Positions 1 to 64,000 of a stretch of 64,000 nucleotides of DNA are shown here, piece by piece. Below the pieces are notes generated by a model. That model was not told the DNA's origin. It saw nothing but the letters and a program-made list of their open reading frames with translations, and did not search any database. How positions within the stretch are numbered: the first letter of the stretch is position 1; each line of letters opens with the position of its first letter. The stretch covers positions 1,064,001 to 1,128,000 of the forward strand of contig NZ_CP034015.1 in NCBI RefSeq assembly GCF_003855395.1, given 5' to 3'. The DNA is from Shewanella livingstonensis. GTDB lineage: Bacteria > Pseudomonadota > Gammaproteobacteria > Enterobacterales > Shewanellaceae. A program made the position numbers and the translations under genes.

Positions 1-461
1 GTGACGGCAAGTATTTTGGCGCGATTACCTGATGAAGGAATACGCTTTCTTTGGAGGATGTATTTAGAAACGGCTTTAGGGTCAAAGCTAATATCACCAT
101 CTTGCACTTTTTTGATACATTCTATTTGATGTGAAATAGCATCATCGACACTTATAGCACCATGAAATCCCGATGAAATAAGGATAACTTCTAATTCTAC
201 ATTTAACGCTGGACAGAATGCGATGTGCAAGTTGCTTTTAAATAATTCGGCCGATAAATAACCAATTTCTTGTAATGGATGTTCAAGGTAATGAATCATA
301 ATGGTGGTACCATTTTCTTCATTTGATGTGGTAGATAGTTCTGATAATGCGCTACTAGCATTGGTTGAAATTAAGTTAAATTCAATTAAATTTGCAAGGT
401 GCTGAAATTGCCCATGAAGCTGAATAGGGAAATCTACGATTAGAAGGTTATTGCTGAACAT
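1..461 (-). CDS. LuxR-type transcriptional regulator, C-terminus cut by window edge
   Basis: Only the first 153 codons are in the window. The N-terminal ~115 residues read like a degenerate receiver domain (opening MFSNNLLIVDFPIQLHG, alternating hydrophobic strands) without an obvious phospho-acceptor Asp pattern. This is followed by KVQDGDISFDPKAVSKYILQ, typical of the linker just before a LuxR/CsgD helix-turn-helix, and the sequence stops as that domain would begin. The ATG has an AAGGA Shine-Dalgarno about 8 nt upstream. By family, such proteins are DNA-binding activators acting in the cytoplasm. The target cannot be inferred, and the HTH itself is outside the window, so the class call is moderate. 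Confidence 0.6.
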   Translation of the reverse strand, partial: MFSNNLLIVDFPIQLHGQFQHLANLIEFNLISTNASSALSELSTTSNEENGTTIMIHYLEHPLQEIGYLSAELFKSNLHIAFCPALNVELEVILISSGFHGAISVDDAISHQIECIKKVQDGDISFDPKAVSKYILQRKRIPSSGNRAKILAV

Positions 462-816
462 GTCACATTCCTTGTTTAAAAATACAGCATCCGGTTGCTG
501 TCATTTCTCTGTTTTTACGACAGCATTATAGTGAGTCTTGTCGAAAACATATACAGATTCTAACATATATCATATAAATAAAAAAAAGCTGTTTAGTGTA
601 AGTTTTATTCAACTCTCTTTACAGCTTAAAATATGTAAGCGTTTGTTTTCGTTGTATTTTTATTGGCTACTTTTGCTTGTACAATATTCTAAACCTAATC
701 CTACAGGATTATAAGCTTACTGCATACGGTAAAGTAACAATTTTTCGGTCTAAACAACAGCATAAATGATATATCACTTGTGCTGTTATTTTAGCTGCTT
801 ATGATTAAATTTAATA
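462..816. other. Intergenic region, no gene seen
   Basis: AT-rich spacer between the 5' end of the LuxR-type gene and the 3' end of rluF, both read leftward. It should contain the promoter of the regulator. No coding stretch, repeat or clear terminator was recognised. Confidence 0.5.
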
Positions 817-1698
817 TCAGCGTTTCGGTTTTCTTGAATGGCTAACTTTACCTTTATTTACCGCTGGCTTTTTGGGCTTAGCGCCTCTGCCTTGCATAAA
901 GTGTTCTGGGCCTTCAATTTTATCTCGTAAACTTTGTGTCGGTTTTTTCTTGGCTTTTTTGGGTGCGTTTTTGACTTCTGAAGAGGAATGTTCAATCAAC
1001 TTCATTAAGGTGCTGAGCTCTTGCTCATCTAAATCACGCCATTCTCCCACAGGCAATCCTTTAAGCGACACATTCATAATGGACTGACGTTCAAGCTTGG
1101 TCACTTCAAAGTTGAAATGTTCGCACATGCGACGAATTTGACGGTTAAGCCCTTGGACTAAAATGATTTTAAATACAAATGTTGAAACTTGTTCAACTTT
1201 ACACTTTTTGGTGATGACACCCAGCATAGGCACACCCGCTCGCATGCCCTGTAAAAATGCTTCCGTAATAGGTTTGTTGACCGTTACCACATACTCTTTG
1301 TCGTGATTGTTGCCCGCACGAAGAATTTTGTTGACCAAGTCACCATTGCTAGTGAGAAAGATTAATCCTTGCGAATCTTTGTCTAAACGACCAATTGGAA
1401 ATACGCGTTCGCTGTGGTTAACAAAATCAACAATATTATCGCGTTCGGTGTTTTCGGTGGTACTTACAATACCCACAGGCTTATTAAGTACGATAAACAC
1501 TAAATCAGCTTCATCTCGAGGGGCAATATCGTGACCATTTACTTTAACTTTATCGCCCAATTCAACACTATCACCAATTTTGGCGCGTTTACCGTTGATA
1601 AATACATTACCTTGTTCGATATAGCGGTCTGCTTCACGACGTGAGCAAATACCACTCTCACTGATGTATTTATTTAGACGGGTAGCAGATTCACTCAT
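817..1698 (-). CDS. rluF: 23S rRNA pseudouridine(2604) synthase RluF
   Basis: Isomerises a uridine of 23S rRNA (U2604 in E. coli, with U2605 as a minor site) to pseudouridine. Residues 1-60 are an S4 RNA-binding domain ([19 protein letters not shown]). The catalytic RsuA/RluB/E/F-type domain follows, with the motif [14 protein letters not shown] carrying the catalytic Asp, then [16 protein letters not shown] and [12 protein letters not shown], which are very close to E. coli RluF. The C-terminal ~50 residues are a Lys/Pro-rich basic tail ([10 protein letters not shown]), often variable in this family. The ATG follows AAGGA. It is a stand-alone gene. Assigned to RluF rather than RluB or RluE from the [17 protein letters not shown] stretch. 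Confidence 0.9.
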
Positions 1699-1860
1699 AG
1701 TGGTTCCTTTATCAACATAAACGCGCTGTATGGCTAGGCTAGATCGGCGCAGATAATATCATAAAATAGTAGGACCGAGAGCGGTTTGATAAACGTTTAT
1801 TATCCATCCTTGAGGTTACCAGTGTCATACTTGAGGTTACCGGTGTCATATCGGTGAGTG

Positions 1861-2763
1861 TCACAAATCAAAATCCATTTGAATTGTGGTGTGTTGTTGA
1901 GGTAATAGGTTGATGTCGGTCAATGCTGACGTACTTTGTGCCATCTGCTGTTGCAGTAAACGATACAAATCAACCGCTAGTTGCGGCGCATAGTGATTAT
2001 CAGGCGTGTGAATAAACAAATAGGGTTGCTTATTTTGCGCAATCCACAATGGTAATTGTTTGAGCCAGTTTTGAAAAAAGTGTACATTTTCTTCAGCTTG
2101 TGGATGACCAATAAAGCGCACCACCGGGTTGTTTGCGGTTGCAATGGCATGTACTGGCACTTTAGGCTTTTCCTGGTGGGCATCTATCACTGCTGCTGTG
2201 GTTGGAGGTGCTGCAAAAACAGGCCGAGTATCCATAATGATACGATTACAGTGATGGTCTATAAGCAAACGGTTTAAGGCTTGCTCGGCTTCTCCTTTGG
2301 CAAAAAAAGCGCTGTTACGCACTTCTACGCCATACGTTAACCCTTGAGGTACTTGGGTTAAAAATTGTGCTAATTGTGGTAACGATTGCGGCCCAAAGCT
2401 TGCGGGGAGTTGAATTTTCCATATCCCGGTTCGGTTAATCAGAGGTTCCATTACCGTAAAAAATTGTTGTAAGGCTGGGCCAGCATGTTGTAGCTGTAAT
2501 TCGTGGGTAATGTGTTTGGGCAGTTTGAAGGTAAATTTAAACTCGTCATGGGTTGCAGCATACCAATTCTGTACATTTCGTAACGACGGCGTGGCGTAAA
2601 AAGTGGTGTTACCTTCGACAGTATTAAATATCTCTGCATAGCGCGCGAGCCGATGCACTTGGCTATTACCATAGATTGTTTGTTGCCATTGATTTTGTGA
2701 CCACATGGCCAATCCTAATCGTAATGGCGGACAGATTGTGGTTGTTGCAGTGCTATTTTCCAA
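1861..2763 (-). CDS. DUF72 (YecE-like) protein
   Basis: 300-residue member of the DUF72/YecE family, predicted TIM-barrel proteins of unknown biochemical role. Family features visible: an N-terminal LRLGLAMWSQNQW, FNTVEGNTTFYATP near residue 48, FTFKLPKHITH, LPASFGPQ and GVEVRNSAFF, and near the end PYLFIHTPDNHYAPQLA, which matches the conserved aromatic/His/Asn/Pro pattern. The length is usual for the family. A GAGGA ribosome-binding site lies ~10 nt upstream of the ATG. It is divergent from the penicillin-binding protein gene to the right. Function unknown; the family call is secure. Confidence 0.85.
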   Translation of the reverse strand: MENSTATTTICPPLRLGLAMWSQNQWQQTIYGNSQVHRLARYAEIFNTVEGNTTFYATPSLRNVQNWYAATHDEFKFTFKLPKHITHELQLQHAGPALQQFFTVMEPLINRTGIWKIQLPASFGPQSLPQLAQFLTQVPQGLTYGVEVRNSAFFAKGEAEQALNRLLIDHHCNRIIMDTRPVFAAPPTTAAVIDAHQEKPKVPVHAIATANNPVVRFIGHPQAEENVHFFQNWLKQLPLWIAQNKQPYLFIHTPDNHYAPQLAVDLYRLLQQQMAQSTSALTDINLLPQQHTTIQMDFDL

Positions 2764-2983
2764 AAAATCCTCAGGCTTAGAAATATGTTTGCATCTATAA
2801 ATATCGATATTGTGGCAATAACAGCTTTAATGGCCTAAAAAACAATATTTAGTTATTTTGTCTATATCTAATGGCTTTACCCATCTGATAAAATTATCAC
2901 AATTAGTTACGCGATGTATTGAACATCTCAACCAAAAGTTAAATGGTGCGTTATTGTGATTTTATGCGTTAGATGGAGAGTTT

Positions 2984-5900
2984 GTGTCTAGTCCACATAC
3001 AGACAGTGAGTTTGATAATTTTCGGCCTAATACATCTTCCGCCAAACCGACCCCGGTGCGTCGCAGTAAAGCAGGTTGGTTATTCATTGTATTATTGTTA
3101 GCAACGGCCTACCTCGTTGAGTTTGAGGTGCGCACATCGTTTTATCAATCTTATTTTCTGCATCAATATGCCACTAAATTAACCTATAAATTACGTGATT
3201 ATCGCAGTGATGCGGTGATTTACCCTAAATATGGTCCCTTTGATGATCGCCATGGTTATAGTCAATTACCGCAGAAAATAGCCCGTTTAATTGAGCGTAA
3301 GTATCAGGTTACTCAGCAAGTGGCGTTTTCGCCAATGCTGATGGAATATACTAACATCGGTTTTTTTCCGCCGTATCATGAAAAAGCTCAATCAGGCTTA
3401 ACCATAAAAGATTGCCGTGACATGACGGTATTTGATTTTTCATATCCAAAACGTGTTTATCAAGACCAAGATAAAATCCCCGACCAAGTGATTAACACCT
3501 TATTGTTTATCGAAAACCGTGAAATGCTGAGTCCAGAAGCAAGATATAACCCTGTGGTCGATTGGCCTCGGTTTGTGTTAGCTGCCGCTAGCCAGGTTGC
3601 CGGTATTTTTGGGGCTGACATGTCTAAAGCGGGCGGCAGTACCTTAGCTACTCAAATTGAAAAGTTTAGGCATTCTAACCATGGGTTAACCTTGAGCATT
3701 AAAGATAAGCTATTACAAATTGGTTCAGCCATTGTGCGAGTGTATCAACAAGGTGAAAGCACGGTTGGCGCTCGTCAACGCATCGTGCAGGATTATCTCA
3801 ACACAGTACCATTATCATCCGCGCCTGGTTTTGGTGAAGTCCATGGTATTGGTGATGGTTTATGGGCCTGGTTTAAAACCGACTTTAATCACGCTAACCA
3901 ATTGTTATTGAGCCGTCATACTCAGCAAAATGGCGCTGAGCGCGGCAAGGTGTTTCGACAAGTTGTAGCATTAATGATTGCCCAACGTCGACCATCTTAT
4001 TACTTACGCCAAGGCCATGATGATTTAGAATCGTTAGTAGATAGCTATTTGCGGTTACTGGGCGGTGAGGGCCTGATTGAAACGAAATTAATGGTGTCTG
4101 CTCTAGAGCAAACATTACAGTTTAATGCCAGTAAGTTGGTAAGCACTAACCTCGCTAATAATAAAGGGGTTAATGCTGTACGCATTCGCACTGCGGGCAT
4201 GCTCGATTTGAGCTTATTTGACCTAGATCGTTACGATTTATCGATTAACAGTACCTTCCATGGTGATTTACAACAACAAGTTAGCGATTACTTACGTAGC
4301 TTAGCTCAAGTGAACTCTGCTGAGCGTATTGGTTTATTAGGTGAGCGTTTGTTGACCGCTCAGCAGTTAGACAAAGTGTTATACAGTTTCACACTTTACG
4401 AAAGTACCGACAGTGCCAATAGAGTACGGATTCAAACCGACAGTATTGATCAGCCGTTTGATATTAACGAAGGCAGTAAGTTGGAGCTAGGTTCAACGGC
4501 TAAGTTACGTGTATTGGCGACATATTTAGATATTATTGCCGAATTACAACAGCGCTTTTCGGCAATGACGGTAGCCGATTTACGCCAAGTGGATGTGGAA
4601 CGTAAAGACCATATTACCCGCTGGGTGGTCGATTATTTAATTACCACTCGTGACCGTAATTTAACCCGCATGTTAGATGCTGCGTTGCAGCGCGAATATT
4701 CCGCTTCACCAGAAGAGCGCTTTTTTACCGGAGGTGGCCTGCATGTGTTTAACAATTTTAACAAAAAAGAAAACAGCCGTGTACCCACCTTATATCAAGC
4801 TCTACAAGAGTCGATAAACTTACCATTTGTGCGCTTAATGCAAGACATTGTTAATTATAGCAGCAGTTATAACAGCGAAGGCAGTGTGTCGCAGTTATTA
4901 CGTAATGATAAAGATCCGCGCCGTGAAGAATACCTAAAAGCATTTGCTAAGCGTGAGGGCAGTTCGTTTGTAAAGCGCTTTTATCGTAAATATCGTCAAC
5001 TTGCTCCAGAGCAACGTCTTGAGGTGTTATTTGATGGCATTCAACAACAAGAGCATAAGTTAACTGCGGTTTATCGTTATTTAAAACCCTACGATGGTGT
5101 TATGGAGTTAAAAGCGTTTTTAGCTCAACGCTTACCAGCAAAAACCTTTACCGATAAACAAATTAACGTGCTGTATAATAAGTACGGCGAAGAAAAGTTT
5201 AATTTGGCCGACCAAGGCTATATTGCTCGGGTGCATCCGCTAGAGTTGTGGGTATTACGTTATTTAAATGACTACCCAGAAACGGGCCTTACTCAAGTAT
5301 TAGAAGACGCGCAGCCACAGTTACAAGAAGTGTATCGTTGGCTGTTTAGAACGCGCCATCAAAATGCGCGTGATGTACGTATTCAAGTCATGTTAGAAGT
5401 AGAAGCATTCTTAAGTATTCACCAGCGTTGGGTGAGAATGGGTTATCCGTTTGAATACATGGTGCCGTCTTTGGGCTCGGCATTAGGTAGTTCGGGCGAT
5501 AGACCTGCTGCACTCGCTGAGTTAATGGGCATTATTCAAAATGATGGCTATCGCTATCCAACCGTTAGAATTGATGAATTACAGTTTGCCAAAGACACAC
5601 CTTACGAAGTGACCTTGGCTAATAATAAACAAATGGTCACACGAGTAATGCATCAGGAAGTGGCTCGGGCACTAAAACGCGCGCTGGCCAATGTGGTCGA
5701 AAATGGTACCGCTAGAAGGCTCAAAGGTAGCTTGCTGGATAATAATGGTCAACCTGTGGTTATGGGCGGAAAAACCGGTACAGGTGATAACCGTATTGCC
5801 ACTGAGATCCGCAATGGTCGTAAGGTATCGTCAACCGCCATTAACCGTACAGCAACGTTCGTGTTTTATTTAGGCGATCATCATTTTGGTACCTTAACAG

Positions 5901-6031
5901 CGTTTGTACCAGGGGAGAAAGCCGACGACTTTAGCTTTACCTCCGCACTGCCATTGCAAGTACTTAAGGGTATGATGCCTATTTTATCGCCGATGATAAA
6001 CTATCAAGAGCAGTGCCAGACGGGCTTATAA
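2984..6031 (+). CDS. Large class A penicillin-binding protein (GT51 transglycosylase plus transpeptidase)
   Basis: Probable bifunctional peptidoglycan synthase of 1015 residues, anchored by one N-terminal membrane helix (WLFIVLLLATAYLVEF, ~32-47) with the rest periplasmic. The GT51 glycosyltransferase part shows ENREM (~177, catalytic Glu) and GGSTLATQIEKFRH (~225). The transpeptidase part shows all three active-site motifs: STAK (~500), SIN in QESINLPFVRL (~608) and KTG in GGKTGTGDNR (~929). The stretch between SIN and KTG is about 320 residues, which looks long for a class A enzyme. The start is GTG preceded by GGAGAG; no ATG fits. The gene stands alone. It is related to PBP1-type enzymes but not obviously PBP1a, 1b or 1c, so no symbol is given. 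Confidence 0.85.
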   Translation: MSSPHTDSEFDNFRPNTSSAKPTPVRRSKAGWLFIVLLLATAYLVEFEVRTSFYQSYFLHQYATKLTYKLRDYRSDAVIYPKYGPFDDRHGYSQLPQKIARLIERKYQVTQQVAFSPMLMEYTNIGFFPPYHEKAQSGLTIKDCRDMTVFDFSYPKRVYQDQDKIPDQVINTLLFIENREMLSPEARYNPVVDWPRFVLAAASQVAGIFGADMSKAGGSTLATQIEKFRHSNHGLTLSIKDKLLQIGSAIVRVYQQGESTVGARQRIVQDYLNTVPLSSAPGFGEVHGIGDGLWAWFKTDFNHANQLLLSRHTQQNGAERGKVFRQVVALMIAQRRPSYYLRQGHDDLESLVDSYLRLLGGEGLIETKLMVSALEQTLQFNASKLVSTNLANNKGVNAVRIRTAGMLDLSLFDLDRYDLSINSTFHGDLQQQVSDYLRSLAQVNSAERIGLLGERLLTAQQLDKVLYSFTLYESTDSANRVRIQTDSIDQPFDINEGSKLELGSTAKLRVLATYLDIIAELQQRFSAMTVADLRQVDVERKDHITRWVVDYLITTRDRNLTRMLDAALQREYSASPEERFFTGGGLHVFNNFNKKENSRVPTLYQALQESINLPFVRLMQDIVNYSSSYNSEGSVSQLLRNDKDPRREEYLKAFAKREGSSFVKRFYRKYRQLAPEQRLEVLFDGIQQQEHKLTAVYRYLKPYDGVMELKAFLAQRLPAKTFTDKQINVLYNKYGEEKFNLADQGYIARVHPLELWVLRYLNDYPETGLTQVLEDAQPQLQEVYRWLFRTRHQNARDVRIQVMLEVEAFLSIHQRWVRMGYPFEYMVPSLGSALGSSGDRPAALAELMGIIQNDGYRYPTVRIDELQFAKDTPYEVTLANNKQMVTRVMHQEVARALKRALANVVENGTARRLKGSLLDNNGQPVVMGGKTGTGDNRIATEIRNGRKVSSTAINRTATFVFYLGDHHFGTLTAFVPGEKADDFSFTSALPLQVLKGMMPILSPMINYQEQCQTGL

Positions 6032-6060
6032 GTTGTTGAATAGGTTTATTTGTCGCACAG

Positions 6061-6092
6061 AATAAAAAGCCCATGCTGTAAAGTATGGGCTT
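6061..6092 (-). terminator. Rho-independent terminator of the DUF3429 gene
   Basis: An 11-bp stem (AAGCCCATGCT, one G-T pair) with a GTAA loop. Read on the minus strand it is followed by a T-rich tract (TTTTTATT). It lies 60 bp beyond the DUF3429 stop. On the plus strand, after the PBP gene, there is no T run. Confidence 0.75.
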
Positions 6093-6152
6093 CGTGTTAG
6101 AGTCTGTCTTGAAATGTGTTTACACTTTTAGGATTGGGCAGAGTCTATTTGG

Positions 6153-6593
6153 CTAAACGCTAAAAAGACTGAGCATGACAACAACATGACATGCGACAGC
6201 AATACTGGTTAATATTGTACGTAAGGTAAGATAGCTGGTGGTGGTTGATAACTGTTTGGCTTTAAATTCAACATACAATAAGTACAAATAACCACTGGCA
6301 AGCAGAATAAGTGCGGATAATGCAAACGGAGTTAACAGTGCAATCCAGCAACCTAGTGCAATGATATTACTAATAATAAGTATCTTAGTGATATTATCAT
6401 CTAAGGTTAATATTACTGCTTTGCCCCAAAGTGTACCGGCAACAAAACTTAAAATTATGGCACTGTAGCTAACAAACCCTAGCATAGTATTTTCGGGAGC
6501 TAATAGGCTATGATTGAATGCCAACACACTGAGAATAATAAAAGGTAATAGACCTGCAAAGCCTAACCATTGCCATGTTTTAATGCTTTTCAT
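6153..6593 (-). CDS. DUF3429 membrane protein
   Basis: Small inner-membrane protein of about 146 residues with four or five hydrophobic segments (for example WLGFAGLLPFIILSVLAF near the start, then YSAIILSFVAGTLWG, typical of DUF3429). Family function is unknown. I placed the start at the internal ATG giving MKSIKTWQWLG because AAGGA lies a normal distance upstream; an ATG ten codons earlier has no ribosome-binding site. It is convergent with the PBP gene and has its own terminator. Confidence 0.75.
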   Translation of the reverse strand: MKSIKTWQWLGFAGLLPFIILSVLAFNHSLLAPENTMLGFVSYSAIILSFVAGTLWGKAVILTLDDNITKILIISNIIALGCWIALLTPFALSALILLASGYLYLLYVEFKAKQLSTTTSYLTLRTILTSIAVACHVVVMLSLFSV

Positions 6594-6905
6594 CCTGTCG
6601 TCCTTTAATGCATGTTGATACAATAACTCATCGTCATGGTGCGTCGATGAGTGAGATAGTATATAACTTCAATTCTGGATAATAAACGGTTATCAAACAG
6701 CCTTTTTTTCCGCTATCTGAGTTGTATCGACTTACAACCGCTATTGACACGTCAATAAGCTTTGTTAGCAAACACATGACAAGTTTAATATTGCAGATTT
6801 GAAATAAACCCGTTTTTAACGATTTATCCCATCTCTTATGTAGAGTTGAGGCTATATATAATATAAATGATCTTGGTGACACAACATAGAAAAGGCGAAC
6901 CTGAA

Positions 6906-7391
6906 ATGAATATTTCTCTTCATCCCATTACTGAAGCAGATTTAGATATATTGTTTGAATTTGAAAACGACCCTATTGCTAATAAAATGGCAGACTTTCC
7001 GGCGCGTAAACGTAAGGCTTTTAACCAGCATTGGCAGCAAAAAGTATTAGCTAATGAAAAGGCTACAGCTCAAGGGATTTGGCTAGATGATGTTCTAGTA
7101 GGTAATGTCGTATCATGGATTAACACTGACTCAGCCATAAAGTCAGATCCCCAAATGCGTTTAGTTGGTTTTTGGATTGGACGTGAATATTGGGGTCAGG
7201 GCATTGCCACGAAAGCTGTGGAAATGTTTCTAAAACAATTTATTTCGAGCCCCGTTTTTGCTTATATAGATAAACAGAATCAAGGCTCACTTGCGGTGGC
7301 TTATTCAAACGGATTTTTCGATGTGACAGCCCAATATCCGCAACTAATCAATAAAGATAATTTACGTTTATTTAGGCGTGGTAACGTTTAA
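6906..7391 (+). CDS. GNAT-family N-acetyltransferase
   Basis: 161 residues resembling the RimJ/RimL-type branch of the GNAT fold. The start MNISLHPITEADLDILFEFENDP is the usual first strand and helix. FWIGREYWGQGIATKAVEMFLK (~100-121) carries the acetyl-CoA pyrophosphate-binding loop (R/Q-x-x-G-x-G/A, here YWGQGIAT). NQGSLAVAYSNGF matches the later Asn-x-x-Ser/A-x-x-x-x-x-x-x-G-F motif. By family it transfers an acetyl group from acetyl-CoA to an amine; the substrate is unknown. The ATG chosen lies within a longer frame but gives a normal GNAT N-terminus. Convergent with the small Cys-rich protein gene. Confidence 0.85.
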   Translation: MNISLHPITEADLDILFEFENDPIANKMADFPARKRKAFNQHWQQKVLANEKATAQGIWLDDVLVGNVVSWINTDSAIKSDPQMRLVGFWIGREYWGQGIATKAVEMFLKQFISSPVFAYIDKQNQGSLAVAYSNGFFDVTAQYPQLINKDNLRLFRRGNV

Positions 7392-7403
7392 TCTTTTAGT
7401 AAA

Positions 7404-7586
7404 TTAATGGTTGCCGCCACCACATCCACCACAACAGCTACCACCATTAGCTTGTTTTTTGGCAGTATTTTCAGCCTGAGATGCTTTAGTTTCTGTTGCA
7501 TTAGTGCCATCGGTTTTAGGTGTCATATTGCTAACAGGTTCAGTTTGCTTGGCCGGTTTGAAAATACCGCTAATTGAAAAACTCAT
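7404..7586 (-). CDS. Small protein with C-terminal CCGGCGGG tail
   Basis: 60-residue protein ending SCCGGCGGGNH. The middle is polar and low-complexity (Thr, Asn, Lys, Ala, Gln), and the start is MSFSISGIFKPAK. It resembles the CCGSCG-motif small proteins described in Shewanella, Vibrio and relatives, whose function is unknown; a modified peptide or metal-binding role has been considered for such tails. There is no signal peptide or membrane helix. The ATG has a weak GAGG-like site upstream. No maturation enzymes are adjacent; the neighbour is the convergent GNAT gene, 12 bp away. Confidence 0.7.
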   Translation of the reverse strand: MSFSISGIFKPAKQTEPVSNMTPKTDGTNATETKASQAENTAKKQANGGSCCGGCGGGNH

Positions 7587-7864
7587 GGTGATACCTCGTG
7601 GTAAAATCTTTTGATGGAATATCGTGGTGCAATCTTTTTACATGATTTTATCGTAAAACATTAAACATGCTTATTATTTGCATGTATTGATTGTATGATT
7701 ATTACTCTTTTAGTCAAGCCTTATCTAACGCAATAAATTCCACGTAGCTAAGGTGTGTTCAACATCACAGTTAGCGGCCATTTTTATTAACGACAATGCA
7801 GCTAATCAAAATATAGATCCTTTGTTTTGGTCTGAAACAGCGTATCCACATGTTTGGAGTTTTT

Positions 7865-9136
7865 ATGTCTTTTGCAGATTTATCGTTACATTCAACATTA
7901 ACGGATCGTTTAGCTGAGCTGAATTACCAACAACCTACCCCTATTCAAATTCAGGCCATACCGGTTATTTTAAGCGGTAAAGATGTCATGGCGGGGGCGC
8001 AAACGGGCACAGGTAAAACAGCAGCCTTTGCTTTGCCATTGCTACAGCATATTTTGAGCAAACGCACAGTATCGATCCCGTTAGATCTTTGTGCAGAAAA
8101 CGTCAGCGCAAAGGCGGTAATTAGCTGTTTAGTGTTAGTGCCAACGCGTGAACTGGCCCAGCAGGTTCAGTCGAGTATTGAACAATATGCCAAAGGCAGT
8201 GATATTGGCTGTGTGATGGTTTATGGCGGGGTGAGTATTGGTGCACAGATCAAACAACTCGCAGCGGGTACCGATATTCTGGTTGCAACTCCTGGGCGTT
8301 TATTGGATTTGCTACGTAAGCGTGCGTTGTCATTGTCGCAGTTAACGCATTTAGTGTTTGATGAAGCCGATCGCATGTTGGACATGGGCTTTAAAGATGA
8401 AATTGTCGAGGTGCTCAAATGTTTGCCAAGCACGCGGCAAACGTTATTATTTTCAGCCACCTTAGATGACCGTATGCTCAGCTTTAGTCGGCGCTTATTA
8501 CGCTCGCCACAAGTGATTGAAGTGGCTCAGCGCAATACCACCGCCAGCAGTATAGTTGAGCGGGTATTTAATGTTGATGCTAACCGAAAGTGCGCCATGC
8601 TGTGCCATTTAATCACCACAGAAAGCTGGCAACAAAGCTTGATTTTTTGCCGTACCAAACAAGGTGCAGATGTACTGGTAAAACAAATGAAACAAGCTGG
8701 CGTAGCAGCTGAAGCTTTTCATGCTGATTTAACTCAAGCTATGCGTGAACAAGTATTGGCCGCTTTTAAAGCGGGTGATATTATTGCGTTAGTCGCCACT
8801 GATGTGGCTGCCAGAGGCTTAGATATTAACGAGTTAAACTATGTCGTTAATATGGAGTTACCGTTTCAAGTTGAAGACTATGTACACCGAATTGGCCGCA
8901 CGGGCAGAGCGGGTAAACAAGGGCAAGCAATTACCTTGTTAAGCGTCGATGACGAGCCATTGTTAACTAAGCTTGAAGCCTTTTTAGACCGACGTTTACC
9001 GCAGCAATGGCTAGCAGGTTTTGAGCCAGACCTTGATTTAATTGCTCCAGTTACCCGTAAAACAACTAAATCTGCATTAAAACAACAAGCGCGTAAAAAG
9101 GCATTAGCGGCATCTTCACGCGGTAAAAAACGCTAA
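7865..9136 (+). CDS. DEAD-box ATP-dependent RNA helicase, RhlE-like
   Basis: 423-residue RNA helicase. Ordered motifs: the Q-motif (YQQPTPIQIQAIP), motif [49 protein letters not shown], then the second RecA lobe with ATDVAARGLDI and [11 protein letters not shown]. The short C-terminal tail is basic (KQQARKKALAASSRGKKR). It unwinds short RNA duplexes, probably in ribosome assembly or cold adaptation. The start MSFADLSLHSTL is chosen because TTTGGAG lies ~7 nt upstream of this ATG; an in-frame ATG five codons earlier lacks such a site. One of three DEAD-box genes in the window. Confidence 0.88.
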   Translation: MSFADLSLHSTLTDRLAELNYQQPTPIQIQAIPVILSGKDVMAGAQTGTGKTAAFALPLLQHILSKRTVSIPLDLCAENVSAKAVISCLVLVPTRELAQQVQSSIEQYAKGSDIGCVMVYGGVSIGAQIKQLAAGTDILVATPGRLLDLLRKRALSLSQLTHLVFDEADRMLDMGFKDEIVEVLKCLPSTRQTLLFSATLDDRMLSFSRRLLRSPQVIEVAQRNTTASSIVERVFNVDANRKCAMLCHLITTESWQQSLIFCRTKQGADVLVKQMKQAGVAAEAFHADLTQAMREQVLAAFKAGDIIALVATDVAARGLDINELNYVVNMELPFQVEDYVHRIGRTGRAGKQGQAITLLSVDDEPLLTKLEAFLDRRLPQQWLAGFEPDLDLIAPVTRKTTKSALKQQARKKALAASSRGKKR

Positions 9137-9222
9137 CAAGGTGTCACTCATCATGCCGTCGCTATTAAAATGAACTTAATGCGGATCTCATTACATAAGA
9201 CTGTGTGGTGAGTGTCTTATTA

Positions 9223-9240
9223 CTGCCACATTAATGTCAT
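9223..9240 (+). promoter_or_regulatory. Candidate Pho box upstream of the PhoX-like gene
   Basis: Two 7-bp direct repeats, CTGCCAC and ATGTCAT, separated by 4 bp (11-bp period), close to the PhoB half-site CTGTCAT. A further TTGTCAC lies ~30 bp downstream. The site is ~100 bp upstream of the ATG of a phosphatase, the expected target of PhoB. Confidence 0.5.
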
Positions 9241-9341
9241 CCAATTTGAACCTTGTTGTCACATTAGACGCTTATCTTAACTGACAAATAATTATACCTA
9301 TATTTGATCAGTTATTTTCAGAGCATACCTAAGGACACTTT

Positions 9342-11411
9342 ATGAGCAAGGCGACATTTGATCCAACACGTTTTAACAATAGTAAAAATACCCCTTTCAA
9401 TGAAGTGATGGATAATCATCTATCACGTCGTAATTTTGTTAAGCGTGGTCTAGGCCTTAGTGCTATGACAGCGTTTGGTGGCTTCGGATTAAGTGCTTGT
9501 GGCTCTGATAATGATACCGCTGCAGAAACGCCAACAACACCGCCTACAGCTCCTACGCCAACAGCACCAACAAAGAGTTCAGCCGTATTAGGTTTTGAGT
9601 CTATTGCCGGTTCTAAAACCGATGCAGTTGCGGTAGCTGCTGGTTATTCAGCTTATGTGTTAGCACCTTGGGGAACACCCTTAAATTCGAAAGCTGCAGC
9701 GTGGAAAGCCGATGGCAGTAATACTGCTATCGATCAGGAAAACTCAGTAGGTATGCATCATGATGGTATGCATTTCTTCCCGTTGAATGATTCGGCAGAT
9801 GACGGTTTATTGTGTATTAACCACGAATACATTGACCAGGATGCTTTACATCCAACAGGCCCAACGTTTGATGCTGATGGTAAGCGCACTGTAATTGATG
9901 AAATCCGCAAAGAAATCAACGCCCATGGTATTTCAGTTGTCCGTATTAAATTAGTTTCTGGACGATGGCAAGTGGTCGAAAACGACAGCCATAACCGTCG
10001 TTTTACCGGTGCAACCGTGATGGATATTGCTGGCCCACTAGCGTACAGCTCATACCTTGAAACGCGTTATTCGCCCGATGGCAGCCAAGCGCGCGGTACC
10101 TTAAATAACTGTGGTAATGGTTATACGCCTTGGGGCACTTATTTAACATGTGAAGAAAACTGGCCGGGTTACTTTGTTAATAAAGGCACCTTAACGCAAG
10201 AGCAAACGCGCATTGGTATTTCGACTTCTGACACTCGTTATGGCTGGAGCCATTTAGCCGGTGATGACGATGAACGTTTAGACGAATTTGCTCGTTTTGA
10301 TGTGACGCCAACGGGCTCAAGTGCGACTAATGATTACCGTAACGAAGCTAATGGCCATGGTTATATTGTTGAAATTGATCCATACAATCCCAACTCGCGC
10401 GCCATTAAGCGTACTGCATTAGGTCGCTTCCGCCACGAGGGTTGTGCCTTTGGTAAACTTGAAGAAGGCAAACCAATCACATTTTATTCAGGCCACGATT
10501 CACGTTTTGAATATCTGTATAAGTTTGTTTCTGACGCAGCATGGGATCCAGCAGATGCTAACAGTACTAACCGCTTAACAGTTGGCGATAAGTACATGAA
10601 TGCCGGAACCTTATATGCGGCTAAGTTTACCGAAGACGGTGTCGGTGAATGGTTACCGCTAACGTTAGATGGGGTGACTGCCGACGGAAGCACGCTTGCG
10701 AGCAGCTTTGACTCACAAGCGGCGATTATATTAAATACCGCTGGCGCTGCTGATTTATTGGGAGCTACACCAATGGATCGCCCAGAATGGACAACTGTCG
10801 ATCCATTTACAGGTACGGTATACCTAACGTTAACCAACAACAGTAAGCGTACCGACAGCACCAACCCTGCTAACCCACGTTTAAATAACAACTTTGGTCA
10901 TATTATCCGTTGGGATGAAGGTGATGCAGCAACGGAATTTAGCTGGGATATCTTTATATTTGGTTCACCTGCAGATGGTGATGCTGAGACTAACTTATCT
11001 GGCTTAACTGACTTAAACCAGTTTGCTAGTCCAGACGGTTTGGCGTTCGATCAACGTGGTATTTTGTGGGTGCAAACCGACAATGGTGCCTCTGAAGTTA
11101 CCGAAGAAACCAACGATCAAATGTTAGCGATTGTGCCATCAACGATGGTAGATGCAGACGGTAATCAACAAGTGGTAACGGCTGAAAACCAAACTCAGCT
11201 TAAACGTTTCTTTGTTGGCCCTAACGGCTGTGAAGTGACTGGTTTTGCCATGTCGCCAGATTACACCGCAATGTTTGCCAATATTCAGCATCCTGACAAC
11301 TGGCCATACTCTGATAGAGCAGATGAAGAAACGCCTGCAGGCACAACGGTTCGTCCACGTGCGGCCACAGTGATGTTTATTAAAGATGACGGCGGTGAAA
11401 TCGGCGTTTAA
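9342..11411 (+). CDS. PhoX family alkaline phosphatase-like protein, Tat-exported
   Basis: 689 residues. A Tat signal is visible at 29-36 (SRRNFVKR) followed by a hydrophobic segment, then LSAC at ~51, which fits a lipobox, so the protein may be a Tat-dependent lipoprotein. A Thr/Pro-rich linker (TPTTPPTAPTPTAPT) precedes the DUF839/PhoX beta-propeller. Supporting stretches include INHEYIDQDALHPTG, WGTYLTCEENWPGY, GRFRHEGCAFG and SPDGLAFDQRGILWVQTD. PhoX enzymes hydrolyse phosphate esters with Ca/Fe cofactors at the cell surface or in the periplasm. Single gene; the SD is AAGGA. A candidate Pho box upstream and a terminator downstream frame it as one unit. Confidence 0.85.
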   Translation: MSKATFDPTRFNNSKNTPFNEVMDNHLSRRNFVKRGLGLSAMTAFGGFGLSACGSDNDTAAETPTTPPTAPTPTAPTKSSAVLGFESIAGSKTDAVAVAAGYSAYVLAPWGTPLNSKAAAWKADGSNTAIDQENSVGMHHDGMHFFPLNDSADDGLLCINHEYIDQDALHPTGPTFDADGKRTVIDEIRKEINAHGISVVRIKLVSGRWQVVENDSHNRRFTGATVMDIAGPLAYSSYLETRYSPDGSQARGTLNNCGNGYTPWGTYLTCEENWPGYFVNKGTLTQEQTRIGISTSDTRYGWSHLAGDDDERLDEFARFDVTPTGSSATNDYRNEANGHGYIVEIDPYNPNSRAIKRTALGRFRHEGCAFGKLEEGKPITFYSGHDSRFEYLYKFVSDAAWDPADANSTNRLTVGDKYMNAGTLYAAKFTEDGVGEWLPLTLDGVTADGSTLASSFDSQAAIILNTAGAADLLGATPMDRPEWTTVDPFTGTVYLTLTNNSKRTDSTNPANPRLNNNFGHIIRWDEGDAATEFSWDIFIFGSPADGDAETNLSGLTDLNQFASPDGLAFDQRGILWVQTDNGASEVTEETNDQMLAIVPSTMVDADGNQQVVTAENQTQLKRFFVGPNGCEVTGFAMSPDYTAMFANIQHPDNWPYSDRADEETPAGTTVRPRAATVMFIKDDGGEIGV

Positions 11412-11480
11412 TGTAAACCACTTTCTCTGGAAGTCACTAACCTTGCTTTAGTCTTGTTTATGACTTTAAAAGCGTATATT

Positions 11481-11518
11481 AACCCTGATAGACTTGTTCT
11501 ATCAGGGTTTTACTTTTT
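11481..11518 (+). terminator. Rho-independent terminator after the PhoX-like gene
   Basis: An 11-bp stem (AACCCTGATAG with its complement), a 7-nt loop and a T-rich tail. It is 70 bp after the stop codon. Confidence 0.85.
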
Positions 11519-11604
11519 TCTGTGTACAAAATCTAATGATCAGTTCTAATTACCAGCTCTAATTACCAGCTTTAATTATTAATAGTCTATTTACAAGGAC
11601 AGCC

Positions 11605-11991
11605 ATGCTAAATGGAATTCATCACGTCGCGATTATCTGTGCCGATTACCCACGTTCAAAAGCATTTTATACTCACGTTTTAGGGTTAAAAGTTATTGCT
11701 GAGCATTACCGCCAAGCACGGGATTCTTACAAGCTTGATTTAGCTTTGCCCGATGGTAGCCAAATTGAGTTATTTTCATTTAATGGTGCGCCGCCAAGAC
11801 CCAGTTATCCCGAAGCCCAAGGCTTACGTCATTTAGCGTTTAAAGTTGATGATCTCGATGTGGTAGTGGCCCATTTGCAGCAGAACAACATCTCAGTCGA
11901 ACCCGTTCGTATTGACGAATATACCGGTAAACAATATACCTTTTTTAGCGATCCAGACGGTTTACCGTTAGAGCTTTATCAAGTCAGTTAA
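11605..11991 (+). CDS. gloA2: VOC-family metalloprotein GloA2/YaeR
   Basis: 128 residues forming a single vicinal-oxygen-chelate (glyoxalase-like) unit. The first half is MLNGIHHVAIICADYPRSKAFYTHVLGLKV; the second half is GLRHLAFKVDDLDVVVAHL ending YTFFSDPDGLPLELYQVS. Likely metal ligands are His in IHHVAII, Glu in IELFSF, His in LRHLAF and Glu in LELYQ. It closely resembles the SMU1112c/YaeR group, whose substrate is not established. SD is AAGGA. Single gene between two terminated units. Confidence 0.85.
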   Translation: MLNGIHHVAIICADYPRSKAFYTHVLGLKVIAEHYRQARDSYKLDLALPDGSQIELFSFNGAPPRPSYPEAQGLRHLAFKVDDLDVVVAHLQQNNISVEPVRIDEYTGKQYTFFSDPDGLPLELYQVS

Positions 11992-12142
11992 CTTATGTCG
12001 ATAAAACCGCTGTATCCGAGCGGTATTCAAGCTGTTATTAATGAAGCTTTTTATCAATAAACGCAGTTATCAATAACGGCTACCTATCTGCTTATTTTGT
12101 CCTTTTGTTAGTTTAATTTCATATTTAATGAATCTTTACACA

Positions 12143-12161
12143 AATGATAATGATTTGCATT
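12143..12161. promoter_or_regulatory. Fur box upstream of the siderophore receptor
   Basis: The sequence AATGATAATGATTTGCATT closely matches the 19-bp Fur consensus GATAATGATAATCATTATC. It lies ~85 bp upstream of the receptor start, so iron repression of the receptor-piuC pair is expected. Confidence 0.8.
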
Positions 12162-12244
12162 TGCGATCTTTGTTTCATTTATGTAAAGTGCATCACATAA
12201 ATGAAATTTAGTTAACGCTTATTAATAACAGGATGATGTTAAGC

Positions 12245-14566
12245 ATGAAATCGAGTAATTACAGTAAGTTATCGTTAGGTGCTCAAGCCGTTGCTGCAGC
12301 ATTAGTATTCAGTAGCCCAGCGCTATATGCTGCAGACACCAAAAATGAAACTTGCGATAAGGATATATTGGCGAAATGTAAACCCGCGCAAACGGACGAA
12401 TCAATAGAGCGAATTCGTGTTCATGGTGTGCAAAACTCGGTTTACATGTTTAATAACTCAGCCGACAAACGCCGAATGGCTGCACTTGTCGATACGCCTC
12501 AAGTGATTACCGTGTTAACTCAAGACCAAATTCAAGAGTCAGGAAATACCGACTTAAAAGACATTTTGTCAGCTCAAGCGGGTGTCACCCTTGGTACGGG
12601 TGAAAACGGTAATGCATTCGGTGATCGTTATATTATCCGTGGTCACGAAGCACGTAGCGACGTGTTTGTAGATGGACTTCGCGACCCTGGCATGACCACT
12701 CGTGAAAGTTTTGCCACCGAGCGAGTTGAAATTACCAAAGGTCCAAGTTCAACATTTGCTGGCCGTGGTTCATCAGGCGGTGCCATTAACAGTGTGACTA
12801 AAAAAGCCTCAGTAGCTTACGATTTTGGCCGTGTCGATCTGGGTATTGGTACTGACGATCACACTCGTCTAACGGTGGACTATAACTTACCGATATCAGA
12901 CAAAGTGGCAGTACGCCTTAATGGCTTAGCGGCTGAAGAAGACAAGCCGGGCCGCGAAGGCATTACGAGTGAACGCCAAGGTGTTCAGTTATCGGGTGTG
13001 TATGAAGCCACCGATGCATTGTCATTTACCGCCGATGGTTACTACCTAGACGCGAAAGATGTGCCAGATTTAGGCAGTTATTTTGATCGAGATACTCGTA
13101 AGCCGCTAGAAGATATTCCTGTTTATGCTCAAGATGGTGACTTTCTAAATTCTAAGGTCACCACGTTTACCTTACGTACCGAATATGAGTTAAATGACAG
13201 CATTACGTTGTACAACGCCACACGCGTTGGACATACCGAAAATGGCTATATTACAACCGGTATGGGCGGCACAACGCGGGCCGATACCGACCCAACAGCG
13301 CCTGGTGCCAGCACCTTAACGCTTAGTACTCACCAAGGTAACCAAGATGTTGATTATGTCAGCACTCAATTCAACTTATTTTGGAACACTCAAGCACTGG
13401 GTTTTAATCACAAGTTAGTATTTGGCCTTGAATACACAGATGAAAATGTTGATAACGGCATATATAGCATCACCAACAACAATGATGGAAATTGTTTGAC
13501 CAATGGTCGCGGTGGCGTATCAGAGTCTTATTGTATTATTGATGGTGACGGCAATACTGTCGATAATATCGGCCAATTAATAAATCGCAGCTATGTTGAT
13601 GGTGGATCAGATGCGATATACGACATCGAAACCGTGTCGGCATACATGATGGATACGGTAGAATTAACCGATCAGTTAGCATTATTTTTTGGTTTTAGAC
13701 AAGACAGCTTTGATTACAGTAACAACACCACAGGTCGTGATGGCGAAGTGGATTATGCCTATTCCGATACCATGTATAACGGCAATATTGGCTTAGTTTA
13801 CGACTTATCTGAAGATGCCAATATCTACGCCAATTACAGTACTGCAACCAACATCAACGGCGGTGAGTCTGACTTAGGTGCTAACTGTGGTTACGGTGGT
13901 ATTTGTGGTACACAAGAGCAAGCTGCTGAAGCCGATGCCGAAATCGTTGAAAACCTAGAGCTTGGCACCAAGTGGATGTTGTTTGACGACAAAATGATGT
14001 TTTCAGCATCAATCTTCCAAATCACTAAAAGTGATGTAATGGAAAGTGTTGGCGACAGTTACTCAACGCTAGGTACACTTAACACCGGTAAAAACCGCGT
14101 TAAAGGTATTGAGTTTGGTATGGTCGGCAATATTACTGACAAACTCAGCATACAATTCTCGGCTGCTAAAATGGATTCCGAAATTCTAGAATCTTACAAT
14201 CCAGCTAATATTGGTTTAGTACTGAGTAACTTTGCTGATGAAAGCGCTTATTTGCAACTGCGTTATGAGCTAACAGAGTCATTCGTATTTGGTGGTAGTT
14301 ACACTTATCAAAGTGAAATGTATGGTGGACAACCAGATACTGCAGCAGGTTATGATAGCGACAATAGCCGTTACAGCATTGTGGTGCCTAACTATCAAGT
14401 AGTTGATTTATTTGCCAGTTACAATGCCACCGAAGATTTAACTTTCCGTGTCAACGTAGGTAACATATTGAACGAAGAATACTGGACGGCAGCTTATCGT
14501 TCTGGCTCATTTATGTACTTAGGTGACGCCCGTAATGCTAAATTGTCGATGACATATGAGTTTTAA
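12245..14566 (+). CDS. TonB-dependent siderophore receptor, Fiu-like
   Basis: Outer-membrane receptor of ~773 residues. A signal peptide ends near LVFSSPALYAAD. The plug domain shows DTPQVITVLTQDQIQESG and RGHEARSDVFVDGLRDPG, then VEITKGPSSTFAGRGSSGGAINSVTKKA. The beta-barrel ends in the aromatic YEF. The protein imports ferric catecholate-type siderophores using TonB energy; catecholate preference is inferred from the adjacent PiuC gene, which accompanies Fiu/PiuA-type receptors. Start: ATG codons also occur 12 and 9 bp upstream, but AGGA sits too close to them and fits the chosen ATG. A Fur box lies upstream. piuC follows after 14 bp, so co-transcription is likely. Confidence 0.87.
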   Translation: MKSSNYSKLSLGAQAVAAALVFSSPALYAADTKNETCDKDILAKCKPAQTDESIERIRVHGVQNSVYMFNNSADKRRMAALVDTPQVITVLTQDQIQESGNTDLKDILSAQAGVTLGTGENGNAFGDRYIIRGHEARSDVFVDGLRDPGMTTRESFATERVEITKGPSSTFAGRGSSGGAINSVTKKASVAYDFGRVDLGIGTDDHTRLTVDYNLPISDKVAVRLNGLAAEEDKPGREGITSERQGVQLSGVYEATDALSFTADGYYLDAKDVPDLGSYFDRDTRKPLEDIPVYAQDGDFLNSKVTTFTLRTEYELNDSITLYNATRVGHTENGYITTGMGGTTRADTDPTAPGASTLTLSTHQGNQDVDYVSTQFNLFWNTQALGFNHKLVFGLEYTDENVDNGIYSITNNNDGNCLTNGRGGVSESYCIIDGDGNTVDNIGQLINRSYVDGGSDAIYDIETVSAYMMDTVELTDQLALFFGFRQDSFDYSNNTTGRDGEVDYAYSDTMYNGNIGLVYDLSEDANIYANYSTATNINGGESDLGANCGYGGICGTQEQAAEADAEIVENLELGTKWMLFDDKMMFSASIFQITKSDVMESVGDSYSTLGTLNTGKNRVKGIEFGMVGNITDKLSIQFSAAKMDSEILESYNPANIGLVLSNFADESAYLQLRYELTESFVFGGSYTYQSEMYGGQPDTAAGYDSDNSRYSIVVPNYQVVDLFASYNATEDLTFRVNVGNILNEEYWTAAYRSGSFMYLGDARNAKLSMTYEF

Positions 14567-14580
14567 TTAAAGGTATTTGC

Positions 14581-15261
14581 ATGATTGTTATTGAACAAAT
14601 TCTCTCGAAACAGGATGTCGGTGCTTATCGTCAGCAACTGGCTGAATGTCCGTGGGGCGACGGTCGTAAAACCGCAATGGGGATGGCGGCGTCGGTTAAA
14701 AATAACAATCAAGCAGATGCGCAACACGCTAATGTGCGCCAACTGGCTAATCAACTACTGGCGCGTATTGGCGAAACGCCTAAAATTGTATCAGCAGCGT
14801 TACCGCATAAAATATTTCCGCCGTGCTTTAATCGTTATAGCGAAACCGAAGAGTATGGTTACCATGTCGATGCCGCCATCATGCGGATCCCTAATACCTC
14901 AGAAGTGATCCGTAGTGATGTATCCATGACGGTATTTTTGAGTGAACCCGAAGAGTATGACGGTGGTGAGTTAGTTATTGCCACTGAATTTGGCCAGCAG
15001 CAAATTAAATTACCTGCAGGATACGCCGTAGTATACCCGTCGAGTAGTTTGCATAAAGTGACCGCGGTAACCCGAGGGCAACGCGTAGCAGCTATTACCT
15101 GGATGCAAAGTATGGTGGCCGATGTGACTTTACGCCAAACCTTGTATCAGCTCGATCAAAGCATTCAAAACTTGATCAAAACCAATAACACAGATCGCGC
15201 CGAGTTAGATAACCTGCATAATGTGTATCATAATTTGATCAGGCAGTTTATCCAGCTGTAA
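14581..15261 (+). CDS. piuC: Fe(II)/2-oxoglutarate-dependent PKHD-type hydroxylase PiuC/YbiX
   Basis: 226 residues. The double-stranded beta-helix metal site is visible as YGYHVDAA (H-x-D, ~97-99) and SSLHKVTAV (distal His, ~159), followed by TRGQRVAAITW, whose Arg should bind 2-oxoglutarate. FNRYSETEEYGYHVD and EYDGGELVI are hallmarks of the PiuC/YbiX group. Family members are cytoplasmic and co-occur with Fiu/PiuA receptors; a role in handling imported siderophores is proposed but the substrate is unknown. It starts 14 bp after the receptor stop (AAAGG upstream), so it shares the Fur-controlled transcript. Confidence 0.9.
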   Translation: MIVIEQILSKQDVGAYRQQLAECPWGDGRKTAMGMAASVKNNNQADAQHANVRQLANQLLARIGETPKIVSAALPHKIFPPCFNRYSETEEYGYHVDAAIMRIPNTSEVIRSDVSMTVFLSEPEEYDGGELVIATEFGQQQIKLPAGYAVVYPSSSLHKVTAVTRGQRVAAITWMQSMVADVTLRQTLYQLDQSIQNLIKTNNTDRAELDNLHNVYHNLIRQFIQL

Positions 15262-15282
15262 TCGGAATAACATGTTTGAATA

Positions 15283-15322
15283 TACGGTGACAGTGCGGTA
15301 GTTAACGCATGCTATCACCGTG
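15283..15322. terminator. Inverted repeat between convergent piuC and nrfD
   Basis: ACGGTGACAG and CTATCACCGT form an imperfect stem around an ~18-nt loop in the gap between two convergent genes. There is no strong T run, so its role as a bidirectional terminator is tentative. Confidence 0.35.
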
Positions 15323-15347
15323 AATCGTACTATCACTGTGAATTGTA

Positions 15348-16289
15348 TTAGCTTGTCACCATTTGACCGGTATAAAGTATAAAGTTACGTAATAATATGA
15401 CGCCCAATAAACTCAGACATGCTGTTCCGGCAACATAGGAAAACTTGCGTTTTGAAGTGGCGGTCATAAATAAGTTCATCGCTAATGGGGCCGACAATCC
15501 TAGTCCCATAATGCCGAACCAGAATACAAATCCCCAAAAGCCTACTCCGATAGCATTGAATGCCGCAACCTTGCTTTGGCCACCACTGAAGACCAATCCT
15601 AGGAAGAAGGTGAACATAAGGAGTATCTCGCCTAAAATCAATGGGATCTCTATTTTATGAATAAAACGTACTTCAGCACCATTGGGATTGCCTTTGAGTA
15701 ACACACCACCTAATAGTGATGCAGCGGCACCTGAAGACAAGCCAGAAGCTAAAAATAGTAAGGGTAATACTCCTGTATTCCACATCGGGAAGTGAGGTTG
15801 AGCCGATAATAAAAATCCGGTATAGGCACCTAGCGACACTGAGAAAATCACTAGTAAACCGGTTATACCTGCTTCATATCGCGCTAGCAGCCTGGTTAAC
15901 GTACAGACGATTGGTAAATGTTTTTCACAAAATTTATCAATGGGTTGTCTGAATGTTACTGCAATCCAAGCATACATAAATACTTGATATAGCATTAAGA
16001 TAATCACACCCATCGACATCACCGACGTAGGATTGTAAAACACTAGAATCTTCCAAAAGTCCCAAGGTTTTGTTAAATCTAATACCAACACTCCTAAGCC
16101 AGCTAAAACGGAAATTGCCGCAAGAATACAAGCAGCGATAATAAATCCAGACTGATATGCTTTCTCTTTTAAGCAAAAATGTTTCAATAAAACAGCGAAG
16201 AACATGGCGCCTGCGGATGCCCCGGCTAAAAATAGGTATATTGCAATGGGCCAGTGCCAAACCAATGTATCAAAATGAAAAGCACTCAT
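15348..16289 (-). CDS. nrfD: NrfD-family membrane quinol dehydrogenase subunit
   Basis: 313-residue polytopic inner-membrane protein with eight or nine hydrophobic helices. The opening MSAFHFDTLVWHWPIAIYLFLAGASAGAMF carries the conserved W-P-I-A-x-Y-L-F-L-x-G-x-S-A-G motif of NrfD/PsrC proteins. Family role: oxidises menaquinol and passes electrons to the ferredoxin-like NrfC. It overlaps the end of nrfC by four bases (ATGA), implying translational coupling. It is the last gene of a leftward nrfB-nrfC-nrfD set. Whether the complex feeds nitrite reductase or another terminal reductase cannot be told here, since nrfA is absent. Confidence 0.85.
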   Translation of the reverse strand: MSAFHFDTLVWHWPIAIYLFLAGASAGAMFFAVLLKHFCLKEKAYQSGFIIAACILAAISVLAGLGVLVLDLTKPWDFWKILVFYNPTSVMSMGVIILMLYQVFMYAWIAVTFRQPIDKFCEKHLPIVCTLTRLLARYEAGITGLLVIFSVSLGAYTGFLLSAQPHFPMWNTGVLPLLFLASGLSSGAAASLLGGVLLKGNPNGAEVRFIHKIEIPLILGEILLMFTFFLGLVFSGGQSKVAAFNAIGVGFWGFVFWFGIMGLGLSAPLAMNLFMTATSKRKFSYVAGTACLSLLGVILLRNFILYTGQMVTS

Positions 16290-16972
16290 AATATAATCTC
16301 CCCTTGTTTCGCTTTGATACGAAATATTTTAGGTCGGGTACCTAAATCTTGCTTAAAGCGCTCAGTCGGATTCGCCTTTAATAGCGCAACCAGTTCAGAC
16401 TCGGGATCTTTAAGATTGCCAAACACTAATGCTTTTGTCGGACATATTTCTACACAGGCAGGTTGTTTACCCTGTTTGAGATTAGTTTCACGGCAGAAGT
16501 CACATTTGTCGGCAGCTTTAGTAACAGGATTAATAAAACGCACTTCATAAGGGCAGGCCGCAATACAGTATTGGCAACCGACACATTTATCTGCATTTAC
16601 TGCAACAATACCGGTTTCTTTATTAATAAAGGCGGCCCCGGTTGGACAAACAGAAACGCAAGGTGCGTTCTCGCAATGTTCACAAGAATGTCGAGAAAAA
16701 TGATAAAACTGATTAGGGTATTCTCCAAACGGCCCAGTTCTTTCAATGCTTAGTCGTGTGACACCTTCAGGTACATGATTCACTTCTCGACATGCTTCAA
16801 CACAGGCATTACAGCCAATGCATTTAGTTTCATCATGTAACAAAGCGTACTTTATGTTGTTTATAGCGGGTTCCATTTCGGCATTGGCATTATTACCACT
16901 GAGTGGATATACCGACACGCCTGCAACCAATGCGCAGGTGCTTTTAAGGAAATGCCTTCTTGAGTTTTCCAT
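16286..16972 (-). CDS. nrfC: NrfC-type ferredoxin with four [4Fe-4S] clusters
   Basis: 228 residues with a Tat signal (RRHFLKS at ~5, hydrophobic segment to SGNNANA), so it is exported folded to the periplasm. Four Cys clusters are visible: CIGCNACVEACREVN, CEHCENAPCVSVCP, CVGCQYCIAACP and CDFC...CVEICPTKAL. This is the usual arrangement of NrfC, PsrB and DmsB electron-transfer subunits. It should carry electrons from NrfD to the pentahaem cytochrome encoded just upstream. It lies 6 bp after nrfB and shares an ATGA overlap with nrfD. Assigned to NrfC from the context of NrfB and NrfD rather than from sequence alone. Confidence 0.85.
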   Translation of the reverse strand: MENSRRHFLKSTCALVAGVSVYPLSGNNANAEMEPAINNIKYALLHDETKCIGCNACVEACREVNHVPEGVTRLSIERTGPFGEYPNQFYHFSRHSCEHCENAPCVSVCPTGAAFINKETGIVAVNADKCVGCQYCIAACPYEVRFINPVTKAADKCDFCRETNLKQGKQPACVEICPTKALVFGNLKDPESELVALLKANPTERFKQDLGTRPKIFRIKAKQGEIIL

Positions 16973-16978
16973 GATTAC

Positions 16979-17443
16979 TTACCTCTGCACCGTGTGACAA
17001 TTTCGGCACACATTACTGCGATCTTTTGATCCTAAGCCCATTATGGGGTCAGATTCAGGATGCAGTTTATGGCAAGATGTACAACTCACTTTTTGAGCAT
17101 GTACGTTGTGAGTCCACTCTGCTTGGGATATCTTTTTAGGCGAATGGCATTTCAAACAAACGTCATTTTTAGCGTCTATTGTAATGTCGTTTCCCGCCGA
17201 AAATACCATCAGGTCATTGGGTTTTTTAGGGTGATTTCCTTGCTCACCATGGCATGAACTACAGCTCATTTTTAGCTGCGCTTGGGCATGGTGGCCTAGC
17301 ATTGCACCATTGCGTTTATGGCATCTCATACATGAGTCATTGTTAATTTTCTCAGTAGAGTCAGCGCTATTTGCTCCCTGACTAATAAGGGCAAACGACA
17401 ATACGCCTACACTTAACATCAGTAGCCAGTTATTCCGGGACAT
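16979..17443 (-). CDS. nrfB: Pentahaem c-type cytochrome NrfB
   Basis: 154 residues. The signal peptide runs to about ISQGANSAD. Five CxxCH haem sites are present in the expected order: CMRCH, CSSCH, CLKCH, CTSCH and CRNCH, with further His residues (GHHAQAQ, HNVHAQK) as distal ligands. Five haems and the adjacent nrfC and nrfD identify it as NrfB, the periplasmic electron donor to nitrite reductase NrfA in E. coli. It is somewhat shorter than E. coli NrfB. SD is AGGAC. The gene downstream starts 6 bp away. Confidence 0.85.
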   Translation of the reverse strand: MSRNNWLLMLSVGVLSFALISQGANSADSTEKINNDSCMRCHKRNGAMLGHHAQAQLKMSCSSCHGEQGNHPKKPNDLMVFSAGNDITIDAKNDVCLKCHSPKKISQAEWTHNVHAQKVSCTSCHKLHPESDPIMGLGSKDRSNVCRNCHTVQR

Positions 17444-17518
17444 AATCAGTCCTCTCTACAATCATGGGTTATCAAAAAATATCGGGTGAAAACAGATTGT
17501 CTTCACCCGACAGGGTCT

Positions 17519-17983
17519 TCATACCGGTAGGGATAGCTTTAACATTTGCATGTCGTAAGGTTTGCCTCGAACGATTTCAACTAATTTAACGTTGAATTTT
17601 TCAAACAAACTTTTTGCGTTAGCATCATCTTGTTGACTGAAATCAGAGATAACCAATTTCACTTCCGACGAGTCATGATCTATCACGACATAATCGAATC
17701 GTGTATGGTTTTCGGCTGCGGTTTGGGCATCCATTTCGAACACGGTATCGATTGGAACGTTGCAACAAACATCATATTTTCCGCCCACCATTGTTTTTAG
17801 TGATTTTAAAAAGTTAAAGCTCTGAGTATCAAAAAGCATTTTTTTGAACTTAATTGAGTGCTCTTCAGTGTCAGTTTTGAAGAACTTTATACAAGTCATA
17901 ATGAAAATTACTAATATAAAGGGAACCACAATAAACAGCACAGAGTACACAAATGCATAACTTAAAAAGACTGAAGTAATCAT
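17519..17983 (-). CDS. Membrane-anchored protein with DUF2726-like domain
   Basis: 154 residues. The N-terminal ~35 form one long hydrophobic segment (FVYSVLFIVVPFILVIFIM). The rest is soluble: KKMLFDTQSFNFLKSL, KYDVCCNVPIDTVFEMD, RFDYVVIDHDSSEVKLVISDF and LFEKFNVKLVEIVRG. This order resembles DUF2726, a restriction-endonuclease-like fold, where D-Y-V-V and V-I-x-D are the core strands. The resemblance is by eye only and the function is unknown. The start is the ATG directly after GGAGGATAAT; a TTG four codons earlier would overlap that ribosome-binding site. It precedes nrfB by 75 bp, and a perfect FNR-type box lies ~100 bp upstream, so it may head the nrf transcript. Confidence 0.65.
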   Translation of the reverse strand: MITSVFLSYAFVYSVLFIVVPFILVIFIMTCIKFFKTDTEEHSIKFKKMLFDTQSFNFLKSLKTMVGGKYDVCCNVPIDTVFEMDAQTAAENHTRFDYVVIDHDSSEVKLVISDFSQQDDANAKSLFEKFNVKLVEIVRGKPYDMQMLKLSLPV

Positions 17984-18500
17984 ATTATCCTCCAAGAAAT
18001 CGTTTTTAATTTATTGTTTTATGAATTAAACATACGTCATTGACGTACGATTAATATTATCCTTATATTTTTGTTTTTAATTGATCGTAATCAATTAAAT
18101 GATGTGCTTTTAATTTATTCGATCGTAGTTATGATTTAGGTCTTATTGTTTTTTCTGCATTTTAAGTTGATATATATTTGAAATAAACAAAGTTGATTTG
18201 AAAGTTATTAAGTTTAAATTTGAATTTTTAAAATATTGATATGTTGAAATTTAATAAATCAATATGTGAATATCTGTTTTCTCGAAATTCTAGTTGTTTA
18301 ATTGGATATTACAATACATGAAATTAGCTTTTACTAAACATTGCTCCAATCGATGGAAGCATTCTATGTGAAATATGTAGTGTTAGAAAATCATTTTTAT
18401 GATCTGGAATAAGTAATCATTGAATACTTGAAATAACATTATGAACTCTTTTGAAAAGCGTTAGAATGCTAGGTTGTATACCTAAAATGGAGTATCTAAG
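17984..18500. other. Divergent regulatory region, very AT-rich
   Basis: 517-bp gap between the nrf-side gene and the divergent LysR gene, with no coding potential. It contains the FNR/EtrA-type box listed separately and long A/T runs that could hold promoters for both directions. Confidence 0.6.
18081..18094. promoter_or_regulatory. Perfect FNR/EtrA (or CRP-class) binding site
   Basis: TTGATCGTAATCAA is an exact TTGAT-N4-ATCAA palindrome, the FNR consensus (EtrA in Shewanella). It sits ~100 bp upstream of the leftward gene leading into nrfBCD, consistent with anaerobic activation. Confidence 0.75.
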
Positions 18501-19460
18501 ATGAAGCCAATTGACTTAGATAAATTAGATTTATTAACACTATCTATATTAGTGAGTCTTTATGAAAATAAATCAGCGACGCATGTTTCTAGAATATTAG
18601 ATGTGCCAGCTTCAAAGATAAGTCGTTGTTTACACACAGCAAGGCTAATATTTGGTGATGAGCTGTTTATTAGACGGAAATACGGATTAGTCCCAAATGA
18701 TTATGCTGGAAAAATTTATCCCATTGCTAAAGAAATAGTGGACTGTGCTAAAAATTTCAATCGAGTTAATGGTGCTGAACAATCGCATAATCGATACTTT
18801 GAATTAGTCATTCCTGGAATGATTGCTTATGCCTATCCGCGAGCATTGATGAAATCCATTAAAGAACACAATAAAAATATCCATATTAATGTGAGTAGCT
18901 GGAATAGTCATTCTCTGGAAAGCGTGATTAGCGATCCACACAGTATTGTGATGTGTTGCTGCAAAGGCCCTGAAGAGATCCTCTGTTTTGACCAAAAATT
19001 ACAGGTTGAAGTGCTTGCGACAATGAACCGACAATACTTACTCAGCTGCAGAAAACACCCTATATTAAAGCAAGACATCTCTCTAGAAACCATTGCTAAA
19101 TACCCATATATCAATACGCTTATTGGTATCCAGGCCCCCATACTCAACCCATTCCAGGAGTATTGTCAGGCTAAGGATTTATCTCTGAATACCGAAATGA
19201 CCATTACCAGCGTGTCTTCTTTATTTGATTACCTCTCAGACTGTCAGTCATTGGCAATAACGCCCTACAAAGCAGTGTATGACATGTTAGATGATGACTC
19301 AGGTTTACATGCTTGTCAGTTATCTGAGTACGAATGCAATCGTCTATTTGAGGTTGTAGAGCCATTAAAATTGGTTTTAGTCACTCATCCTAGTGTTGAC
19401 AATGAAGATGCAGCATGGTTAAAAAAGCAAATTCGTGAATTAACCCATGAGCTAATTTAA
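18501..19460 (+). CDS. LysR-family transcriptional regulator
   Basis: 319 residues. The N-terminal winged helix-turn-helix is visible (LDLLTLSILVSLYENKSATHVSRILDVPASKISRCLHTARLIFGDELFIRR), followed by a periplasmic-binding-like effector domain to the end. LysR proteins often act on a divergently transcribed neighbour, so the nrf-linked genes to the left are the first candidate targets. Sequence alone does not reveal the ligand. The ATG follows AATGGAG. It is a single gene, followed by a long AT-rich non-coding stretch. Confidence 0.85.
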   Translation: MKPIDLDKLDLLTLSILVSLYENKSATHVSRILDVPASKISRCLHTARLIFGDELFIRRKYGLVPNDYAGKIYPIAKEIVDCAKNFNRVNGAEQSHNRYFELVIPGMIAYAYPRALMKSIKEHNKNIHINVSSWNSHSLESVISDPHSIVMCCCKGPEEILCFDQKLQVEVLATMNRQYLLSCRKHPILKQDISLETIAKYPYINTLIGIQAPILNPFQEYCQAKDLSLNTEMTITSVSSLFDYLSDCQSLAITPYKAVYDMLDDDSGLHACQLSEYECNRLFEVVEPLKLVLVTHPSVDNEDAAWLKKQIRELTHELI

Positions 19461-19594
19461 TATAAAACGAGTTAATATGAAGGTTCGCATTATTGCCTAA
19501 TGAGTGAAATTATAATGATTCCTGTATATTTAATAGAAATAGAAATAGAAATAGAAAATAGGGGGTAAGGGATAGGGAGTTTAGCTCGCTGGTA

Positions 19595-19688
19595 TTTAGT
19601 TATTAATATTTAGTTCTTAAGATTTAGTTCTTAAGGTTTAGTTCTTAAGGTTTAGTTCTAAAGATTTAGTTCTTAATATTTAGTTATT
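19595..19688. repeat. 14-bp tandem repeat, about 6.5 copies
   Basis: Consensus TTTAGTTCTTAAGG. Units start at 19595, 19609, 19623, 19637, 19651 and 19665, with a partial unit at 19679. The two central copies are identical, the outer ones differ at two or three positions. It lies between the LysR gene and azlC. Confidence 0.9.
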
Positions 19689-19876
19689 GCTTATTTTTTA
19701 AAGATGTAAAATGTCATTTTTGCATCTTAAAAGAAAGGTTTTGATATCTAATTTATTAAATTATAATGTTGGTTATACAATTTGCAAAGTTAACGTTATC
19801 ATTGTTTGTGCCTATTGATATTAAGTTAATGTATCAATTTTTTATATTTTACTAATAGATTTTATACATAATAATG

Positions 19877-19946
19877 AAGCCCCTCAAGATCTCAACCCAC
19901 AGCATAGTTTGAAAATTCTCCATAATGATCAGTTTTCAGGGGCTTT
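19877..19946. promoter_or_regulatory. Inverted repeat flanking ~53 nt upstream of azlC
   Basis: AAGCCCCT at 19877 and AGGGGCTT at 19938 can pair, with the second arm running into TTTATTC. It could be a long-looped terminator or a leader structure; sequence does not decide. Confidence 0.35.
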
Positions 19947-20022
19947 ATTCATTTATTCACGTTAAGCTAATCTTCTTGTCACTTAGCGCGTTAGCGTAAT
20001 CAGTGCAGCATAAGGAGATGAT

Positions 20023-20808
20023 GTGAGCGCAACCGAATCTATCAGTATCACTACCACTAAAACCAAATCATTTTTAGCTGGCGCGCTTGCCGTTATGCCG
20101 CTAACGATAGCGGTGATCCCTTGGGGGATTTTAGCGGGCTCGTTTGCCCTTGAAGTTGGCCTTACAGCCGTTGAAAGCCAAGCAATGTCGGCCATTATCT
20201 TTGCTGGCAGCGCCCAGTTAGTTGCGCTTGGCATGATAAAAGCCGGTATTGGTATCGGCAGTATTCTGATAACCACCTTACTAATTACTTCAAGGCATTT
20301 ATTGTATGCCATGGCCATGCGTACTCATATTAGCCCGTTGCCGCTTAAATGGCGTTTAGGGCTAGGGTTTTTACTCACCGACGAACTCTTTGCTATCGCT
20401 AATCAAACTCACAGTGGTGATAAACCAGGCCAACATCAGTTTGATCGCTGGTACGCTTTGGGCGGCGGGTTAACTTTTTATATCGGCTGGAATATTGCTA
20501 CCTTGCTCGGCATTGTCGCAGGGCAGTCTATCGACAACCTAGGCGAACTCGGGCTCGACTTTGCCATTGCAGCCACCTTTATTGCCATAGTGGTACCGAC
20601 AGTAAAGAAGCCATCAATATTAGTGTGCGTTTTAGTGTCGCTTACGTTAGCTGTGGTGTGCGCAGTATTCGCGATCCAAGCAGGGCTGTTAATTGCCGCT
20701 ATATCGGGTATGGCTGCAGGCATGACGTACGCCAAACTGACTAATGAAGGAAGTGCAGTGGCAACCGATGTCGATTCAACTCCTAACGCTAAGGAAGATA
20801 ACGCATGA
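20023..20808 (+). CDS. azlC: AzlC-family branched-chain amino acid exporter, large subunit
   Basis: 261 residues, about seven hydrophobic segments. Family hallmarks: LPLTIAVIPWGILAGSFALEVGLTAVESQAMSA reads as the first repeat, then FAGSAQLVALGMI (conserved AGSAQ), TSRHLLYAMAM and LLTDELFAI (conserved TDE). With AzlD it forms an export system for branched-chain or related amino acids. The start is GTG with AAGGAGA 5 nt upstream; no ATG fits. Its stop overlaps the azlD start (ATGA), giving a two-gene operon. Confidence 0.88.
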   Translation: MSATESISITTTKTKSFLAGALAVMPLTIAVIPWGILAGSFALEVGLTAVESQAMSAIIFAGSAQLVALGMIKAGIGIGSILITTLLITSRHLLYAMAMRTHISPLPLKWRLGLGFLLTDELFAIANQTHSGDKPGQHQFDRWYALGGGLTFYIGWNIATLLGIVAGQSIDNLGELGLDFAIAATFIAIVVPTVKKPSILVCVLVSLTLAVVCAVFAIQAGLLIAAISGMAAGMTYAKLTNEGSAVATDVDSTPNAKEDNA

Positions 20809-21107
20809 CCTGGCTGATTATTTTATCAATGGCAGCGGTGGTATTTGTTAGTAGGCACTTGTTGTTAGAACCTAAATTGCCTATTCGCCTAAGTAAAAAC
20901 ACCTTAACGTTTTTAAGCTATTCAGCACCTGCGGTATTAACCGCCATATTAGCCCCTATCGTATTTGTGCCCGAAGGCCAGCTGGCTATTAGTGTGCATA
21001 ATCCTTATTTAACCTGTGCGCTAGTGGCCACTGTGCTGGCTTACGTCACCCGTAATACCTTGCTCACAACCGTGCTCAGTATGGGGCTGTTTTTTATTTT
21101 GTATTAA
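20805..21107 (+). CDS. azlD: AzlD-family small subunit of the amino acid exporter
   Basis: 100 residues, three to four membrane helices. LEPKLPIRLSKNTLTFLSYSAPAVLTAILAPIVF corresponds to the conserved L-x-F-x-P-x-A-V-L-x-A-I family stretch, followed by NPYLTCALVATVLAYVTRNTLLTTVLSMGLF. It starts inside the azlC stop codon, so the two proteins are translationally coupled and expected to form one membrane complex. Confidence 0.88.
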   Translation: MTWLIILSMAAVVFVSRHLLLEPKLPIRLSKNTLTFLSYSAPAVLTAILAPIVFVPEGQLAISVHNPYLTCALVATVLAYVTRNTLLTTVLSMGLFFILY

Positions 21108-21204
21108 CAACATACCCTAGATTAATTTCAATCATTGTTAACTGACATTCTGTGGCGCAATAGATTAGAATAACCGCCATATTACGGACCAATTAGAGTT
21201 GAGT

Positions 21205-22650
21205 ATGCACGTACACATTTTAGGTATTTGTGGCACTTTTATGGGCGGTTTAGCCCTACTTGCCCGCGCAATGGGCCACAAAGTTACCGGCAGCGATGCC
21301 AACGTTTACCCGCCGATGAGCACCCAGCTTGAGCAACAAGGTATTGAGCTAATCCAGGGGTTTGATCCGGCTCAATTAGGCAAAGAAGGCGACAACCAAC
21401 CAGACTTAGTGGTTATTGGTAACGCCATGAGTCGTGGTAACCCGTGTGTAGAAGCGGTACTAAATCGCGGCATAAAATATACATCTGGACCGCAGTTTTT
21501 ATCTGAACATATTTTGCAAGACCGTTGGGTATTGGCGGTAGCGGGTACACACGGTAAAACTTCTACTTCAAGCATGCTTGCGTGGGTTTTAGAGTACTGC
21601 GGCTACGAGCCGGGTTTTTTAATTGGCGGCGTACCGCAAAATTTCGGTGTGTCAGCACGTTTAGGTAACTCAGTGTTTTTTGTTGTCGAAGCCGACGAAT
21701 ACGACAGTGCCTTTTTTGATAAACGCTCTAAGTTTGTTCATTACCATCCTCGCACTTTAGTGATCAATAACCTTGAATTTGATCATGCCGATATTTTTGC
21801 CGATTTAGCGGCGATCCAACGCCAGTTTAATCATGTTATTCGTACAGTGCCGGGCGAGGGTAAAGTGATTTGGCCTAGCGACGTTGAAGCCGTACAACAA
21901 GTGATTGATATGGGCTGCTGGAGCGAACAAGAAATTTATTCTAAAGCCTCAACCTTAGGCAGTGATTCCACTAGTGCTTTAGCTAGTACTTTAGTCAATG
22001 AAGGTGAAGGTGAACCCAATGCTTGGCAGTCGCGTACTATTGCCGATGATGGCCACGAGTTTGAAGTGTTGTTTAAAGGCGAGTCACAAGGGATAGTAAA
22101 TTGGGCGTTAATAGGCCAGCATAATATTGAAAACGCGATAATGGCCATCGCTGCAGCGCGTCATGTGGGCGTAGGGCCAAGTCATGCTATTGAGGCGTTG
22201 GCACAATTTAGTCCACCAAAGCGTCGTTTAGAACTATTAGCTACCGTAAACGGTGTGGCGGTGTATGACGACTTTGCGCATCATCCCACCGCTATTGCCA
22301 CTACACTGCAAGGGTTACGGGCTAAAGTTGCATCTAGTGACAATCCTAATGGTAACATTATTGTGGTACTAGAGCCGCGCTCTAACACCATGAAAAGTGG
22401 CGTACATAAAGACACACTCGCTAATGCTATGGTGTTAGCCGATGTCGGTTATTTATATCAAGCGGACAATATTGGCTGGGACATTCATGCCAGTATGGCT
22501 AATGCGCCACTCCCTGTGACTGTGTTTAACAACATTGAAGATATTATTAACGCAGTTGCCGCTACCGCAAATCAAGGCGATACCGTAGTCATTATGAGTA
22601 ATGGTGGCTTTAATGGGATTAACCAGAAAATTATTAAGGCTTTAGGGTAA
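21205..22650 (+). CDS. mpl: Mpl: UDP-N-acetylmuramate:L-alanyl-gamma-D-glutamyl-meso-diaminopimelate ligase
   Basis: 481 residues. Cytoplasmic peptidoglycan-recycling enzyme that joins recovered tripeptide to UDP-MurNAc using ATP. Mur-ligase features: N-terminal [20 protein letters not shown] nucleotide-binding loop, ATP-binding [15 protein letters not shown] (~115), [47 protein letters not shown] and [10 protein letters not shown]. The last two and the length fit Mpl rather than MurC. ATG chosen two codons inside a TTG-initiated frame. ubiX follows 26 bp downstream. Confidence 0.93.
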
Positions 22651-22676
22651 CGACTTTAGCCAACAGAGGGTACAAC

Positions 22677-23336
22677 ATGGCCTATGCAAAAAAAGCCAAA
22701 GCAATCAGCCTAGCCTGGACCGGTGCCTCGGGTGCGCCATATGGTATTAAGTTACTTGAATGCCTGCTAGCGGCCGATTACCAAGTATTTTTAATGATAT
22801 CCAGTGCTGCGCGGGTGGTATTTGCCACTGAACATGGCCTGCAACTGAGCGCCAATCCTGAAAAAGCCAAGGCTCAATTACTGGAACAATTAGATAACCC
22901 AGATGCGCCATTAAAAGGTGAACTAGTAGTATTAGGCAAAGATGAATGGTTTTCGCCGCCCGCATCTGGCAGCGCCGCGCCTAAGCAAATGGTGGTTTGT
23001 CCTTGCTCAACTGGCACATTAGCCGCTATCGCGACGGGTATGAGTAATAATTTGCTCGAAAGAGCAGCAGACGTAGTATTAAAAGAGCGTGGGCAGTTAA
23101 TCCTTGTTCCGCGTGAAACTCCGTTTAGTGCCATACACTTAGAGCATATGTTAAGCCTTACGCGCAACGGTGCGACCATCATGCCAGCGGCCCCAGGCTT
23201 TTATCATAATCCCAAATCGGTGCAAGATCTGGTAAACTTCATGGTTTCCCGAATACTTGATCATTTGGGCATTGAACACGACTTAACGAGTCGCTGGGGA
23301 TACGGACGTACTCAGTCACACGATATCGACAATTGA
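22677..23336 (+). CDS. ubiX: Flavin prenyltransferase UbiX
   Basis: 219 residues. UbiX makes prenylated FMN, the cofactor of the UbiD decarboxylase in ubiquinone synthesis. Visible family features: [20 protein letters not shown] at the start (FMN-binding Gly-rich loop), [34 protein letters not shown] in the middle and [34 protein letters not shown], which carry the FMN and prenyl-phosphate binding residues. SD is AGAGGG. It sits between mpl and hpt, all on the plus strand with short gaps, suggesting one transcript. Confidence 0.93.
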
Positions 23337-23343
23337 GAGATTT

Positions 23344-23874
23344 ATGAAGCACACCATTGAAATGATGATTTCTGAACAAGAAATCAATAAAACCCTAGAC
23401 CAGTTAGCAGAACGTATTAATGCTCATTACGCCGACAGTGAACGCTTATTAATGGTTGGCCTATTAAAAGGTTCTGTGGTGTTTATGGCCGATTTGTGTC
23501 GCCGTATCAAAGGCCATGTAGAAATCGACTTTATGTCGGTATCAAGTTATGGTAATTCAACCACGAGCTCACGCGACGTAAAAGTACTTAAAGACGTGCA
23601 GTCAGATATTTCTGGCCGTGACGTGTTAATTGTTGAAGACTTAATCGATTCAGGCAATACCTTAAACAAAGTGCGTGAAATGTTATTATTACGCGAGCCA
23701 AAAAGCTTAGCGCTTTGCACCTTATTAGATAAGCCAGAGCGCCGCGAAGTTGATGTACATGTCGACTTTATTGGTATCACAATTCCAGACGAGTTTATTG
23801 TGGGTTACGGTATCGACTACGCAGAGCAGTATCGCAACTTGCCTTACATCGCTAAAGTAGTTCCATTAGATTAA
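23344..23874 (+). CDS. hpt: Hypoxanthine phosphoribosyltransferase
   Basis: 176 residues. Salvages hypoxanthine (and guanine) to nucleotides using PRPP. Type I phosphoribosyltransferase motif [14 protein letters not shown] (~97-110) binds [18 protein letters not shown] is the PPi loop and [12 protein letters not shown] the flexible catalytic loop; [16 protein letters not shown] is the C-terminal signature. It starts 7 bp after ubiX and ends at a strong terminator. hpt next to yadGH matches the order around E. coli hpt. Confidence 0.93.
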
Positions 23875-23887
23875 TGAGATTTGTATA

Positions 23888-23917
23888 AACTCCCGCTACA
23901 GGCGGGAGTTTTGTTTT
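23888..23917 (+). terminator. Rho-independent terminator after hpt
   Basis: A 9-bp GC-rich stem (AACTCCCGC with its complement), a 5-nt loop and TTTTGTTTT. It lies 13 bp after the hpt stop. Confidence 0.9.
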
Positions 23918-24018
23918 GGGCGTCAGAATATTTCAGCGTCTTTCTCATCTACATTACGTCATAAGCAGCACGTAATAAAAAGTGTTTAATTCGCAATTCA
24001 TGGATTAGAGGTATGACA

Positions 24019-24954
24019 ATGAGTAACACCAACAATGCATTGGTGATCGAAAACCTTAAAAAAACCTATAAAGGTGGCGTAGAAGCCGTTAAGTCGATCA
24101 GTTTGACGGTAAAGCAAGGTGACTTTTTTGCCCTGCTTGGCCCTAATGGTGCGGGTAAATCTACCACCATCGGCATTATCAGCTCATTGGTACAGAAAAC
24201 CGCAGGTACAGTGTCGGTATTTGGTTTTGATATTGATAAGCAGCTCGAACATGCCAAGTTATGCATCGGGTTAGTGCCGCAAGAATTTAACTTTAACCAG
24301 TTTGAAACCGTGCAACAAATAGTGGTTAACCAAGCAGGTTACTATGGGGTACCAAAAGCGGTTGCATTAGAGCGTGCTGAAAAGTACCTCACCCAACTTG
24401 ATTTATGGCAAAAGCGTCACGCCCAAGCCCGCGAACTGTCTGGCGGTATGAAACGCCGTTTAATGATTGCCCGTGCGTTAATGCACGAACCTAAATTATT
24501 GATTTTAGATGAGCCAACAGCTGGGGTCGACATTGAACTGCGTCGTTCAATGTGGGAATTTTTAAAGCAAATCAACAAGCAAGGTGTGACCATTATTTTA
24601 ACCACCCACTACCTTGAAGAAGCTGAAATGTTGTGTCGCACCATTGGTATTATCGATACCGGTTTGCTGGTGGAATGCACCACCATGAAGGCATTATTGA
24701 GTAAGCTAGATGTTGAAACCTTTATTTTCGATTTACGACACGATCTCGACGTAGCACCAATGCTCACTAATATGAATTGCCGCTTAACTGACGCACATAC
24801 CTTAGAAGTCGATGTGGCCAAATCGAACAATATCAATGAATTATTTACTCAGTTAACAGCAGCCAATATCGAAGTATTGTCGATGCGCAACAAAGCTAAC
24901 CGCTTAGAAGAATTATTTGTAGAGCTGGTAGAAAAAGCCAAGGAGTCAAAATAA
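24019..24954 (+). CDS. yadG: ABC transporter ATP-binding protein YadG
   Basis: ~311 residues. Walker A GPNGAGKSTT (~45), Q-loop GLVPQEFNFNQFETV, signature ELSGGMKRRLMIARAL, Walker B LLILDEPTAGVD and switch His (TTHYLEEAE) are all present, so the ATPase should be active. It belongs to the ABC-2/DrrA-type class and pairs with the permease YadH; the substrate is unknown. Start: an ATG six bases upstream is too close to AGAGG, while the chosen ATG has correct spacing. Its stop overlaps the yadH start by one base (TAATG). Confidence 0.9.
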   Translation: MSNTNNALVIENLKKTYKGGVEAVKSISLTVKQGDFFALLGPNGAGKSTTIGIISSLVQKTAGTVSVFGFDIDKQLEHAKLCIGLVPQEFNFNQFETVQQIVVNQAGYYGVPKAVALERAEKYLTQLDLWQKRHAQARELSGGMKRRLMIARALMHEPKLLILDEPTAGVDIELRRSMWEFLKQINKQGVTIILTTHYLEEAEMLCRTIGIIDTGLLVECTTMKALLSKLDVETFIFDLRHDLDVAPMLTNMNCRLTDAHTLEVDVAKSNNINELFTQLTAANIEVLSMRNKANRLEELFVELVEKAKESK

Positions 24955-25724
24955 TGAACAGTCTGTATTTTGTGGCTTTTAAAAGTATTTTAACCAAAGA
25001 AATTAATCGCTTCACCCGTATTTGGATCCAAACACTAGTGCCGCCAGCCATTACCATGACGTTATACTTTTTAATTTTTGGTAATTTAGTTGGTAGCCGT
25101 ATCGGAGAAATGGGCGGCGTTACCTACATGGAGTTTATCGCGCCAGGTTTAATCATGATGTCGGTGATAACCAGCTCATATTCTAATGTAGCCTCATCGT
25201 TTTACAGCGCCAAGTTTCAACGCAACATTGAAGAAATCATGGTGGCCCCAGTGCCACATTACGTGATGATAGCCGGTTACGTCGGTGGCGGCGTCGCCCG
25301 TGGTCTAAGTGTTGGTTTAATTGTTACCACAGTGGCGATGTTGTTTGTTGATATCTCGTTACATCATGTTGGCTTGGTCGTGCTAACCATGTTTTTAACC
25401 TCTGTGTTATTTTCACTTGGCGGGTTAATTAATGCGGTATTTGCCAAAAGCTTTGACGACATCAGTATTATTCCAACATTCATTCTCACACCATTAACCT
25501 ACTTAGGTGGGGTATTTTACTCGTTATCGTTATTGCCACCTTTTTGGCAAGGTGTATCGGGCTTAAACCCAGTTGTGTATATGATCAACGTATTCCGCTA
25601 TGGCTTTTTAGGTTTTGCTGATTTAAGTGTACCGTTATCGATTGCCATAATGGTTGGTTTTTGTGTCAGCTTATGGACACTGGCTTATTATTTAATATCG
25701 CGTGGAATTGGTTTGCGCAGTTAA
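24954..25724 (+). CDS. yadH: ABC-2 type transporter permease YadH
   Basis: 256 residues with six hydrophobic segments. FNLVG-type start region ITMTLYFLIFGNLVGSRIG, then YMEFIAPGLIMMSVITSSYSNVASSFYSAKFQRNIEEIMVAPVP, is the ABC-2 permease motif. LTPLTYLGGVFYSLSLLPPFWQGVSGLNPVVYMINVFRYGFLG is the C-terminal signature. It forms the membrane channel for YadG. Translationally coupled to yadG, and followed by a terminator. Confidence 0.9.
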   Translation: MNSLYFVAFKSILTKEINRFTRIWIQTLVPPAITMTLYFLIFGNLVGSRIGEMGGVTYMEFIAPGLIMMSVITSSYSNVASSFYSAKFQRNIEEIMVAPVPHYVMIAGYVGGGVARGLSVGLIVTTVAMLFVDISLHHVGLVVLTMFLTSVLFSLGGLINAVFAKSFDDISIIPTFILTPLTYLGGVFYSLSLLPPFWQGVSGLNPVVYMINVFRYGFLGFADLSVPLSIAIMVGFCVSLWTLAYYLISRGIGLRS

Positions 25725-25774
25725 GTCTCATAGGCGGTAAGCCGCAGCCAAAGCGGTTGTTATCATCTCAGTGT

Positions 25775-25800
25775 AAAAGGGCTCGTAAGAGTCCTTTTTT
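25775..25800 (+). terminator. Rho-independent terminator after yadH
   Basis: AAAAGGGCTC pairs with GAGTCCTTTT (one G-T pair) around a GTAA tetraloop and runs into six T residues. It marks the right edge of the conserved block before the integron. Confidence 0.85.
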
Positions 25801-25863
25801 GTGGGCGTTATTTAACAGGGGTTTACTCAATAGGCTTGACCTCGGACTAAGTAATTATTACTG

Positions 25864-26823
25864 CTAACTATAATCCATTGGGCTTTGTACACCGGTTTGG
25901 TGTAAACCAGCTACATGAGTATAAATTTGGGTCGTTTTTACATCGGTATGGCCTAATAGCTCCTGTACCGTTCTAATGTCGTGCCCACGCCTAAGTAAGT
26001 TTGTCGCAAAAGAATGCCTAAAAGTATGGGCGGTAATGCGTTTAGTGATATCGGTTTTCTGAACTGCTTTTTTTAATGCTTTTCGAAAGGTTGTTGGGTC
26101 AATATGATGTCTGCATATATAGTCATTAACAGGATGTGACACACAGTGAATCGAAGGAAAAAGATATTGCCAATGTAATTGTTTGGCGCTTGTGCCAAAC
26201 TTTTTGAGTAAGCTAGGAGGTAAAGAAGCCATCCCTAATCCCTGAGACAAATCGTGAGCATGAGTTTCTCGTACGTGGCACATCTGCTGCTGTATGGGGT
26301 CAATGGTCATTTTAGGTAAAATACAAACTCTATCTTTTTTACCTTTACCTCTAAATACAAAAAGAGTTCGATTTTCAAAATCGATATCCTTAAGTCTAAT
26401 ACTTAACGCTTCAGTTAATCTTAACCCCGCGCCATATAATAAACAGCCAATTAGTTGGTATTTACCGTGTAATTGGTCAATAACTTGTTTGGCCTCAGCA
26501 TCATTTAAAACCTGCGGAATTCGAGTCGGCGCTTTTGCATACGGGAACTGCAAATTGTCGGTATCGATGGCTAGTACATGTTTAAACGCAAAAACAAGGG
26601 CGCAAAGGGCTTGCTGTTGGGTACTGCTGGAAACACGCCGTTCGTTTGCTAAAAAACATAAAAACTGTTCAATGTGTGTAGGTAAAATATGTTTTGCAGC
26701 AGTAAATTTAAAATATCTTATAAAATAACGGTTCCAATAAAGGTATGATTTTTCAGTTTGATAGCTGTAATGCCTCACTCGAATTTGTTGTCGAATCGCT
26801 TCGATATATCCCGATCCCGCCAT
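25864..26823 (-). CDS. intI: Integron integrase IntI
   Basis: 319-residue tyrosine recombinase. The catalytic set is intact: Arg in GAGLRLTEAL, H-x-x-R in AHTFRHSFAT, His in LLGHTDVKTTQ and nucleophile Tyr in TQIYTHV. Between the first Arg and the HxxR box lies the IntI-specific insertion (LSQGLGMASLPPSLLKKFG...WQYLFPS), which separates integron integrases from XerC/D. It recombines attI and attC sites to capture or shuffle cassettes. The start MAGSGYIEAI is chosen because GGGGGAAGTG lies directly upstream and the usual IntI length results. An ATG 33 bp further up falls inside the LexA box. Orientation opposite to the cassettes is the standard integron layout. Confidence 0.95.
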   Translation of the reverse strand: MAGSGYIEAIRQQIRVRHYSYQTEKSYLYWNRYFIRYFKFTAAKHILPTHIEQFLCFLANERRVSSSTQQQALCALVFAFKHVLAIDTDNLQFPYAKAPTRIPQVLNDAEAKQVIDQLHGKYQLIGCLLYGAGLRLTEALSIRLKDIDFENRTLFVFRGKGKKDRVCILPKMTIDPIQQQMCHVRETHAHDLSQGLGMASLPPSLLKKFGTSAKQLHWQYLFPSIHCVSHPVNDYICRHHIDPTTFRKALKKAVQKTDITKRITAHTFRHSFATNLLRRGHDIRTVQELLGHTDVKTTQIYTHVAGLHQTGVQSPMDYS

Positions 26824-26848
26824 CACTTCCCCCTTTACGCTACCTATA

Positions 26849-26864
26849 CTGTTCATCCATACAG
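26849..26864. promoter_or_regulatory. LexA box in the intI promoter
   Basis: CTGTTCATCCATACAG is an exact CTGT-N8-ACAG LexA operator, 25 bp upstream of the intI ATG. SOS control of integron integrases through LexA is established in Vibrio and class 1 integrons, and this site implies the same here. Confidence 0.85.
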
Positions 26865-27142
26865 TTATAATGGGTTTTGAATGAATTACAATAAAACGTG
26901 CACAAAAAACAGTCTAAAGTGCTAGATATGAATAAATAGATAAAATCTAATCTATTGATATTAGGTGATTAATTTTTTTAGCATTTAATTTTGGCACTTT
27001 TAACGCGCAATCGAAGTTTTATATCAGAGGTTACGTTTCATTAAATTGCTTTACATCAATGAGATAGAGAATGTAGGATGATATTAATCAATAACTTAAA
27101 CGGCCGGCTTTATTGGGCGAGCCGTTGAATAAGCTGTTAAAT
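26865..27142 (+). other. attI region with core site at 27136
   Basis: Spacer between intI and the first cassette. The recombination core GTTAAAT (27136-27142) fits G-TTRRRY and is the exact reverse complement of ATTTAAC, the R'' box of the first attC. That places the attI/cassette-1 junction after the G at 27136. Another GTTRRRY match (GTTGAAT, 27124) lies just upstream but pairs with no R''. Cassette promoter Pc should lie here; no clear -35/-10 pair is claimed. Confidence 0.75.
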
Positions 27143-27158
27143 TGCAAATGGAGTTTTC

Positions 27159-27752
27159 ATGTCACTATCGAATATGATGAAAGATAAATTAATTCTACAA
27201 AAACAAAATGGCAACGTATTTGAGAATATTAACTCACTTGTAGCCCCTAAATTTATAATGACTGAACGTGATGATCTACAAATAGAGACAGGTGATTTGC
27301 TCATAAGAAAACTCCCTAATGGATTGGAGGATACGTTTGAAGTAATAGATCCTGGCTTTTATTCTGGAATTGGGCAATTGTCTTCTGGATATAAAGTGAC
27401 GTATAAAAAGCTTGGAATTCCTGAGGCTGAGACTGCAATCAAAAATATCACTTATAATTTTCATGGTGAAAATGCACGTGTAAATAATAACTCAGTTGAT
27501 AATTCTACAAACATTGTGAATTCAAATTCTGACATAGCTGAACATATTGAGTTATTAAGAACTGAAGTTAGTCGGCTTATAAAAAGCACAGAAGAAAAAA
27601 GAGATGCGTTAGATATAGTAGATGCAATTGAATGTCAGATGAACTCTGAGAAACCAAGTAAAGCGGTTTTAAAGACTTTGATCTCTGCTTTACCTCACGC
27701 GGGTAGTATTGCGTCTATAGGCTCCTTTCTATTGACAGCACTGGCTGGCTAG
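27159..27752 (+). CDS. Cassette 1 protein of unknown function, 197 residues
   Basis: I do not recognise a named family. Residues ~1-85 read as a compact beta-rich unit (TERDDLQIETGDLLIRKLPNGLEDTFEVIDPGFYSGIG). Residues ~95-120 are Asn-rich with a low-complexity linker (NNNSVDNSTNIVNSNS). Residues ~125-197 are helical with charged repeats (EHIELLRTEVSRLIKSTEEKRDALDIVDAIE) and end in a hydrophobic AGSIASIGSFLLTALAG. A similar layout of small beta domain, Asn-rich linker and C-terminal helical bundle occurs in bacterial accessory and defence-island proteins, but that link is inference. SD is GGAG. It begins 17 bp into the cassette and ends just before attC1, so it fills the cassette. Confidence 0.75.
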   Translation: MSLSNMMKDKLILQKQNGNVFENINSLVAPKFIMTERDDLQIETGDLLIRKLPNGLEDTFEVIDPGFYSGIGQLSSGYKVTYKKLGIPEAETAIKNITYNFHGENARVNNNSVDNSTNIVNSNSDIAEHIELLRTEVSRLIKSTEEKRDALDIVDAIECQMNSEKPSKAVLKTLISALPHAGSIASIGSFLLTALAG

Positions 27753-27754
27753 CA

Positions 27755-27854
27755 ATTTAACAAGGCACTTAAACGGAACTAAAACAGTGGGTTAGGTTTC
27801 GCTTCGCTACACATTATAACCCACAGTTTTAGTCCGCTTAGTGCGGCGTTAGCA
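27755..27854 (+). other. attC1
   Basis: R'' ATTTAAC (27755-27761) and R' GTTAGCA (27848-27854) enclose a long imperfect palindrome (ACTAAAACAGTGGG with CCCACAGTTTTAGT). R'' is the complement of the attI-side core GTTAAAT. Confidence 0.9.
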
Positions 27855-28194
27855 GGCACTACTTGTTCTTTTTATAATTGTGGTTGGCTAATTTAATATT
27901 CACATCAAAGGATTGGTGTTTTCTGCTTTCCTTCCTTTTTTGTAATTAAATTCAGTATTTTATTGATTGGTATGTGTTTTTTGTTATTGTTTATCAATCA
28001 CGGTTAGTGGCTAAGTAGTGCAGCAGTATTTATTGCTTCTCACATCCACTAATTTATTTTTAGCGTTAGTGGTAAGTTCAGTGAAATAACTCACGTTGCT
28101 GCTAACAAGTTGCTCAAAAGGACTAAAACAGTTTGCTCGTTTTTTGCAAAGTACCGCAAAAAAAAGCCAACCATTTCAGCCTCTTAGCAAAGCG
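27849..28194 (+). other. Cassette 2, no gene evident
   Basis: A ~346-bp cassette ending in attC2. No reading frame with a credible start and length is present on either strand; the longest plus-strand ATG frame noted is about ten codons. A short inverted repeat (CCACTAA with TTAGTGG) lies near 28045-28075. It may carry a non-coding RNA, a promoter or a very small peptide, none of which can be shown. Confidence 0.65.
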
Positions 28195-28200
28195 TTATGT
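28100..28200 (+). other. attC2
   Basis: R'' TGCTAAC (28100-28106) and R' GTTATGT (28194-28200) around an imperfect palindrome. R'' is the exact complement of GTTAGCA at the left edge of cassette 2, confirming that this cassette is a complete unit. Confidence 0.9.
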
Positions 28201-28243
28201 GTTTAGAAATATTCACAGTAAACTCACGGATGAGGAGTCCAAA

Positions 28244-28429
28244 ATGAAATTTGTTAATAAACTAAATCGAACACAAATTGGTGGTTTAACTTTATGTTTA
28301 GGTGCTTCGATTGGCATGTCTATTTTTGTTGGCAACTCATCGCCTTTTATAGGGTTAATGCTTGGTACAATTACTATCGGTGTTTATGTCATGATTCTCT
28401 CTGGAAAGTGGAGTGCAAAAAACACATAA
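28244..28429 (+). CDS. Cassette 3 small membrane protein, 61 residues
   Basis: Starts MKFVNKLNRTQIGG after a GAGGAG site and contains two hydrophobic segments (GGLTLCLGASIGMSIFVG and FIGLMLGTITIGVYVMIL) with a short loop; the C-terminus is KWSAKNT. It is probably a two-pass inner-membrane protein of unknown role. Its stop codon lies inside the R'' box of attC3, a tight fit usual for cassettes. A longer frame upstream exists but runs through attC2, so the internal ATG is preferred. Confidence 0.7.
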   Translation: MKFVNKLNRTQIGGLTLCLGASIGMSIFVGNSSPFIGLMLGTITIGVYVMILSGKWSAKNT

Positions 28430-28513
28430 CAAATAAGGATAGGCCGCGCGAAGCCGCGTCCAACAAATAAGGATAGGCCGCGCGAAGCCGCGTCCTTATC
28501 CCAAGTGTTGAAC
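28424..28513 (+). other. attC3, with internal 34-bp duplication
   Basis: R'' ACATAAC (28424-28430) and R' GTTGAAC (28507-28513). R'' complements GTTATGT at the left edge of cassette 3. A 34-bp unit is present twice in tandem (28428-28461 and 28462-28495). The near-identical attC6 has it once. The core hairpin is GC-rich (GGCCGCGCGAAGCCGCG). Confidence 0.85.
28428..28495. repeat. Exact 34-bp tandem duplication inside attC3
   Basis: Two identical 34-bp units, each containing one GC-rich arm pair of the attC hairpin. The paralogous attC at 33478 has a single unit, so the duplication is recent. Confidence 0.95.
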
Positions 28514-28683
28514 AAGCCCGAACACCCTCAGAGTGACTCTTTATTATGTAAATAACAGCTCGAGAAAACGCGCTGTTTGATGTGATGGATATCTGGCAAC
28601 TTTTCTGTAGTCAGCAAGCTACCTTAGCTCATTTGCTAATTATTTAACTCTATTAATTTCAGTGCGTTAAATTAATCCTCCAC
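28507..28683. repeat. Copy A of a ~177-bp duplicated sequence
   Basis: Nearly identical to 33527-33702 (few substitutions, one short indel). Homology extends leftward through the attC and stops rightward after CTCCAC, where copy A meets the IS91-type element. Confidence 0.9.
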
Positions 28684-28722
28684 GGTATTCAGTTAAACCA
28701 TTATCCTTATTATTTTCCAGCA

Positions 28723-29796
28723 TTAGGTTATGAGCCGTAAATTTGTCGGTCGTTTCACTATGCCCATAAAGCGCATTGGCTGCTGGCAACAGGGGCAACA
28801 GCGGGTTGCTAATCTGCGCTTTATCTCAGGAATGATTGGAAACACTGCCCCTGCAACTGCCAGCATAAGCTGTATTTGTAGCCTGAGCTTTTTGGCGTTA
28901 CCTCTGAGTAATCCATAGTCACGCACTCGCCTTAATCCCTTCGGTAATACGTGTTGCAGTATTAACCAGAGAAATTCTATGGCAGGTAAAGTGCGTACTT
29001 TTGTCGACTTTGTTTGGCTGTCTTCATACTCGAAACTCACGTTGTTATCGACATGACTTTTGATGTTTTTGTCAGCCAGTACGCCACGATAAAGATAGCG
29101 TGATAGATACTGCAACGCAGGCAAGCCTTTGCCCACATGCAGGCAGTCTACCACCCACTTTTTGGGCAGTGAGGTTGGTAGTGTGAGATTAAGCTTTGCC
29201 AAATGTTCCAGCAAACGTGCGCGCCAGACATTGGCGAGGTTAAAAGCGTTAAACAGGTATTTACCTTTGTTCTTTTTCCATTGCTTTTGGCTCTTGTTAA
29301 AACTGCCCGCTGGAATAATAAAGTGAATGTGCGGATGCAATTCACGCCGTCTGCTGTGAGTATGAAGTACGCCGGTGAAACCAATATCACCGGCAAGCTT
29401 AGGTGAGTTAAGCGCAAAGTCTTTGAGCACACTGGCAGCGACGGCAAACATGGCTGGATAGAGCGCTTCGGGTTGATATCTAGCCATAACACGCAGTTCA
29501 TATGGCAAAGTAAATGTCACCATAAAGTAATCAACAGGCAAGAGTTTAGCCTGTTGCTTGGCTAACCAATCAGCTGTGGTGTTGTACTGACATTGCGGGC
29601 AGCTGCGATGCCCACATGACAGCGGAAAGTCAGCGGTATGCGTGCAACCCTGACAAGCCCAGTGGCTGGCTCTTTGTGAATGAGAGCGGCAACTGAGCAT
29701 GGCATTTATCGCTTGGCGCATTGATGCTGTGATTTGGCCTTCATAAGTCTGATTAAAGGCATCAAGATGGTCACGTAAAATATCGATAAACTTCAT
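28723..29796 (-). CDS. IS91-family transposase (HUH/Y2 rolling-circle)
   Basis: 357 residues. An N-terminal zinc-binding segment is visible (HWACQGCTHTADFPLSCGHRSCPQCQ). The HUH metal site is ELHPHIHFI (~157), and the paired catalytic tyrosines lie in LQYLSRYLYRG (~235). The C-terminus carries a second Cys cluster (TRCCPCCQQPMR). It nicks one DNA end and drives rolling-circle transposition. It overlaps the recombinase gene by four bases (ATGA). No interruption is seen, so the enzyme may be active. Confidence 0.92.
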   Translation of the reverse strand: MKFIDILRDHLDAFNQTYEGQITASMRQAINAMLSCRSHSQRASHWACQGCTHTADFPLSCGHRSCPQCQYNTTADWLAKQQAKLLPVDYFMVTFTLPYELRVMARYQPEALYPAMFAVAASVLKDFALNSPKLAGDIGFTGVLHTHSRRRELHPHIHFIIPAGSFNKSQKQWKKNKGKYLFNAFNLANVWRARLLEHLAKLNLTLPTSLPKKWVVDCLHVGKGLPALQYLSRYLYRGVLADKNIKSHVDNNVSFEYEDSQTKSTKVRTLPAIEFLWLILQHVLPKGLRRVRDYGLLRGNAKKLRLQIQLMLAVAGAVFPIIPEIKRRLATRCCPCCQQPMRFMGIVKRPTNLRLIT

Positions 29797-30683
29797 ATGT
29801 CACACTCCCACTTAAGCACCAAATTATCAGTGAGCTGGTTAATTGACAGGACAGTGTTCTTACGGGTAATTTGAGTGAGACGTGTATACTTTGCCGTGGT
29901 GTTGAGGCTGTTGTGACCGAGTAAATGCTGTACTGAGCGTAAATCGAGACCTTGTTCGAGCAAATGAGTGGCGTAGCTGTGGCGTAAATTATGTGGGCTG
30001 ATGGATTTGTGAATGTTGCACTCACGAATAACGCGCTTTAGTGCTTTTTGAATACCGCCTTTATCTATCATTGAACCTGGCTTACCGTCTTTACCGGGAA
30101 ACACATGGCGAGGATGACGATGAGTTTGCCAGTAATATCGCAGCGCTAACAATGTTCGTTGTGGTAAAGGGACTAGCCTATCCTTGCCGCCTTTGGCGTC
30201 ACGGATATGCACCTGCATCAACGCTGAATCAATATCGCCAACCTGCAATGAAATGGCTTCGCCGAGGCGCAATCCCATACTGTACAAGGTTAAAAAGCAC
30301 ACTTGATATCGCAGCTTATGGGTGAGACTAATAACAATAGAGACTTCGGCAGGGGTCAAAATGTCGGGTAAGCGTTTGACCTGCGGTGGCTTAACAATAC
30401 TCAGCCACTCCCAGTGTTGGTTAAGGACATATCGATAGAAAAACTGTAATCCATTACGGTCAAGTTTAACGGTACTCCATGAGTGAGAAGCAATTAAATC
30501 AGCAAAGTACCGCTTCAAATCATTGGTTGAAAGGTTGTCAGGACAGCAGTCAAAATAAGCACTAATACGCCTGACAGCGCGACTATAAGCGTCGATGGTA
30601 GCAGGCCGCTTGCCTTGGAGCGTTAAATTGATAAGATGTTGTTGATAAAGACAATCAAAGCGTTGTTGTTCGTGAGCGTTCAT
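29793..30683 (-). CDS. Tyrosine recombinase of the IS91-family element
   Basis: 296-residue XerC/D-like recombinase. Catalytic residues are visible: Arg in SMGLRLGEAISL, HxxR in SPHNLRHSYATHL, His in LLGHNSLNTT and Tyr in AKYTRLTQ. It lacks the IntI-specific insertion, so it is not an integron integrase. It lies upstream of, and coupled to, the transposase gene, as in IS91 elements that carry a recombinase. Its exact role in their transposition is unclear. SD is AGGAG. Confidence 0.9.
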   Translation of the reverse strand: MNAHEQQRFDCLYQQHLINLTLQGKRPATIDAYSRAVRRISAYFDCCPDNLSTNDLKRYFADLIASHSWSTVKLDRNGLQFFYRYVLNQHWEWLSIVKPPQVKRLPDILTPAEVSIVISLTHKLRYQVCFLTLYSMGLRLGEAISLQVGDIDSALMQVHIRDAKGGKDRLVPLPQRTLLALRYYWQTHRHPRHVFPGKDGKPGSMIDKGGIQKALKRVIRECNIHKSISPHNLRHSYATHLLEQGLDLRSVQHLLGHNSLNTTAKYTRLTQITRKNTVLSINQLTDNLVLKWECDI

Positions 30684-30783
30684 AGTAATACTCCTAGATA
30701 GCTGCCAAGGTAGGCAGGGTCTAGTAAGTATTTATGATGGGGCTAAAGATGTGTTTTTATCTTTTCTGCCGCAGAGCGGCTTC

Positions 30784-30881
30784 GTTCAACAAGCCAATCA
30801 AGCAGGACAAAAAACAGTTTGCTGTTTTCGTGCCTCAACATTTTAGCAAACAATTTTTTGCCTCTTATTGGGGCGTTAGCA
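30784..30881 (+). other. attC4
   Basis: R'' GTTCAAC (30784-30790) and R' GTTAGCA (30875-30881) around a palindrome with arms such as ACAGTTTGCTG and TTAGCAAACAA. It closes the IS-interrupted cassette 4. Confidence 0.88.
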
Positions 30882-30939
30882 GGCTTTAAATATTTGTGTT
30901 ATCAGCACTATAATTTAACAATTTTGGATATTAAAAATA

Positions 30940-31098
30940 ATGGAAAAATCAAATAATAACTATTTCGTAATAAGTTTAACGTTAACTACTATAGGCACTG
31001 TGTTGACTACACTTAAAGTAGATTTTTACTTAGATATTGTCGTTTTAAGTACTGCTATAATTTTTGGTGTGTTGGGCTGTAGTAAAGGTAAGGCGTAA
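30940..31098 (+). CDS. Cassette 5 small membrane protein, 52 residues
   Basis: MEKSNNNYFVISLTLTTIG followed by two hydrophobic stretches (FVISLTLTTIGTVLTTL and IVVLSTAIIFGVLGC) with KVDFYLD between, then SKGKA. Probably a two-pass membrane protein. The ribosome-binding site is weak. It fills cassette 5 and stops 7 bp before attC5. No family recognised; it resembles the cassette 3 protein in size and topology only. Confidence 0.6.
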   Translation: MEKSNNNYFVISLTLTTIGTVLTTLKVDFYLDIVVLSTAIIFGVLGCSKGKA

Positions 31099-31104
31099 GC
31101 GCAC

Positions 31105-31200
31105 TGCTAACAAGGCCTTCAAACGGACAAAATACAGTTGGCTATTTTCACTCCGTTCAATATTTTAGCCAACAATATTTTGCCGCTTAAGGTGGCGTTA
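31105..31200 (+). other. attC5, core site split by the group II intron
   Basis: R'' TGCTAAC (31105-31111) complements the left core of cassette 5 (GTTAGCA). The palindrome ends in GGCGTTA at 31200. The last three bases of the core (TGT) lie beyond the intron at 33165-33167, giving GTTATGT when joined. Confidence 0.85.
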
Positions 31201-33164
31201 GTGCGTCAAGCAAAGCTTGATGCATCTTGCAGGGTGTAAGTCCCTGTCAGGTAAGGTTTAACCAACCACCTGTATCGAGTGTTGCACCTTTGGCGGAGTG
31301 TGAGATTAGCAGATGCTTTTCAGCAGTGAGGACTGCATCACGCGAACAATATTGGTGAAGCGTACACAGAGAATTATGTAGGCCATAGGGGTTGTCGTGA
31401 TCCTGAAGTGCTGGTATCGCTCCGATAAATATTAGAACTGACTGACGAGGTTTGTAACGCCATCGAAGTCCATGCAAAGCAGCCGTTATTCATGTAAATG
31501 AAGGGTGAGGTTGTGGCGAGTCAGCGGAGTTATCAAGCCGTGGCATGCATAAAGAGATGTTTCAGGAACTTGAGAGATCCAAAGGTGTTCCATTAGGACG
31601 ATGGTAGAGAAGTCTAGTTAAAAGCGAGACGAACGATGACCCTTTGGAAGTCAGATCAGCCCGTAGTAGTCTGAGCAGGGGAAAGCCTTGTACATGGCAA
31701 AGGAGCTGACAGTTATATTCGGTATTAAGCAGAGACATAGTCCGGACAAAGTAGGGCTGGGGACACTATGATAACCACACTTAATGCCATCGCATTTAAA
31801 GCACAAACCCACCCCAAGCACAGGTTTCAGAATTTATATGGACTGCTAAATACTGACAGCCTGTATCAAAGCTGGGGGCAACTTAATAAGCAAGCGAAGC
31901 CAGGTATCGATGGCATTACCATGCCTAAGTACCGAGATAAGCTGATAGAAAATATCGACCGTTTAGGTCAGCAACTCAAACAGAAATGTTATCGAGTTAA
32001 TGACATCAAACGGATCTTCATTCCTAAATCGAACGGTAAATTACGCCCTTTAGGCCTACCAACGGTAGATGACAAGCTAGTGCAACAAAGTGTCAGTCAG
32101 ATCCTGCAAAGCATCTGGGAACAAGACTTTTTGCGTAATAGCTATGGTTATCGCCCGAATAAAAGTGCGCATCAAGCGGTGCATAGTTTAACGCTCAATC
32201 TGCAATTTAAAGGTTATGGTTATATTGTTGAAGCTGATATTAAGGGCTTCTTTGACAACCTTGATCATGAATGGCTGATGGCTATGCTCAAGCAACGAAT
32301 TGATGACAAGGCGATACTTAATTTAATAAACCAATGGTTAAAAGCACGGATAAAATCCCCTGATGGTGTCTTTACTAAGCCATTAAGTGGTAGCCCACAA
32401 GGTGGCATTATCAGCCCTGTGTTAGCTAATATTTATTTGCATTATGCGCTAGACCTTTGGTTTGAAAAGAAAGTGAAGCCAAGGATGAAAGGCAGAGCAA
32501 TGATGATCCGTTATGCGGATGATTTTGTTTGTGCGTTTCAGTTTGCACATGATGCTGAACGCTTTTATAAGGTTTTGCCGAAACGATTAAAGAAATTCAA
32601 CCTAGACGTCGCAGAAGATAAAACATCACTGATGCGATTTAGCCGCTTTCATATTGGGCGAAAACGTCATTTTGTATTTCTTGGATTTGAGTTTTACTGG
32701 GGCAGAGATTCGAAAGGTAAAGCAAGACTCAGACGACGAACCGCTGTGAAGAAGCTGAAGGCGACGTTGAGCGAGTATTATCAATGGATTAAAGCCAAGC
32801 GCTCATTAAAACTGAGTATTTGGCTTCCGCAGTTAAAACGTAAATTAACAGGGTTTAGAAACTATTTTGGTCTTCCCGACAACAGCCGAAGCCTGAGCTA
32901 CGTATACGATTATGTTCTGCATAACTTGTACAAATGGTTGAACAGACGCAGTGGTCGACGAAGTTACAACTGGAGTAATTTCAAGAAGATGTTAGAGTAT
33001 TTTAGAATTGAGAGTCCAAAAGTCAGTAAGCGTCTAGTGCTGGTTGATTGGTACTAGGGTCGTGTTTTACACGAGTGAATATATAACTGAAGAGCCGGAT
33101 GCGGTAGTTCCGCACGTCCGGATCTGTGTGGGGTCGGGTCAGTAATGGCCCGCTCTACCACGAT
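31201..33164 (+). mobile_element. Group II intron, class C type, inserted in an attC core
   Basis: The 5' end is GTGCG, the standard group II start. About 560 bp of structured sequence (domains I-III) precede the reverse transcriptase gene. Domain V is recognisable at 33092-33125 (GAGCCGGATGCGG, TAGTT loop, CCGC, ACG bulge, TCCGGATC), and a domain VI-like hairpin follows to CTCTACCACGAT. The 3' end at 33164 is inferred because the next bases TGT restore the core GTTATGT, the exact complement of the cassette-6 R'' (ACATAAC). Class C introns are known to use attC hairpins as targets. Confidence 0.88.
31768..33057 (+). CDS. ltrA: Group II intron reverse transcriptase/maturase
   Basis: 429 residues. 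RT motifs in order: RRIFIPKSNGKLRPLGLPTV-like start of the fingers (IKRIFIPKSNGKLRPLG), ADIKGFFDNLDH (first catalytic Asp), GSPQGGIISPVLANIYLH, MIRYADDFVCAF (catalytic YADD), KTSLMRFS and FLGFEF. A maturase X domain follows (LTGFRNYFGL...VYDYVLHNLYKWLNRRS). No C-terminal HNH endonuclease, as expected for class C. It assists intron splicing and copies the intron into new sites. The frame is intact. SD is GGGGA. Confidence 0.93.
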   Translation: MITTLNAIAFKAQTHPKHRFQNLYGLLNTDSLYQSWGQLNKQAKPGIDGITMPKYRDKLIENIDRLGQQLKQKCYRVNDIKRIFIPKSNGKLRPLGLPTVDDKLVQQSVSQILQSIWEQDFLRNSYGYRPNKSAHQAVHSLTLNLQFKGYGYIVEADIKGFFDNLDHEWLMAMLKQRIDDKAILNLINQWLKARIKSPDGVFTKPLSGSPQGGIISPVLANIYLHYALDLWFEKKVKPRMKGRAMMIRYADDFVCAFQFAHDAERFYKVLPKRLKKFNLDVAEDKTSLMRFSRFHIGRKRHFVFLGFEFYWGRDSKGKARLRRRTAVKKLKATLSEYYQWIKAKRSLKLSIWLPQLKRKLTGFRNYFGLPDNSRSLSYVYDYVLHNLYKWLNRRSGRRSYNWSNFKKMLEYFRIESPKVSKRLVLVDWY

Positions 33165-33185
33165 TGTTTTCAAGGATGATTCGAG

Positions 33186-33470
33186 ATTAATATTTACCGC
33201 ACGCTAGCAATATCAATTATTATCCCGAGTGTAATCGTCATTTTGGGTGTTCAATCTACCTACTGGTTTTCTTTACGTAGTGTGTTAACTAATATCGAAA
33301 TTTTTTATTCTATTATCGCCATCGTTAGTGGTATTTATCTGTTTAAAAGTATCAAGTTTCATTCAAAACCTAAACTTATTATTGCGTGGTTAACTTATTT
33401 ATTTGTATTGGCACAACTCATATTTTGGGGTAGTTTACTTACAGCATGTGCAAATGGTGATTGCCTCTAG
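33186..33470 (+). CDS. Cassette 6 small membrane protein; 5' end irregular
   Basis: The frame encodes up to ~95 residues with three likely membrane segments (YRTLAISIIIPSVIVILGV, EIFYSIIAIVSGIYLF and LIIAWLTYLFVLAQLIFWGSLL), ending ACANGDCL. No standard start gives the first helix. A good AAGGATG lies at 33172-33178, but its ATG reads only M-I-R-D-stop in another frame. Either translation begins at ATT 33186, a rare start, or a one-base change separated the ATG from the body; a TTG at 33243 would lose helix one. It lies directly after the intron's 3' end. Confidence 0.5.
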   Translation: MNIYRTLAISIIIPSVIVILGVQSTYWFSLRSVLTNIEIFYSIIAIVSGIYLFKSIKFHSKPKLIIAWLTYLFVLAQLIFWGSLLTACANGDCL

Positions 33471-33477
33471 CACGAAA

Positions 33478-33533
33478 ACATAACAAATAAGGATAGGCCG
33501 CGCGAAGCCGCGTCCTTATCCCAAGTGTTGAAC
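33478..33533 (+). other. attC6, last site of the array
   Basis: R'' ACATAAC (33478-33484) and R' GTTGAAC (33527-33533). Only 56 bp, with a compact GC-rich hairpin; it is the single-unit version of attC3. R'' pairs with the intron-split core GTTA/TGT, so cassette 6 spans the intron. Confidence 0.85.
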
Positions 33534-33702
33534 AAGCCCGAACACCTGAGAGTGACTCTTTATTATGTAAATAACAGCTCGAGAAAACGCGCTGTTTGAT
33601 GTGATTGTTATCTGGCAACTTTTCTGTAGCCAGCAAGTTCCCTTAGCTCATTTGCTAATTATTTAACTCTCTTAATTTCAGTGCGTTAAATTAATCCTCC
33701 AC
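33527..33702. repeat. Copy B of the ~177-bp duplicated sequence, right end of the array
   Basis: Nearly identical to 28507-28683. It is either the truncated head of a second copy of cassette 4 or the chromosomal sequence that flanked the original array end. No further attC with the matching R'' (GTTCAAC) was found to its right. Confidence 0.85.
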
Positions 33703-33788
33703 AGGAATAATATGGCCATCCATGATTATTGGCTAAATATCAAACAATAAACTAGGCTTTATTTACCCTTCCTAAATGGTATTTGAAG

Positions 33789-34868
33789 ATGGCCAGACCA
33801 AGACAGACAATTGTTAGCTTAGATGACACACCTTCTCTTGAAAATAGAGAGTTGTCACTGTTGTTCGCGAGTGGTTCGTAAGGCATTTCTGTGCGGAATT
33901 GATAACTCTACAGGAGAGAATTTTGAGCATCGTCGTGAGTGGGTCGATTCACGCATTCTTGAGTTAGCGACCATCTTTGCCTATGCATTCTTTGTCATGA
34001 ACAGGGAGTAATCACTTGCATGTGGTATTAAAGGTTGATGCAGAAAAAGCGAAATGCTGGTCAGATAAAGAATTGTTAATTCAATGGCACAAAGGCTTTA
34101 AAGGCACATTACTGACGCAAAAATTTGTTAAAGGTGAGGACTTAAACTCATTTGAGCTTCAAACGGTTAATGAATGCATTACTGAATACCGTAAGCGCTT
34201 AATTGATATCAGCTGGTTTATGCGCTCCTTGAGTGAGCCAATCGCTCGAATGGCCAATAAAGAAGATAAATGTACCGGAAGATTCTATTCGCTGCCATCC
34301 ATGGCGCTCACCCTTCGGGCCAGCTAAAGCTGTTCAAATTGATTCCCGATAAATTTGTGGGAAGGACGGTTTACCTTTTTCCGTCATAAAGAGGCAAGCA
34401 CTGCTTGATGAAGCCGCAATATTAGCCTGTATGGCTTATGTGGATTTAAACCCAATTCGTGCCAAGATGGCAACAACTCCAGAAACTTCAGATTACACCA
34501 GTATTCAGCGCCGAATAAACTCAGCAATAAAAGGCGAGCAACTGAAAGAGTTATTACCTTTTGTGGGTAATGAACGTTTAGACATGCCTAATGGGCTAAT
34601 GTTCAGCGTGAAAGACTACATTGTACTCGTCGAAGATACATGTCGTATTATTCGAGAAGATAAGCGTGGTGCCATTAGCTCAAGCAGTCAGGACATACTG
34701 AATAGACTTAATATTCCTGCCGAAAACTGGCTAAAAATCACTACCGAATTTGGGGCATTATTCAAAGGCGCAGTGGGTGCATTACCCGCATTAACTGAAT
34801 ATTGTGAACATTTAGAGCGAAAACGACGACAAGGTGCATCAAATTGCCAGCGTTGGTTATGTGCTTAA
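33789..34868 (+). pseudogene. Broken REP-associated tyrosine transposase (RAYT)
   Basis: Starts MARPRQTIVSLDDTP and ends EHLERKRRQGASNCQRWLCA, both typical of the Shewanella transposase of this type. Pieces in different frames are recognisable: HCCSRVVRKAFLCGID and FEHRREWVDSRILELATIFA, then NHLHVVLKVDAEKAK (HUH site), WFMRSLSEPIARMANKEDKCTGRF, and ALLDEAAILACMAYVDLNPIRAKMA. Frameshifts occur after TP (about 33833), near 33985-34010, and around 34286-34400, where a 72-bp insertion and a second ~19-bp insertion interrupt it. Not functional. Confidence 0.85.
34286..34357. mobile_element. 72-bp insertion within the RAYT pseudogene
   Basis: The reading frame resumes exactly when these bases are removed: TGTACCGGAAGATTC joins TGGGAAGGACGG to encode CTGRF-WEGR. 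The insert contains CCATCCATGGCGCTCACC and a CCTTCGGG turn, and resembles a short dispersed repeat I associate with Shewanella genomes. Whether it is a true mobile repeat needs a genome search. Confidence 0.55.
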
Positions 34869-35466
34869 GAGTGAACGTATAAAACAAAAACTACAATAAT
34901 AACCTCATTTCCAGCTTGATTGATATCAAGCGGCTAGTGCTGCTTTGGATCTAACTTATAAGTCACTGTTTTCAATTTCTTACTCAATTCCTGAGTCATC
35001 GCTGTTCAATTTATACATTTGAATCGTGGAAAAGACTATCTCAATCCAATCTATAAGCAGTTATGTTAATTCATCATAAAATGGGTGGCTTAGTTTCATG
35101 GTTTCAATTCTAATTTAGTTTCAATTGCTTGGTTTAAGTTCCCCATACAAACCTTGTGAAACCTCCTATCCGCTACACAATAACGCTTACGCTAACTCCT
35201 ATAGCGTATTTGCACACTTAATCACAAGTGAGTGATATCTTCCTTAACATCTGGTTATAAATAGCTTTGTTGCTATGTTATAAGGCAGCCTAATATTGTG
35301 GAACTATTTACCCATAATGATTGGAGTATATGAATATGTCTATTCGGCGTGATGACCTTTATCATCCACACAACTTAGAGGGCAACAAGCTTTAGTTCAC
35401 TATCACTATTCGTTTATAAAACATCAAAGTGTGTGTGCTTGGCTAAATATTAATTTGGATAAAAAT
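34869..35466. other. Non-coding stretch, no gene seen
   Basis: 598 bp between the RAYT pseudogene and the nitroreductase gene. It has many stops in all frames and contains GGCTTAGTTTCAT at 35087, a motif that recurs near 36638 and 37681. Confidence 0.5.
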
Positions 35467-36126
35467 ATGTCTCATCAAATCATTCAAGATCTTAACAACC
35501 GCTATACTGCAAAAAAATATGACCCAAGCAAACGTATATCTGTTGAAAATATGGACGTGCTAAAAGAAGCAATGCGTTTATCCGCGTCTTCAATTAATGC
35601 ACAACCTTGGAAGTTCATTATTCTTGAAAGTGATAATGCCAAACAACGTTTCCACGATACTTTTGCAAATATGTATCAGTTTAACCAACATCATGCTAAA
35701 GAAGCTTCACACATCATTTTGTTTGCTTTTAACCCTAACTTTACGAAAGAGCAGTATAAAAAAGTGGTTGATGTGGAAGTCAGTTCAGGCCATTTACCTG
35801 CAGAGATGTTTGATAACATGCTCAATGGTGGCTTTACTTTTGCTGAAGTAAACACGGATGAAAATGGTTTTAACGGTTATTGGACTAAGGCACAAACTTA
35901 CCTTGCATTAGGAAATACCTTACACGTACTGGCTCGCTTAGGGATTGACTCTACACCTATGGAAGGTGTTGATTCATCATTGATTGGAGAAGAGTTTAAG
36001 CAAGAGTTAGGTGGTTTTGTATGTGAAACAGCTCTCGTAATGGGTTATCACATGGATGGAGAAGACTATAATCACGGGCTACCTAAGGCTCGTCTAGCAC
36101 TTGAAGATATCTTCACTGTGTTATAA
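35467..36126 (+). CDS. Nitroreductase-family NAD(P)H-dependent oxidoreductase, NfsB-like
   Basis: 219 residues. The start MSHQIIQDLNNRYTAKKYDPSKRIS and SASSINAQPWKFIILES are the FMN-phosphate-binding region of the NfsB/FRase I group (conserved R-Y-x-x-K-x-Y-D and S-S-x-N-x-Q-P-W). TYLALGNTLHVLARLGIDSTPMEG is the second FMN contact. It should reduce nitroaromatics, quinones or flavins using NAD(P)H as a homodimer; the physiological substrate is unknown. ATG chosen over a longer frame because the protein then matches the family N-terminus. Single gene among remnants of mobile elements. Confidence 0.87.
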   Translation: MSHQIIQDLNNRYTAKKYDPSKRISVENMDVLKEAMRLSASSINAQPWKFIILESDNAKQRFHDTFANMYQFNQHHAKEASHIILFAFNPNFTKEQYKKVVDVEVSSGHLPAEMFDNMLNGGFTFAEVNTDENGFNGYWTKAQTYLALGNTLHVLARLGIDSTPMEGVDSSLIGEEFKQELGGFVCETALVMGYHMDGEDYNHGLPKARLALEDIFTVL

Positions 36127-36256
36127 GTCATTATCCTATTGTTGTAAAGTTAACTCATTAACAAACGATTGATACAATAACAAAGGTCGAGATTGTAATT
36201 TGAAAATACTTATTAGGGTATTCAAGTCACAAGGGTGTCGGCCTTTAAGTTAGTGT

Positions 36257-36379
36257 TAAAAAAAGCCTGTAAATAATGTTGTGTAACTGCTTTTCAATCA
36301 GCACCCTATAGGGGCAATGGAAGGTAGAACATGAATAAACAAGAATGAGAAGCTTTTGCCAAACAAGCAGCCAAATACT
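36257..36379 (+). pseudogene. Remnant of an IS256-family insertion sequence (left end)
   Basis: ATG at 36331 reads MNKQE-stop-EAFAKQAAK, matching the opening of IS256-type transposases (MNKQEWEAFAKQAAK) with the Trp codon changed to a stop. The preceding bases (GCCTGTAAATAATGTTGTGT) look like the terminal region of such elements. Nothing of the rest of the transposase is present. Confidence 0.5.
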
Positions 36380-36462
36380 AATAACATGACTACCCATGAT
36401 TGTTGGCTAAATATCAAACAATAAATTACGCTTTATTTCCTTTTTTAACAGGGTAAATAAAG

Positions 36463-36624
36463 ATGGCTAGACCCAGACAGGCAATCGTTAGCCTAGAAGA
36501 TACGCCTTCTCCTGCAAATAGAAAGTTGTCACTGTTGTTCGTGGGTGGTTTGTAAGGTATTTTTATGTGGGATTGATAAATCTACAGGTGAAAACTTTGA
36601 GCATCGGCATGAGTGGGTGGAGTA
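36463..36624 (+). pseudogene. N-terminal remnant of a second RAYT
   Basis: MARPRQAIVSLEDTPS and the following bases closely parallel the start of the pseudogene at 33789, with the same kind of frameshift after TP, then F-E-H-R-H-E-W. It ends abruptly before the HUH region. The ~65 bp upstream also match those upstream of the first copy (TGGCTAAATATCAAACAATA). Confidence 0.8.
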
Positions 36625-36665
36625 ACGTGGTTATAAATGGCTTAGTTTCATTTGCATTTTAGAGA

Positions 36666-37325
36666 TTATTGCATTTTTTTATGTAAAGGTTTTTTTTCAC
36701 TAAACAATGCTGAAGGTAGTGTTACATTAGGTGCTAAAAAGAAATCCTCATCGATAGTATTACCAGAGAAAAGCTCCGCAATAAGTTCATCGCCCTTAAA
36801 AACATCAATTGATATGCCGCGACCCATACCGCCAGAAATACCGACATAATAATAGTATGCACCGTTACTAAAAAATAAAATATCCTTTCCCAATCGGCCT
36901 ATCTGTTGATAATACCTGCCAAACGGCAGCTCAGTAGTCGTTTGGTTTTCAAGCGTGACAGTATCGCCGTTACCGTAGCGATAACTTAAATATGAATTGT
37001 CTTTAGCCAAGCACATTGACAACCTGTTGTTGGTAGGCGTCAGCTTATAAGCTATACCTTTGCTGGGATTACGTTCAATCTTATTTATCTTAGTGTTAAT
37101 GTAGGTTACTTCATTTGCTTTGCAGTATGTAGAAACGTTCTCTGAGATCTGATCAACAATAATCAATTGAGCGACATTATTCACCTTTTCAACTTCAATA
37201 CTGTTAATTTCAGCAGTGTTCATCTCTATTTTTGTCGCTAGAGCACTCTCGGAAGAAGTTGCAGTTTTATTATCACAGGCTGTTAAAATTAAGACACATA
37301 AAGTCGCTTGTGTTAAACGTTTCAT
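36666..37325 (-). CDS. Putative lipoprotein of unknown function
   Basis: 219 residues. The N-terminus MKRLTQATLCVLILTACDNK is a lipoprotein signal with lipobox LTAC, so the mature protein should be lipid-anchored in the envelope. The rest is soluble and Asn/Thr-rich: IEMNTAEINSIEVEKVNNVAQLIIVDQ, then GIAYKLTPTNNRLSMCLAKDNSYLSYRYGNGDTV, GRLGKDILFFSNGAYYYYVGISGGMGRGISIDVF. No family recognised. The ATG is chosen two codons inside a TTG-started frame. Its leader contains three 15-bp tandem repeats. Confidence 0.75.
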   Translation of the reverse strand: MKRLTQATLCVLILTACDNKTATSSESALATKIEMNTAEINSIEVEKVNNVAQLIIVDQISENVSTYCKANEVTYINTKINKIERNPSKGIAYKLTPTNNRLSMCLAKDNSYLSYRYGNGDTVTLENQTTTELPFGRYYQQIGRLGKDILFFSNGAYYYYVGISGGMGRGISIDVFKGDELIAELFSGNTIDEDFFLAPNVTLPSALFSEKKPLHKKMQ

Positions 37326-37335
37326 ATTCAAAAAA

Positions 37336-37380
37336 ATCCACCTAAAATAAATCCACCTAAAATAAATCCATCTAAAATAA
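37336..37380. repeat. 15-bp tandem repeat, three copies, upstream of the lipoprotein gene
   Basis: Units ATCCACCTAAAATAA at 37336, 37351 and 37366 (one substitution in the third). It begins 11 bp upstream of the ATG and extends through the probable ribosome-binding and promoter region of the leftward gene. Read on the minus strand, each unit carries AGGTGG, so ribosome-binding sequence is repeated. Confidence 0.9.
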
Positions 37381-37916
37381 ATCTATATTAACGGTTAATA
37401 ATAAATTAAGCACGCAATAATAAGCGCTGAGAGAGTGTCTGTTAACTTCATTATTAGCTTTAAAGTTGGATTATTACATCAACTATGTTGCTTGATTGTA
37501 TTAGAACTGCCGATTATTAGCATTCAAAACTGCCACTAAAGAACCTTTAAATTAACCATCAATTATTCAAAAATAAAAAGGGATCTTTGAGAAAATGGTC
37601 ATTAAAAAAGTAGTTTCTTAGGTTGTTTAAAGTGTTAAAAAAACATAGACCTATCTTTGTCCAATAACATGGCCATATATGGCTTAGTTTCATGTAAATT
37701 AATTAATAATAGAACTTGTAATGGGCTGGAAATGTATCATTTCCCTGTATATTTTACTTCATAATGATCAATATTAACCAAAAGTGTTAAATAAGCTACC
37801 TACTATCGTCACGTAATAATGAAAGAAGAGTCTTTTTAAAACATCTAGTAAATTGCCATTAAAACACGTAACTTAACTATTAATAGTAATATTTATAATT
37901 CACAAAGGGGGCTTTC
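37381..37916. other. Divergent intergenic region
   Basis: About 536 bp, AT-rich, no coding frame supported. It should hold promoters for the leftward lipoprotein gene and the rightward M24 peptidase gene. GGCTTAGTTTCAT occurs again at 37681. Confidence 0.5.
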
Positions 37917-39257
37917 TTGCGCTTGTTTAATTGGGTTTTTTTAACAATTCTAGTGACTTTTTCTGTAGGTTCATCGGCAACAATTGCAGATGATATATTG
38001 CCTATGCGCGACAGAGCTGAGTTTATTGACAACATACTGGCTAAGCGGGTCGAGCTATTGTTACCCAAATTGATGAATGACCATAAGCTGGATATGTGGA
38101 TAATCATTAGTCGTGAATACAATGAAGACCCTGTAATTAAAACGCTATTACCGGCTACATGGATATCTGCTCGCCGCACAACAATACTGGTATTTGCTCG
38201 TAAAGGTGATGGCAGTGTGGGTGCTTATGCAATAGCACCTTATAACGTTGGTAATGTTTTTGAAAAAGCTTGGGATAAATCAAAACAATCTAATCAATGG
38301 TTGGCTCTTAATGAGTTAATTGAACGCTATCAACCCAATACCATTGGCATTAACCAATCAGACAATTGGGCTCACGCCGATGGCCTCGTCGCAACAGATA
38401 AAGAAAACTTGTTAGTTTATTTACCCGAAAAATATAAAACAAAAATTGTTTCAGCGGAGCCTGTCGCCGTAGGATGGCTGGAACAAAGAATACCTGAAGA
38501 AATTGCCGTTTATAAAGACATCGTAAAATTGGCGCATGCAATAATCGCTGAAGCGTTTTCAAATAAAGTCATCACGCCTGGAAAAACAACAACTGACGAT
38601 GTAGTTTGGTGGCTTAGAGAGCGTATTGTTGAACTAAGACTGCAAACCTGGTTTCATCCAAGTGTATCAATTCAGCGTAGTGATGATGTTGTCTTGGAGC
38701 ACGAGTCGAGTGCTACCCATGACAATGGTAAGCAAATTATTTTACCGGGCGATCTACTGCATGTTGATTTTGGTATAACCTATTTACGTTTAAATACCGA
38801 TACGCAACAGCATGCTTATGTACTCAAACCTGGCGAAAGCGAAGCACCACAATATTTACAAAAGGCGCTGTTATCAGGCAACAAACTACAAGATATATTT
38901 ACCGGACAGTTTTCAGCAGGCCTTACTGGTAACCAAGTGTTAAAACGTTCTCGTGAACTTGCTATTTCACAAGGATTAAAACCAACAATATATACGCATC
39001 CGCTGGGTTATCATGGTCATGCGGCTGGTACAACACTTGGCATGTGGGATTCGCAAGACGGTGTTTCTGGCGATGGTGATTACCCATTACATCTAAACAC
39101 GGCCTATTCTATTGAGTTGAACAACGCCATTTTTATTGAACAATGGAAAAAAGAAATCAGAATCATGCTAGAAGAAGATGCTATTTTTGACCAATCGGGT
39201 GTTTGGTATTTAAATGGTAGGCAAACCGCGTTTTTACTGATTAAACCTAATCAGTAA
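37917..39257 (+). CDS. M24-family metallopeptidase, Xaa-Pro aminopeptidase-like, exported
   Basis: 446 residues. A signal peptide is visible (LFNWVFLTILVTFSVGSSATIA). The N-terminal creatinase-like domain runs to ~190 (MNDHKLDMWIIISREYNEDP). The C-terminal pita-bread domain has all metal ligands in order: HVDFG and NTDTQQH (two Asp), HPLGYHGHAAG (His), SIELNN and LEEDAIF (two Glu). It should cleave an N-terminal residue preceding proline, in the periplasm. The start is TTG, supported by AAAGGGGG a few bases upstream; no ATG gives the signal peptide. Confidence 0.85.
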   Translation: MRLFNWVFLTILVTFSVGSSATIADDILPMRDRAEFIDNILAKRVELLLPKLMNDHKLDMWIIISREYNEDPVIKTLLPATWISARRTTILVFARKGDGSVGAYAIAPYNVGNVFEKAWDKSKQSNQWLALNELIERYQPNTIGINQSDNWAHADGLVATDKENLLVYLPEKYKTKIVSAEPVAVGWLEQRIPEEIAVYKDIVKLAHAIIAEAFSNKVITPGKTTTDDVVWWLRERIVELRLQTWFHPSVSIQRSDDVVLEHESSATHDNGKQIILPGDLLHVDFGITYLRLNTDTQQHAYVLKPGESEAPQYLQKALLSGNKLQDIFTGQFSAGLTGNQVLKRSRELAISQGLKPTIYTHPLGYHGHAAGTTLGMWDSQDGVSGDGDYPLHLNTAYSIELNNAIFIEQWKKEIRIMLEEDAIFDQSGVWYLNGRQTAFLLIKPNQ

Positions 39258-39324
39258 AATCTCAATAAATACGACGATAAAAAAGGATGCTTTGGCTTAC
39301 TGGCTAGCATTGTTGATATTGGCA

Positions 39325-40216
39325 TGCGATTAACTTTATCGTTTTTTTACTTTTTTTACTTTTTTTACTCTATTGCGAATCGAATCGAATCGGTTAAGTA
39401 TTTTTTGACTTTATTTTCGCCACAAAAGTAGCAAAATCTAATCCCCATCTATGTGGATTTACTTGGGTAGACAGCAGCCTACTCGATAACAATATTCTCC
39501 CTGCTTGACGATACGATTAGGGTCTAGTCGATAATTAAATGTATGGGGCTGACTCATGTCAATGTTCGGTGCCAACTCAATAAAATCGAGTTGAGGGTCC
39601 ATTACACTCATGGTTGCTTTAGGTGTAAATTGTAAAGCGGTTTGTGATCCAATCAGGGTTTATAATGATTCTATATTGTGTTGTTGTATAAATTGACTTG
39701 AGGCACGCTGAATAGAGCCTCTGACGGGTATTGAATTATCTGGTGCTGAGTTATCGAGTTTGTTGTTTTGATTAACTTTATACAGGCCCTAATACTTATT
39801 TGAGTATCGGAATACTTTTTCTCAGGTAACATGAAGTTATTAATGACGCTAACTTCTCTCATGGTCATGCTTGTCTCTGTTTGAGTTTTGGCAGAGGACA
39901 GCCCAAGACGGGTATTCGAGTGATGACTATTTTGTTGAATATCATCCAAATCATTTGGCTTTGGGAGTGTGTTGATCATTGATTGATACTGCTTTGAACT
40001 CAAAAGATAACTTCTAATTGCTTTGGTCTTAGGTGTTGCTGGTAAGTCTGACGTGCGTTGATCTGTGTCTTGCTCCCAAAATAATGCTATTAAAAATATC
40101 AACATTACATGGATTATTAACGCTATGGCTAACGGCTGAAATAAATCGACTTTATTAGGGTTGTGAACCGATGTCCGACAATACGGTTCCAGTGTATAGA
40201 CTTCTATTACATCCAT
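39325..40216 (-). pseudogene. Decayed paralogue of the TonB-like membrane protein at 51950-52837
   Basis: The first ~120 codons are open and align with the intact paralogue: MDVIEVYTLEPYC, then a membrane helix LAIALIIHVMLIFLIALFWEQDT, KTKAIRSYLLSSKQYQSM and LPKPNDLDDIQ. After frame losses near 39670-39830, the 3' part is still recognisable in other frames (equivalents of LDTLIGSQTAL, SVMDPQLDFIELAPNIDMSQ and the G-x-C-Y-R-V segment). The end is distorted by two microsatellites. The intact version is 295 residues, so about 40% of this one is unreadable. Confidence 0.75.
39342..39390. repeat. Two microsatellites at the 3' end of the pseudogene
   Basis: TTTTTTTAC is repeated three times (39342-39368) and CGAAT three times (39376-39390). 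The corresponding part of the intact paralogue contains neither array. Confidence 0.9.
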
Positions 40217-40725
40217 TTACGTTTTACCTCATTGACTCTTGATTTTTTATCTCACTGTATTGCTTGGCTTTTTTATGGTTAATAAAAGTAAGGTTCATTA
40301 TATTATTTAAATAAAGTCAACAAGGCTCAACCATGATGATGGTCGAATATTTATGTATTAGTTTGGTTTTTAGCTGGCTCGAGTGATTTATAGGCAATGA
40401 ATAATGCCTCGAATCAGATCCGGCTACTTACTGTTTCATTGCTAACTGAGGTAATGGATACAGGCAGGTTAGCCCTCTGTGCTGATAATTCGATAGCAGC
40501 GGTGATTGAAAATATTTTGACTGAATTTAGATCAATAAATGTAAAGCTGTGTAGTAATAATAACATTAGAAATTGAGAGCGGAATAATATCGCTGTTTAG
40601 CTTATAACAAAGCTAGCGTAGAAATTTGTTATTATTATGTCGTGGCACCCTAAGAGAAAATGATTAAAGTCATGGGTGCTATACACAACGTTGGTGTGTG
40701 GTTGCTTGAAGGATACAATCTGCGT
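40217..40725. other. Intergenic region, no gene seen
   Basis: 509 bp between two leftward genes. A GGCACCC/GGGTGCT inverted repeat lies near 40644-40680. Nothing else recognised. Confidence 0.5.
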
Positions 40726-41217
40726 TTATGTCTCTTCCACAGCACTATTTTTTAAGGATTCGGTCGTTTTATCCGTTAAGGTGATGAATAAGCCTGTGAG
40801 TAGGCTCATGCTGTAGCCAAGTGCAGCACCTATAACGAGTGGTGGAATAATAGCTGCGATGTCTGCATTTAACGCGAATGTTATACAGCAGCCAATAAAT
40901 GTACCGGGAATAAAAGCAAAGTTCTTATTACAGGCTTGTAAGCACATCAATGCCGTGACAATGCCAGTTAGTGCATAGCTAATAATGGGGGAACCTAACA
41001 CACCGCTACCCGCAATAATTAACCATCCCCAGAATACACCGGAAAGATTAGTCATCATCGCCATCATCATGCCTTTAGCCCCCGATTCAGTTTGAGCAAA
41101 AAAAGTACTGCAACCAAGAAAGCCAACCCATGTCACTAGATGAAACACATCCGCAAGACCGGCCCAAATAGCCGCCAATAAACCCGCAGAAATTGCAATT
41201 TGCCAACGATGCGCCAT
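40726..41217 (-). CDS. DUF1097 membrane protein
   Basis: 163 residues, five to six hydrophobic segments. The opening ISAGLLAAIWAGLADVFHLVTWVGFLGCSTFFA and the middle LSGVFWGWLIIAGSG are typical of DUF1097 proteins, inner-membrane proteins of unknown function (E. coli YcdZ type). The C-terminus is short and polar. The ATG follows GAGAGG. It is flanked by long non-coding gaps and appears to be a single gene. Confidence 0.82.
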   Translation of the reverse strand: MAHRWQIAISAGLLAAIWAGLADVFHLVTWVGFLGCSTFFAQTESGAKGMMMAMMTNLSGVFWGWLIIAGSGVLGSPIISYALTGIVTALMCLQACNKNFAFIPGTFIGCCITFALNADIAAIIPPLVIGAALGYSMSLLTGLFITLTDKTTESLKNSAVEET

Positions 41218-42038
41218 TGTCGCCTCTCAAAAGATATAATTTAGAACGCTGAGTTCTAAATTTAGCACAATAAACCATCGTTATGCATTCCAGCCTTATA
41301 AAACGCGATCCAGTTCGCAAACAATCGTAACTGCTAATAAAACTAAGCACTATGAAGCTTGATCCGTCGGTGACTCATATGTCAGTTCTACTTTTCTATA
41401 TCATATGCCTATTAACAGTAAAAATAATCATGCTTTACTCATAAAAGTGTGCAAATACATATAAATGCACTCCTATTAAAGTCTTATAGTGATCTTATGA
41501 CTATGTTATTACGGCACGATGCTTTTTTATTTTTTTAAATATCACAGGAGCTGCTGCTCAATATATTTAGGAGATAACGCTTTCTTGTACATTAAAGCTG
41601 AGACGTTTACCGATTAATCCCCAGTTGTACTTTTAAGATTTTATGTGTAGTTAGCGTTGGTCATTTAAGCGGTAAGTTACGGTGGCTATTGAATTAATTT
41701 ATGCCTGGATATAGGTGTTATTTTTATAATATGAAGTATTAATGTCAGCATTTACATACCTCCTCGTGCTACTGTTTTTTGGCTTAGCAACACAAGACTA
41801 AAAATAATTACCAATGAAAAACAGCTGTTTCATTTGAATCACTATGTAAAGCCAATAGGAAAGCCAACATCGTAAGCGGTGTCGTTAATTGGGTTTATTT
41901 GACATAAAGGCTACCGATTAAAGCATCAATGACTTTTTATTATCCGGCGCTTTTTAACCAGTGATAAATTTAGTGGCATATCGATTATGGATATATTTGC
42001 ATTGGTGCGATTGATACTGATACCAATGTACGATGTGA
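41218..42038. other. Long intergenic region, no supported gene
   Basis: 821 bp without a credible gene. A 19-codon frame at 41742-41801 encodes a hydrophobic peptide (MSAFTYLLVLLFFGLATQD), but has only a weak ribosome-binding site, so it is not annotated. The rest is AT-rich with many stops. Confidence 0.5.
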
Positions 42039-42290
42039 TTATTTAAAGCTGACTTTGCCACCCACCATCTTAAAGGCTGGAGCGCCTCTTACTAAGGTGT
42101 CTCTGGCAAATATTTGGCCGCATTCGGGGCAAGTGCAGGGGACTTTAGTATTATCTTCGACAATACGCTCTTTGAAGCATTTGATTAAGGCGCCTTTACC
42201 TCCCTTGCGATACTTAAACAGCTGAGTTTTACATTTAACGCAGAAAATATCGACAGTGCGGGAAGGTCCTTTCTTGTTTGGTTTTGCCAT
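42039..42290 (-). CDS. Small zinc-ribbon protein
   Basis: 83 residues. Two Cys pairs, CVKC (~17-20) and CTCPEC (~53-58), form a likely zinc ribbon. The chain is basic (KYRKGGKGALIKCFKERI) and starts MAKPNKKGPSRTVDIF. It could bind nucleic acid or a protein partner. No signal peptide or membrane helix. Function unknown; small Zn-ribbon proteins like this are common in Shewanella and Vibrio. Single gene. Confidence 0.75.
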   Translation of the reverse strand: MAKPNKKGPSRTVDIFCVKCKTQLFKYRKGGKGALIKCFKERIVEDNTKVPCTCPECGQIFARDTLVRGAPAFKMVGGKVSFK

Positions 42291-42422
42291 TTATTTGGTT
42301 ACTTTAAGATCTGTAAAATACTTTAGTCCATTGTAATGAAAACTGTTGGATTAGGCTAAACGTTGCGATAAATCATTCTCAAACAGAATTGGTTCAGATG
42401 AAATATCCTAATATTTCAATTT

Positions 42423-43086
42423 ATGAAAATGCACAGGCATTGGGATAGTGACTTTTTAACGGTTAAAAACCTTTTGCAGCAAATAGATTCGGAAGTGTGC
42501 AGTTTTTTGAATCTCATTATGATCGATTTCGCCCCTACGGTTCGTCAAAGATGGAGAGAGCAACCTAGACTGGGACAGGGATCTGGTTTGATCTAGCTTC
42601 TCACTTAGTCGATCAGGCCATCAATCTGTTTGGTTTGCCAGAAGCATTAATCGCAAGATGTTTACCGTTACGAGAAGGCGCTTAAACGACAGATTACTTC
42701 CATGTAATACTAAATTTTGACAATCTTGATGTGGCACTTCATGCAAGTTAATTTCAGCGCCCTCAAATATGCGCTTTCGTATTGAGGGCATGCAAGGTAG
42801 TTTTGTTAAATATGGCCCAGCCCCTCAGGAAGAGCAATTAAAAGCGGGTATCACTCCAAATGAATCCTTTTAGGGTGTGGAAACCGTGATAATTATGGCT
42901 GTTTATATTCTTAATCTTCAAGTGAAATTGTCGAGGCAATCGTTGAAACAATGGATGGTTGTTATCAACAATAATATCCAGCAATAGCAATAGCTATAAC
43001 GTTAGGCGGTTGTAATCCTGTTAATCCTGAAGATGCCATCCACGTGTTACGGATACTTGAGTTAGCTAAAATAAGCAGTAATTAGT
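42423..43086 (+). pseudogene. Decayed Gfo/Idh/MocA-type oxidoreductase (C-terminal two-thirds)
   Basis: Across several frames one reads HWDSDFLTVKNLLQQ, FESHYDRFRP, FDLASHLVDQAINLFGLPEAL, TTDYFHVILNFDN, MQGSFVKYGPAPQEEQLKAGI and NPEDAIHVLRILELA. These follow the order of YdgJ-like NAD(P)-dependent sugar/inositol dehydrogenases. The Rossmann domain is missing, and in-frame stops and frameshifts are numerous, so no protein is made. Confidence 0.8.
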
Positions 43087-43155
43087 GGTAAATGGACGAT
43101 GTTATTTTTGGTAATGATTAGCCGCCAAAATTGATGCACAGTGAGCGATTTGTAA

Positions 43156-43530
43156 TCAAGGTGCTTCTACTGCTTTAACCGTTAAACGCTCTTGATTAGA
43201 TAAACGAATTTGAATGCCATCAACAGTGGTTATCTGCTGGGCTTCAATATCTTTTTTACGCACTTTGTAACTGTCTGTCATCGCTTCAATGGGCGATGTA
43301 ATTGTGACTTCAACGACGGTGTTATCGTCATACCAACTCCAGCCCCAATAGCCTGCAGACGCTAACATCGACACCGCAATCATAGTGTAAATAATGACTC
43401 GACTAAAAAGTGGCGATTTTTGTGTATTTGCCATTTCTGTGATGCGATTAACTTTATGTCCTCGTCCACGGCGCAAGTAGACAATAGCGCCAAGTATTAC
43501 CAATATTGTGACTAAAATTTTTGTTAGCAC
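43156..43530 (-). CDS. Hypothetical membrane protein with two helices
   Basis: About 124 residues. Two membrane segments are visible: LTKILVTILVILGAIVYL at the start and VIIYTMIAVSMLASAGYWGW near the middle, with a basic loop between (RRGRGHKVNRITEMANTQ). The C-terminal ~60 residues are soluble (VEVTITSPIEAMTDSYKVRKKDIEAQQITTVDG). The start is a GTG placed after GGTGGAAG; an upstream TTG would overlap that site. No named family recognised. Confidence 0.65.
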   Translation of the reverse strand: MLTKILVTILVILGAIVYLRRGRGHKVNRITEMANTQKSPLFSRVIIYTMIAVSMLASAGYWGWSWYDDNTVVEVTITSPIEAMTDSYKVRKKDIEAQQITTVDGIQIRLSNQERLTVKAVEAP

Positions 43531-44111
43531 GTTATCTTCCACCAATCATTAATTAACCACAATTATACAGTTCATTGAATAATTTAACGTTATCTGGCAC
43601 ACATCAAGCGTGCTAATTAATATTGTCTATTCAGTTGTCAATATAGCCATATACGACCCCAGATGAATCAGAATAATTGTTTACTCATCGAAGGTTCTCT
43701 AGCTAAGGAGCTCGATTTAGTCACAAACACTATCATGTATTGGTGTGACGGTTCTGCTTCAAGGTTGATAAAAATACAGTGCTCATATTTGATGTTACAG
43801 AGATTTGATATGGCACAAATTTGGTATGACAACGATTTAAAAACCCTCTATTAAAGAAACACAAGAGTGTTATCACTTGATGTGCCTGAATTCAAATCAC
43901 TTCATTGCCAAAAAACTCATCGCGAGATGAATTTTGCGTCCAATTGTTATTCATAACTCAAGTTTTAGAGTAAATAATCAATGTTATTTGTAAATGCGAT
44001 TGATAATCGTTGTTATTAGTATTAGCTTGTTTGTCGCTAAATGTTGATAAGTTAAAAGACGCTTATTGTAGAAGCGTGAATATCTTTTATAAATACTAAA
44101 TGGAACATGTA
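43531..44111. other. Regulatory gap upstream of the second iron-uptake operon
   Basis: 581 bp. It contains the Fur box listed separately. A 63-codon frame at 43663-43854 lacks a ribosome-binding site and family features and is not annotated. Confidence 0.5.
43996..44014. promoter_or_regulatory. Fur box upstream of the TonB-dependent receptor
   Basis: GCGATTGATAATCGTTGTT matches the central part of the Fur consensus (GATAATCnTT core) and lies ~97 bp upstream of the receptor start. Confidence 0.65.
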
Positions 44112-46247
44112 ATGAAAATCAATACTTTACAGTTTAATAAATGTAAATTGGCTGTTGTATGTGCTTCTGCACTCTCTTTGAATAGTTACTCTGCTATAGG
44201 GGAGGAAAACGTAGAAGAGACTAAAGGCAGTATTGAAACCATTAGTGTGGTGGGCCATAAACTGACCGAGCTGAGTTCTAATAATAATGGTGGAGCCTTG
44301 GGTAATAAAACTTTATTAGAAACCCCCTTTTCAGTAGATGTTATTTCGCTTGAAGATATAGAAATTCGTCAGGTTAATACTCTGGATAGTCTTTTTAGTA
44401 GAGAAGCATCTGTATCGGTTGATGGTAGTGCTTACAGTACCTTTGGCTCAACTATTCGTGTTCGTGGCTTACCTTTAGACTATACCAATAGTTTTAAAAT
44501 TAATGGTATGTCTATCAATAATTTTAGTGGTGAACTCCCTTATGAAGCCTTCGAGCAAGTTACCTTACTAAAAGGAGCCTCTGGCTTCATGTATGGGATG
44601 GCTGCACCTGGTGGCGTCGTTAACTATGTGACCAAAAAAGCAACAGGCGATAAATTTATAGTTGATGTTGGCATGCGCAGTGACAGTGTATTTAGTGGTC
44701 ATATTGATGCCAGTAAGCGTTTAGGTGATAACGATGAGTATGGTGTTAGGGTTAACCTTGTTAAAGAGTCGGGGGACACGTATTTAGAAGATGGCACAAT
44801 TGATCGTAATACTGCAGCTTTAGCATTTGACGCACAATTAACCGATTCACTTTATTGGACTGTTGATGTTATTTATAACGATCGCTTAACTGAAAATTCA
44901 TGGACTACAATGAATAATTCGTTAGACAGTACTGATTTGCTTCCTGATACCGTTAGCGGTACTCGCAGTATTGGAGCTGACGGTACCTTCGATGATTACA
45001 AAAATATCGTAGCGTTAACCAGCCTAAATTGGGACATTAATGATAACTGGAGTGCTCGTCTTGAGTATGATTATTCTAAGAATGAGACTCGTTGGGTAAA
45101 AAGCTTAGCCTACTTACTCAATAGTGATGGTGATGTTAATATTTCCTTATATGATCAGTATTTTGATGTTAATTATGATCAAATTCAGGCTGTGATTAAC
45201 GGTGAGTTTGAAACCGGTAGCATTCGACACAACCTGTTGTTAGGTGCGTCATATCAGAAGTCTACAACGTATCGGAATGATCCGCATCGCGTAGTAATGT
45301 GGGGTTATGGAACCGATAATCTGTTTAATCCTGTTGAGCTTCCAACCTATAATTCAACCTTAGAAGATAATCTATCTATGGCTTGGATTGATAAACAACA
45401 ATCGGTTTATCTCAGTGACTTTATTTCGCTAACCGATCAATGGGAAGTCTTACTCGGTATTCGATCTAATCAAATTGAACATACGCCAAGCGAATATTTC
45501 TCTTCATACCAAGCTTACAATGAAGACAGCGCCCTAAGTCCTACTGCTGCATTGATGTTTAAACCTGATGATAAAACAACATATTATGTCAGCTATGTTG
45601 AATCGTTTGAGGGGACAACGTCGTATGTTGGCGAGACTTACGCAAACGCTGATGAGCTACTAGAACCATTAGAAAGTAAGCAATATGAATTGGGTGTTAA
45701 AACTGCTGGTGATGGTTGGTCTTTAACGTCGGCACTATTTCGCATCGAGCGAGGCGCCACACTGGTTACTGGTGATAATTATTTAGTACAGGATGGACTT
45801 AGCATTTATCAAGGTTTGGAATTTAGTGGAGCATGGGAAGTCACTGATAATTTATCTCTATACGGTGACTTGATGTTATTGGATGCCACTTATGACAAGA
45901 CAAATTCAGCGGTGGAAGGTAATGACGTTGCTGGTACACCAAGTCAACAGTTTAGCTTGCAGACTAACTATGAGGTCGATGCAGTGCCTGGTTTAGCTGT
46001 TAATTTAGGCGCCAAATACTTTGGTGAAACAACATTAGATTCTAATAATACCTGGGAATTACCTGCTTATACTTTGTTTTACACCGGTGTTAGCTATAGC
46101 ACGATGATTGACGACAAAACGCTAACCGTTATTGGTACCGTTGATAATTTATTCGACGAAGAGTTTTGGGCTGCGGGTGATGCTTATGGTGCATTGCGTA
46201 TCGGTGAACCTCGTAGTTTTGCTGTTAAAGTAAAGATGAGTTTTTAA
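44112..46247 (+). CDS. TonB-dependent siderophore receptor
   Basis: ~711-residue outer-membrane receptor. Signal peptide region MKINTLQFNKCKLAVVCASALSLNSYSAIGEE (cleavage uncertain). The plug has ETPFSVDVISLEDIEIRQ, IRVRGLPLDYTNSFKINGM and VTLLKGASGFMYGMAAPGGVVNYVTKKA. The barrel ends VKVKMSF. The plug resembles FhuE/FoxA-type hydroxamate receptors, but ligand cannot be fixed. ATG chosen over another 12 bp upstream that has no ribosome-binding site. Fur box upstream; two small membrane proteins and a PepSY protein downstream suggest a complete uptake and reduction unit. Confidence 0.87.
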   Translation: MKINTLQFNKCKLAVVCASALSLNSYSAIGEENVEETKGSIETISVVGHKLTELSSNNNGGALGNKTLLETPFSVDVISLEDIEIRQVNTLDSLFSREASVSVDGSAYSTFGSTIRVRGLPLDYTNSFKINGMSINNFSGELPYEAFEQVTLLKGASGFMYGMAAPGGVVNYVTKKATGDKFIVDVGMRSDSVFSGHIDASKRLGDNDEYGVRVNLVKESGDTYLEDGTIDRNTAALAFDAQLTDSLYWTVDVIYNDRLTENSWTTMNNSLDSTDLLPDTVSGTRSIGADGTFDDYKNIVALTSLNWDINDNWSARLEYDYSKNETRWVKSLAYLLNSDGDVNISLYDQYFDVNYDQIQAVINGEFETGSIRHNLLLGASYQKSTTYRNDPHRVVMWGYGTDNLFNPVELPTYNSTLEDNLSMAWIDKQQSVYLSDFISLTDQWEVLLGIRSNQIEHTPSEYFSSYQAYNEDSALSPTAALMFKPDDKTTYYVSYVESFEGTTSYVGETYANADELLEPLESKQYELGVKTAGDGWSLTSALFRIERGATLVTGDNYLVQDGLSIYQGLEFSGAWEVTDNLSLYGDLMLLDATYDKTNSAVEGNDVAGTPSQQFSLQTNYEVDAVPGLAVNLGAKYFGETTLDSNNTWELPAYTLFYTGVSYSTMIDDKTLTVIGTVDNLFDEEFWAAGDAYGALRIGEPRSFAVKVKMSF

Positions 46248-46434
46248 GCATTACACAAAATGTTAATCACTTCATTATTAACATATCAATGGCCGTTAAT
46301 TAACTACTTTTATCGGCCTAAAATAACGCTATGCAAACTCATATTGATTAATAGTTAACCGTTAACATATTGCTGTAATGCGATATCGGCTACTGAAATG
46401 AGTTAGTTTTACATCTATTGCGAGGATTTATTAA

Positions 46435-46707
46435 ATGTGGCCTTTGTTGGCATTATTATTAACTGTTATCGGCGCAATGCTTATTTATCTCACTAACAAA
46501 AATCAACAGTTTATACAAAAACCATTGGTTAAGGCTTGGCGATTTGGAACCTTAATTTATTGGTTATTAGCATTGTTGATATGGTTGAAACTATACACCA
46601 TGAGTGCCGCAGTTTTTATTTGGTTATTCACCATTATCATATTTGTTATTTGTATTCCTTTATTGAGTATAAATGGATATTTAGTCAAACCTAAAAGGAA
46701 TGATTGA
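46435..46707 (+). CDS. Small membrane protein, DUF3325-like
   Basis: 90 residues with three hydrophobic segments (LLALLLTVIGAMLIYL, FGTLIYWLLALLIWL and AAVFIWLFTIIIFVICIPLL). It starts after GCGAGGA. Position between a TonB receptor and a PepSY protein and size suggest the DUF3325 group found in such iron-uptake operons; sequence evidence alone is weak. Overlaps the next gene at the stop (TGATG). Confidence 0.65.
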   Translation: MWPLLALLLTVIGAMLIYLTNKNQQFIQKPLVKAWRFGTLIYWLLALLIWLKLYTMSAAVFIWLFTIIIFVICIPLLSINGYLVKPKRND

Positions 46708-47006
46708 TGACTAGGCTTACAGCGGATGAAAAAATACAGCCTCATTGGTGGCTAAAAACATTAGCCGGCTCAATATTGGGACTAACGTTGGCGTATGCCT
46801 GTGTTGGTATTTTTGCTTGGTATGGTTATGGCGGTATTAATGCTCCTGTAAAAGTGCAATTTAACATGTGGATGGTGAGTCCCATTTGGTTATTAGTGTT
46901 GGCGTTTAGTTATTTATTTAAAACGGGTTTACATGCCATCGTTTATTTAACATTAGCGAATGTTGTGGTGTGTAACGTGTTCTTTTTACTAAGGTGGTTA
47001 GCATGA
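46707..47006 (+). CDS. Small membrane protein, DUF3649-like
   Basis: 99 residues. A short polar start (TRLTADEKIQPHWWLK) is followed by three membrane helices (TLAGSILGLTLAYACVGIFAW, MVSPIWLLVLAFSYLF and IVYLTLANVVVCNVFFLL). Proteins of this size and topology (DUF3649 type) pair with PepSY proteins in siderophore operons. The ATG after AAAAGGAA is used rather than an upstream TTG. It overlaps the neighbours at both ends (TGATG and ATGA), so all three are translationally coupled. Confidence 0.65.
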   Translation: MTRLTADEKIQPHWWLKTLAGSILGLTLAYACVGIFAWYGYGGINAPVKVQFNMWMVSPIWLLVLAFSYLFKTGLHAIVYLTLANVVVCNVFFLLRWLA

Positions 47007-48592
47007 GAGTTCGCGGAGATATTCTACGTACATATCAATCCATCCATACATGGACAGGTATTATTGCCGGTTTAGTACTCTTTATTGGTTTTTATGCTGG
47101 TTCATTGACCATGTTTAAGGAAGAGATTACTCAATGGGCGACACCGCCAAGCCATCAATTACCACAAGTACCAAAAGATCAGTTTGATCAATTAATCTTA
47201 CAAGCATCAACAAATTTTGATAAAGCCCAGCAAAGTTTTACGGTTAACTTTAATCAACAATTATCGCCGCTTACATGGTTTGAACAGGGCGGCGGCCGTG
47301 GTTTACATTTAAATAATGTCATGAGACACGCGACCTTGTCAGATGAAGGGGAGTTAGTTACCCAAGTTAACCCCACGAATGAATTAGGAGAGTTGATTGA
47401 TATGCTTCATCGCACGGCTGGCATAGCAGGAAAAGCCGGGCATGAAGATATTGGTGTTCTCGTTTTAGGGGGGGCATCAGTGCTATATTTTTTAGCATTA
47501 GTGTCTGGTGTTATTTTTTTATTACCGACGTTAGTTAATAGCTTTTTAGCGATAAGAAAGAACAAAGGCGTAAATCGTTTTTGGCTCGATAGCCATAATT
47601 TAGTCGGCATTATTAGCTTACCGTTTCATTTGATTATTGCTTGGACTGTGATTGTGTTTGCTTTTCATGATGTTCTTTATGGTGGTTTAAGCCTGGTATA
47701 TGGCGATGAACCCATGTTCGAGCGTGGTGAGAGATCAACAATAGAGTACTCAATTGAACAGCTTCCGCCTATTTCAAGCTATCTTCAGAAAGTTAATGAA
47801 ATGACCGACGGTTACCATGTGGAATCAATGGCTTTCTCTGATTTATCAACAACAAATCCAATGGTTGGCATTACCATTATTAACGAACGTGAAATGATGC
47901 GTGTCAATTCTGGCGATTTTATTTACATGAACCCTTATACCTTTGATGTTGGCTACAGTAGTATTCCGTTGAAAGATAATGATATTTATACTCCAATGGT
48001 TGCTAGCTTTTTTTCGCTACATTTTGGCGGCTATGCTGGAGATTTAGGTCGTTGGGTTTATTTTTCTTTGGGCTTACTTGGGGCATTTTTATTCTATAGT
48101 GGTAATTTATTATGGTTAGAAAAGCGTCGACAAAAACAACCAATACAAAATAAATCCAGCCGTTTTATGGCATCTTTGACCGTGGGTATGTGTTTAGGCT
48201 CAATATTAGCCGTAATGATAACGATGCTTTCAAGTAAATGGTTGTATCTCATTAGTGCTCAGGTTAATAACAATTATCTTATTTGTTATTACGTAGTATT
48301 TTTTAGCGCATTAATTTATAGTTTTGTTGTTGGTGCGGCTAAAAGTGCTATTTACTTACAATACCTATTATTTGTGGCTTGTTTATTAATACCAATCACT
48401 TCAGTTGTGTCTTTTATTATGCCGAGTTTAGGACTGTGGGTACCCATTTATTTTCCGAGCATGGTCGTTGAGTTTATTGCGTTAGTTTTTGCGGGTGTAT
48501 TTTATTATGGTGCGATTAAAACTAAACAGCGTGTTTATTATGGTGAACGTAATAGCATATGGGCTTTACCGTTAACAACCGCTACGGAGTAA
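47003..48592 (+). CDS. PepSY-associated TM-helix protein, probable ferrisiderophore reductase
   Basis: 529 residues. The start VRGDILRTYQSIHTWTGIIAGLVLFIGFYAGSLTMFKEE is the first PepSY_TM unit with conserved His. Further hydrophobic helices occur at ~160 (LGGASVLYFLALVSGVIFLLP), ~200 (NLVGIISLPFHLIIAWTVIVF) and ~355, and four more at the C-terminus. His residues in HRTAGI, DSHNLVG and SLHFGG could bind haem. Members of this family (FoxB/PiuB/FsrB-like) act in the inner membrane to reduce ferric siderophores. It overlaps the preceding gene (ATGA); AAGGTGG supports the ATG. It ends at a strong terminator. Confidence 0.8.
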   Translation: MRVRGDILRTYQSIHTWTGIIAGLVLFIGFYAGSLTMFKEEITQWATPPSHQLPQVPKDQFDQLILQASTNFDKAQQSFTVNFNQQLSPLTWFEQGGGRGLHLNNVMRHATLSDEGELVTQVNPTNELGELIDMLHRTAGIAGKAGHEDIGVLVLGGASVLYFLALVSGVIFLLPTLVNSFLAIRKNKGVNRFWLDSHNLVGIISLPFHLIIAWTVIVFAFHDVLYGGLSLVYGDEPMFERGERSTIEYSIEQLPPISSYLQKVNEMTDGYHVESMAFSDLSTTNPMVGITIINEREMMRVNSGDFIYMNPYTFDVGYSSIPLKDNDIYTPMVASFFSLHFGGYAGDLGRWVYFSLGLLGAFLFYSGNLLWLEKRRQKQPIQNKSSRFMASLTVGMCLGSILAVMITMLSSKWLYLISAQVNNNYLICYYVVFFSALIYSFVVGAAKSAIYLQYLLFVACLLIPITSVVSFIMPSLGLWVPIYFPSMVVEFIALVFAGVFYYGAIKTKQRVYYGERNSIWALPLTTATE

Positions 48593-48605
48593 ATTAAAGA
48601 ATAAA

Positions 48606-48675
48606 CTAAGTCACTCGTTATTAGCGGTACCAATACTATTGGTACCGCTAATAACGAGAACTTAGTAATTTTTTC
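48606..48675 (+). terminator. Very strong terminator with a 22-bp perfect stem
   Basis: 48614-48635 and 48637-48658 are perfect complements around a single base, i.e. a 45-nt near-perfect palindrome (central part GGTACCAATACTATTGGTACC). CTAAG/CTTAG extend the stem past a small internal loop, and TAATTTTTTC follows. It ends the TonB receptor/PepSY operon. Confidence 0.8.
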
Positions 48676-48996
48676 ATAAGTAACTTTTACACGATAAAAC
48701 ATCATCATCTGTAAAAACTACAAAAATAATTATGTAAACATATCTTAACTTCTCACCATTAAATATAAATCTTAATTTTATCAGTTGCTTGCGTTTTTGT
48801 TGATTTAGTTTAAATGTGGCATGCTTTTCGCTTTATAAAATAGGATAACGAATATTTAGGCGTATTTTTTTATTAATGTAATATAAATTGACCCAATCTA
48901 TTTATCGTAATAATGTGTTAATTGGACAGTTTTTATTGCCCCTATTTATTTCAGCGTGATATCACTCTATAAATTTTGTATTTAAGGAGATTAGAA
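48676..48996. other. Intergenic region before the YqjD-like gene
   Basis: 321 bp, very AT-rich, no coding frame. It should carry the promoter of the three-gene YqjD/YqjE/YqjK-like operon. Confidence 0.5.
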
Positions 48997-49245
48997 ATGG
49001 CTACAACAAAGGCAAAAAATCAAGATCCACAGCAGAAAATTGAAGATGCTTATCATTTAGCTGAAGAAGCGACATCAGAGGCTGTTAATTCTCTGAAAGA
49101 TAAAGCTAAAGAATCATTAAATGAAGGCTCTGAAAAAGTTAAATCGGCAACAACTCAAACGGAAAATATGATTAAGGAGCATCCTTTATTAAGTGTCGGA
49201 TGTGCTTTTTTAGCCGGGTGGGCCATTTCGAAACTGATAAAATAA
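48997..49245 (+). CDS. YqjD/ElaB-type (DUF883) ribosome-binding membrane protein
   Basis: 82 residues. An amphipathic, charged helix (AYHLAEEATSEAVNSLKDKAKESLNEGSEKVKSATTQTE) is followed by HPLLSVGCAFLAGWAISKLI, the C-terminal membrane tail seen in ElaB/YqjD proteins. These associate with ribosomes at the inner membrane in stationary phase in E. coli. ATG follows AAGGAG; the seven codons before it are discarded. First gene of a three-gene set like E. coli yqjD-yqjE-yqjK. Confidence 0.8.
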   Translation: MATTKAKNQDPQQKIEDAYHLAEEATSEAVNSLKDKAKESLNEGSEKVKSATTQTENMIKEHPLLSVGCAFLAGWAISKLIK

Positions 49246-49266
49246 CACAGCGGCCGGAGGGATTTT

Positions 49267-49752
49267 ATGATGGAAAACACAGATGATGTGTGCAGCAAAG
49301 ATAAAATCTCCGATGGCACGCAGAGCGAGCCTCATGTTAACTCAGATGAAATGAACGTTAACGTTGAAGAAATTAAAGATATTTTTAATAAAGTATCGAA
49401 ATTAGCTCAAGAGGTTGGACAGTGGTCAGAGTCTACAGTCCAACTTTTCTTCATGGAAGTATTACGAAATGTTGCCGCAGCAAAACAGTTTTTTGTTTGC
49501 CAACTTTTATTTATTCCGTTATTAGTGCTCTTTATCTTCAGTTTATGTGTTTGCACCGGGATTGTGCTTTACAGCATTACTCTCAACATACTTATTGGGG
49601 TTGGGGGATTTTTGCTCGCAATGATGTTGGTTTTAGTCGGTTTACTTTATTGGCAAAAACGGCTGATTCGTTTTTTTGGCTTCAAAGAGACAGTCTCTCA
49701 ATTAAAGGAGGGTATCGATGTCATCTCTAAAGCATCTAAATCATTCGATTAA
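49267..49752 (+). CDS. YqjE-like (phage-holin fold, DUF1469) membrane protein
   Basis: 161 residues. The N-terminal ~80 are acidic and hydrophilic (DEMNVNVEEIKDIFNKVSKL), followed by two adjacent membrane helices (LLFIPLLVLFIFSLCVCTGIVLYSI and ILIGVGGFLLAMMLVLVGLLYW) and a short basic tail. This is the layout of YqjE. ATG follows GGAGGG. It overlaps the next gene by 35 bp. Confidence 0.75.
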   Translation: MMENTDDVCSKDKISDGTQSEPHVNSDEMNVNVEEIKDIFNKVSKLAQEVGQWSESTVQLFFMEVLRNVAAAKQFFVCQLLFIPLLVLFIFSLCVCTGIVLYSITLNILIGVGGFLLAMMLVLVGLLYWQKRLIRFFGFKETVSQLKEGIDVISKASKSFD

Positions 49753-49987
49753 GTTAACACGCATGCAGGGGAAAGACTCTGTTAGACAGTGCGAGTTAAC
49801 ACTTAATTTATTACTCCATTCTGTTAAAAAGCAGACTCGAAAACATCCTTTTGGGGTCACTGTTGGTGTCACCATAGCCACTTTTGTCTTTGCCAGGTTT
49901 AGGAAAAACATTAGATCTCTTTATCCTTTAGCTTCTTTAAGCTTTAATTATGCGAAACAATATCGCAATTCAAAACCTCAAGAATAA
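49718..49987 (+). CDS. YqjK-like small protein
   Basis: 89 residues, basic, with one hydrophobic stretch (HPFGVTVGVTIATFVFARF) similar in position to YqjK. It starts inside the preceding gene in another frame, with AAAGGAGGG upstream, and completes the YqjD/YqjE/YqjK-type operon. Assignment rests mainly on position. Confidence 0.65.
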   Translation: MSSLKHLNHSIKLTRMQGKDSVRQCELTLNLLLHSVKKQTRKHPFGVTVGVTIATFVFARFRKNIRSLYPLASLSFNYAKQYRNSKPQE

Positions 49988-50212
49988 AACCAATTAATAC
50001 ATCATGATGATAGCCACTTTCTTGGCCATTATATGATCGAGTCAATACTTTGAACTGTTGTAAGCCTGAATAAGTGTCAGTGTGACCAATCGCAAATATT
50101 TCAAAGATGTTAATTATTTACTGATTAAAGTCGTGAGTCATCACATACAAATAATGCTGATTGTTTAATAATCAGCTTAATTATTTATCTCAACGACGTT
50201 TAATATATCAAC

Positions 50213-51763
50213 ATGACCACAAAAGATCTCATCGATGAAGAAGTCACTTATCCGTCGGATTATATGATCCTTTCAACAACCGATTTAGACAGTATTATTA
50301 CTCATGTTAACGATGACTTCATGGCAGTCAGTGGTTATAAAGAAGATGAGCTAATTAATAAACCCCATCATATTGTACGCCACCCAGATATGCCTAAAGC
50401 TGCATTTAGTGACCTATGGGACACCATTAAGCAAGGGAAAAGCTGGATGGGATTGGTGAAAAATCGCTGCAAGAATGGTCAGTATTATTGGGTTAACGCT
50501 TATGTGACCCCGATTAAACGTAACGGTATTATTTGCGAGTACCAGTCGGTAAGAACTCAGCCAGAAGTAGAGCTCACTGAACGTGCTCAAGCCTGTTACG
50601 ATGCCATTAATGCTGGTAAAGCTGCTAAGCCTAAGTTTGGTGCAAGTATTATTACTAAACTTTTTTTGGCTTGGTTGTTATCTGCTGGTTTACTGATGTC
50701 CTTACCTTACTCAAGTGGTTTTTTCACCGTAGTCGCATTTATTGTTGCTATTATCTGTTTTTGTCGGCCTCTTTATGTTCTTAAACAGCGTTTTAGTAAC
50801 ATGCTGATGTTAAGTCAAAAAATACATGATAATCCACTAAATCAATTTGTTTACACCGGTTATACCGATGAGCTTTCTCACTTCGAATTAAGTTTACGGA
50901 TGCAAAAAGCTGAAACGCTGGCTGTGGTTGGACGTATAAAAGACAGTGGCGAGGAATTACAGCAAGGTTTAGAAGAGCATCAACAACAAAATCAGGCCAA
51001 TCAAAGTCAGTTGGTAACCCAGTCACAAAACCTTGAACAAGTTGTCACTGCCATCGGCCAAATGAGCACGTCTGTTACTGATATAGCTCAAAACACGACA
51101 AATTCAACCACAGAAATTCATCACTTAGTTGAACAAATAGAGTCAACTAAGGTGGCATTGGCCAACAGTCAAATCGCGACGACGGAAATTAATCACTTAT
51201 TGGAAGAATCCCGTGTTGCTATTTCTTCGCTGAATAAGCAATGTCAAAATGTAAACCAAGTTGTTGAGGTTATCGAGAGTATTGCACAACAAACTAACTT
51301 GCTTTCGCTCAATGCCGCCATTGAAGCCGCTAGGGCCGGAGAGGCTGGTAGAGGGTTTGCGGTGGTCGCGGATGAAGTGCGTAACTTGGCAAGTCGCTCG
51401 GCAACTTCTGCTCATGAAATACACGCTATTATAAATTCACTTAGCCGCACAACTGCAGAAGCCGTTGCACAAATGGAACAAAGCCATGTGTTAACAGATA
51501 AGAGTATAGATTCTGGCAACATGCTCGAGAAAAGCCTGATTTCGGTTAGTGAAGTGATGAGTATTATCGAAAGTAATGGCGAACAGATTTCCGTAGCAGC
51601 AGAAGAGCAAGCCGCTGTGGTTAATCAAATTTATAGCAATGCGATGATATTACAAGATGGCATAAATCAATTCGAACAAAATTGCCAAAATGCAGCAATA
51701 CATAGTCAAGAAATTAGTGGTCAGGGTATACGTCAAACAGAGTTGGTAAATCAATTTAATTAA
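50213..51763 (+). CDS. Aer-like methyl-accepting chemotaxis protein with PAS domain
   Basis: 516 residues. A PAS domain (~15-120) is visible: [64 protein letters not shown] and [13 protein letters not shown], the Aer-type FAD-binding PAS signature. Two hydrophobic segments follow (~145-185), then a HAMP-like linker and a long coiled-coil signalling domain with the highly conserved hairpin tip ([35 protein letters not shown]). It senses redox state or oxygen and controls CheA. Single gene. Confidence 0.87.
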
Positions 51764-51949
51764 CCTTTTCGAATCTCCATAGCAGTAAAAGTGAATCATT
51801 CATTATGGTTCTAACAAAGGTAATGTTGCTCATTTTGTACTGTAGCCATTCAAAATAGTGTCGTGATGAGGAAATGTAAATCTTCAAGCGAGTCATCATT
51901 AGCATAATGAGCCACTCAATAAGCATTATTATCTATTGAGTTAGCGCTG

Positions 51950-52837
51950 TTATTTTATGCGATTAACTCTATTGTTAATTGCTTCTGTTAATTGCTTTTT
52001 TACTTGGTCCTCACCACAAAATTCTGCAAATCCGAGTCCCCATCCATGTGGATTCACTTGAGTTGGCAATTCAACCACTCGGTAACAATAATCACCCTGT
52101 TTTACGATTCTGTTAGGGTCTAGCCTATGATTAAAAGTATGCGGTTGGCTGATATCAATTTCTGGTGCGAGTTCTATAAAATCAAGGTTAGGGTCCATTT
52201 CACTCATGGTGCCTGTTGGCTGATTTTGTAATGCAGTTTGAGAACCTATGAGAGTGTCTAATGCTGCAATATTATTTTGTTGTATAAAATGGCTAGTGGC
52301 TTGTTGTATTGACGCTAAAGAAGGTACGGATTTGTTTACGTTAGTGGTCGTGTTTGGTTTTATTTGATTAGGCAATGCCTTTGTTCTCGCAGTCGATTGT
52401 ATGTTGTTGCGCTTATTGTTTAATGGCATCACGTTATCGAGGGTGTTGTTGTCTTCATCTAAGGAGATTAGTGTCTCTTTCGCGTTTATAGACGTTGATT
52501 GGCTAACATCAACATTCGTATCAATAATGGGCGGAAAATTCTTTATGTGTTGGGCACTTTCTAGGTCATTAAGCTTGGGTGGTAAACTTGTTTGGGTCAT
52601 TGATTCGTATTGCGTTGAAGTTATGAGATAGCTTTTTATTGCGGTTGTCGAAGGTTTAACCACTAAAGCTGACACTCGTTGCGTCGTGTCTTGGTACCAA
52701 AACGCAATCAACACATAAATTAATAAAACATGGATGATGAATGCCGTGAGTACAGGCTTAAGCCAATATACTTCTTTAGAGGAGTGTGTTGAAGATCGAG
52801 AGTGATGTGGCTCCCAGCCAACCGTTATTACTTCCAT
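51950..52837 (-). CDS. TonB-like envelope protein, intact paralogue
   Basis: 295 residues. One membrane helix near the N-terminus (VLTAFIIHVLLIYVLIAFWY), then a polar, Asn/Thr/Gln-rich region (residues 60-200), and a C-terminal domain GDYCYRVVELPTQVNPHGWGLGFAEFCGEDQVKKQLTEAINNR. Topology is like TonB or a cell-envelope tether, but the C-terminal domain is not a recognisable TonB domain, so the name is only descriptive. A decayed copy lies at 39325-40216. It may be species-restricted. Convergent with the chemoreceptor gene. Confidence 0.6.
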   Translation of the reverse strand: MEVITVGWEPHHSRSSTHSSKEVYWLKPVLTAFIIHVLLIYVLIAFWYQDTTQRVSALVVKPSTTAIKSYLITSTQYESMTQTSLPPKLNDLESAQHIKNFPPIIDTNVDVSQSTSINAKETLISLDEDNNTLDNVMPLNNKRNNIQSTARTKALPNQIKPNTTTNVNKSVPSLASIQQATSHFIQQNNIAALDTLIGSQTALQNQPTGTMSEMDPNLDFIELAPEIDISQPHTFNHRLDPNRIVKQGDYCYRVVELPTQVNPHGWGLGFAEFCGEDQVKKQLTEAINNRVNRIK

Positions 52838-53057
52838 TTATATCAATCACTTTATCGCAGTATCATCAGTCCTTTTTTTGATTGTTAACAGAACGTAAAG
52901 TTCATAAATTGATGTGGATAAATGTCTCTTGCTTGAGAAAAGGCAAAAATTCTGTTAATTGGTCGATTTTATCGAAAGAAAATCACACTATTATGCAATA
53001 TTTATTCAGTTAACTGACTGCTATGATTACATCATTATTTTTATCGCCGAGGTTTTC

Positions 53058-53924
53058 ATGAAAGTATTACAGCGTTTTAGCGCCTTACCCGCAATGGACG
53101 GTGATGGCGTGAACATCAATCGTGTTGCCGACTTTGATAAGCTTCGTTTTGATCCCTATTTAATGATCGATGAGATTAAGTCTGATGACGAACAAGATTT
53201 TATTGGTGGCTTTCCGCCGCACCCACATAGAGGTGTAGAAACTTTTACTTATATTCGTAAAGGCGGCTTTGAACATCGCGATCAAATGGGCAATATTAAA
53301 CCTATTCGTGCGGGTGACGTGCAATGGATGAGTACTGGCAGTGGCGTGGTGCATTCTGAAATGCCATTAGCAGATGCCAAAGAAGGGCTGCATGGGTTTC
53401 AAATTTGGCTCAATATGCCAGCAAAACACAAAATGCGTCCGCCGATTTATCAAGATACCAGTAAACAGGCTAACCCAGGTATAGAGAATGAAAACGGTGC
53501 AACACTTGTTGCCTTAGCGGGGCGCTGGGGTTTTAATCATGAACCACATAAGATTACCTCAACGATTCAGGGGTTAGCGGGTCATGGTGCGATTGCCGAT
53601 TTAACGTTAACTGAATATGGTCATGGAACGCTAAACCTTGCAGAGCACCAAACAGTATGTGCTTATGTATATCAAGGTGTGCTTAACTATATTGATGCAC
53701 AAGGTTTGCGAAAAACTGCAGGAGCAGGGCAGTTTTTAGTTTTAGATGCGCTAGAAGTCTGTCATTTTCAAACTGAAGCGACAGGTGCTGGGTTATTAAT
53801 ATTAGCGGGCAAGCCGATTAACGAAAAAATTGTTCACATGGGGCCGTTTGTTATGAATACCCAGGCAGAGATCGAACAAGCTGTACGCGATTATCAGCAA
53901 GGTCACTTTGGCCAAATTGCCTAG
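53058..53924 (+). CDS. Pirin-family protein
   Basis: 288 residues, two cupin domains. The N-terminal cupin has FGGFPPHPHRGVETFTYIRKGGFEHRDQMG-like sequence (GGFPPHPHRGVETFTYIRKG) with the metal ligands H-x-H, H and E, then VQWMSTGSGVVHSEMP. The C-terminal domain has ICAYVYQGVLNYIDAQG. Bacterial pirins act as quercetinase-like dioxygenases or regulators; the role here is unknown. The chosen ATG follows GAGG; 33 upstream codons without a ribosome-binding site are discarded. Confidence 0.88.
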   Translation: MKVLQRFSALPAMDGDGVNINRVADFDKLRFDPYLMIDEIKSDDEQDFIGGFPPHPHRGVETFTYIRKGGFEHRDQMGNIKPIRAGDVQWMSTGSGVVHSEMPLADAKEGLHGFQIWLNMPAKHKMRPPIYQDTSKQANPGIENENGATLVALAGRWGFNHEPHKITSTIQGLAGHGAIADLTLTEYGHGTLNLAEHQTVCAYVYQGVLNYIDAQGLRKTAGAGQFLVLDALEVCHFQTEATGAGLLILAGKPINEKIVHMGPFVMNTQAEIEQAVRDYQQGHFGQIA

Positions 53925-54244
53925 TATTTTCCGCAAAATAAGCTGAATAATCGATAAATATTTGTCAGCGTAAGGGCAATAAAATTGCTACAATAGCTAA
54001 CATCTGGCTTGGGTTTGTTTTAATACCTGTGCTAACACCAATCTTATTTATTATCTGTTCCTTCTGGCAAGATAAATCGTTGTAAAATAGCAGTAAGCAT
54101 TTTCCATATACATCATTGTATATGCTCATTTTGTTTCGCTATTTAATGATTGTTTTGCGCGTTATTGGCTCATTTATGTAATGGTATTGGTATTTTTTGC
54201 AGCTTTTGCCTGCTTTTTACCTTTCGTATCAGAGGATATTTGCC

Positions 54245-55648
54245 TTGAGTCAGTCTACAGAACAAGTCGTTAGCTCGGCTTTCGCATCACTTAATTTAAA
54301 ACCTGAATTGCTTGAAAACCTCCAAACTATGGGTTTTGAATCGATGACTCAGATCCAAGCTGAAAGCTTACCGCCTATTTTGGCTGGTGAAGATGTTATT
54401 GGCCAAGCGATGACGGGGTCTGGTAAAACGGCTGCCTTTGGTTTAGGTTTGCTCAATAAACTGGATGTAAAACGTTTTCGCATTCAAACTATGGTGCTAT
54501 GTCCAACGCGTGAGTTAGCCGACCAGGTAGCGAAAGATATTCGTACCTTAGCCCGTGGTATTCATAACGTTAAAGTACTAACACTTTGTGGCGGCGTACC
54601 AATGGGACCGCAAGTTGGCTCATTAGAGCACGGTGCACACATCATTGTCGGTACCCCAGGTCGTATTGTTGATCATTTAGATCGCAACCGTTTAGATTTA
54701 AGTAACATGAACATGCTGATTTTAGATGAAGCCGATCGCATGTTAGAAATGGGCTTCCAGCAGCACATTGACCAAATTATTGCCGCAGCACCTCGTGAAC
54801 GTCAAACGTTACTGTTTAGTGCTACGTTCCCTGATCAGATCCAAGCGATTGCCGATCAAATTCTGTATAAACCGGTAATGGTTAAAGTTGAAGCTAAACA
54901 CGATAACCTCACTATCGATCAGCATTTTTACCGTATCGAAGATAACCAGGGCCGTCTTGAAGCATTGCGTTTATTGTTATTAGATAAGCAGCCTGAAAGC
55001 GCTGTGGTGTTTTGCAATACCAAGCGTGAAACCCAACAAGTGGCAGACTCATTACATGAGTTTGGCTTTAGCGTACTAGCATTACATGGTGATTTAGAGC
55101 AGCGCGATCGCGATCAAATGTTATTGCAGTTTGCTAACCGTAGTGCGCGTATTTTAGTTGCTACCGACGTCGCTGCACGTGGTTTGGATATTGATGAGTT
55201 AGATGCGGTATTTAACTATCATATTGCTTACGATACTGAAGTGCATATTCACCGTATCGGCCGTACTGGCCGCGCGGGCAGTTCTGGAGCCGCATATACT
55301 TTCTTTGGTGAAGAAGACGGTTACAAAATGGCGATGATTGAAGAAGCCATGAACAAAGATGTAGTGAGTGAGCCTTTACCGCCAATGAGTGCGCTAAACA
55401 AACAACCGCTTGCTGCTGAAATGATCACGATTCAGATTGAGGCGGGTAAAAAGCAAAAAATCCGTCCAGGTGACATTGTTGGTGCATTAACGGGTGGCAA
55501 TGGTTTAGATTTTAACGATATTGGTAAAATTAAAGTGACTGATTTTCGCGCTTACTTTGCCGTAAAAAGTAATGTGTCTAAACAAGCGATGAATATCATT
55601 AGTAAAGGTAAGTTAAAAGGCCGTAGCTATCGTGCTTGGTTTATGTAA
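54245..55648 (+). CDS. dbpA: ATP-dependent RNA helicase DbpA
   Basis: ~467 residues. DEAD-box core: Q-motif [58 protein letters not shown], then ATDVAARGLDIDEL and [11 protein letters not shown]. The C-terminal RNA-binding domain (MITIQIEAGKKQKIRPGDIVGALTGG...GKLKGRSYRAWFM) is the DbpA signature and binds hairpin 92 of 23S rRNA, so the protein acts in 50S subunit assembly. The start is a TTG placed 9 nt after AGAGGA; no ATG fits, and the preceding 16 codons lack a signal. Confidence 0.92.
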   Translation: MSQSTEQVVSSAFASLNLKPELLENLQTMGFESMTQIQAESLPPILAGEDVIGQAMTGSGKTAAFGLGLLNKLDVKRFRIQTMVLCPTRELADQVAKDIRTLARGIHNVKVLTLCGGVPMGPQVGSLEHGAHIIVGTPGRIVDHLDRNRLDLSNMNMLILDEADRMLEMGFQQHIDQIIAAAPRERQTLLFSATFPDQIQAIADQILYKPVMVKVEAKHDNLTIDQHFYRIEDNQGRLEALRLLLLDKQPESAVVFCNTKRETQQVADSLHEFGFSVLALHGDLEQRDRDQMLLQFANRSARILVATDVAARGLDIDELDAVFNYHIAYDTEVHIHRIGRTGRAGSSGAAYTFFGEEDGYKMAMIEEAMNKDVVSEPLPPMSALNKQPLAAEMITIQIEAGKKQKIRPGDIVGALTGGNGLDFNDIGKIKVTDFRAYFAVKSNVSKQAMNIISKGKLKGRSYRAWFM

Positions 55649-55689
55649 CTGCCTATAAAACCAATCGCTTAAACGAGCGACCTATAAAA

Positions 55690-55723
55690 AATTGATTGTA
55701 ATGTGTATCAATTACAATCAATT
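55690..55723. repeat. 13-bp inverted repeat downstream of dbpA
   Basis: AATTGATTGTAAT and ATTACAATCAATT flank an 8-nt loop, AT-rich, in the convergent dbpA/rhlE gap. Confidence 0.75.
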
Positions 55724-55741
55724 AGATTATCAACGAATAAT

Positions 55742-55776
55742 AAAAAACCGCTGAACAATGTTCAGCGGTTTTTTTA
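55742..55776. terminator. Bidirectional terminator between dbpA and rhlE
   Basis: AACCGCTGAAC and its complement with a 3-nt loop, flanked by six A on one side and seven T on the other, so it works for both converging genes. Confidence 0.92.
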
Positions 55777-55805
55777 TGCTTTAGTGTAAGTTAGCTTTTA
55801 AATCA

Positions 55806-57236
55806 TTAGCTTTTAACTTTAGCGTTAGCATAAGGATTACTGCTTGTTGATGTTACTGGTGCTGTACCACTGCGACGTGGTGGACGCGAACGTTGTGGTG
55901 GTTTATTACCATTAGCTCTAGCTTCTGCTTTAGGATCTACAGGCTTATCGTGACTGCGTGATGGTTGACGGGCGTCAGGTTTACGCGCTGGTTTATCACC
56001 TTGGGCACCATCATTAGCATGTTGTTGAGCATGCTTACTGCGGTTCGGATTTGGCTTTTTAGCACCATTGCTGCCAGATCTGTTACCCGCTTCAGGAATC
56101 GTAAACGGAGCTTCAAAACCAGGCAGCTGCTTACGTTCAATGACGCGATTAATTAAACGTTCGATATCATGCAGTAGCTTAACTTCTTCAAGGCCAACTA
56201 ATGATACCGCTTGACCGGTTGAACCTGCACGGCCTGTACGGCCAATACGATGAACATAATCTTCAGGTACGTTAGGTAAGTCAAAGTTAACCACAAATGG
56301 CAGTTGATCGATGTCGATACCGCGTGCGGCAATATCGGTTGCGACCATAACTTGCACTGCACCGGCTTTAAAATCTGCCAATGCTTTAGTACGCGCGGTT
56401 TGGCTTTTATTACCATGAATCGCAGCCGCTTTAATACCAGCGGCTTCTAGGCTTTTCGCTAAACGATTAGCACCGTGTTTGGTACGAGAAAATACTAACA
56501 CTTGTTTCCAATCATTGGTTTTAATCAGTTCGATTAACGCCATTGATTTACGGGTTTTATCCAATGGATATACACATTGGGTGACCGTGTTAGCTGTTGC
56601 GTTACGCGGCGTAACTGAAATCTCTACCGGATTGTTAACTAAACCTTTAGCCAGTTCACGAATTTCATTCGAAAAAGTAGCTGAAAACATTAAGTTTTGA
56701 CGCTTAGCAGGCAATAGTGCTAAAACTTTTTTAATGTCGCGAATAAAGCCCATGTCTAACATGCGGTCTGCTTCGTCTAACACTAGAATTTCTAATTTGC
56801 TAAAGCTAATTGCTTTTTGCTGGCATAAGTCGAGTAAACGACCTGGAGTGGCGACCAAAATATCGACTCCGTTTCTGAGCGCAGCTAATTGTGGCACGAT
56901 AGACACACCACCAAATACTACCGCTGATTTAAGCGGTAAGTTGATACCGTAAGTCGCGACGCTTTCTTGTACTTGTGCGGCAAGCTCACGTGTAGGCGTT
57001 AACACTAATGCACGGACTTGGCCACGCTGCGCGCGCTCACCTTTAGATAATAATTCTAAAATTGGCAGGGTAAAACCAGCTGTTTTTCCTGTCCCAGTTT
57101 GTGCTGCTGCCATTACATCTTGGCCGGCTAAAACCGCTGGAATTGCTTGTGCTTGAATTGGAGATGGGGTGTCGTAACCTTGTTTTTCAACCGCTTTTAA
57201 AATAGCAGCATTCAGACCAAGTGAGGAAAAACTCAT
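55806..57236 (-). CDS. rhlE: ATP-dependent RNA helicase RhlE
   Basis: 476 residues. The start [21 protein letters not shown] is nearly that of E. coli RhlE; then [78 protein letters not shown] and [11 protein letters not shown]. The C-terminal ~110 residues are disordered, basic and Asn/Pro-rich ([24 protein letters not shown]), probably aiding RNA binding. It remodels RNA in ribosome maturation or decay. Convergent with dbpA. Confidence 0.92.
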
Positions 57237-57573
57237 AGAAAAATCTCTTTGGGCAACGCATTGTTGCTTTGAATAAAAAGGTAGCCAGTAACGGCGGCCG
57301 TGAAGCTTACCTGAAAACCGTTATAAGTGCTATCAAATCCCTTAGAGGGCAACGATGTATACTCTACAACAGCTATCAATAATGGGCTGTTTAATCGTAA
57401 AAGCGCATCAGATTTAGTGCCAAAATACAGCGGTTGAATGAAATCGTGTTAATCTTGAGACCTGAATCAGTGCTAAAGGCCGACTTATTACATACAATAA
57501 AATGGTAATCCGTTTTCTATCTCAATATTCAGCAACTTAACTGGGTAGGTTTAATATAAGGTGTCTTTTACTG
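57237..57573. other. Divergent intergenic region
   Basis: 337 bp between rhlE and the DUF3626 gene, expected to hold both promoters. No motif recognised with confidence. Confidence 0.5.
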
Positions 57574-58632
57574 ATGAAATTAACGGCACAAACACACATA
57601 GAAAAAATGGCGTATGAGCTGCGAGACCATGCTCATGCCGTGATAAAAAATGTGTTGTTAATGTCTAACATTTCGACCTTATCACTCCAGCTTGCTATGC
57701 GTGAGCTTGCACAACATAGTCGAGTAGCATTACATTTTCACCCCGATCAAATTGATAACCGTGGCCTCACTGTTGTGGATGGTCTATTGCGTGATGGGGT
57801 GTATAAAAGCCAGTTTGAAACCCATGTGTCTAATGGTCACTTGTCGCCAGAACTGGGCGGGTCTCGCGACCATTGGGAAAACCAATTATTTGGTCACAGT
57901 TACTCTGGAATTAAGCATCGGCCCAAATACGGTGCGTTAGATTTTGGGTTATGCCCGTTAGGCCCTGCACCTCGCTTTGGCAGTTGTTATTTAGTCACTC
58001 ATCCTCAAATATTGTCTCGATGTACTTTTAGTTACATGGACTCTTATCGATTACCTAAAGAAAAAGGTACCATAAAATGTTTTGATGCTATTTTAGCGGC
58101 ATTACTCAGCGAAAGTTTTGAGCGACAATATGCTTTGGGTATTTCGGGACTTAAACCCAGTAAGTTAATAGAACATTTTAGTCAGCATTTAACTGATGAT
58201 ATCAGTCGCCGCTTTGACGCGGCGCCAAGCGGTAATTTAGATCATTATATTGAAGCTCAAATTCACGGTGACGTGTCGCTCGATCAAGATATTGCGATAT
58301 TAGTAGCCGATCCATCCTTTATGGGCACTGCCATTGGCGACTCTATCATCGCCTTGTGTCACGAATACACTATTGAATTGCATTGGCACCAAGGGCGTCA
58401 AATTAATGTGGCGCAAGTGCCGGATGATTTTCGTGGTGCAGCAATGCCTATTTTGGCACAAAGTCTGGCGGAAAATGAGTTGATTAATGCAGAAATTATC
58501 GGTCGTGCAGCGTATCAATTACAAAAAAAACCGGCTTCGTGGAGTGAACGTGGAGCACATTCGAAAAAACGACAAGACTTAAAGTTACTCTGGCACGTAT
58601 TGGTAAAATACGGAGAGAGTGCAGGTCAATAA
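57574..58632 (+). CDS. DUF3626 protein
   Basis: 352 residues. The family signature is visible: ALHFHPDQIDNRGLTVVDGLLRDGVYKSQFET, GGSRDHWENQLFG, RPKYGALDF and FGSCYLVTHPQ. The motif order resembles toxin-like or ADP-ribosyltransferase-like folds, but the biochemical activity is not established. There is no signal peptide. SD is weak (AAGGTG ~20 nt upstream). Single gene. Confidence 0.83.
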   Translation: MKLTAQTHIEKMAYELRDHAHAVIKNVLLMSNISTLSLQLAMRELAQHSRVALHFHPDQIDNRGLTVVDGLLRDGVYKSQFETHVSNGHLSPELGGSRDHWENQLFGHSYSGIKHRPKYGALDFGLCPLGPAPRFGSCYLVTHPQILSRCTFSYMDSYRLPKEKGTIKCFDAILAALLSESFERQYALGISGLKPSKLIEHFSQHLTDDISRRFDAAPSGNLDHYIEAQIHGDVSLDQDIAILVADPSFMGTAIGDSIIALCHEYTIELHWHQGRQINVAQVPDDFRGAAMPILAQSLAENELINAEIIGRAAYQLQKKPASWSERGAHSKKRQDLKLLWHVLVKYGESAGQ

Positions 58633-58974
58633 ATAGTGTCACCAATAGTTAACTAATATTACCGTTAGTTCGTCCCTCTTCTTATGTTCAGTGTCTAAGC
58701 TCGCTTGATTACACGGCTTCCATTATTGATATGGTTCATTATGATTGTGTTTAACAATGTGAAATTAATTTGCAGTTAACGACGCTATTTTTACGATTCA
58801 TTTTATTGAATATGATATTTCTTAAGCTGATAGCCGTTAAATTTAATCTTTAAATAAGCCTTTATTAGCAAAATGTGAATCAGATAACATTTACACTGCT
58901 TTAAGTGTTAACTCTATGCCAGTACTGCGATACTGCGTGCTTAAAGTGGTCATCAATAACGCTACCGGAGCTCC
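58633..58974. other. Upstream region of cydD
   Basis: 342 bp, AT-rich, no gene. It should carry the cydDC promoter. Confidence 0.5.
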
Positions 58975-60765
58975 ATGGACAAGTCGTTAGAAAAGTCATT
59001 AGCCAAATGGCTTAAAAGCCAGCAATCTTCTTGTGGTATTTTCCTCAAATTATCTGTGATGTGTGGCGTGCTCAATGGCATTGCAATGGTAGGGCAGGCT
59101 TATTTTATTGCGCAGATTTTACAGGGCGTGATTATAGATAACCTTGCACTGACTGCGCTTAGCATGCAATTTATTGCGCTTATCAGTTTGTTATTAATTC
59201 GTGCTTTATTAGCGCAAGTACGTGAGCGGATAAGTTTTGAGGCGGGCAAACGCCTGCGCGAAGACATACGCCAAGCCGTACTCAATAAATTAGTCGCACT
59301 AGGTCCGGTGTTTATTAAAGGCAAACCCGCTGGTGCCTGGGCAACCTTAGTATTTGAGCAGGTTGAAGATTTACATGACTTTTATGCTAAATACCTACCG
59401 CAGATGATGTTGGCAGGTTTTATTCCCTTGCTGATCCTCGCGTGTGTATTTCCGCTCAATTGGGCCGCGGGGATCATTTTGTTGGCCACAGCGCCATTAG
59501 TGCCGATGTTTATGATTTTAGTGGGGATGGGCGCGGCGGATGCCAATCGTAAAAACATGCAGGCGTTGTCGCGGTTAAGTGGCTATTTTATGGATCGGTT
59601 AAAAGGGCTGCAAACCTTAAAGCTGTTTAATCGCGGTGAAGCGGAGTTAGTTAATATTGAACTCGCCTCAGAAGACTTTCGCGCCCGCACTATGTCGGTA
59701 TTACGCTTAGCCTTTCTTAGTTCTGCGGTATTAGAGTTCTTTTCTGCCGTGTCTATTGCGGTATTGGCAGTGTATTTTGGTTTTAGTTACTTGGGACATT
59801 TAGATTTTGGTCATTATGGCGTTCAGGTTAGTTTATTTACTGGTATGTTTATACTGATTTTAGCGCCAGAATTTTATCAACCACTGCGCGATTTAGGCAC
59901 TCACTATCACGCTAAAGCTCAAGCGATAGGCGCTGCAGAGGCGCTGGTTGAGCTGCTTGATTATCAGGTCAATACTCCAGGAAACATCAACTCAACATCA
60001 CCACAAATGGCCTTTTTTGCCGACAAAATACGTATTCAAGCGATTGGAGTTGAAGTGTTTAGCCTAAATGGTCAGCGTTTAGCTGGACCAATATCATTTA
60101 CGTTACCCGCTGGTGAGCACTGGGCGATAGTTGGCCCTAGTGGCGCAGGAAAAACCAGTTTGCTTAATGCTTTATTGGGTTTTTTACCTTATCAAGGATC
60201 ACTGCTGATTAATGGTCATGAGTTATCACAGCTTGATATGGCGCAATGGCGTCAACATCTGGCCTGGTTAGGCCAAGATCCACAATTGTTTCACGGCACA
60301 TTAAGAGAAAATGTTGCTTTGGCTAATCCGCAATTAAACGATCAACAGATTATGGCGTTGCTTGAACAGGCCAATATCAGTGAGTTTGTTATCCAGCATC
60401 CGCTGGGGCTTGATTTAATCATCAGCGACCAAAGTGCTGGTGTGTCGGTGGGCCAGGCTCAGCGTTTTGCTTTGGCTCGTGCATTAGCGCAACCGGCTAC
60501 GTTATTTTTATTAGATGAACCCACAGCCAGTTTAGATAGCCAAAGTGAGCAGTCAGTATTGGCCACGTTAAATCAGGCTATGCAGTCGACAACAGCATTG
60601 ACAGTAACTCACAAATTAGATGATTTACACAGTATGAATTACGTATTGGTGATGGACAAAGGGCTTGTTGTACAGCAAGGCCATGTTACTGATTTACAAC
60701 AGGCCGATGGGTTATTAGCACAAATGCTCAATCAACAACAGAATCAACAACAGGAGGTGTGCTGA
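58975..60765 (+). CDS. cydD: CydD: cysteine/glutathione ABC exporter subunit
   Basis: 596 residues. The N-terminal ~310 are a six-helix exporter domain (LMCGVLNGIAMVGQAYFIAQILQ-like start, then PGRLPFAL-type helices). The ATPase has Walker A GPSGAGKTSLLNALLG, Q-loop WLGQDPQLFHGTLREN, signature SVGQAQRFALARAL, Walker B LFLLDEPTASLD and switch His (VTHKLDD). The signature is SVGQA instead of LSGGQ, a known CydD feature. It pairs with CydC to export thiols to the periplasm and is required for cytochrome bd assembly. ATG is preceded by GGAGCTCC. Overlaps cydC. Confidence 0.93.
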   Translation: MDKSLEKSLAKWLKSQQSSCGIFLKLSVMCGVLNGIAMVGQAYFIAQILQGVIIDNLALTALSMQFIALISLLLIRALLAQVRERISFEAGKRLREDIRQAVLNKLVALGPVFIKGKPAGAWATLVFEQVEDLHDFYAKYLPQMMLAGFIPLLILACVFPLNWAAGIILLATAPLVPMFMILVGMGAADANRKNMQALSRLSGYFMDRLKGLQTLKLFNRGEAELVNIELASEDFRARTMSVLRLAFLSSAVLEFFSAVSIAVLAVYFGFSYLGHLDFGHYGVQVSLFTGMFILILAPEFYQPLRDLGTHYHAKAQAIGAAEALVELLDYQVNTPGNINSTSPQMAFFADKIRIQAIGVEVFSLNGQRLAGPISFTLPAGEHWAIVGPSGAGKTSLLNALLGFLPYQGSLLINGHELSQLDMAQWRQHLAWLGQDPQLFHGTLRENVALANPQLNDQQIMALLEQANISEFVIQHPLGLDLIISDQSAGVSVGQAQRFALARALAQPATLFLLDEPTASLDSQSEQSVLATLNQAMQSTTALTVTHKLDDLHSMNYVLVMDKGLVVQQGHVTDLQQADGLLAQMLNQQQNQQQEVC

Positions 60766-62495
60766 TGTCGCAACCCGTTGACGCTGCACCGCTCAGTATC
60801 TTTAAGGTATTACGCCCCTTTGTGGCTTTATTTCGCCGCCAGTGGTTAATGATGTTGGTGGGGCTGCTACTGACTATAACGACCTTATTGACGGGGATTG
60901 GCTTGTTGTCATTATCGGGCTGGTTTTTATCTGCCAGTGCAGTAGCAGGCTTATCGGTGATAACCGCGCAAACGTTTAACTATTTTACCCCCGCCGGAGG
61001 GGTGCGATTTTTCTCTATTGCCCGCACGGCAAGTCGCTATGGAGAGCGTTTAGCCACCCATGAGGCTACCTTTAAATTATTGACACAATTACGTGTTTGG
61101 GCATGGAATAAGTTGCTACCGTTAAGCGCGGCTAACTTACAAGGTCTGCGCAGAGGCGACTTGCTCAACCGTTTAGTCGCCGATATTGATACCTTAGATC
61201 ATCTCTACTTACGTTTACTGACTCCCATGGCCGCATCTTTGATGATGATAGGCATATTATTGGCGTTTCTTGGGTGGTTTGATAACCACTTAGCGCTGAG
61301 TTTGTGCGCGTTACTCTTAGCCGCATGGTTTATTTTACCGCTAGTATTTTATTACTTAGGTAAGGCGCCTGGGCAAGTATTAATGCAAGCGCAGAGACAA
61401 TATAGAATCGAGTTACTTGATGTGATCCAAGGGCAAGCTGAGTTAAGTATATTTGGCGCTAATAAACGTTATTTGGCTAAGCTCGGCCAAGCGCAGCAAA
61501 GTTTATTTAATCAGCAAACTACTATGGCCAATATTACTGGGCTGAGCCAAGCATTATTGATCGTCATCAATGGCAGTGCAGTGGTACTTATGTTGTATTT
61601 TGCTGGCCAGGGGGTGGGTGACCTCTCTCCTCCAGGGCCTTTGATGGCATTAATGGTATTTGCCACTATGGCCAGTCTTGAAATGATGATGCCGATAGCT
61701 GGCGCGTTTCAACATTTATCAAGTACTGTGCTAGCCGCGCGGCGAGTCACTGAAATTACTGAGCAAACTCCGAGTGTGGTGTTTAATCCTCATAGTCACT
61801 TACAAGCCAAGCATGGAGCCCTACAGATAAGGGATATTCATTTTGGTTATCACAGTCACTCTCCTGTTTTACAAGGCCTAGACTTAACCATTAAAGCCGG
61901 TGATAAAGTAGCAGTTTTAGGGCCTACCGGTTGTGGAAAGTCCAGCCTGTTGGGGCTTATTACCCGAGACTGGGCTGCGCAGCAGGGGTCGATTACGCTT
62001 GATGGACACCCAATAAGCGACTACAGCGATGCTAATTTACGTGCTGCAATGACCGTAGTGAGTCAACGTATTTATCTGTTTTCAGGAACCTTACGTGACA
62101 ATTTAGCCTTGGCATTACCCTACCTGCAAGGTGAAGCTAAAAAAGCCCATGATCAACGCTTTATTGAAGTATTAGATAAAGTGGGTCTGCAAACCTTATT
62201 GCAAGGTGATCAACCATTAGATTGCTGGATAGGAGATGGTGGGCGGCAATTATCCGGCGGGGAGCAGCGCAGAATTGGCGTTGCCCGAGCATTATTACGT
62301 GATGCGCCTTTGCTACTGTTAGATGAGCCTACAGAAGGACTGGATAAACGTACCGAGCGTGAAATTCTTAAAGTATTGCTTGATTTTGCTCAGCACAAAA
62401 CCTTGTTAATGATCAGTCATCGTTTAACTGCGTTAGACCAAATGGATGCGGTGTACCTTTTTCAGCAAGGTCGTTTGATACAACAAAGCCACTGA
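60765..62495 (+). CDS. cydC: CydC: cysteine/glutathione ABC exporter subunit
   Basis: 576 residues, exporter domain plus ATPase. Hallmark TFNYFTPAGGVRFFSIARTASRYGERLATHEATF near residue 70 is specific to CydC. Walker A GPTGCGKSSLLGLIT, Q-loop VVSQRIYLFSGTLRDN, signature QLSGGEQRRIGVARAL, Walker B LLLLDEPTEGLD and switch His (ISHRLTA) are intact. ATG after AGGAGG; overlaps the cydD stop (TGATG). Forms the heterodimer with CydD that supports cytochrome bd in low oxygen. Confidence 0.93.
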   Translation: MSQPVDAAPLSIFKVLRPFVALFRRQWLMMLVGLLLTITTLLTGIGLLSLSGWFLSASAVAGLSVITAQTFNYFTPAGGVRFFSIARTASRYGERLATHEATFKLLTQLRVWAWNKLLPLSAANLQGLRRGDLLNRLVADIDTLDHLYLRLLTPMAASLMMIGILLAFLGWFDNHLALSLCALLLAAWFILPLVFYYLGKAPGQVLMQAQRQYRIELLDVIQGQAELSIFGANKRYLAKLGQAQQSLFNQQTTMANITGLSQALLIVINGSAVVLMLYFAGQGVGDLSPPGPLMALMVFATMASLEMMMPIAGAFQHLSSTVLAARRVTEITEQTPSVVFNPHSHLQAKHGALQIRDIHFGYHSHSPVLQGLDLTIKAGDKVAVLGPTGCGKSSLLGLITRDWAAQQGSITLDGHPISDYSDANLRAAMTVVSQRIYLFSGTLRDNLALALPYLQGEAKKAHDQRFIEVLDKVGLQTLLQGDQPLDCWIGDGGRQLSGGEQRRIGVARALLRDAPLLLLDEPTEGLDKRTEREILKVLLDFAQHKTLLMISHRLTALDQMDAVYLFQQGRLIQQSH

Positions 62496-62859
62496 TGAAT
62501 GTAAGGCCGTTGTTAAGCTTTAGACATATAAGGTGTTTGTTATAACCTCTTAGTTTACGACTATTTTCGTGAGTCTATTGGTTGTGAATATCGTTATTGA
62601 TAATGGCTCTAACACGAGCCTTTTTACTCACTATTGTGGTTAGACCGCCGCGCAGCTGAAGTCTGGATGTACAAACCCTTTTGATACTAAATTACATAAA
62701 TAGTTTTATCCTGAGACAATAAATTGACCCGCTTCACAAATCCGACATTCGGTTATGTTCCAAAATTACAGTTCTCGCTAGGAGTGTGATCCTTGTTGCT
62801 ATATTAGTAGTTGCAAACATATAACATTAGCTATCGAATTTTTTTAGATGGTGAATGTG
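62496..62859. other. Upstream region of nqrA
   Basis: 364 bp with no gene, between cydC and nqrA. The promoter of the nqr operon is expected here; no motif is claimed. Confidence 0.5.
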
Positions 62860-64000
62860 ATGGCTGGTGTTAACAATCCAGTAATAACTATTAAGCGCGG
62901 ACTTGATATCCCGATTGCTGGTGAACCACTGCAGCAAATAGATGACGCACCTAAAACGACCCAAGTGGCGTTAATTGGTGAAGAATATGTGGGTTTAAAG
63001 CCAACGATGGCGGTTGAAGTAGGCGATAGCGTTGTCAAAGGCCAAGTGCTGTTTGAAGACAAGAAAACGCCAGGCGTGTTATTTACCGCACCCGCAAGTG
63101 GAGTGGTTTCTGCTATTCATCGCGGAGACCGTCGAGTACTGCAGTCGGTAGTCATTGATTGTGATGCCACGCAAGATCCTGCCATTATCCTCGAGTCAGT
63201 AGATATTCATGCGCTATCAAATGAAATCGTTAAAGACGGTTTAGTTCGCAGTGGTTTATGGACCGCGTTGCGTACACGTCCTTTTTCTCGAGTGCCTCAA
63301 TTAGATGCCAGCCCAGCAGGTGTATTTGTCACTGCCGTTGACACCAATCCTCTTGCGCCCGATCCACGGGTTATTATTGCGACTCAACCTGAGGCTTTTC
63401 AAGCAGGACTATTTGCGCTTACGTTTTTGACTCGCGGCCAAGTGTATCTATGCCAAGACGATGGTGCATCATTATTAGCCGACGCGGCTAGCGAATATGA
63501 CTTATCAAACGTCAGTGTGCACCGCTTTAACGGCGTGCATCCAGCAGGATTAGTCGGTACTCACATTCATTATTTGTTACCCGCCAGTATTGAACGCCAG
63601 GTATGGCATGTGGGTTATCAAGACGTGATTGCCTTTGGCAAACTGTTTTTAACCGGTGAATTGTATACCGATCGCATAGTGTCATTAGCAGGCCCTAACG
63701 TGTTAAAACCGCGATTAGTGCGAACCCAAATGGGCGCTAAACTCAGTGAATGGCTTACCAATGAAATCAATCAACAACAATCGCGTATTGTGTCGGGTTC
63801 GGTATTGTCTGGCCACACTGCCGTCGACGTTTACGATTATCTTGGTCGATTCCATAACCAAATCAGCGTATTGACCGAAAATGAACGTCAAGAATTACTG
63901 CCGTGGGTTCGTCACGATAGTAGTAAATTCTCTCTTACCGGCATCATGATGTCAGGTTTTAGTCGTACCAAAAAGCTATTTGACTTCACCACTCATGCTG
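62860..64000 (+). CDS. nqrA: NqrA, Na+-translocating NADH:quinone reductase subunit A (3' end outside window)
   Basis: 380 codons are present; the gene continues past the window. ITIKRGLDIPIAGEPLQQI, VALIGEEYVGLKPTMAVEVGDSVVKGQVLFEDKKTPGVLFTAPASGVV and FALTFLTRGQVYLCQDDG are close to NqrA of Vibrio. NqrA is the peripheral quinone-binding subunit of the Na+ pump. The N-terminus is unsure: ATG at 62848 or 62860 would add up to ~12 residues before the usual MITIK. 62860 is used because GGTG lies 6 nt upstream. Confidence 0.9.
   Translation, partial: MAGVNNPVITIKRGLDIPIAGEPLQQIDDAPKTTQVALIGEEYVGLKPTMAVEVGDSVVKGQVLFEDKKTPGVLFTAPASGVVSAIHRGDRRVLQSVVIDCDATQDPAIILESVDIHALSNEIVKDGLVRSGLWTALRTRPFSRVPQLDASPAGVFVTAVDTNPLAPDPRVIIATQPEAFQAGLFALTFLTRGQVYLCQDDGASLLADAASEYDLSNVSVHRFNGVHPAGLVGTHIHYLLPASIERQVWHVGYQDVIAFGKLFLTGELYTDRIVSLAGPNVLKPRLVRTQMGAKLSEWLTNEINQQQSRIVSGSVLSGHTAVDVYDYLGRFHNQISVLTENERQELLPWVRHDSSKFSLTGIMMSGFSRTKKLFDFTTHA

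Follow-up and report, generated by a model that had tools for sequence, protein, structure and literature searches.

A group IIC intron on the cassette strand, at the top-strand end of attC, and its relatives

Introduction

Group IIC introns with an endonuclease-free maturase are held to reverse-splice beside a stem-loop, with replication giving the primer (PMC4424553, PMC7923331, both in part). Their ends follow a published consensus, GUGYG on the 5′ side and AXX(X)XRAY on the 3′ side (PMC7923331, in part). The IIC-attC introns of the S.ma.I2 type sit on the bottom strand of attC, at R″, where they split TTGT/T and run opposite to the cassettes (PMC7923331, in part). The original prediction for the DNA analysed here, made from its letters, took such introns to be mostly opposite to the cassette genes, and two papers, as far as the available text of each goes, agree (PMC7923331, PMC9229058). 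S.ma.I2 itself is reported to have disrupted the transcription of downstream cassettes from Pc and to have given an outward promoter of its own (PMC8876359, in part).

Introns in the cassette orientation are known in print as single exceptions. A group IIC intron of Enterobacter cloacae is reported to share the orientation of its cassettes, to occupy the top strand of attC and not to be an IIC-attC intron (Rodriguez-Martinez et al., 2012, cited in PMC7923331, in part); its orientation and strand, as the citing text gives them, are those of the intron described below. The class C-attC intron of Shewanella algae KC-Na-R1 likewise has the orientation of its cassettes, against the usual rule, and is reported as one case (PMC9229058, in part). 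UHB.I2, just downstream of an attC, shares this orientation too, but it is a group IIB1 intron with a CL1 maturase, unlike the group IIC intron here (PMC7923331, in part). The available parts of PMC4424553, PMC8876359, PMC12901181, PMC3053210 and PMC10011109 name no further orientation exceptions. As a lineage, top-strand attC introns are apparently undescribed: no description was found in a search of the open literature that did not take in Quiroga and Centron (2009) and Rodriguez-Martinez et al. (2012), the likeliest places for one.

How a group IIC intron reads its exons is seen in the cryo-EM structure of the E.r. intron, in which the terminal loop of D1d serves as EBS1 and the coordination loop contains EBS3. 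Both pair with exons behind a DNA stem-loop, and the first base of the 3′ exon, a T, pairs with an A (PMC10190682, in part).

The intron and its ends

The window, by which we mean the whole 64,000-nt stretch of Shewanella livingstonensis DNA that was analysed, is part of a single-contig genome of 4.84 Mb. It contains the following intron and intron parts.

31201-33164, + strand: group IIC intron, 1964 nt, 5′ GTGCG and 3′ ACCACGAT (RF02005, RF00029, second copy, EBS1/IBS1, EBS3/IBS3)
31768-33057, + strand: intron-encoded reverse transcriptase/maturase (IEP), 429 aa, YADD motif, stop codon included; RVT_1 124 bits
33090-33164, + strand: domains V and VI (RF00029 alignment)
33157, + strand: predicted branch-point A, from the AXX(X)XRAY rule

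The 5′ exon reads GGTGGCGTTA up to 31200, and the intron opens with GTGCGTCAAG at 31201; at the other junction, CTCTACCACGAT runs up to 33164 and TGTTTTC follows from 33165. Rfam RF02005 recognizes 31237-31539 on the + strand (80.7 bits, E 6e-21). The model of domains V-VI, RF00029, is matched over its whole length and stops exactly at 33164 (E 9e-7), with a score, 39.1 bits, just under the gathering score of 40. Four lines agree on the two ends: the end of the RF00029 model, the match of GTGCG and ACCACGAT to the published GUGYG and AXX(X)XRAY consensus, a second copy of the intron, and the pairing of both exons. The boundaries first proposed, 31201 and 33164, are borne out by this agreement; a fold against group II models had been suggested as a check, and the RF00029 covariance model puts the 3′ end exactly at 33164, not elsewhere.

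In the maturase, Pfam finds RVT_1 and, just under the cut-off, GIIM (21.7 versus 23), and no endonuclease domain. The solved structures nearest to it by sequence are the GsI-IIC reverse transcriptase, at the top, and the group II maturase 7uim; its assignment to class C draws on Pfam and these structures. Domain I and domains V-VI, the end consensus, exon recognition by EBS1 and EBS3, an upstream stem-loop and an endonuclease-free maturase are all present, and the original call of a class C group II intron holds on the two Rfam families, the end consensus and the maturase.

The second copy lies in the same genome at about 2.244-2.246 Mb. It is 97.4% identical over 2063 aligned bases, attC included, and has identical ends, GGCGTTA in front and TGT behind, in another attC. 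A near-identical copy with different flanks and 10 differing codons is found in Shewanella saliphila (L007). These copies bear on the possibility that the intron is a dead relic, no longer splicing or moving, whose position would be uninformative on current function. Several relatives are indeed truncated or carry stops, and our conclusions rest on sequence. Against a relic stand the open 429-aa frame with its YADD motif, the preservation of domains V-VI and of the two exon pairings, the synonymous excess between the two copies of the genome (17 synonymous versus 5 nonsynonymous codon differences) and the S. saliphila copy in its other flanks; we give this explanation a slim chance.

A different group II intron (RF02001, RF00029; 343-aa open frame) lies a few kilobases behind the second copy, on the other strand (L005, 13245-15211, minus).

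A split attC core

The intron stands between the following parts of a cassette array, the boxes of the upstream attC being read from the sequence.

31105-31200, + strand: attC of the cassette upstream of the intron (sequence, arm score, fold)
31105-31111, + strand: R″ of this attC, TGCTAAC
About 31117-31126 and about 31183-31191, + strand: its L″ and L′
31197-31200, + strand: first core part, GTTA
33165-33167, + strand: second core part, TGT, complementary to the ACATAAC that ends the same cassette; its first base is IBS3
33165-33484, + strand: cassette that follows the intron and closes with R″ ACATAAC (33478-33484), then an IS91-like end

The core GTTATGT is divided by the intron as GTTA/TGT. 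This split of the R′ core, a central claim of the original prediction, is seen in the sequence and again in the second copy, which has identical ends and lies in a different attC. As had been noted, the joined core GTTATGT is the one expected from ACATAAC, the R″ of the next cassette, with the caveat that the IS91-like end abuts that R″. The arm score of the upstream attC, 9.9, equals the 95% value of its controls. Taken with the first three intron bases (31105-31203), the site has a fold z of -3.9 on the top strand, while its bottom strand is predicted to form a hairpin like that of an attC (-19.1 kcal/mol, z -4.9).

After insertion, the upstream attC still has its crossover G/TT, its R″ and its two L boxes in one contiguous stretch, and the intron's GTG stands in for the last three core bases, giving the substitute core GTTAGTG. 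The insertion probably leaves this attC able to recombine, and its recombination is expected to be altered, not abolished. It had been proposed that the intron should block recombination at the site until spliced or lost. A block is not favoured on the present reading, because the crossover and both L boxes are intact and GTG supplies GTTAGTG; moreover, splicing takes place at the RNA level and would leave the DNA site as it is.

A more far-reaching scheme makes GTTAGTG a working core through which IntI lifts the intron together with the next cassette. The intron would then be the spliced leader of that cassette, in a second, separate attC-specific lineage on the top strand over several phyla, spreading by reverse splicing as well as by integron recombination, and excised circles would begin TTAGTGCG. 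We regard this scheme as unlikely. When the 5′ and 3′ flanks of the loci were compared all-against-all, no intron-plus-cassette unit was found in two contexts, and no pair of loci had the same cassette behind the intron and a different front; the matches that did emerge were attC-like flanks, the IS91-like end, a small repeat, and repeats within L019.

Direction of the array

The direction of the cassettes is given by the integrase gene, which has counterparts at other loci of the lineage.

25864-26856, - strand: intI, integron integrase, 330 aa (Pfam Phage_integrase and SAM_4), divergent from the cassettes
Loci with a divergent upstream intI: L006 (the window), L007, L021 (a 69-aa piece), L033, L077 (cut by the contig end), L143, L145

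Since intI lies divergently upstream on the minus strand, the array runs in the + direction and the intron is co-directional with the cassettes. The original placement of the intron on the cassette strand is upheld both by this gene and by the orientation of the core, GTTA/TGT. An intI divergent from a cassette array with attC is the arrangement of a chromosomal integron. Among loci of the lineage having a gene at least 35% identical to the intI of the window, it is divergent and upstream in 7 of 7, a count that leaves out tyrosine recombinases below 35% identity and the IntI matches in L123 and L125, which are loci of other reverse transcriptases. Recombinases below this threshold occur on the intron's own strand in L025, L054, L065 and L068. 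They match Xer-type or IS91-linked enzymes equally well or almost equally well, though the one in L068 (31%, E 3e-39) may be an integron integrase.

Survey of relatives

Genome contigs were scanned with an 18-maturase alignment; the best 80 of the 272 relatives obtained in this way were kept, and further genomes were added. Duplicate loci of one genome record, junctions with fewer than 6 nt of exon, 3′ ends below 40 bits or not reaching the profile end and, for the junction count, the plasmid loci L100-L104 were dropped before counting. The 72 distinct 5′ junctions that have 6 nt or more of exon comprise 46 after GTTA, 2 after GTTG and 24 that are not GTTR. The bottom-strand reading TTGTT occurs at none of the 48 GTTR junctions; the two bases before GTTR are GC in 28, TC in 7, AC in 7 and others in 6, with TT in none. 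The window intron had seemed an odd single case, which it is not, given that 48 of 72 junctions share its position. The survey of orientation called for at the outset makes the same-orientation position the usual one among relatives, with intI divergent upstream wherever it was counted. The cassette-strand position at the top-strand R′ end is, as read from these junctions, usual in the lineage, and the exceptions are real.

The exon arms were scored as attC at the 42 of 48 GTTR junctions with enough flank. Measured against 581 matched control sites, 13 of these attain the 95% value, and the medians are 7.6 versus 3.9 for the controls (Mann-Whitney p 4e-8). The attC finder is simple and strand-symmetric, with 50 top-strand and 50 bottom-strand matches in the flanks, some of them IS ends or chance by their look, and was not used for direction. 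To test the split core, we took the nearest attC-like site in the 1200 nt behind the intron, which was available for 15 of 36 3′ ends. The 3′ exon triplet and the R″ triplet of this site are complementary in 10 of the 15 (shuffled mean 2.03, observed value reached in 0 of 10000), the failures being L008, L061 twice, L143 and L144. When the two rows flagged for an IS91-like end (L005 and the window) are set aside, 8 of 13 match (shuffled 1.22, 0 of 10000). By eye, L146 and one L061 row also resemble relatives of the IS91-like end; leaving out all four rows gives 7 of 11, a hand count with no shuffle.

GTTR members come from Pseudomonadota, Thermodesulfobacteriota, Planctomycetota, Nitrospinota, Bacillota and one KSB1 bacterium, several of them binned metagenomes. 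On the IEP tree, a gammaproteobacterial clade of 28 rows (support 100/100) holds 19 GTTR, 3 other and 6 unmapped members. GTTR needs 23 changes on this tree, which thus does not show one origin. In the genome G783, by inference Aliiglaciecola sp. LCG003, four different CGTTA sites are occupied, three by full copies and one by a partial copy.

With 24 of 72 junctions outside GTTR, the wider clade is not purely attC-specific. Methylobacter copies lie at ATAACT-type sites with matching EBS1, L014 lies at GTCA, and L020 and L146 look eroded or rearranged. Such sites raise the question whether these are terminator-targeting group IIC introns, one of which landed on an attC hairpin by accident: several members of the wider clade have no GTTR (Methylobacter L052, L053, L060 and L066; L048, L049), and two, L013 and L014, lie by eye in or beside other coding sequence. 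An accident would hardly be repeated at 48 of 72 junctions, however, nor would the exon arms score as attC above matched controls, and both copies in the window genome and all four in G783 lie at CGTTA. We hold a terminator-targeting origin to be improbable, and a lineage that usually occupies the top-strand attC end remains the preferred reading.

Some loci deserve a separate remark. The two seen in or beside coding sequence are L013 around 2532-4489 and L014 around 3425; L013 appears to have each flank from a different gene, suggesting a rearrangement or a recombination event between copies of the intron. In L143 of G783, the intron follows CATAACAAGCGTTA before 15078, which reads like an attC whose R″-R′ hairpin has been lost. 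Among the loci viewed, no intron was noticed directly at attI.

Exon recognition and the choice of strand

Both exons have a candidate partner in domain I.

31194-31200, + strand: IBS1, 5′ exon GGCGTTA, exact reverse complement of the EBS1 loop
31455-31461, + strand: EBS1 candidate TAACGCC (RNA UAACGCC), terminal loop of a domain I hairpin, with covariation
31532, + strand: EBS3 candidate, A, pairing with IBS3, T33165, the first 3′ exon base

Between the EBS1 loop and the exon GGUGGCGUUA there are 10 contiguous pairs, nine Watson-Crick and one G-U (score 9.5), the last few of which may belong to the stem instead. The position fits that of EBS1 in the E.r. structure, the terminal loop of D1d. 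IBS1 of the E.r. intron makes four contiguous pairs and one discontinuous pair (PMC10190682, in part), whereas the window intron has at least 7 contiguous pairs with the attC end.

In the relatives, EBS1 loops were chosen blind to the exon, a procedure that replaced a first test in which the best motif was picked with the exon in view. Loops were found for 46 of 62 junctions and missed for 16, L025 and L027 among them. Pairing with the own exon averages 5.76 versus 4.34 for shuffled exons (0 of 2000 shuffles, relatedness ignored), a count that retains two clearly wrong loop picks (L014, L061). For the 16 deduplicated exons that do not end in CGTTA, the values are 5.06 versus 3.07 (0 of 5000, relatedness ignored). 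Loop and exon change together, as in GTTG-CAAC (L010), ACATTA-TAATGT (L044), ATAACT-AGTTAT (L053, L060) and AATCTTG-CAAGATT (L048); by eye, the EBS1 loop of L146 is interrupted. The 10 contiguous pairs and the covariation across relatives place the EBS1/IBS1 pairing beyond chance, and it is very likely, on these comparisons, that pairing of EBS1 with GGCGTTA is how the target is found.

For EBS3, a first, narrower pattern gave 9 loci with 6 pairs, a value that 274 of 5000 shuffles reach. A wider pattern has its motif in 40 of 49 introns and is absent from 9; in those 40, the EBS3 base and the first 3′ exon base form 29 Watson-Crick pairs versus 16.0 in shuffles (0 of 3000, relatedness ignored). 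The position was picked after the alignment had been viewed, and the four offsets after it, which serve as controls, show no pairing signal.

These pairings also speak to the strand. EBS1 matches GGCGTTA, the top-strand R′ end, over 7 bases and shares only GTTA with the bottom-strand TTGTTRRRY, which would explain the choice of the top strand. One might instead suppose an ordinary bottom-strand IIC-attC intron that became co-directional through inversion of its attC or of the array, a supposition encouraged by the opposite direction in which IIC-attC introns are described and by the near symmetry of the attC hairpin, which folds on both strands. Yet the exon is GGCGTTA/T and not TTGT/T, EBS1 matches the top-strand end, and the downstream R″ triplets and divergent intI support the top strand in many independent loci. 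An inversion is scarcely credible, and the intron is better taken as one that targets the top strand directly.

Relation to known introns and proposed mechanism

With the S.ma.I2-type IIC-attC introns, the window intron shares a group IIC ribozyme, an endonuclease-free maturase and a preference for the attC hairpin. It differs in lying on the top strand, at the R′ end, at GTTA/T and in the same direction as the cassettes: insertion into attC is found here, and neither the bottom strand with its opposite direction nor TTGT/T at R″ is. As judged from sequence features, it works like an attC-targeting IIC intron and fails two defining features of the S.ma.I2 type, strand and target. We take the lineage as a counterpart, on the top strand, of the bottom-strand introns already described. 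The S.ma.I2 type (maturase AAL51020.1) is set apart by its described strand and target, not by maturase comparison. Among the loci viewed from plasmids (best 120 of 4514 records per search) and from 129 Shewanella genomes, none has the bottom-strand attC position; the Shewanella loci tested with Rfam fell in other group II families. The closest maturase match in the plasmid collection is 43.8% identical (best-ranked of 4514 records with a match). The plasmid loci L100-L104 belong to the same Rfam family as the window intron and are not in attC as far as their sequence was covered.

We consider it highly probable that this is a cassette-strand group IIC intron whose RNA would target the top-strand attC end GGCGTTA through EBS1 UAACGCC, would be co-transcribed and spliced with the cassettes, and would leave the site altered and not destroyed. 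Insertion would proceed by reverse splicing into the top-strand attC hairpin exposed as single-stranded DNA, the L′/L″ stem serving as the stem-loop that IIC introns require, with replication supplying the primer for a maturase that has no endonuclease domain. Once inserted, the intron would be carried in the array transcript and removed from it by splicing, restoring GGCGUUA/UGU, and downstream cassettes would not be shut off. The upstream attC would keep its G/TT crossover with the substitute core GTTAGTG.

The direction of the intron matters here. By the nature of splicing, introns antisense to the cassettes cannot be removed from the array transcript; for an intron in sense, splicing would repair that transcript. 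A sense-strand lineage of this kind would vanish from array messages once spliced, leaving the attC crossover bases in place. The strand choice yields a testable rule, EBS1 set against the two attC ends, and in this lineage what had been recorded as an oddity becomes a rule whose base-pairing basis can be tested. It also bears on the idea that attC introns help to build cassettes (PMC7923331, in part).

Mobile elements beside the intron

The IS91-like element of the window (about 28430-30882 and from 33485; also L158-L165) has an HUH-type transposase, and next to it is a gene for a tyrosine recombinase. The hairpin end of the element (AATAAGGATAGGCCGCGCG...) was seen at seven of eight places in the genome, with ATAAC directly before it in five and ATAC or CAAC in two. 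At about 28430-28500 of the window there is a 34-bp tandem duplication of this end directly behind ACATAAC. The similarity of the L005 and L162 copies to the window extends to about 30880, so that an attC-like end (GTTCAAC...GGGGCGTTA) seems to be part of the shared unit. The element may enter attC behind R″, or it may travel like a cassette; an IS91-like element, ISShvi3, has been described beside attC (PMC9229058, in part).

A small repeat, about 130-150 bp long and bounded by the inverted ends AGGCTGTAGAAT...ATTCTACAGCCTCGTTA, also occurs at attC cores: in L010 from 3995, in L020 from 5398, in L025 before 3419, in L027 before 1340 and in the 5′ exons of L011 and L148. The intron stands either in front of it or behind it.
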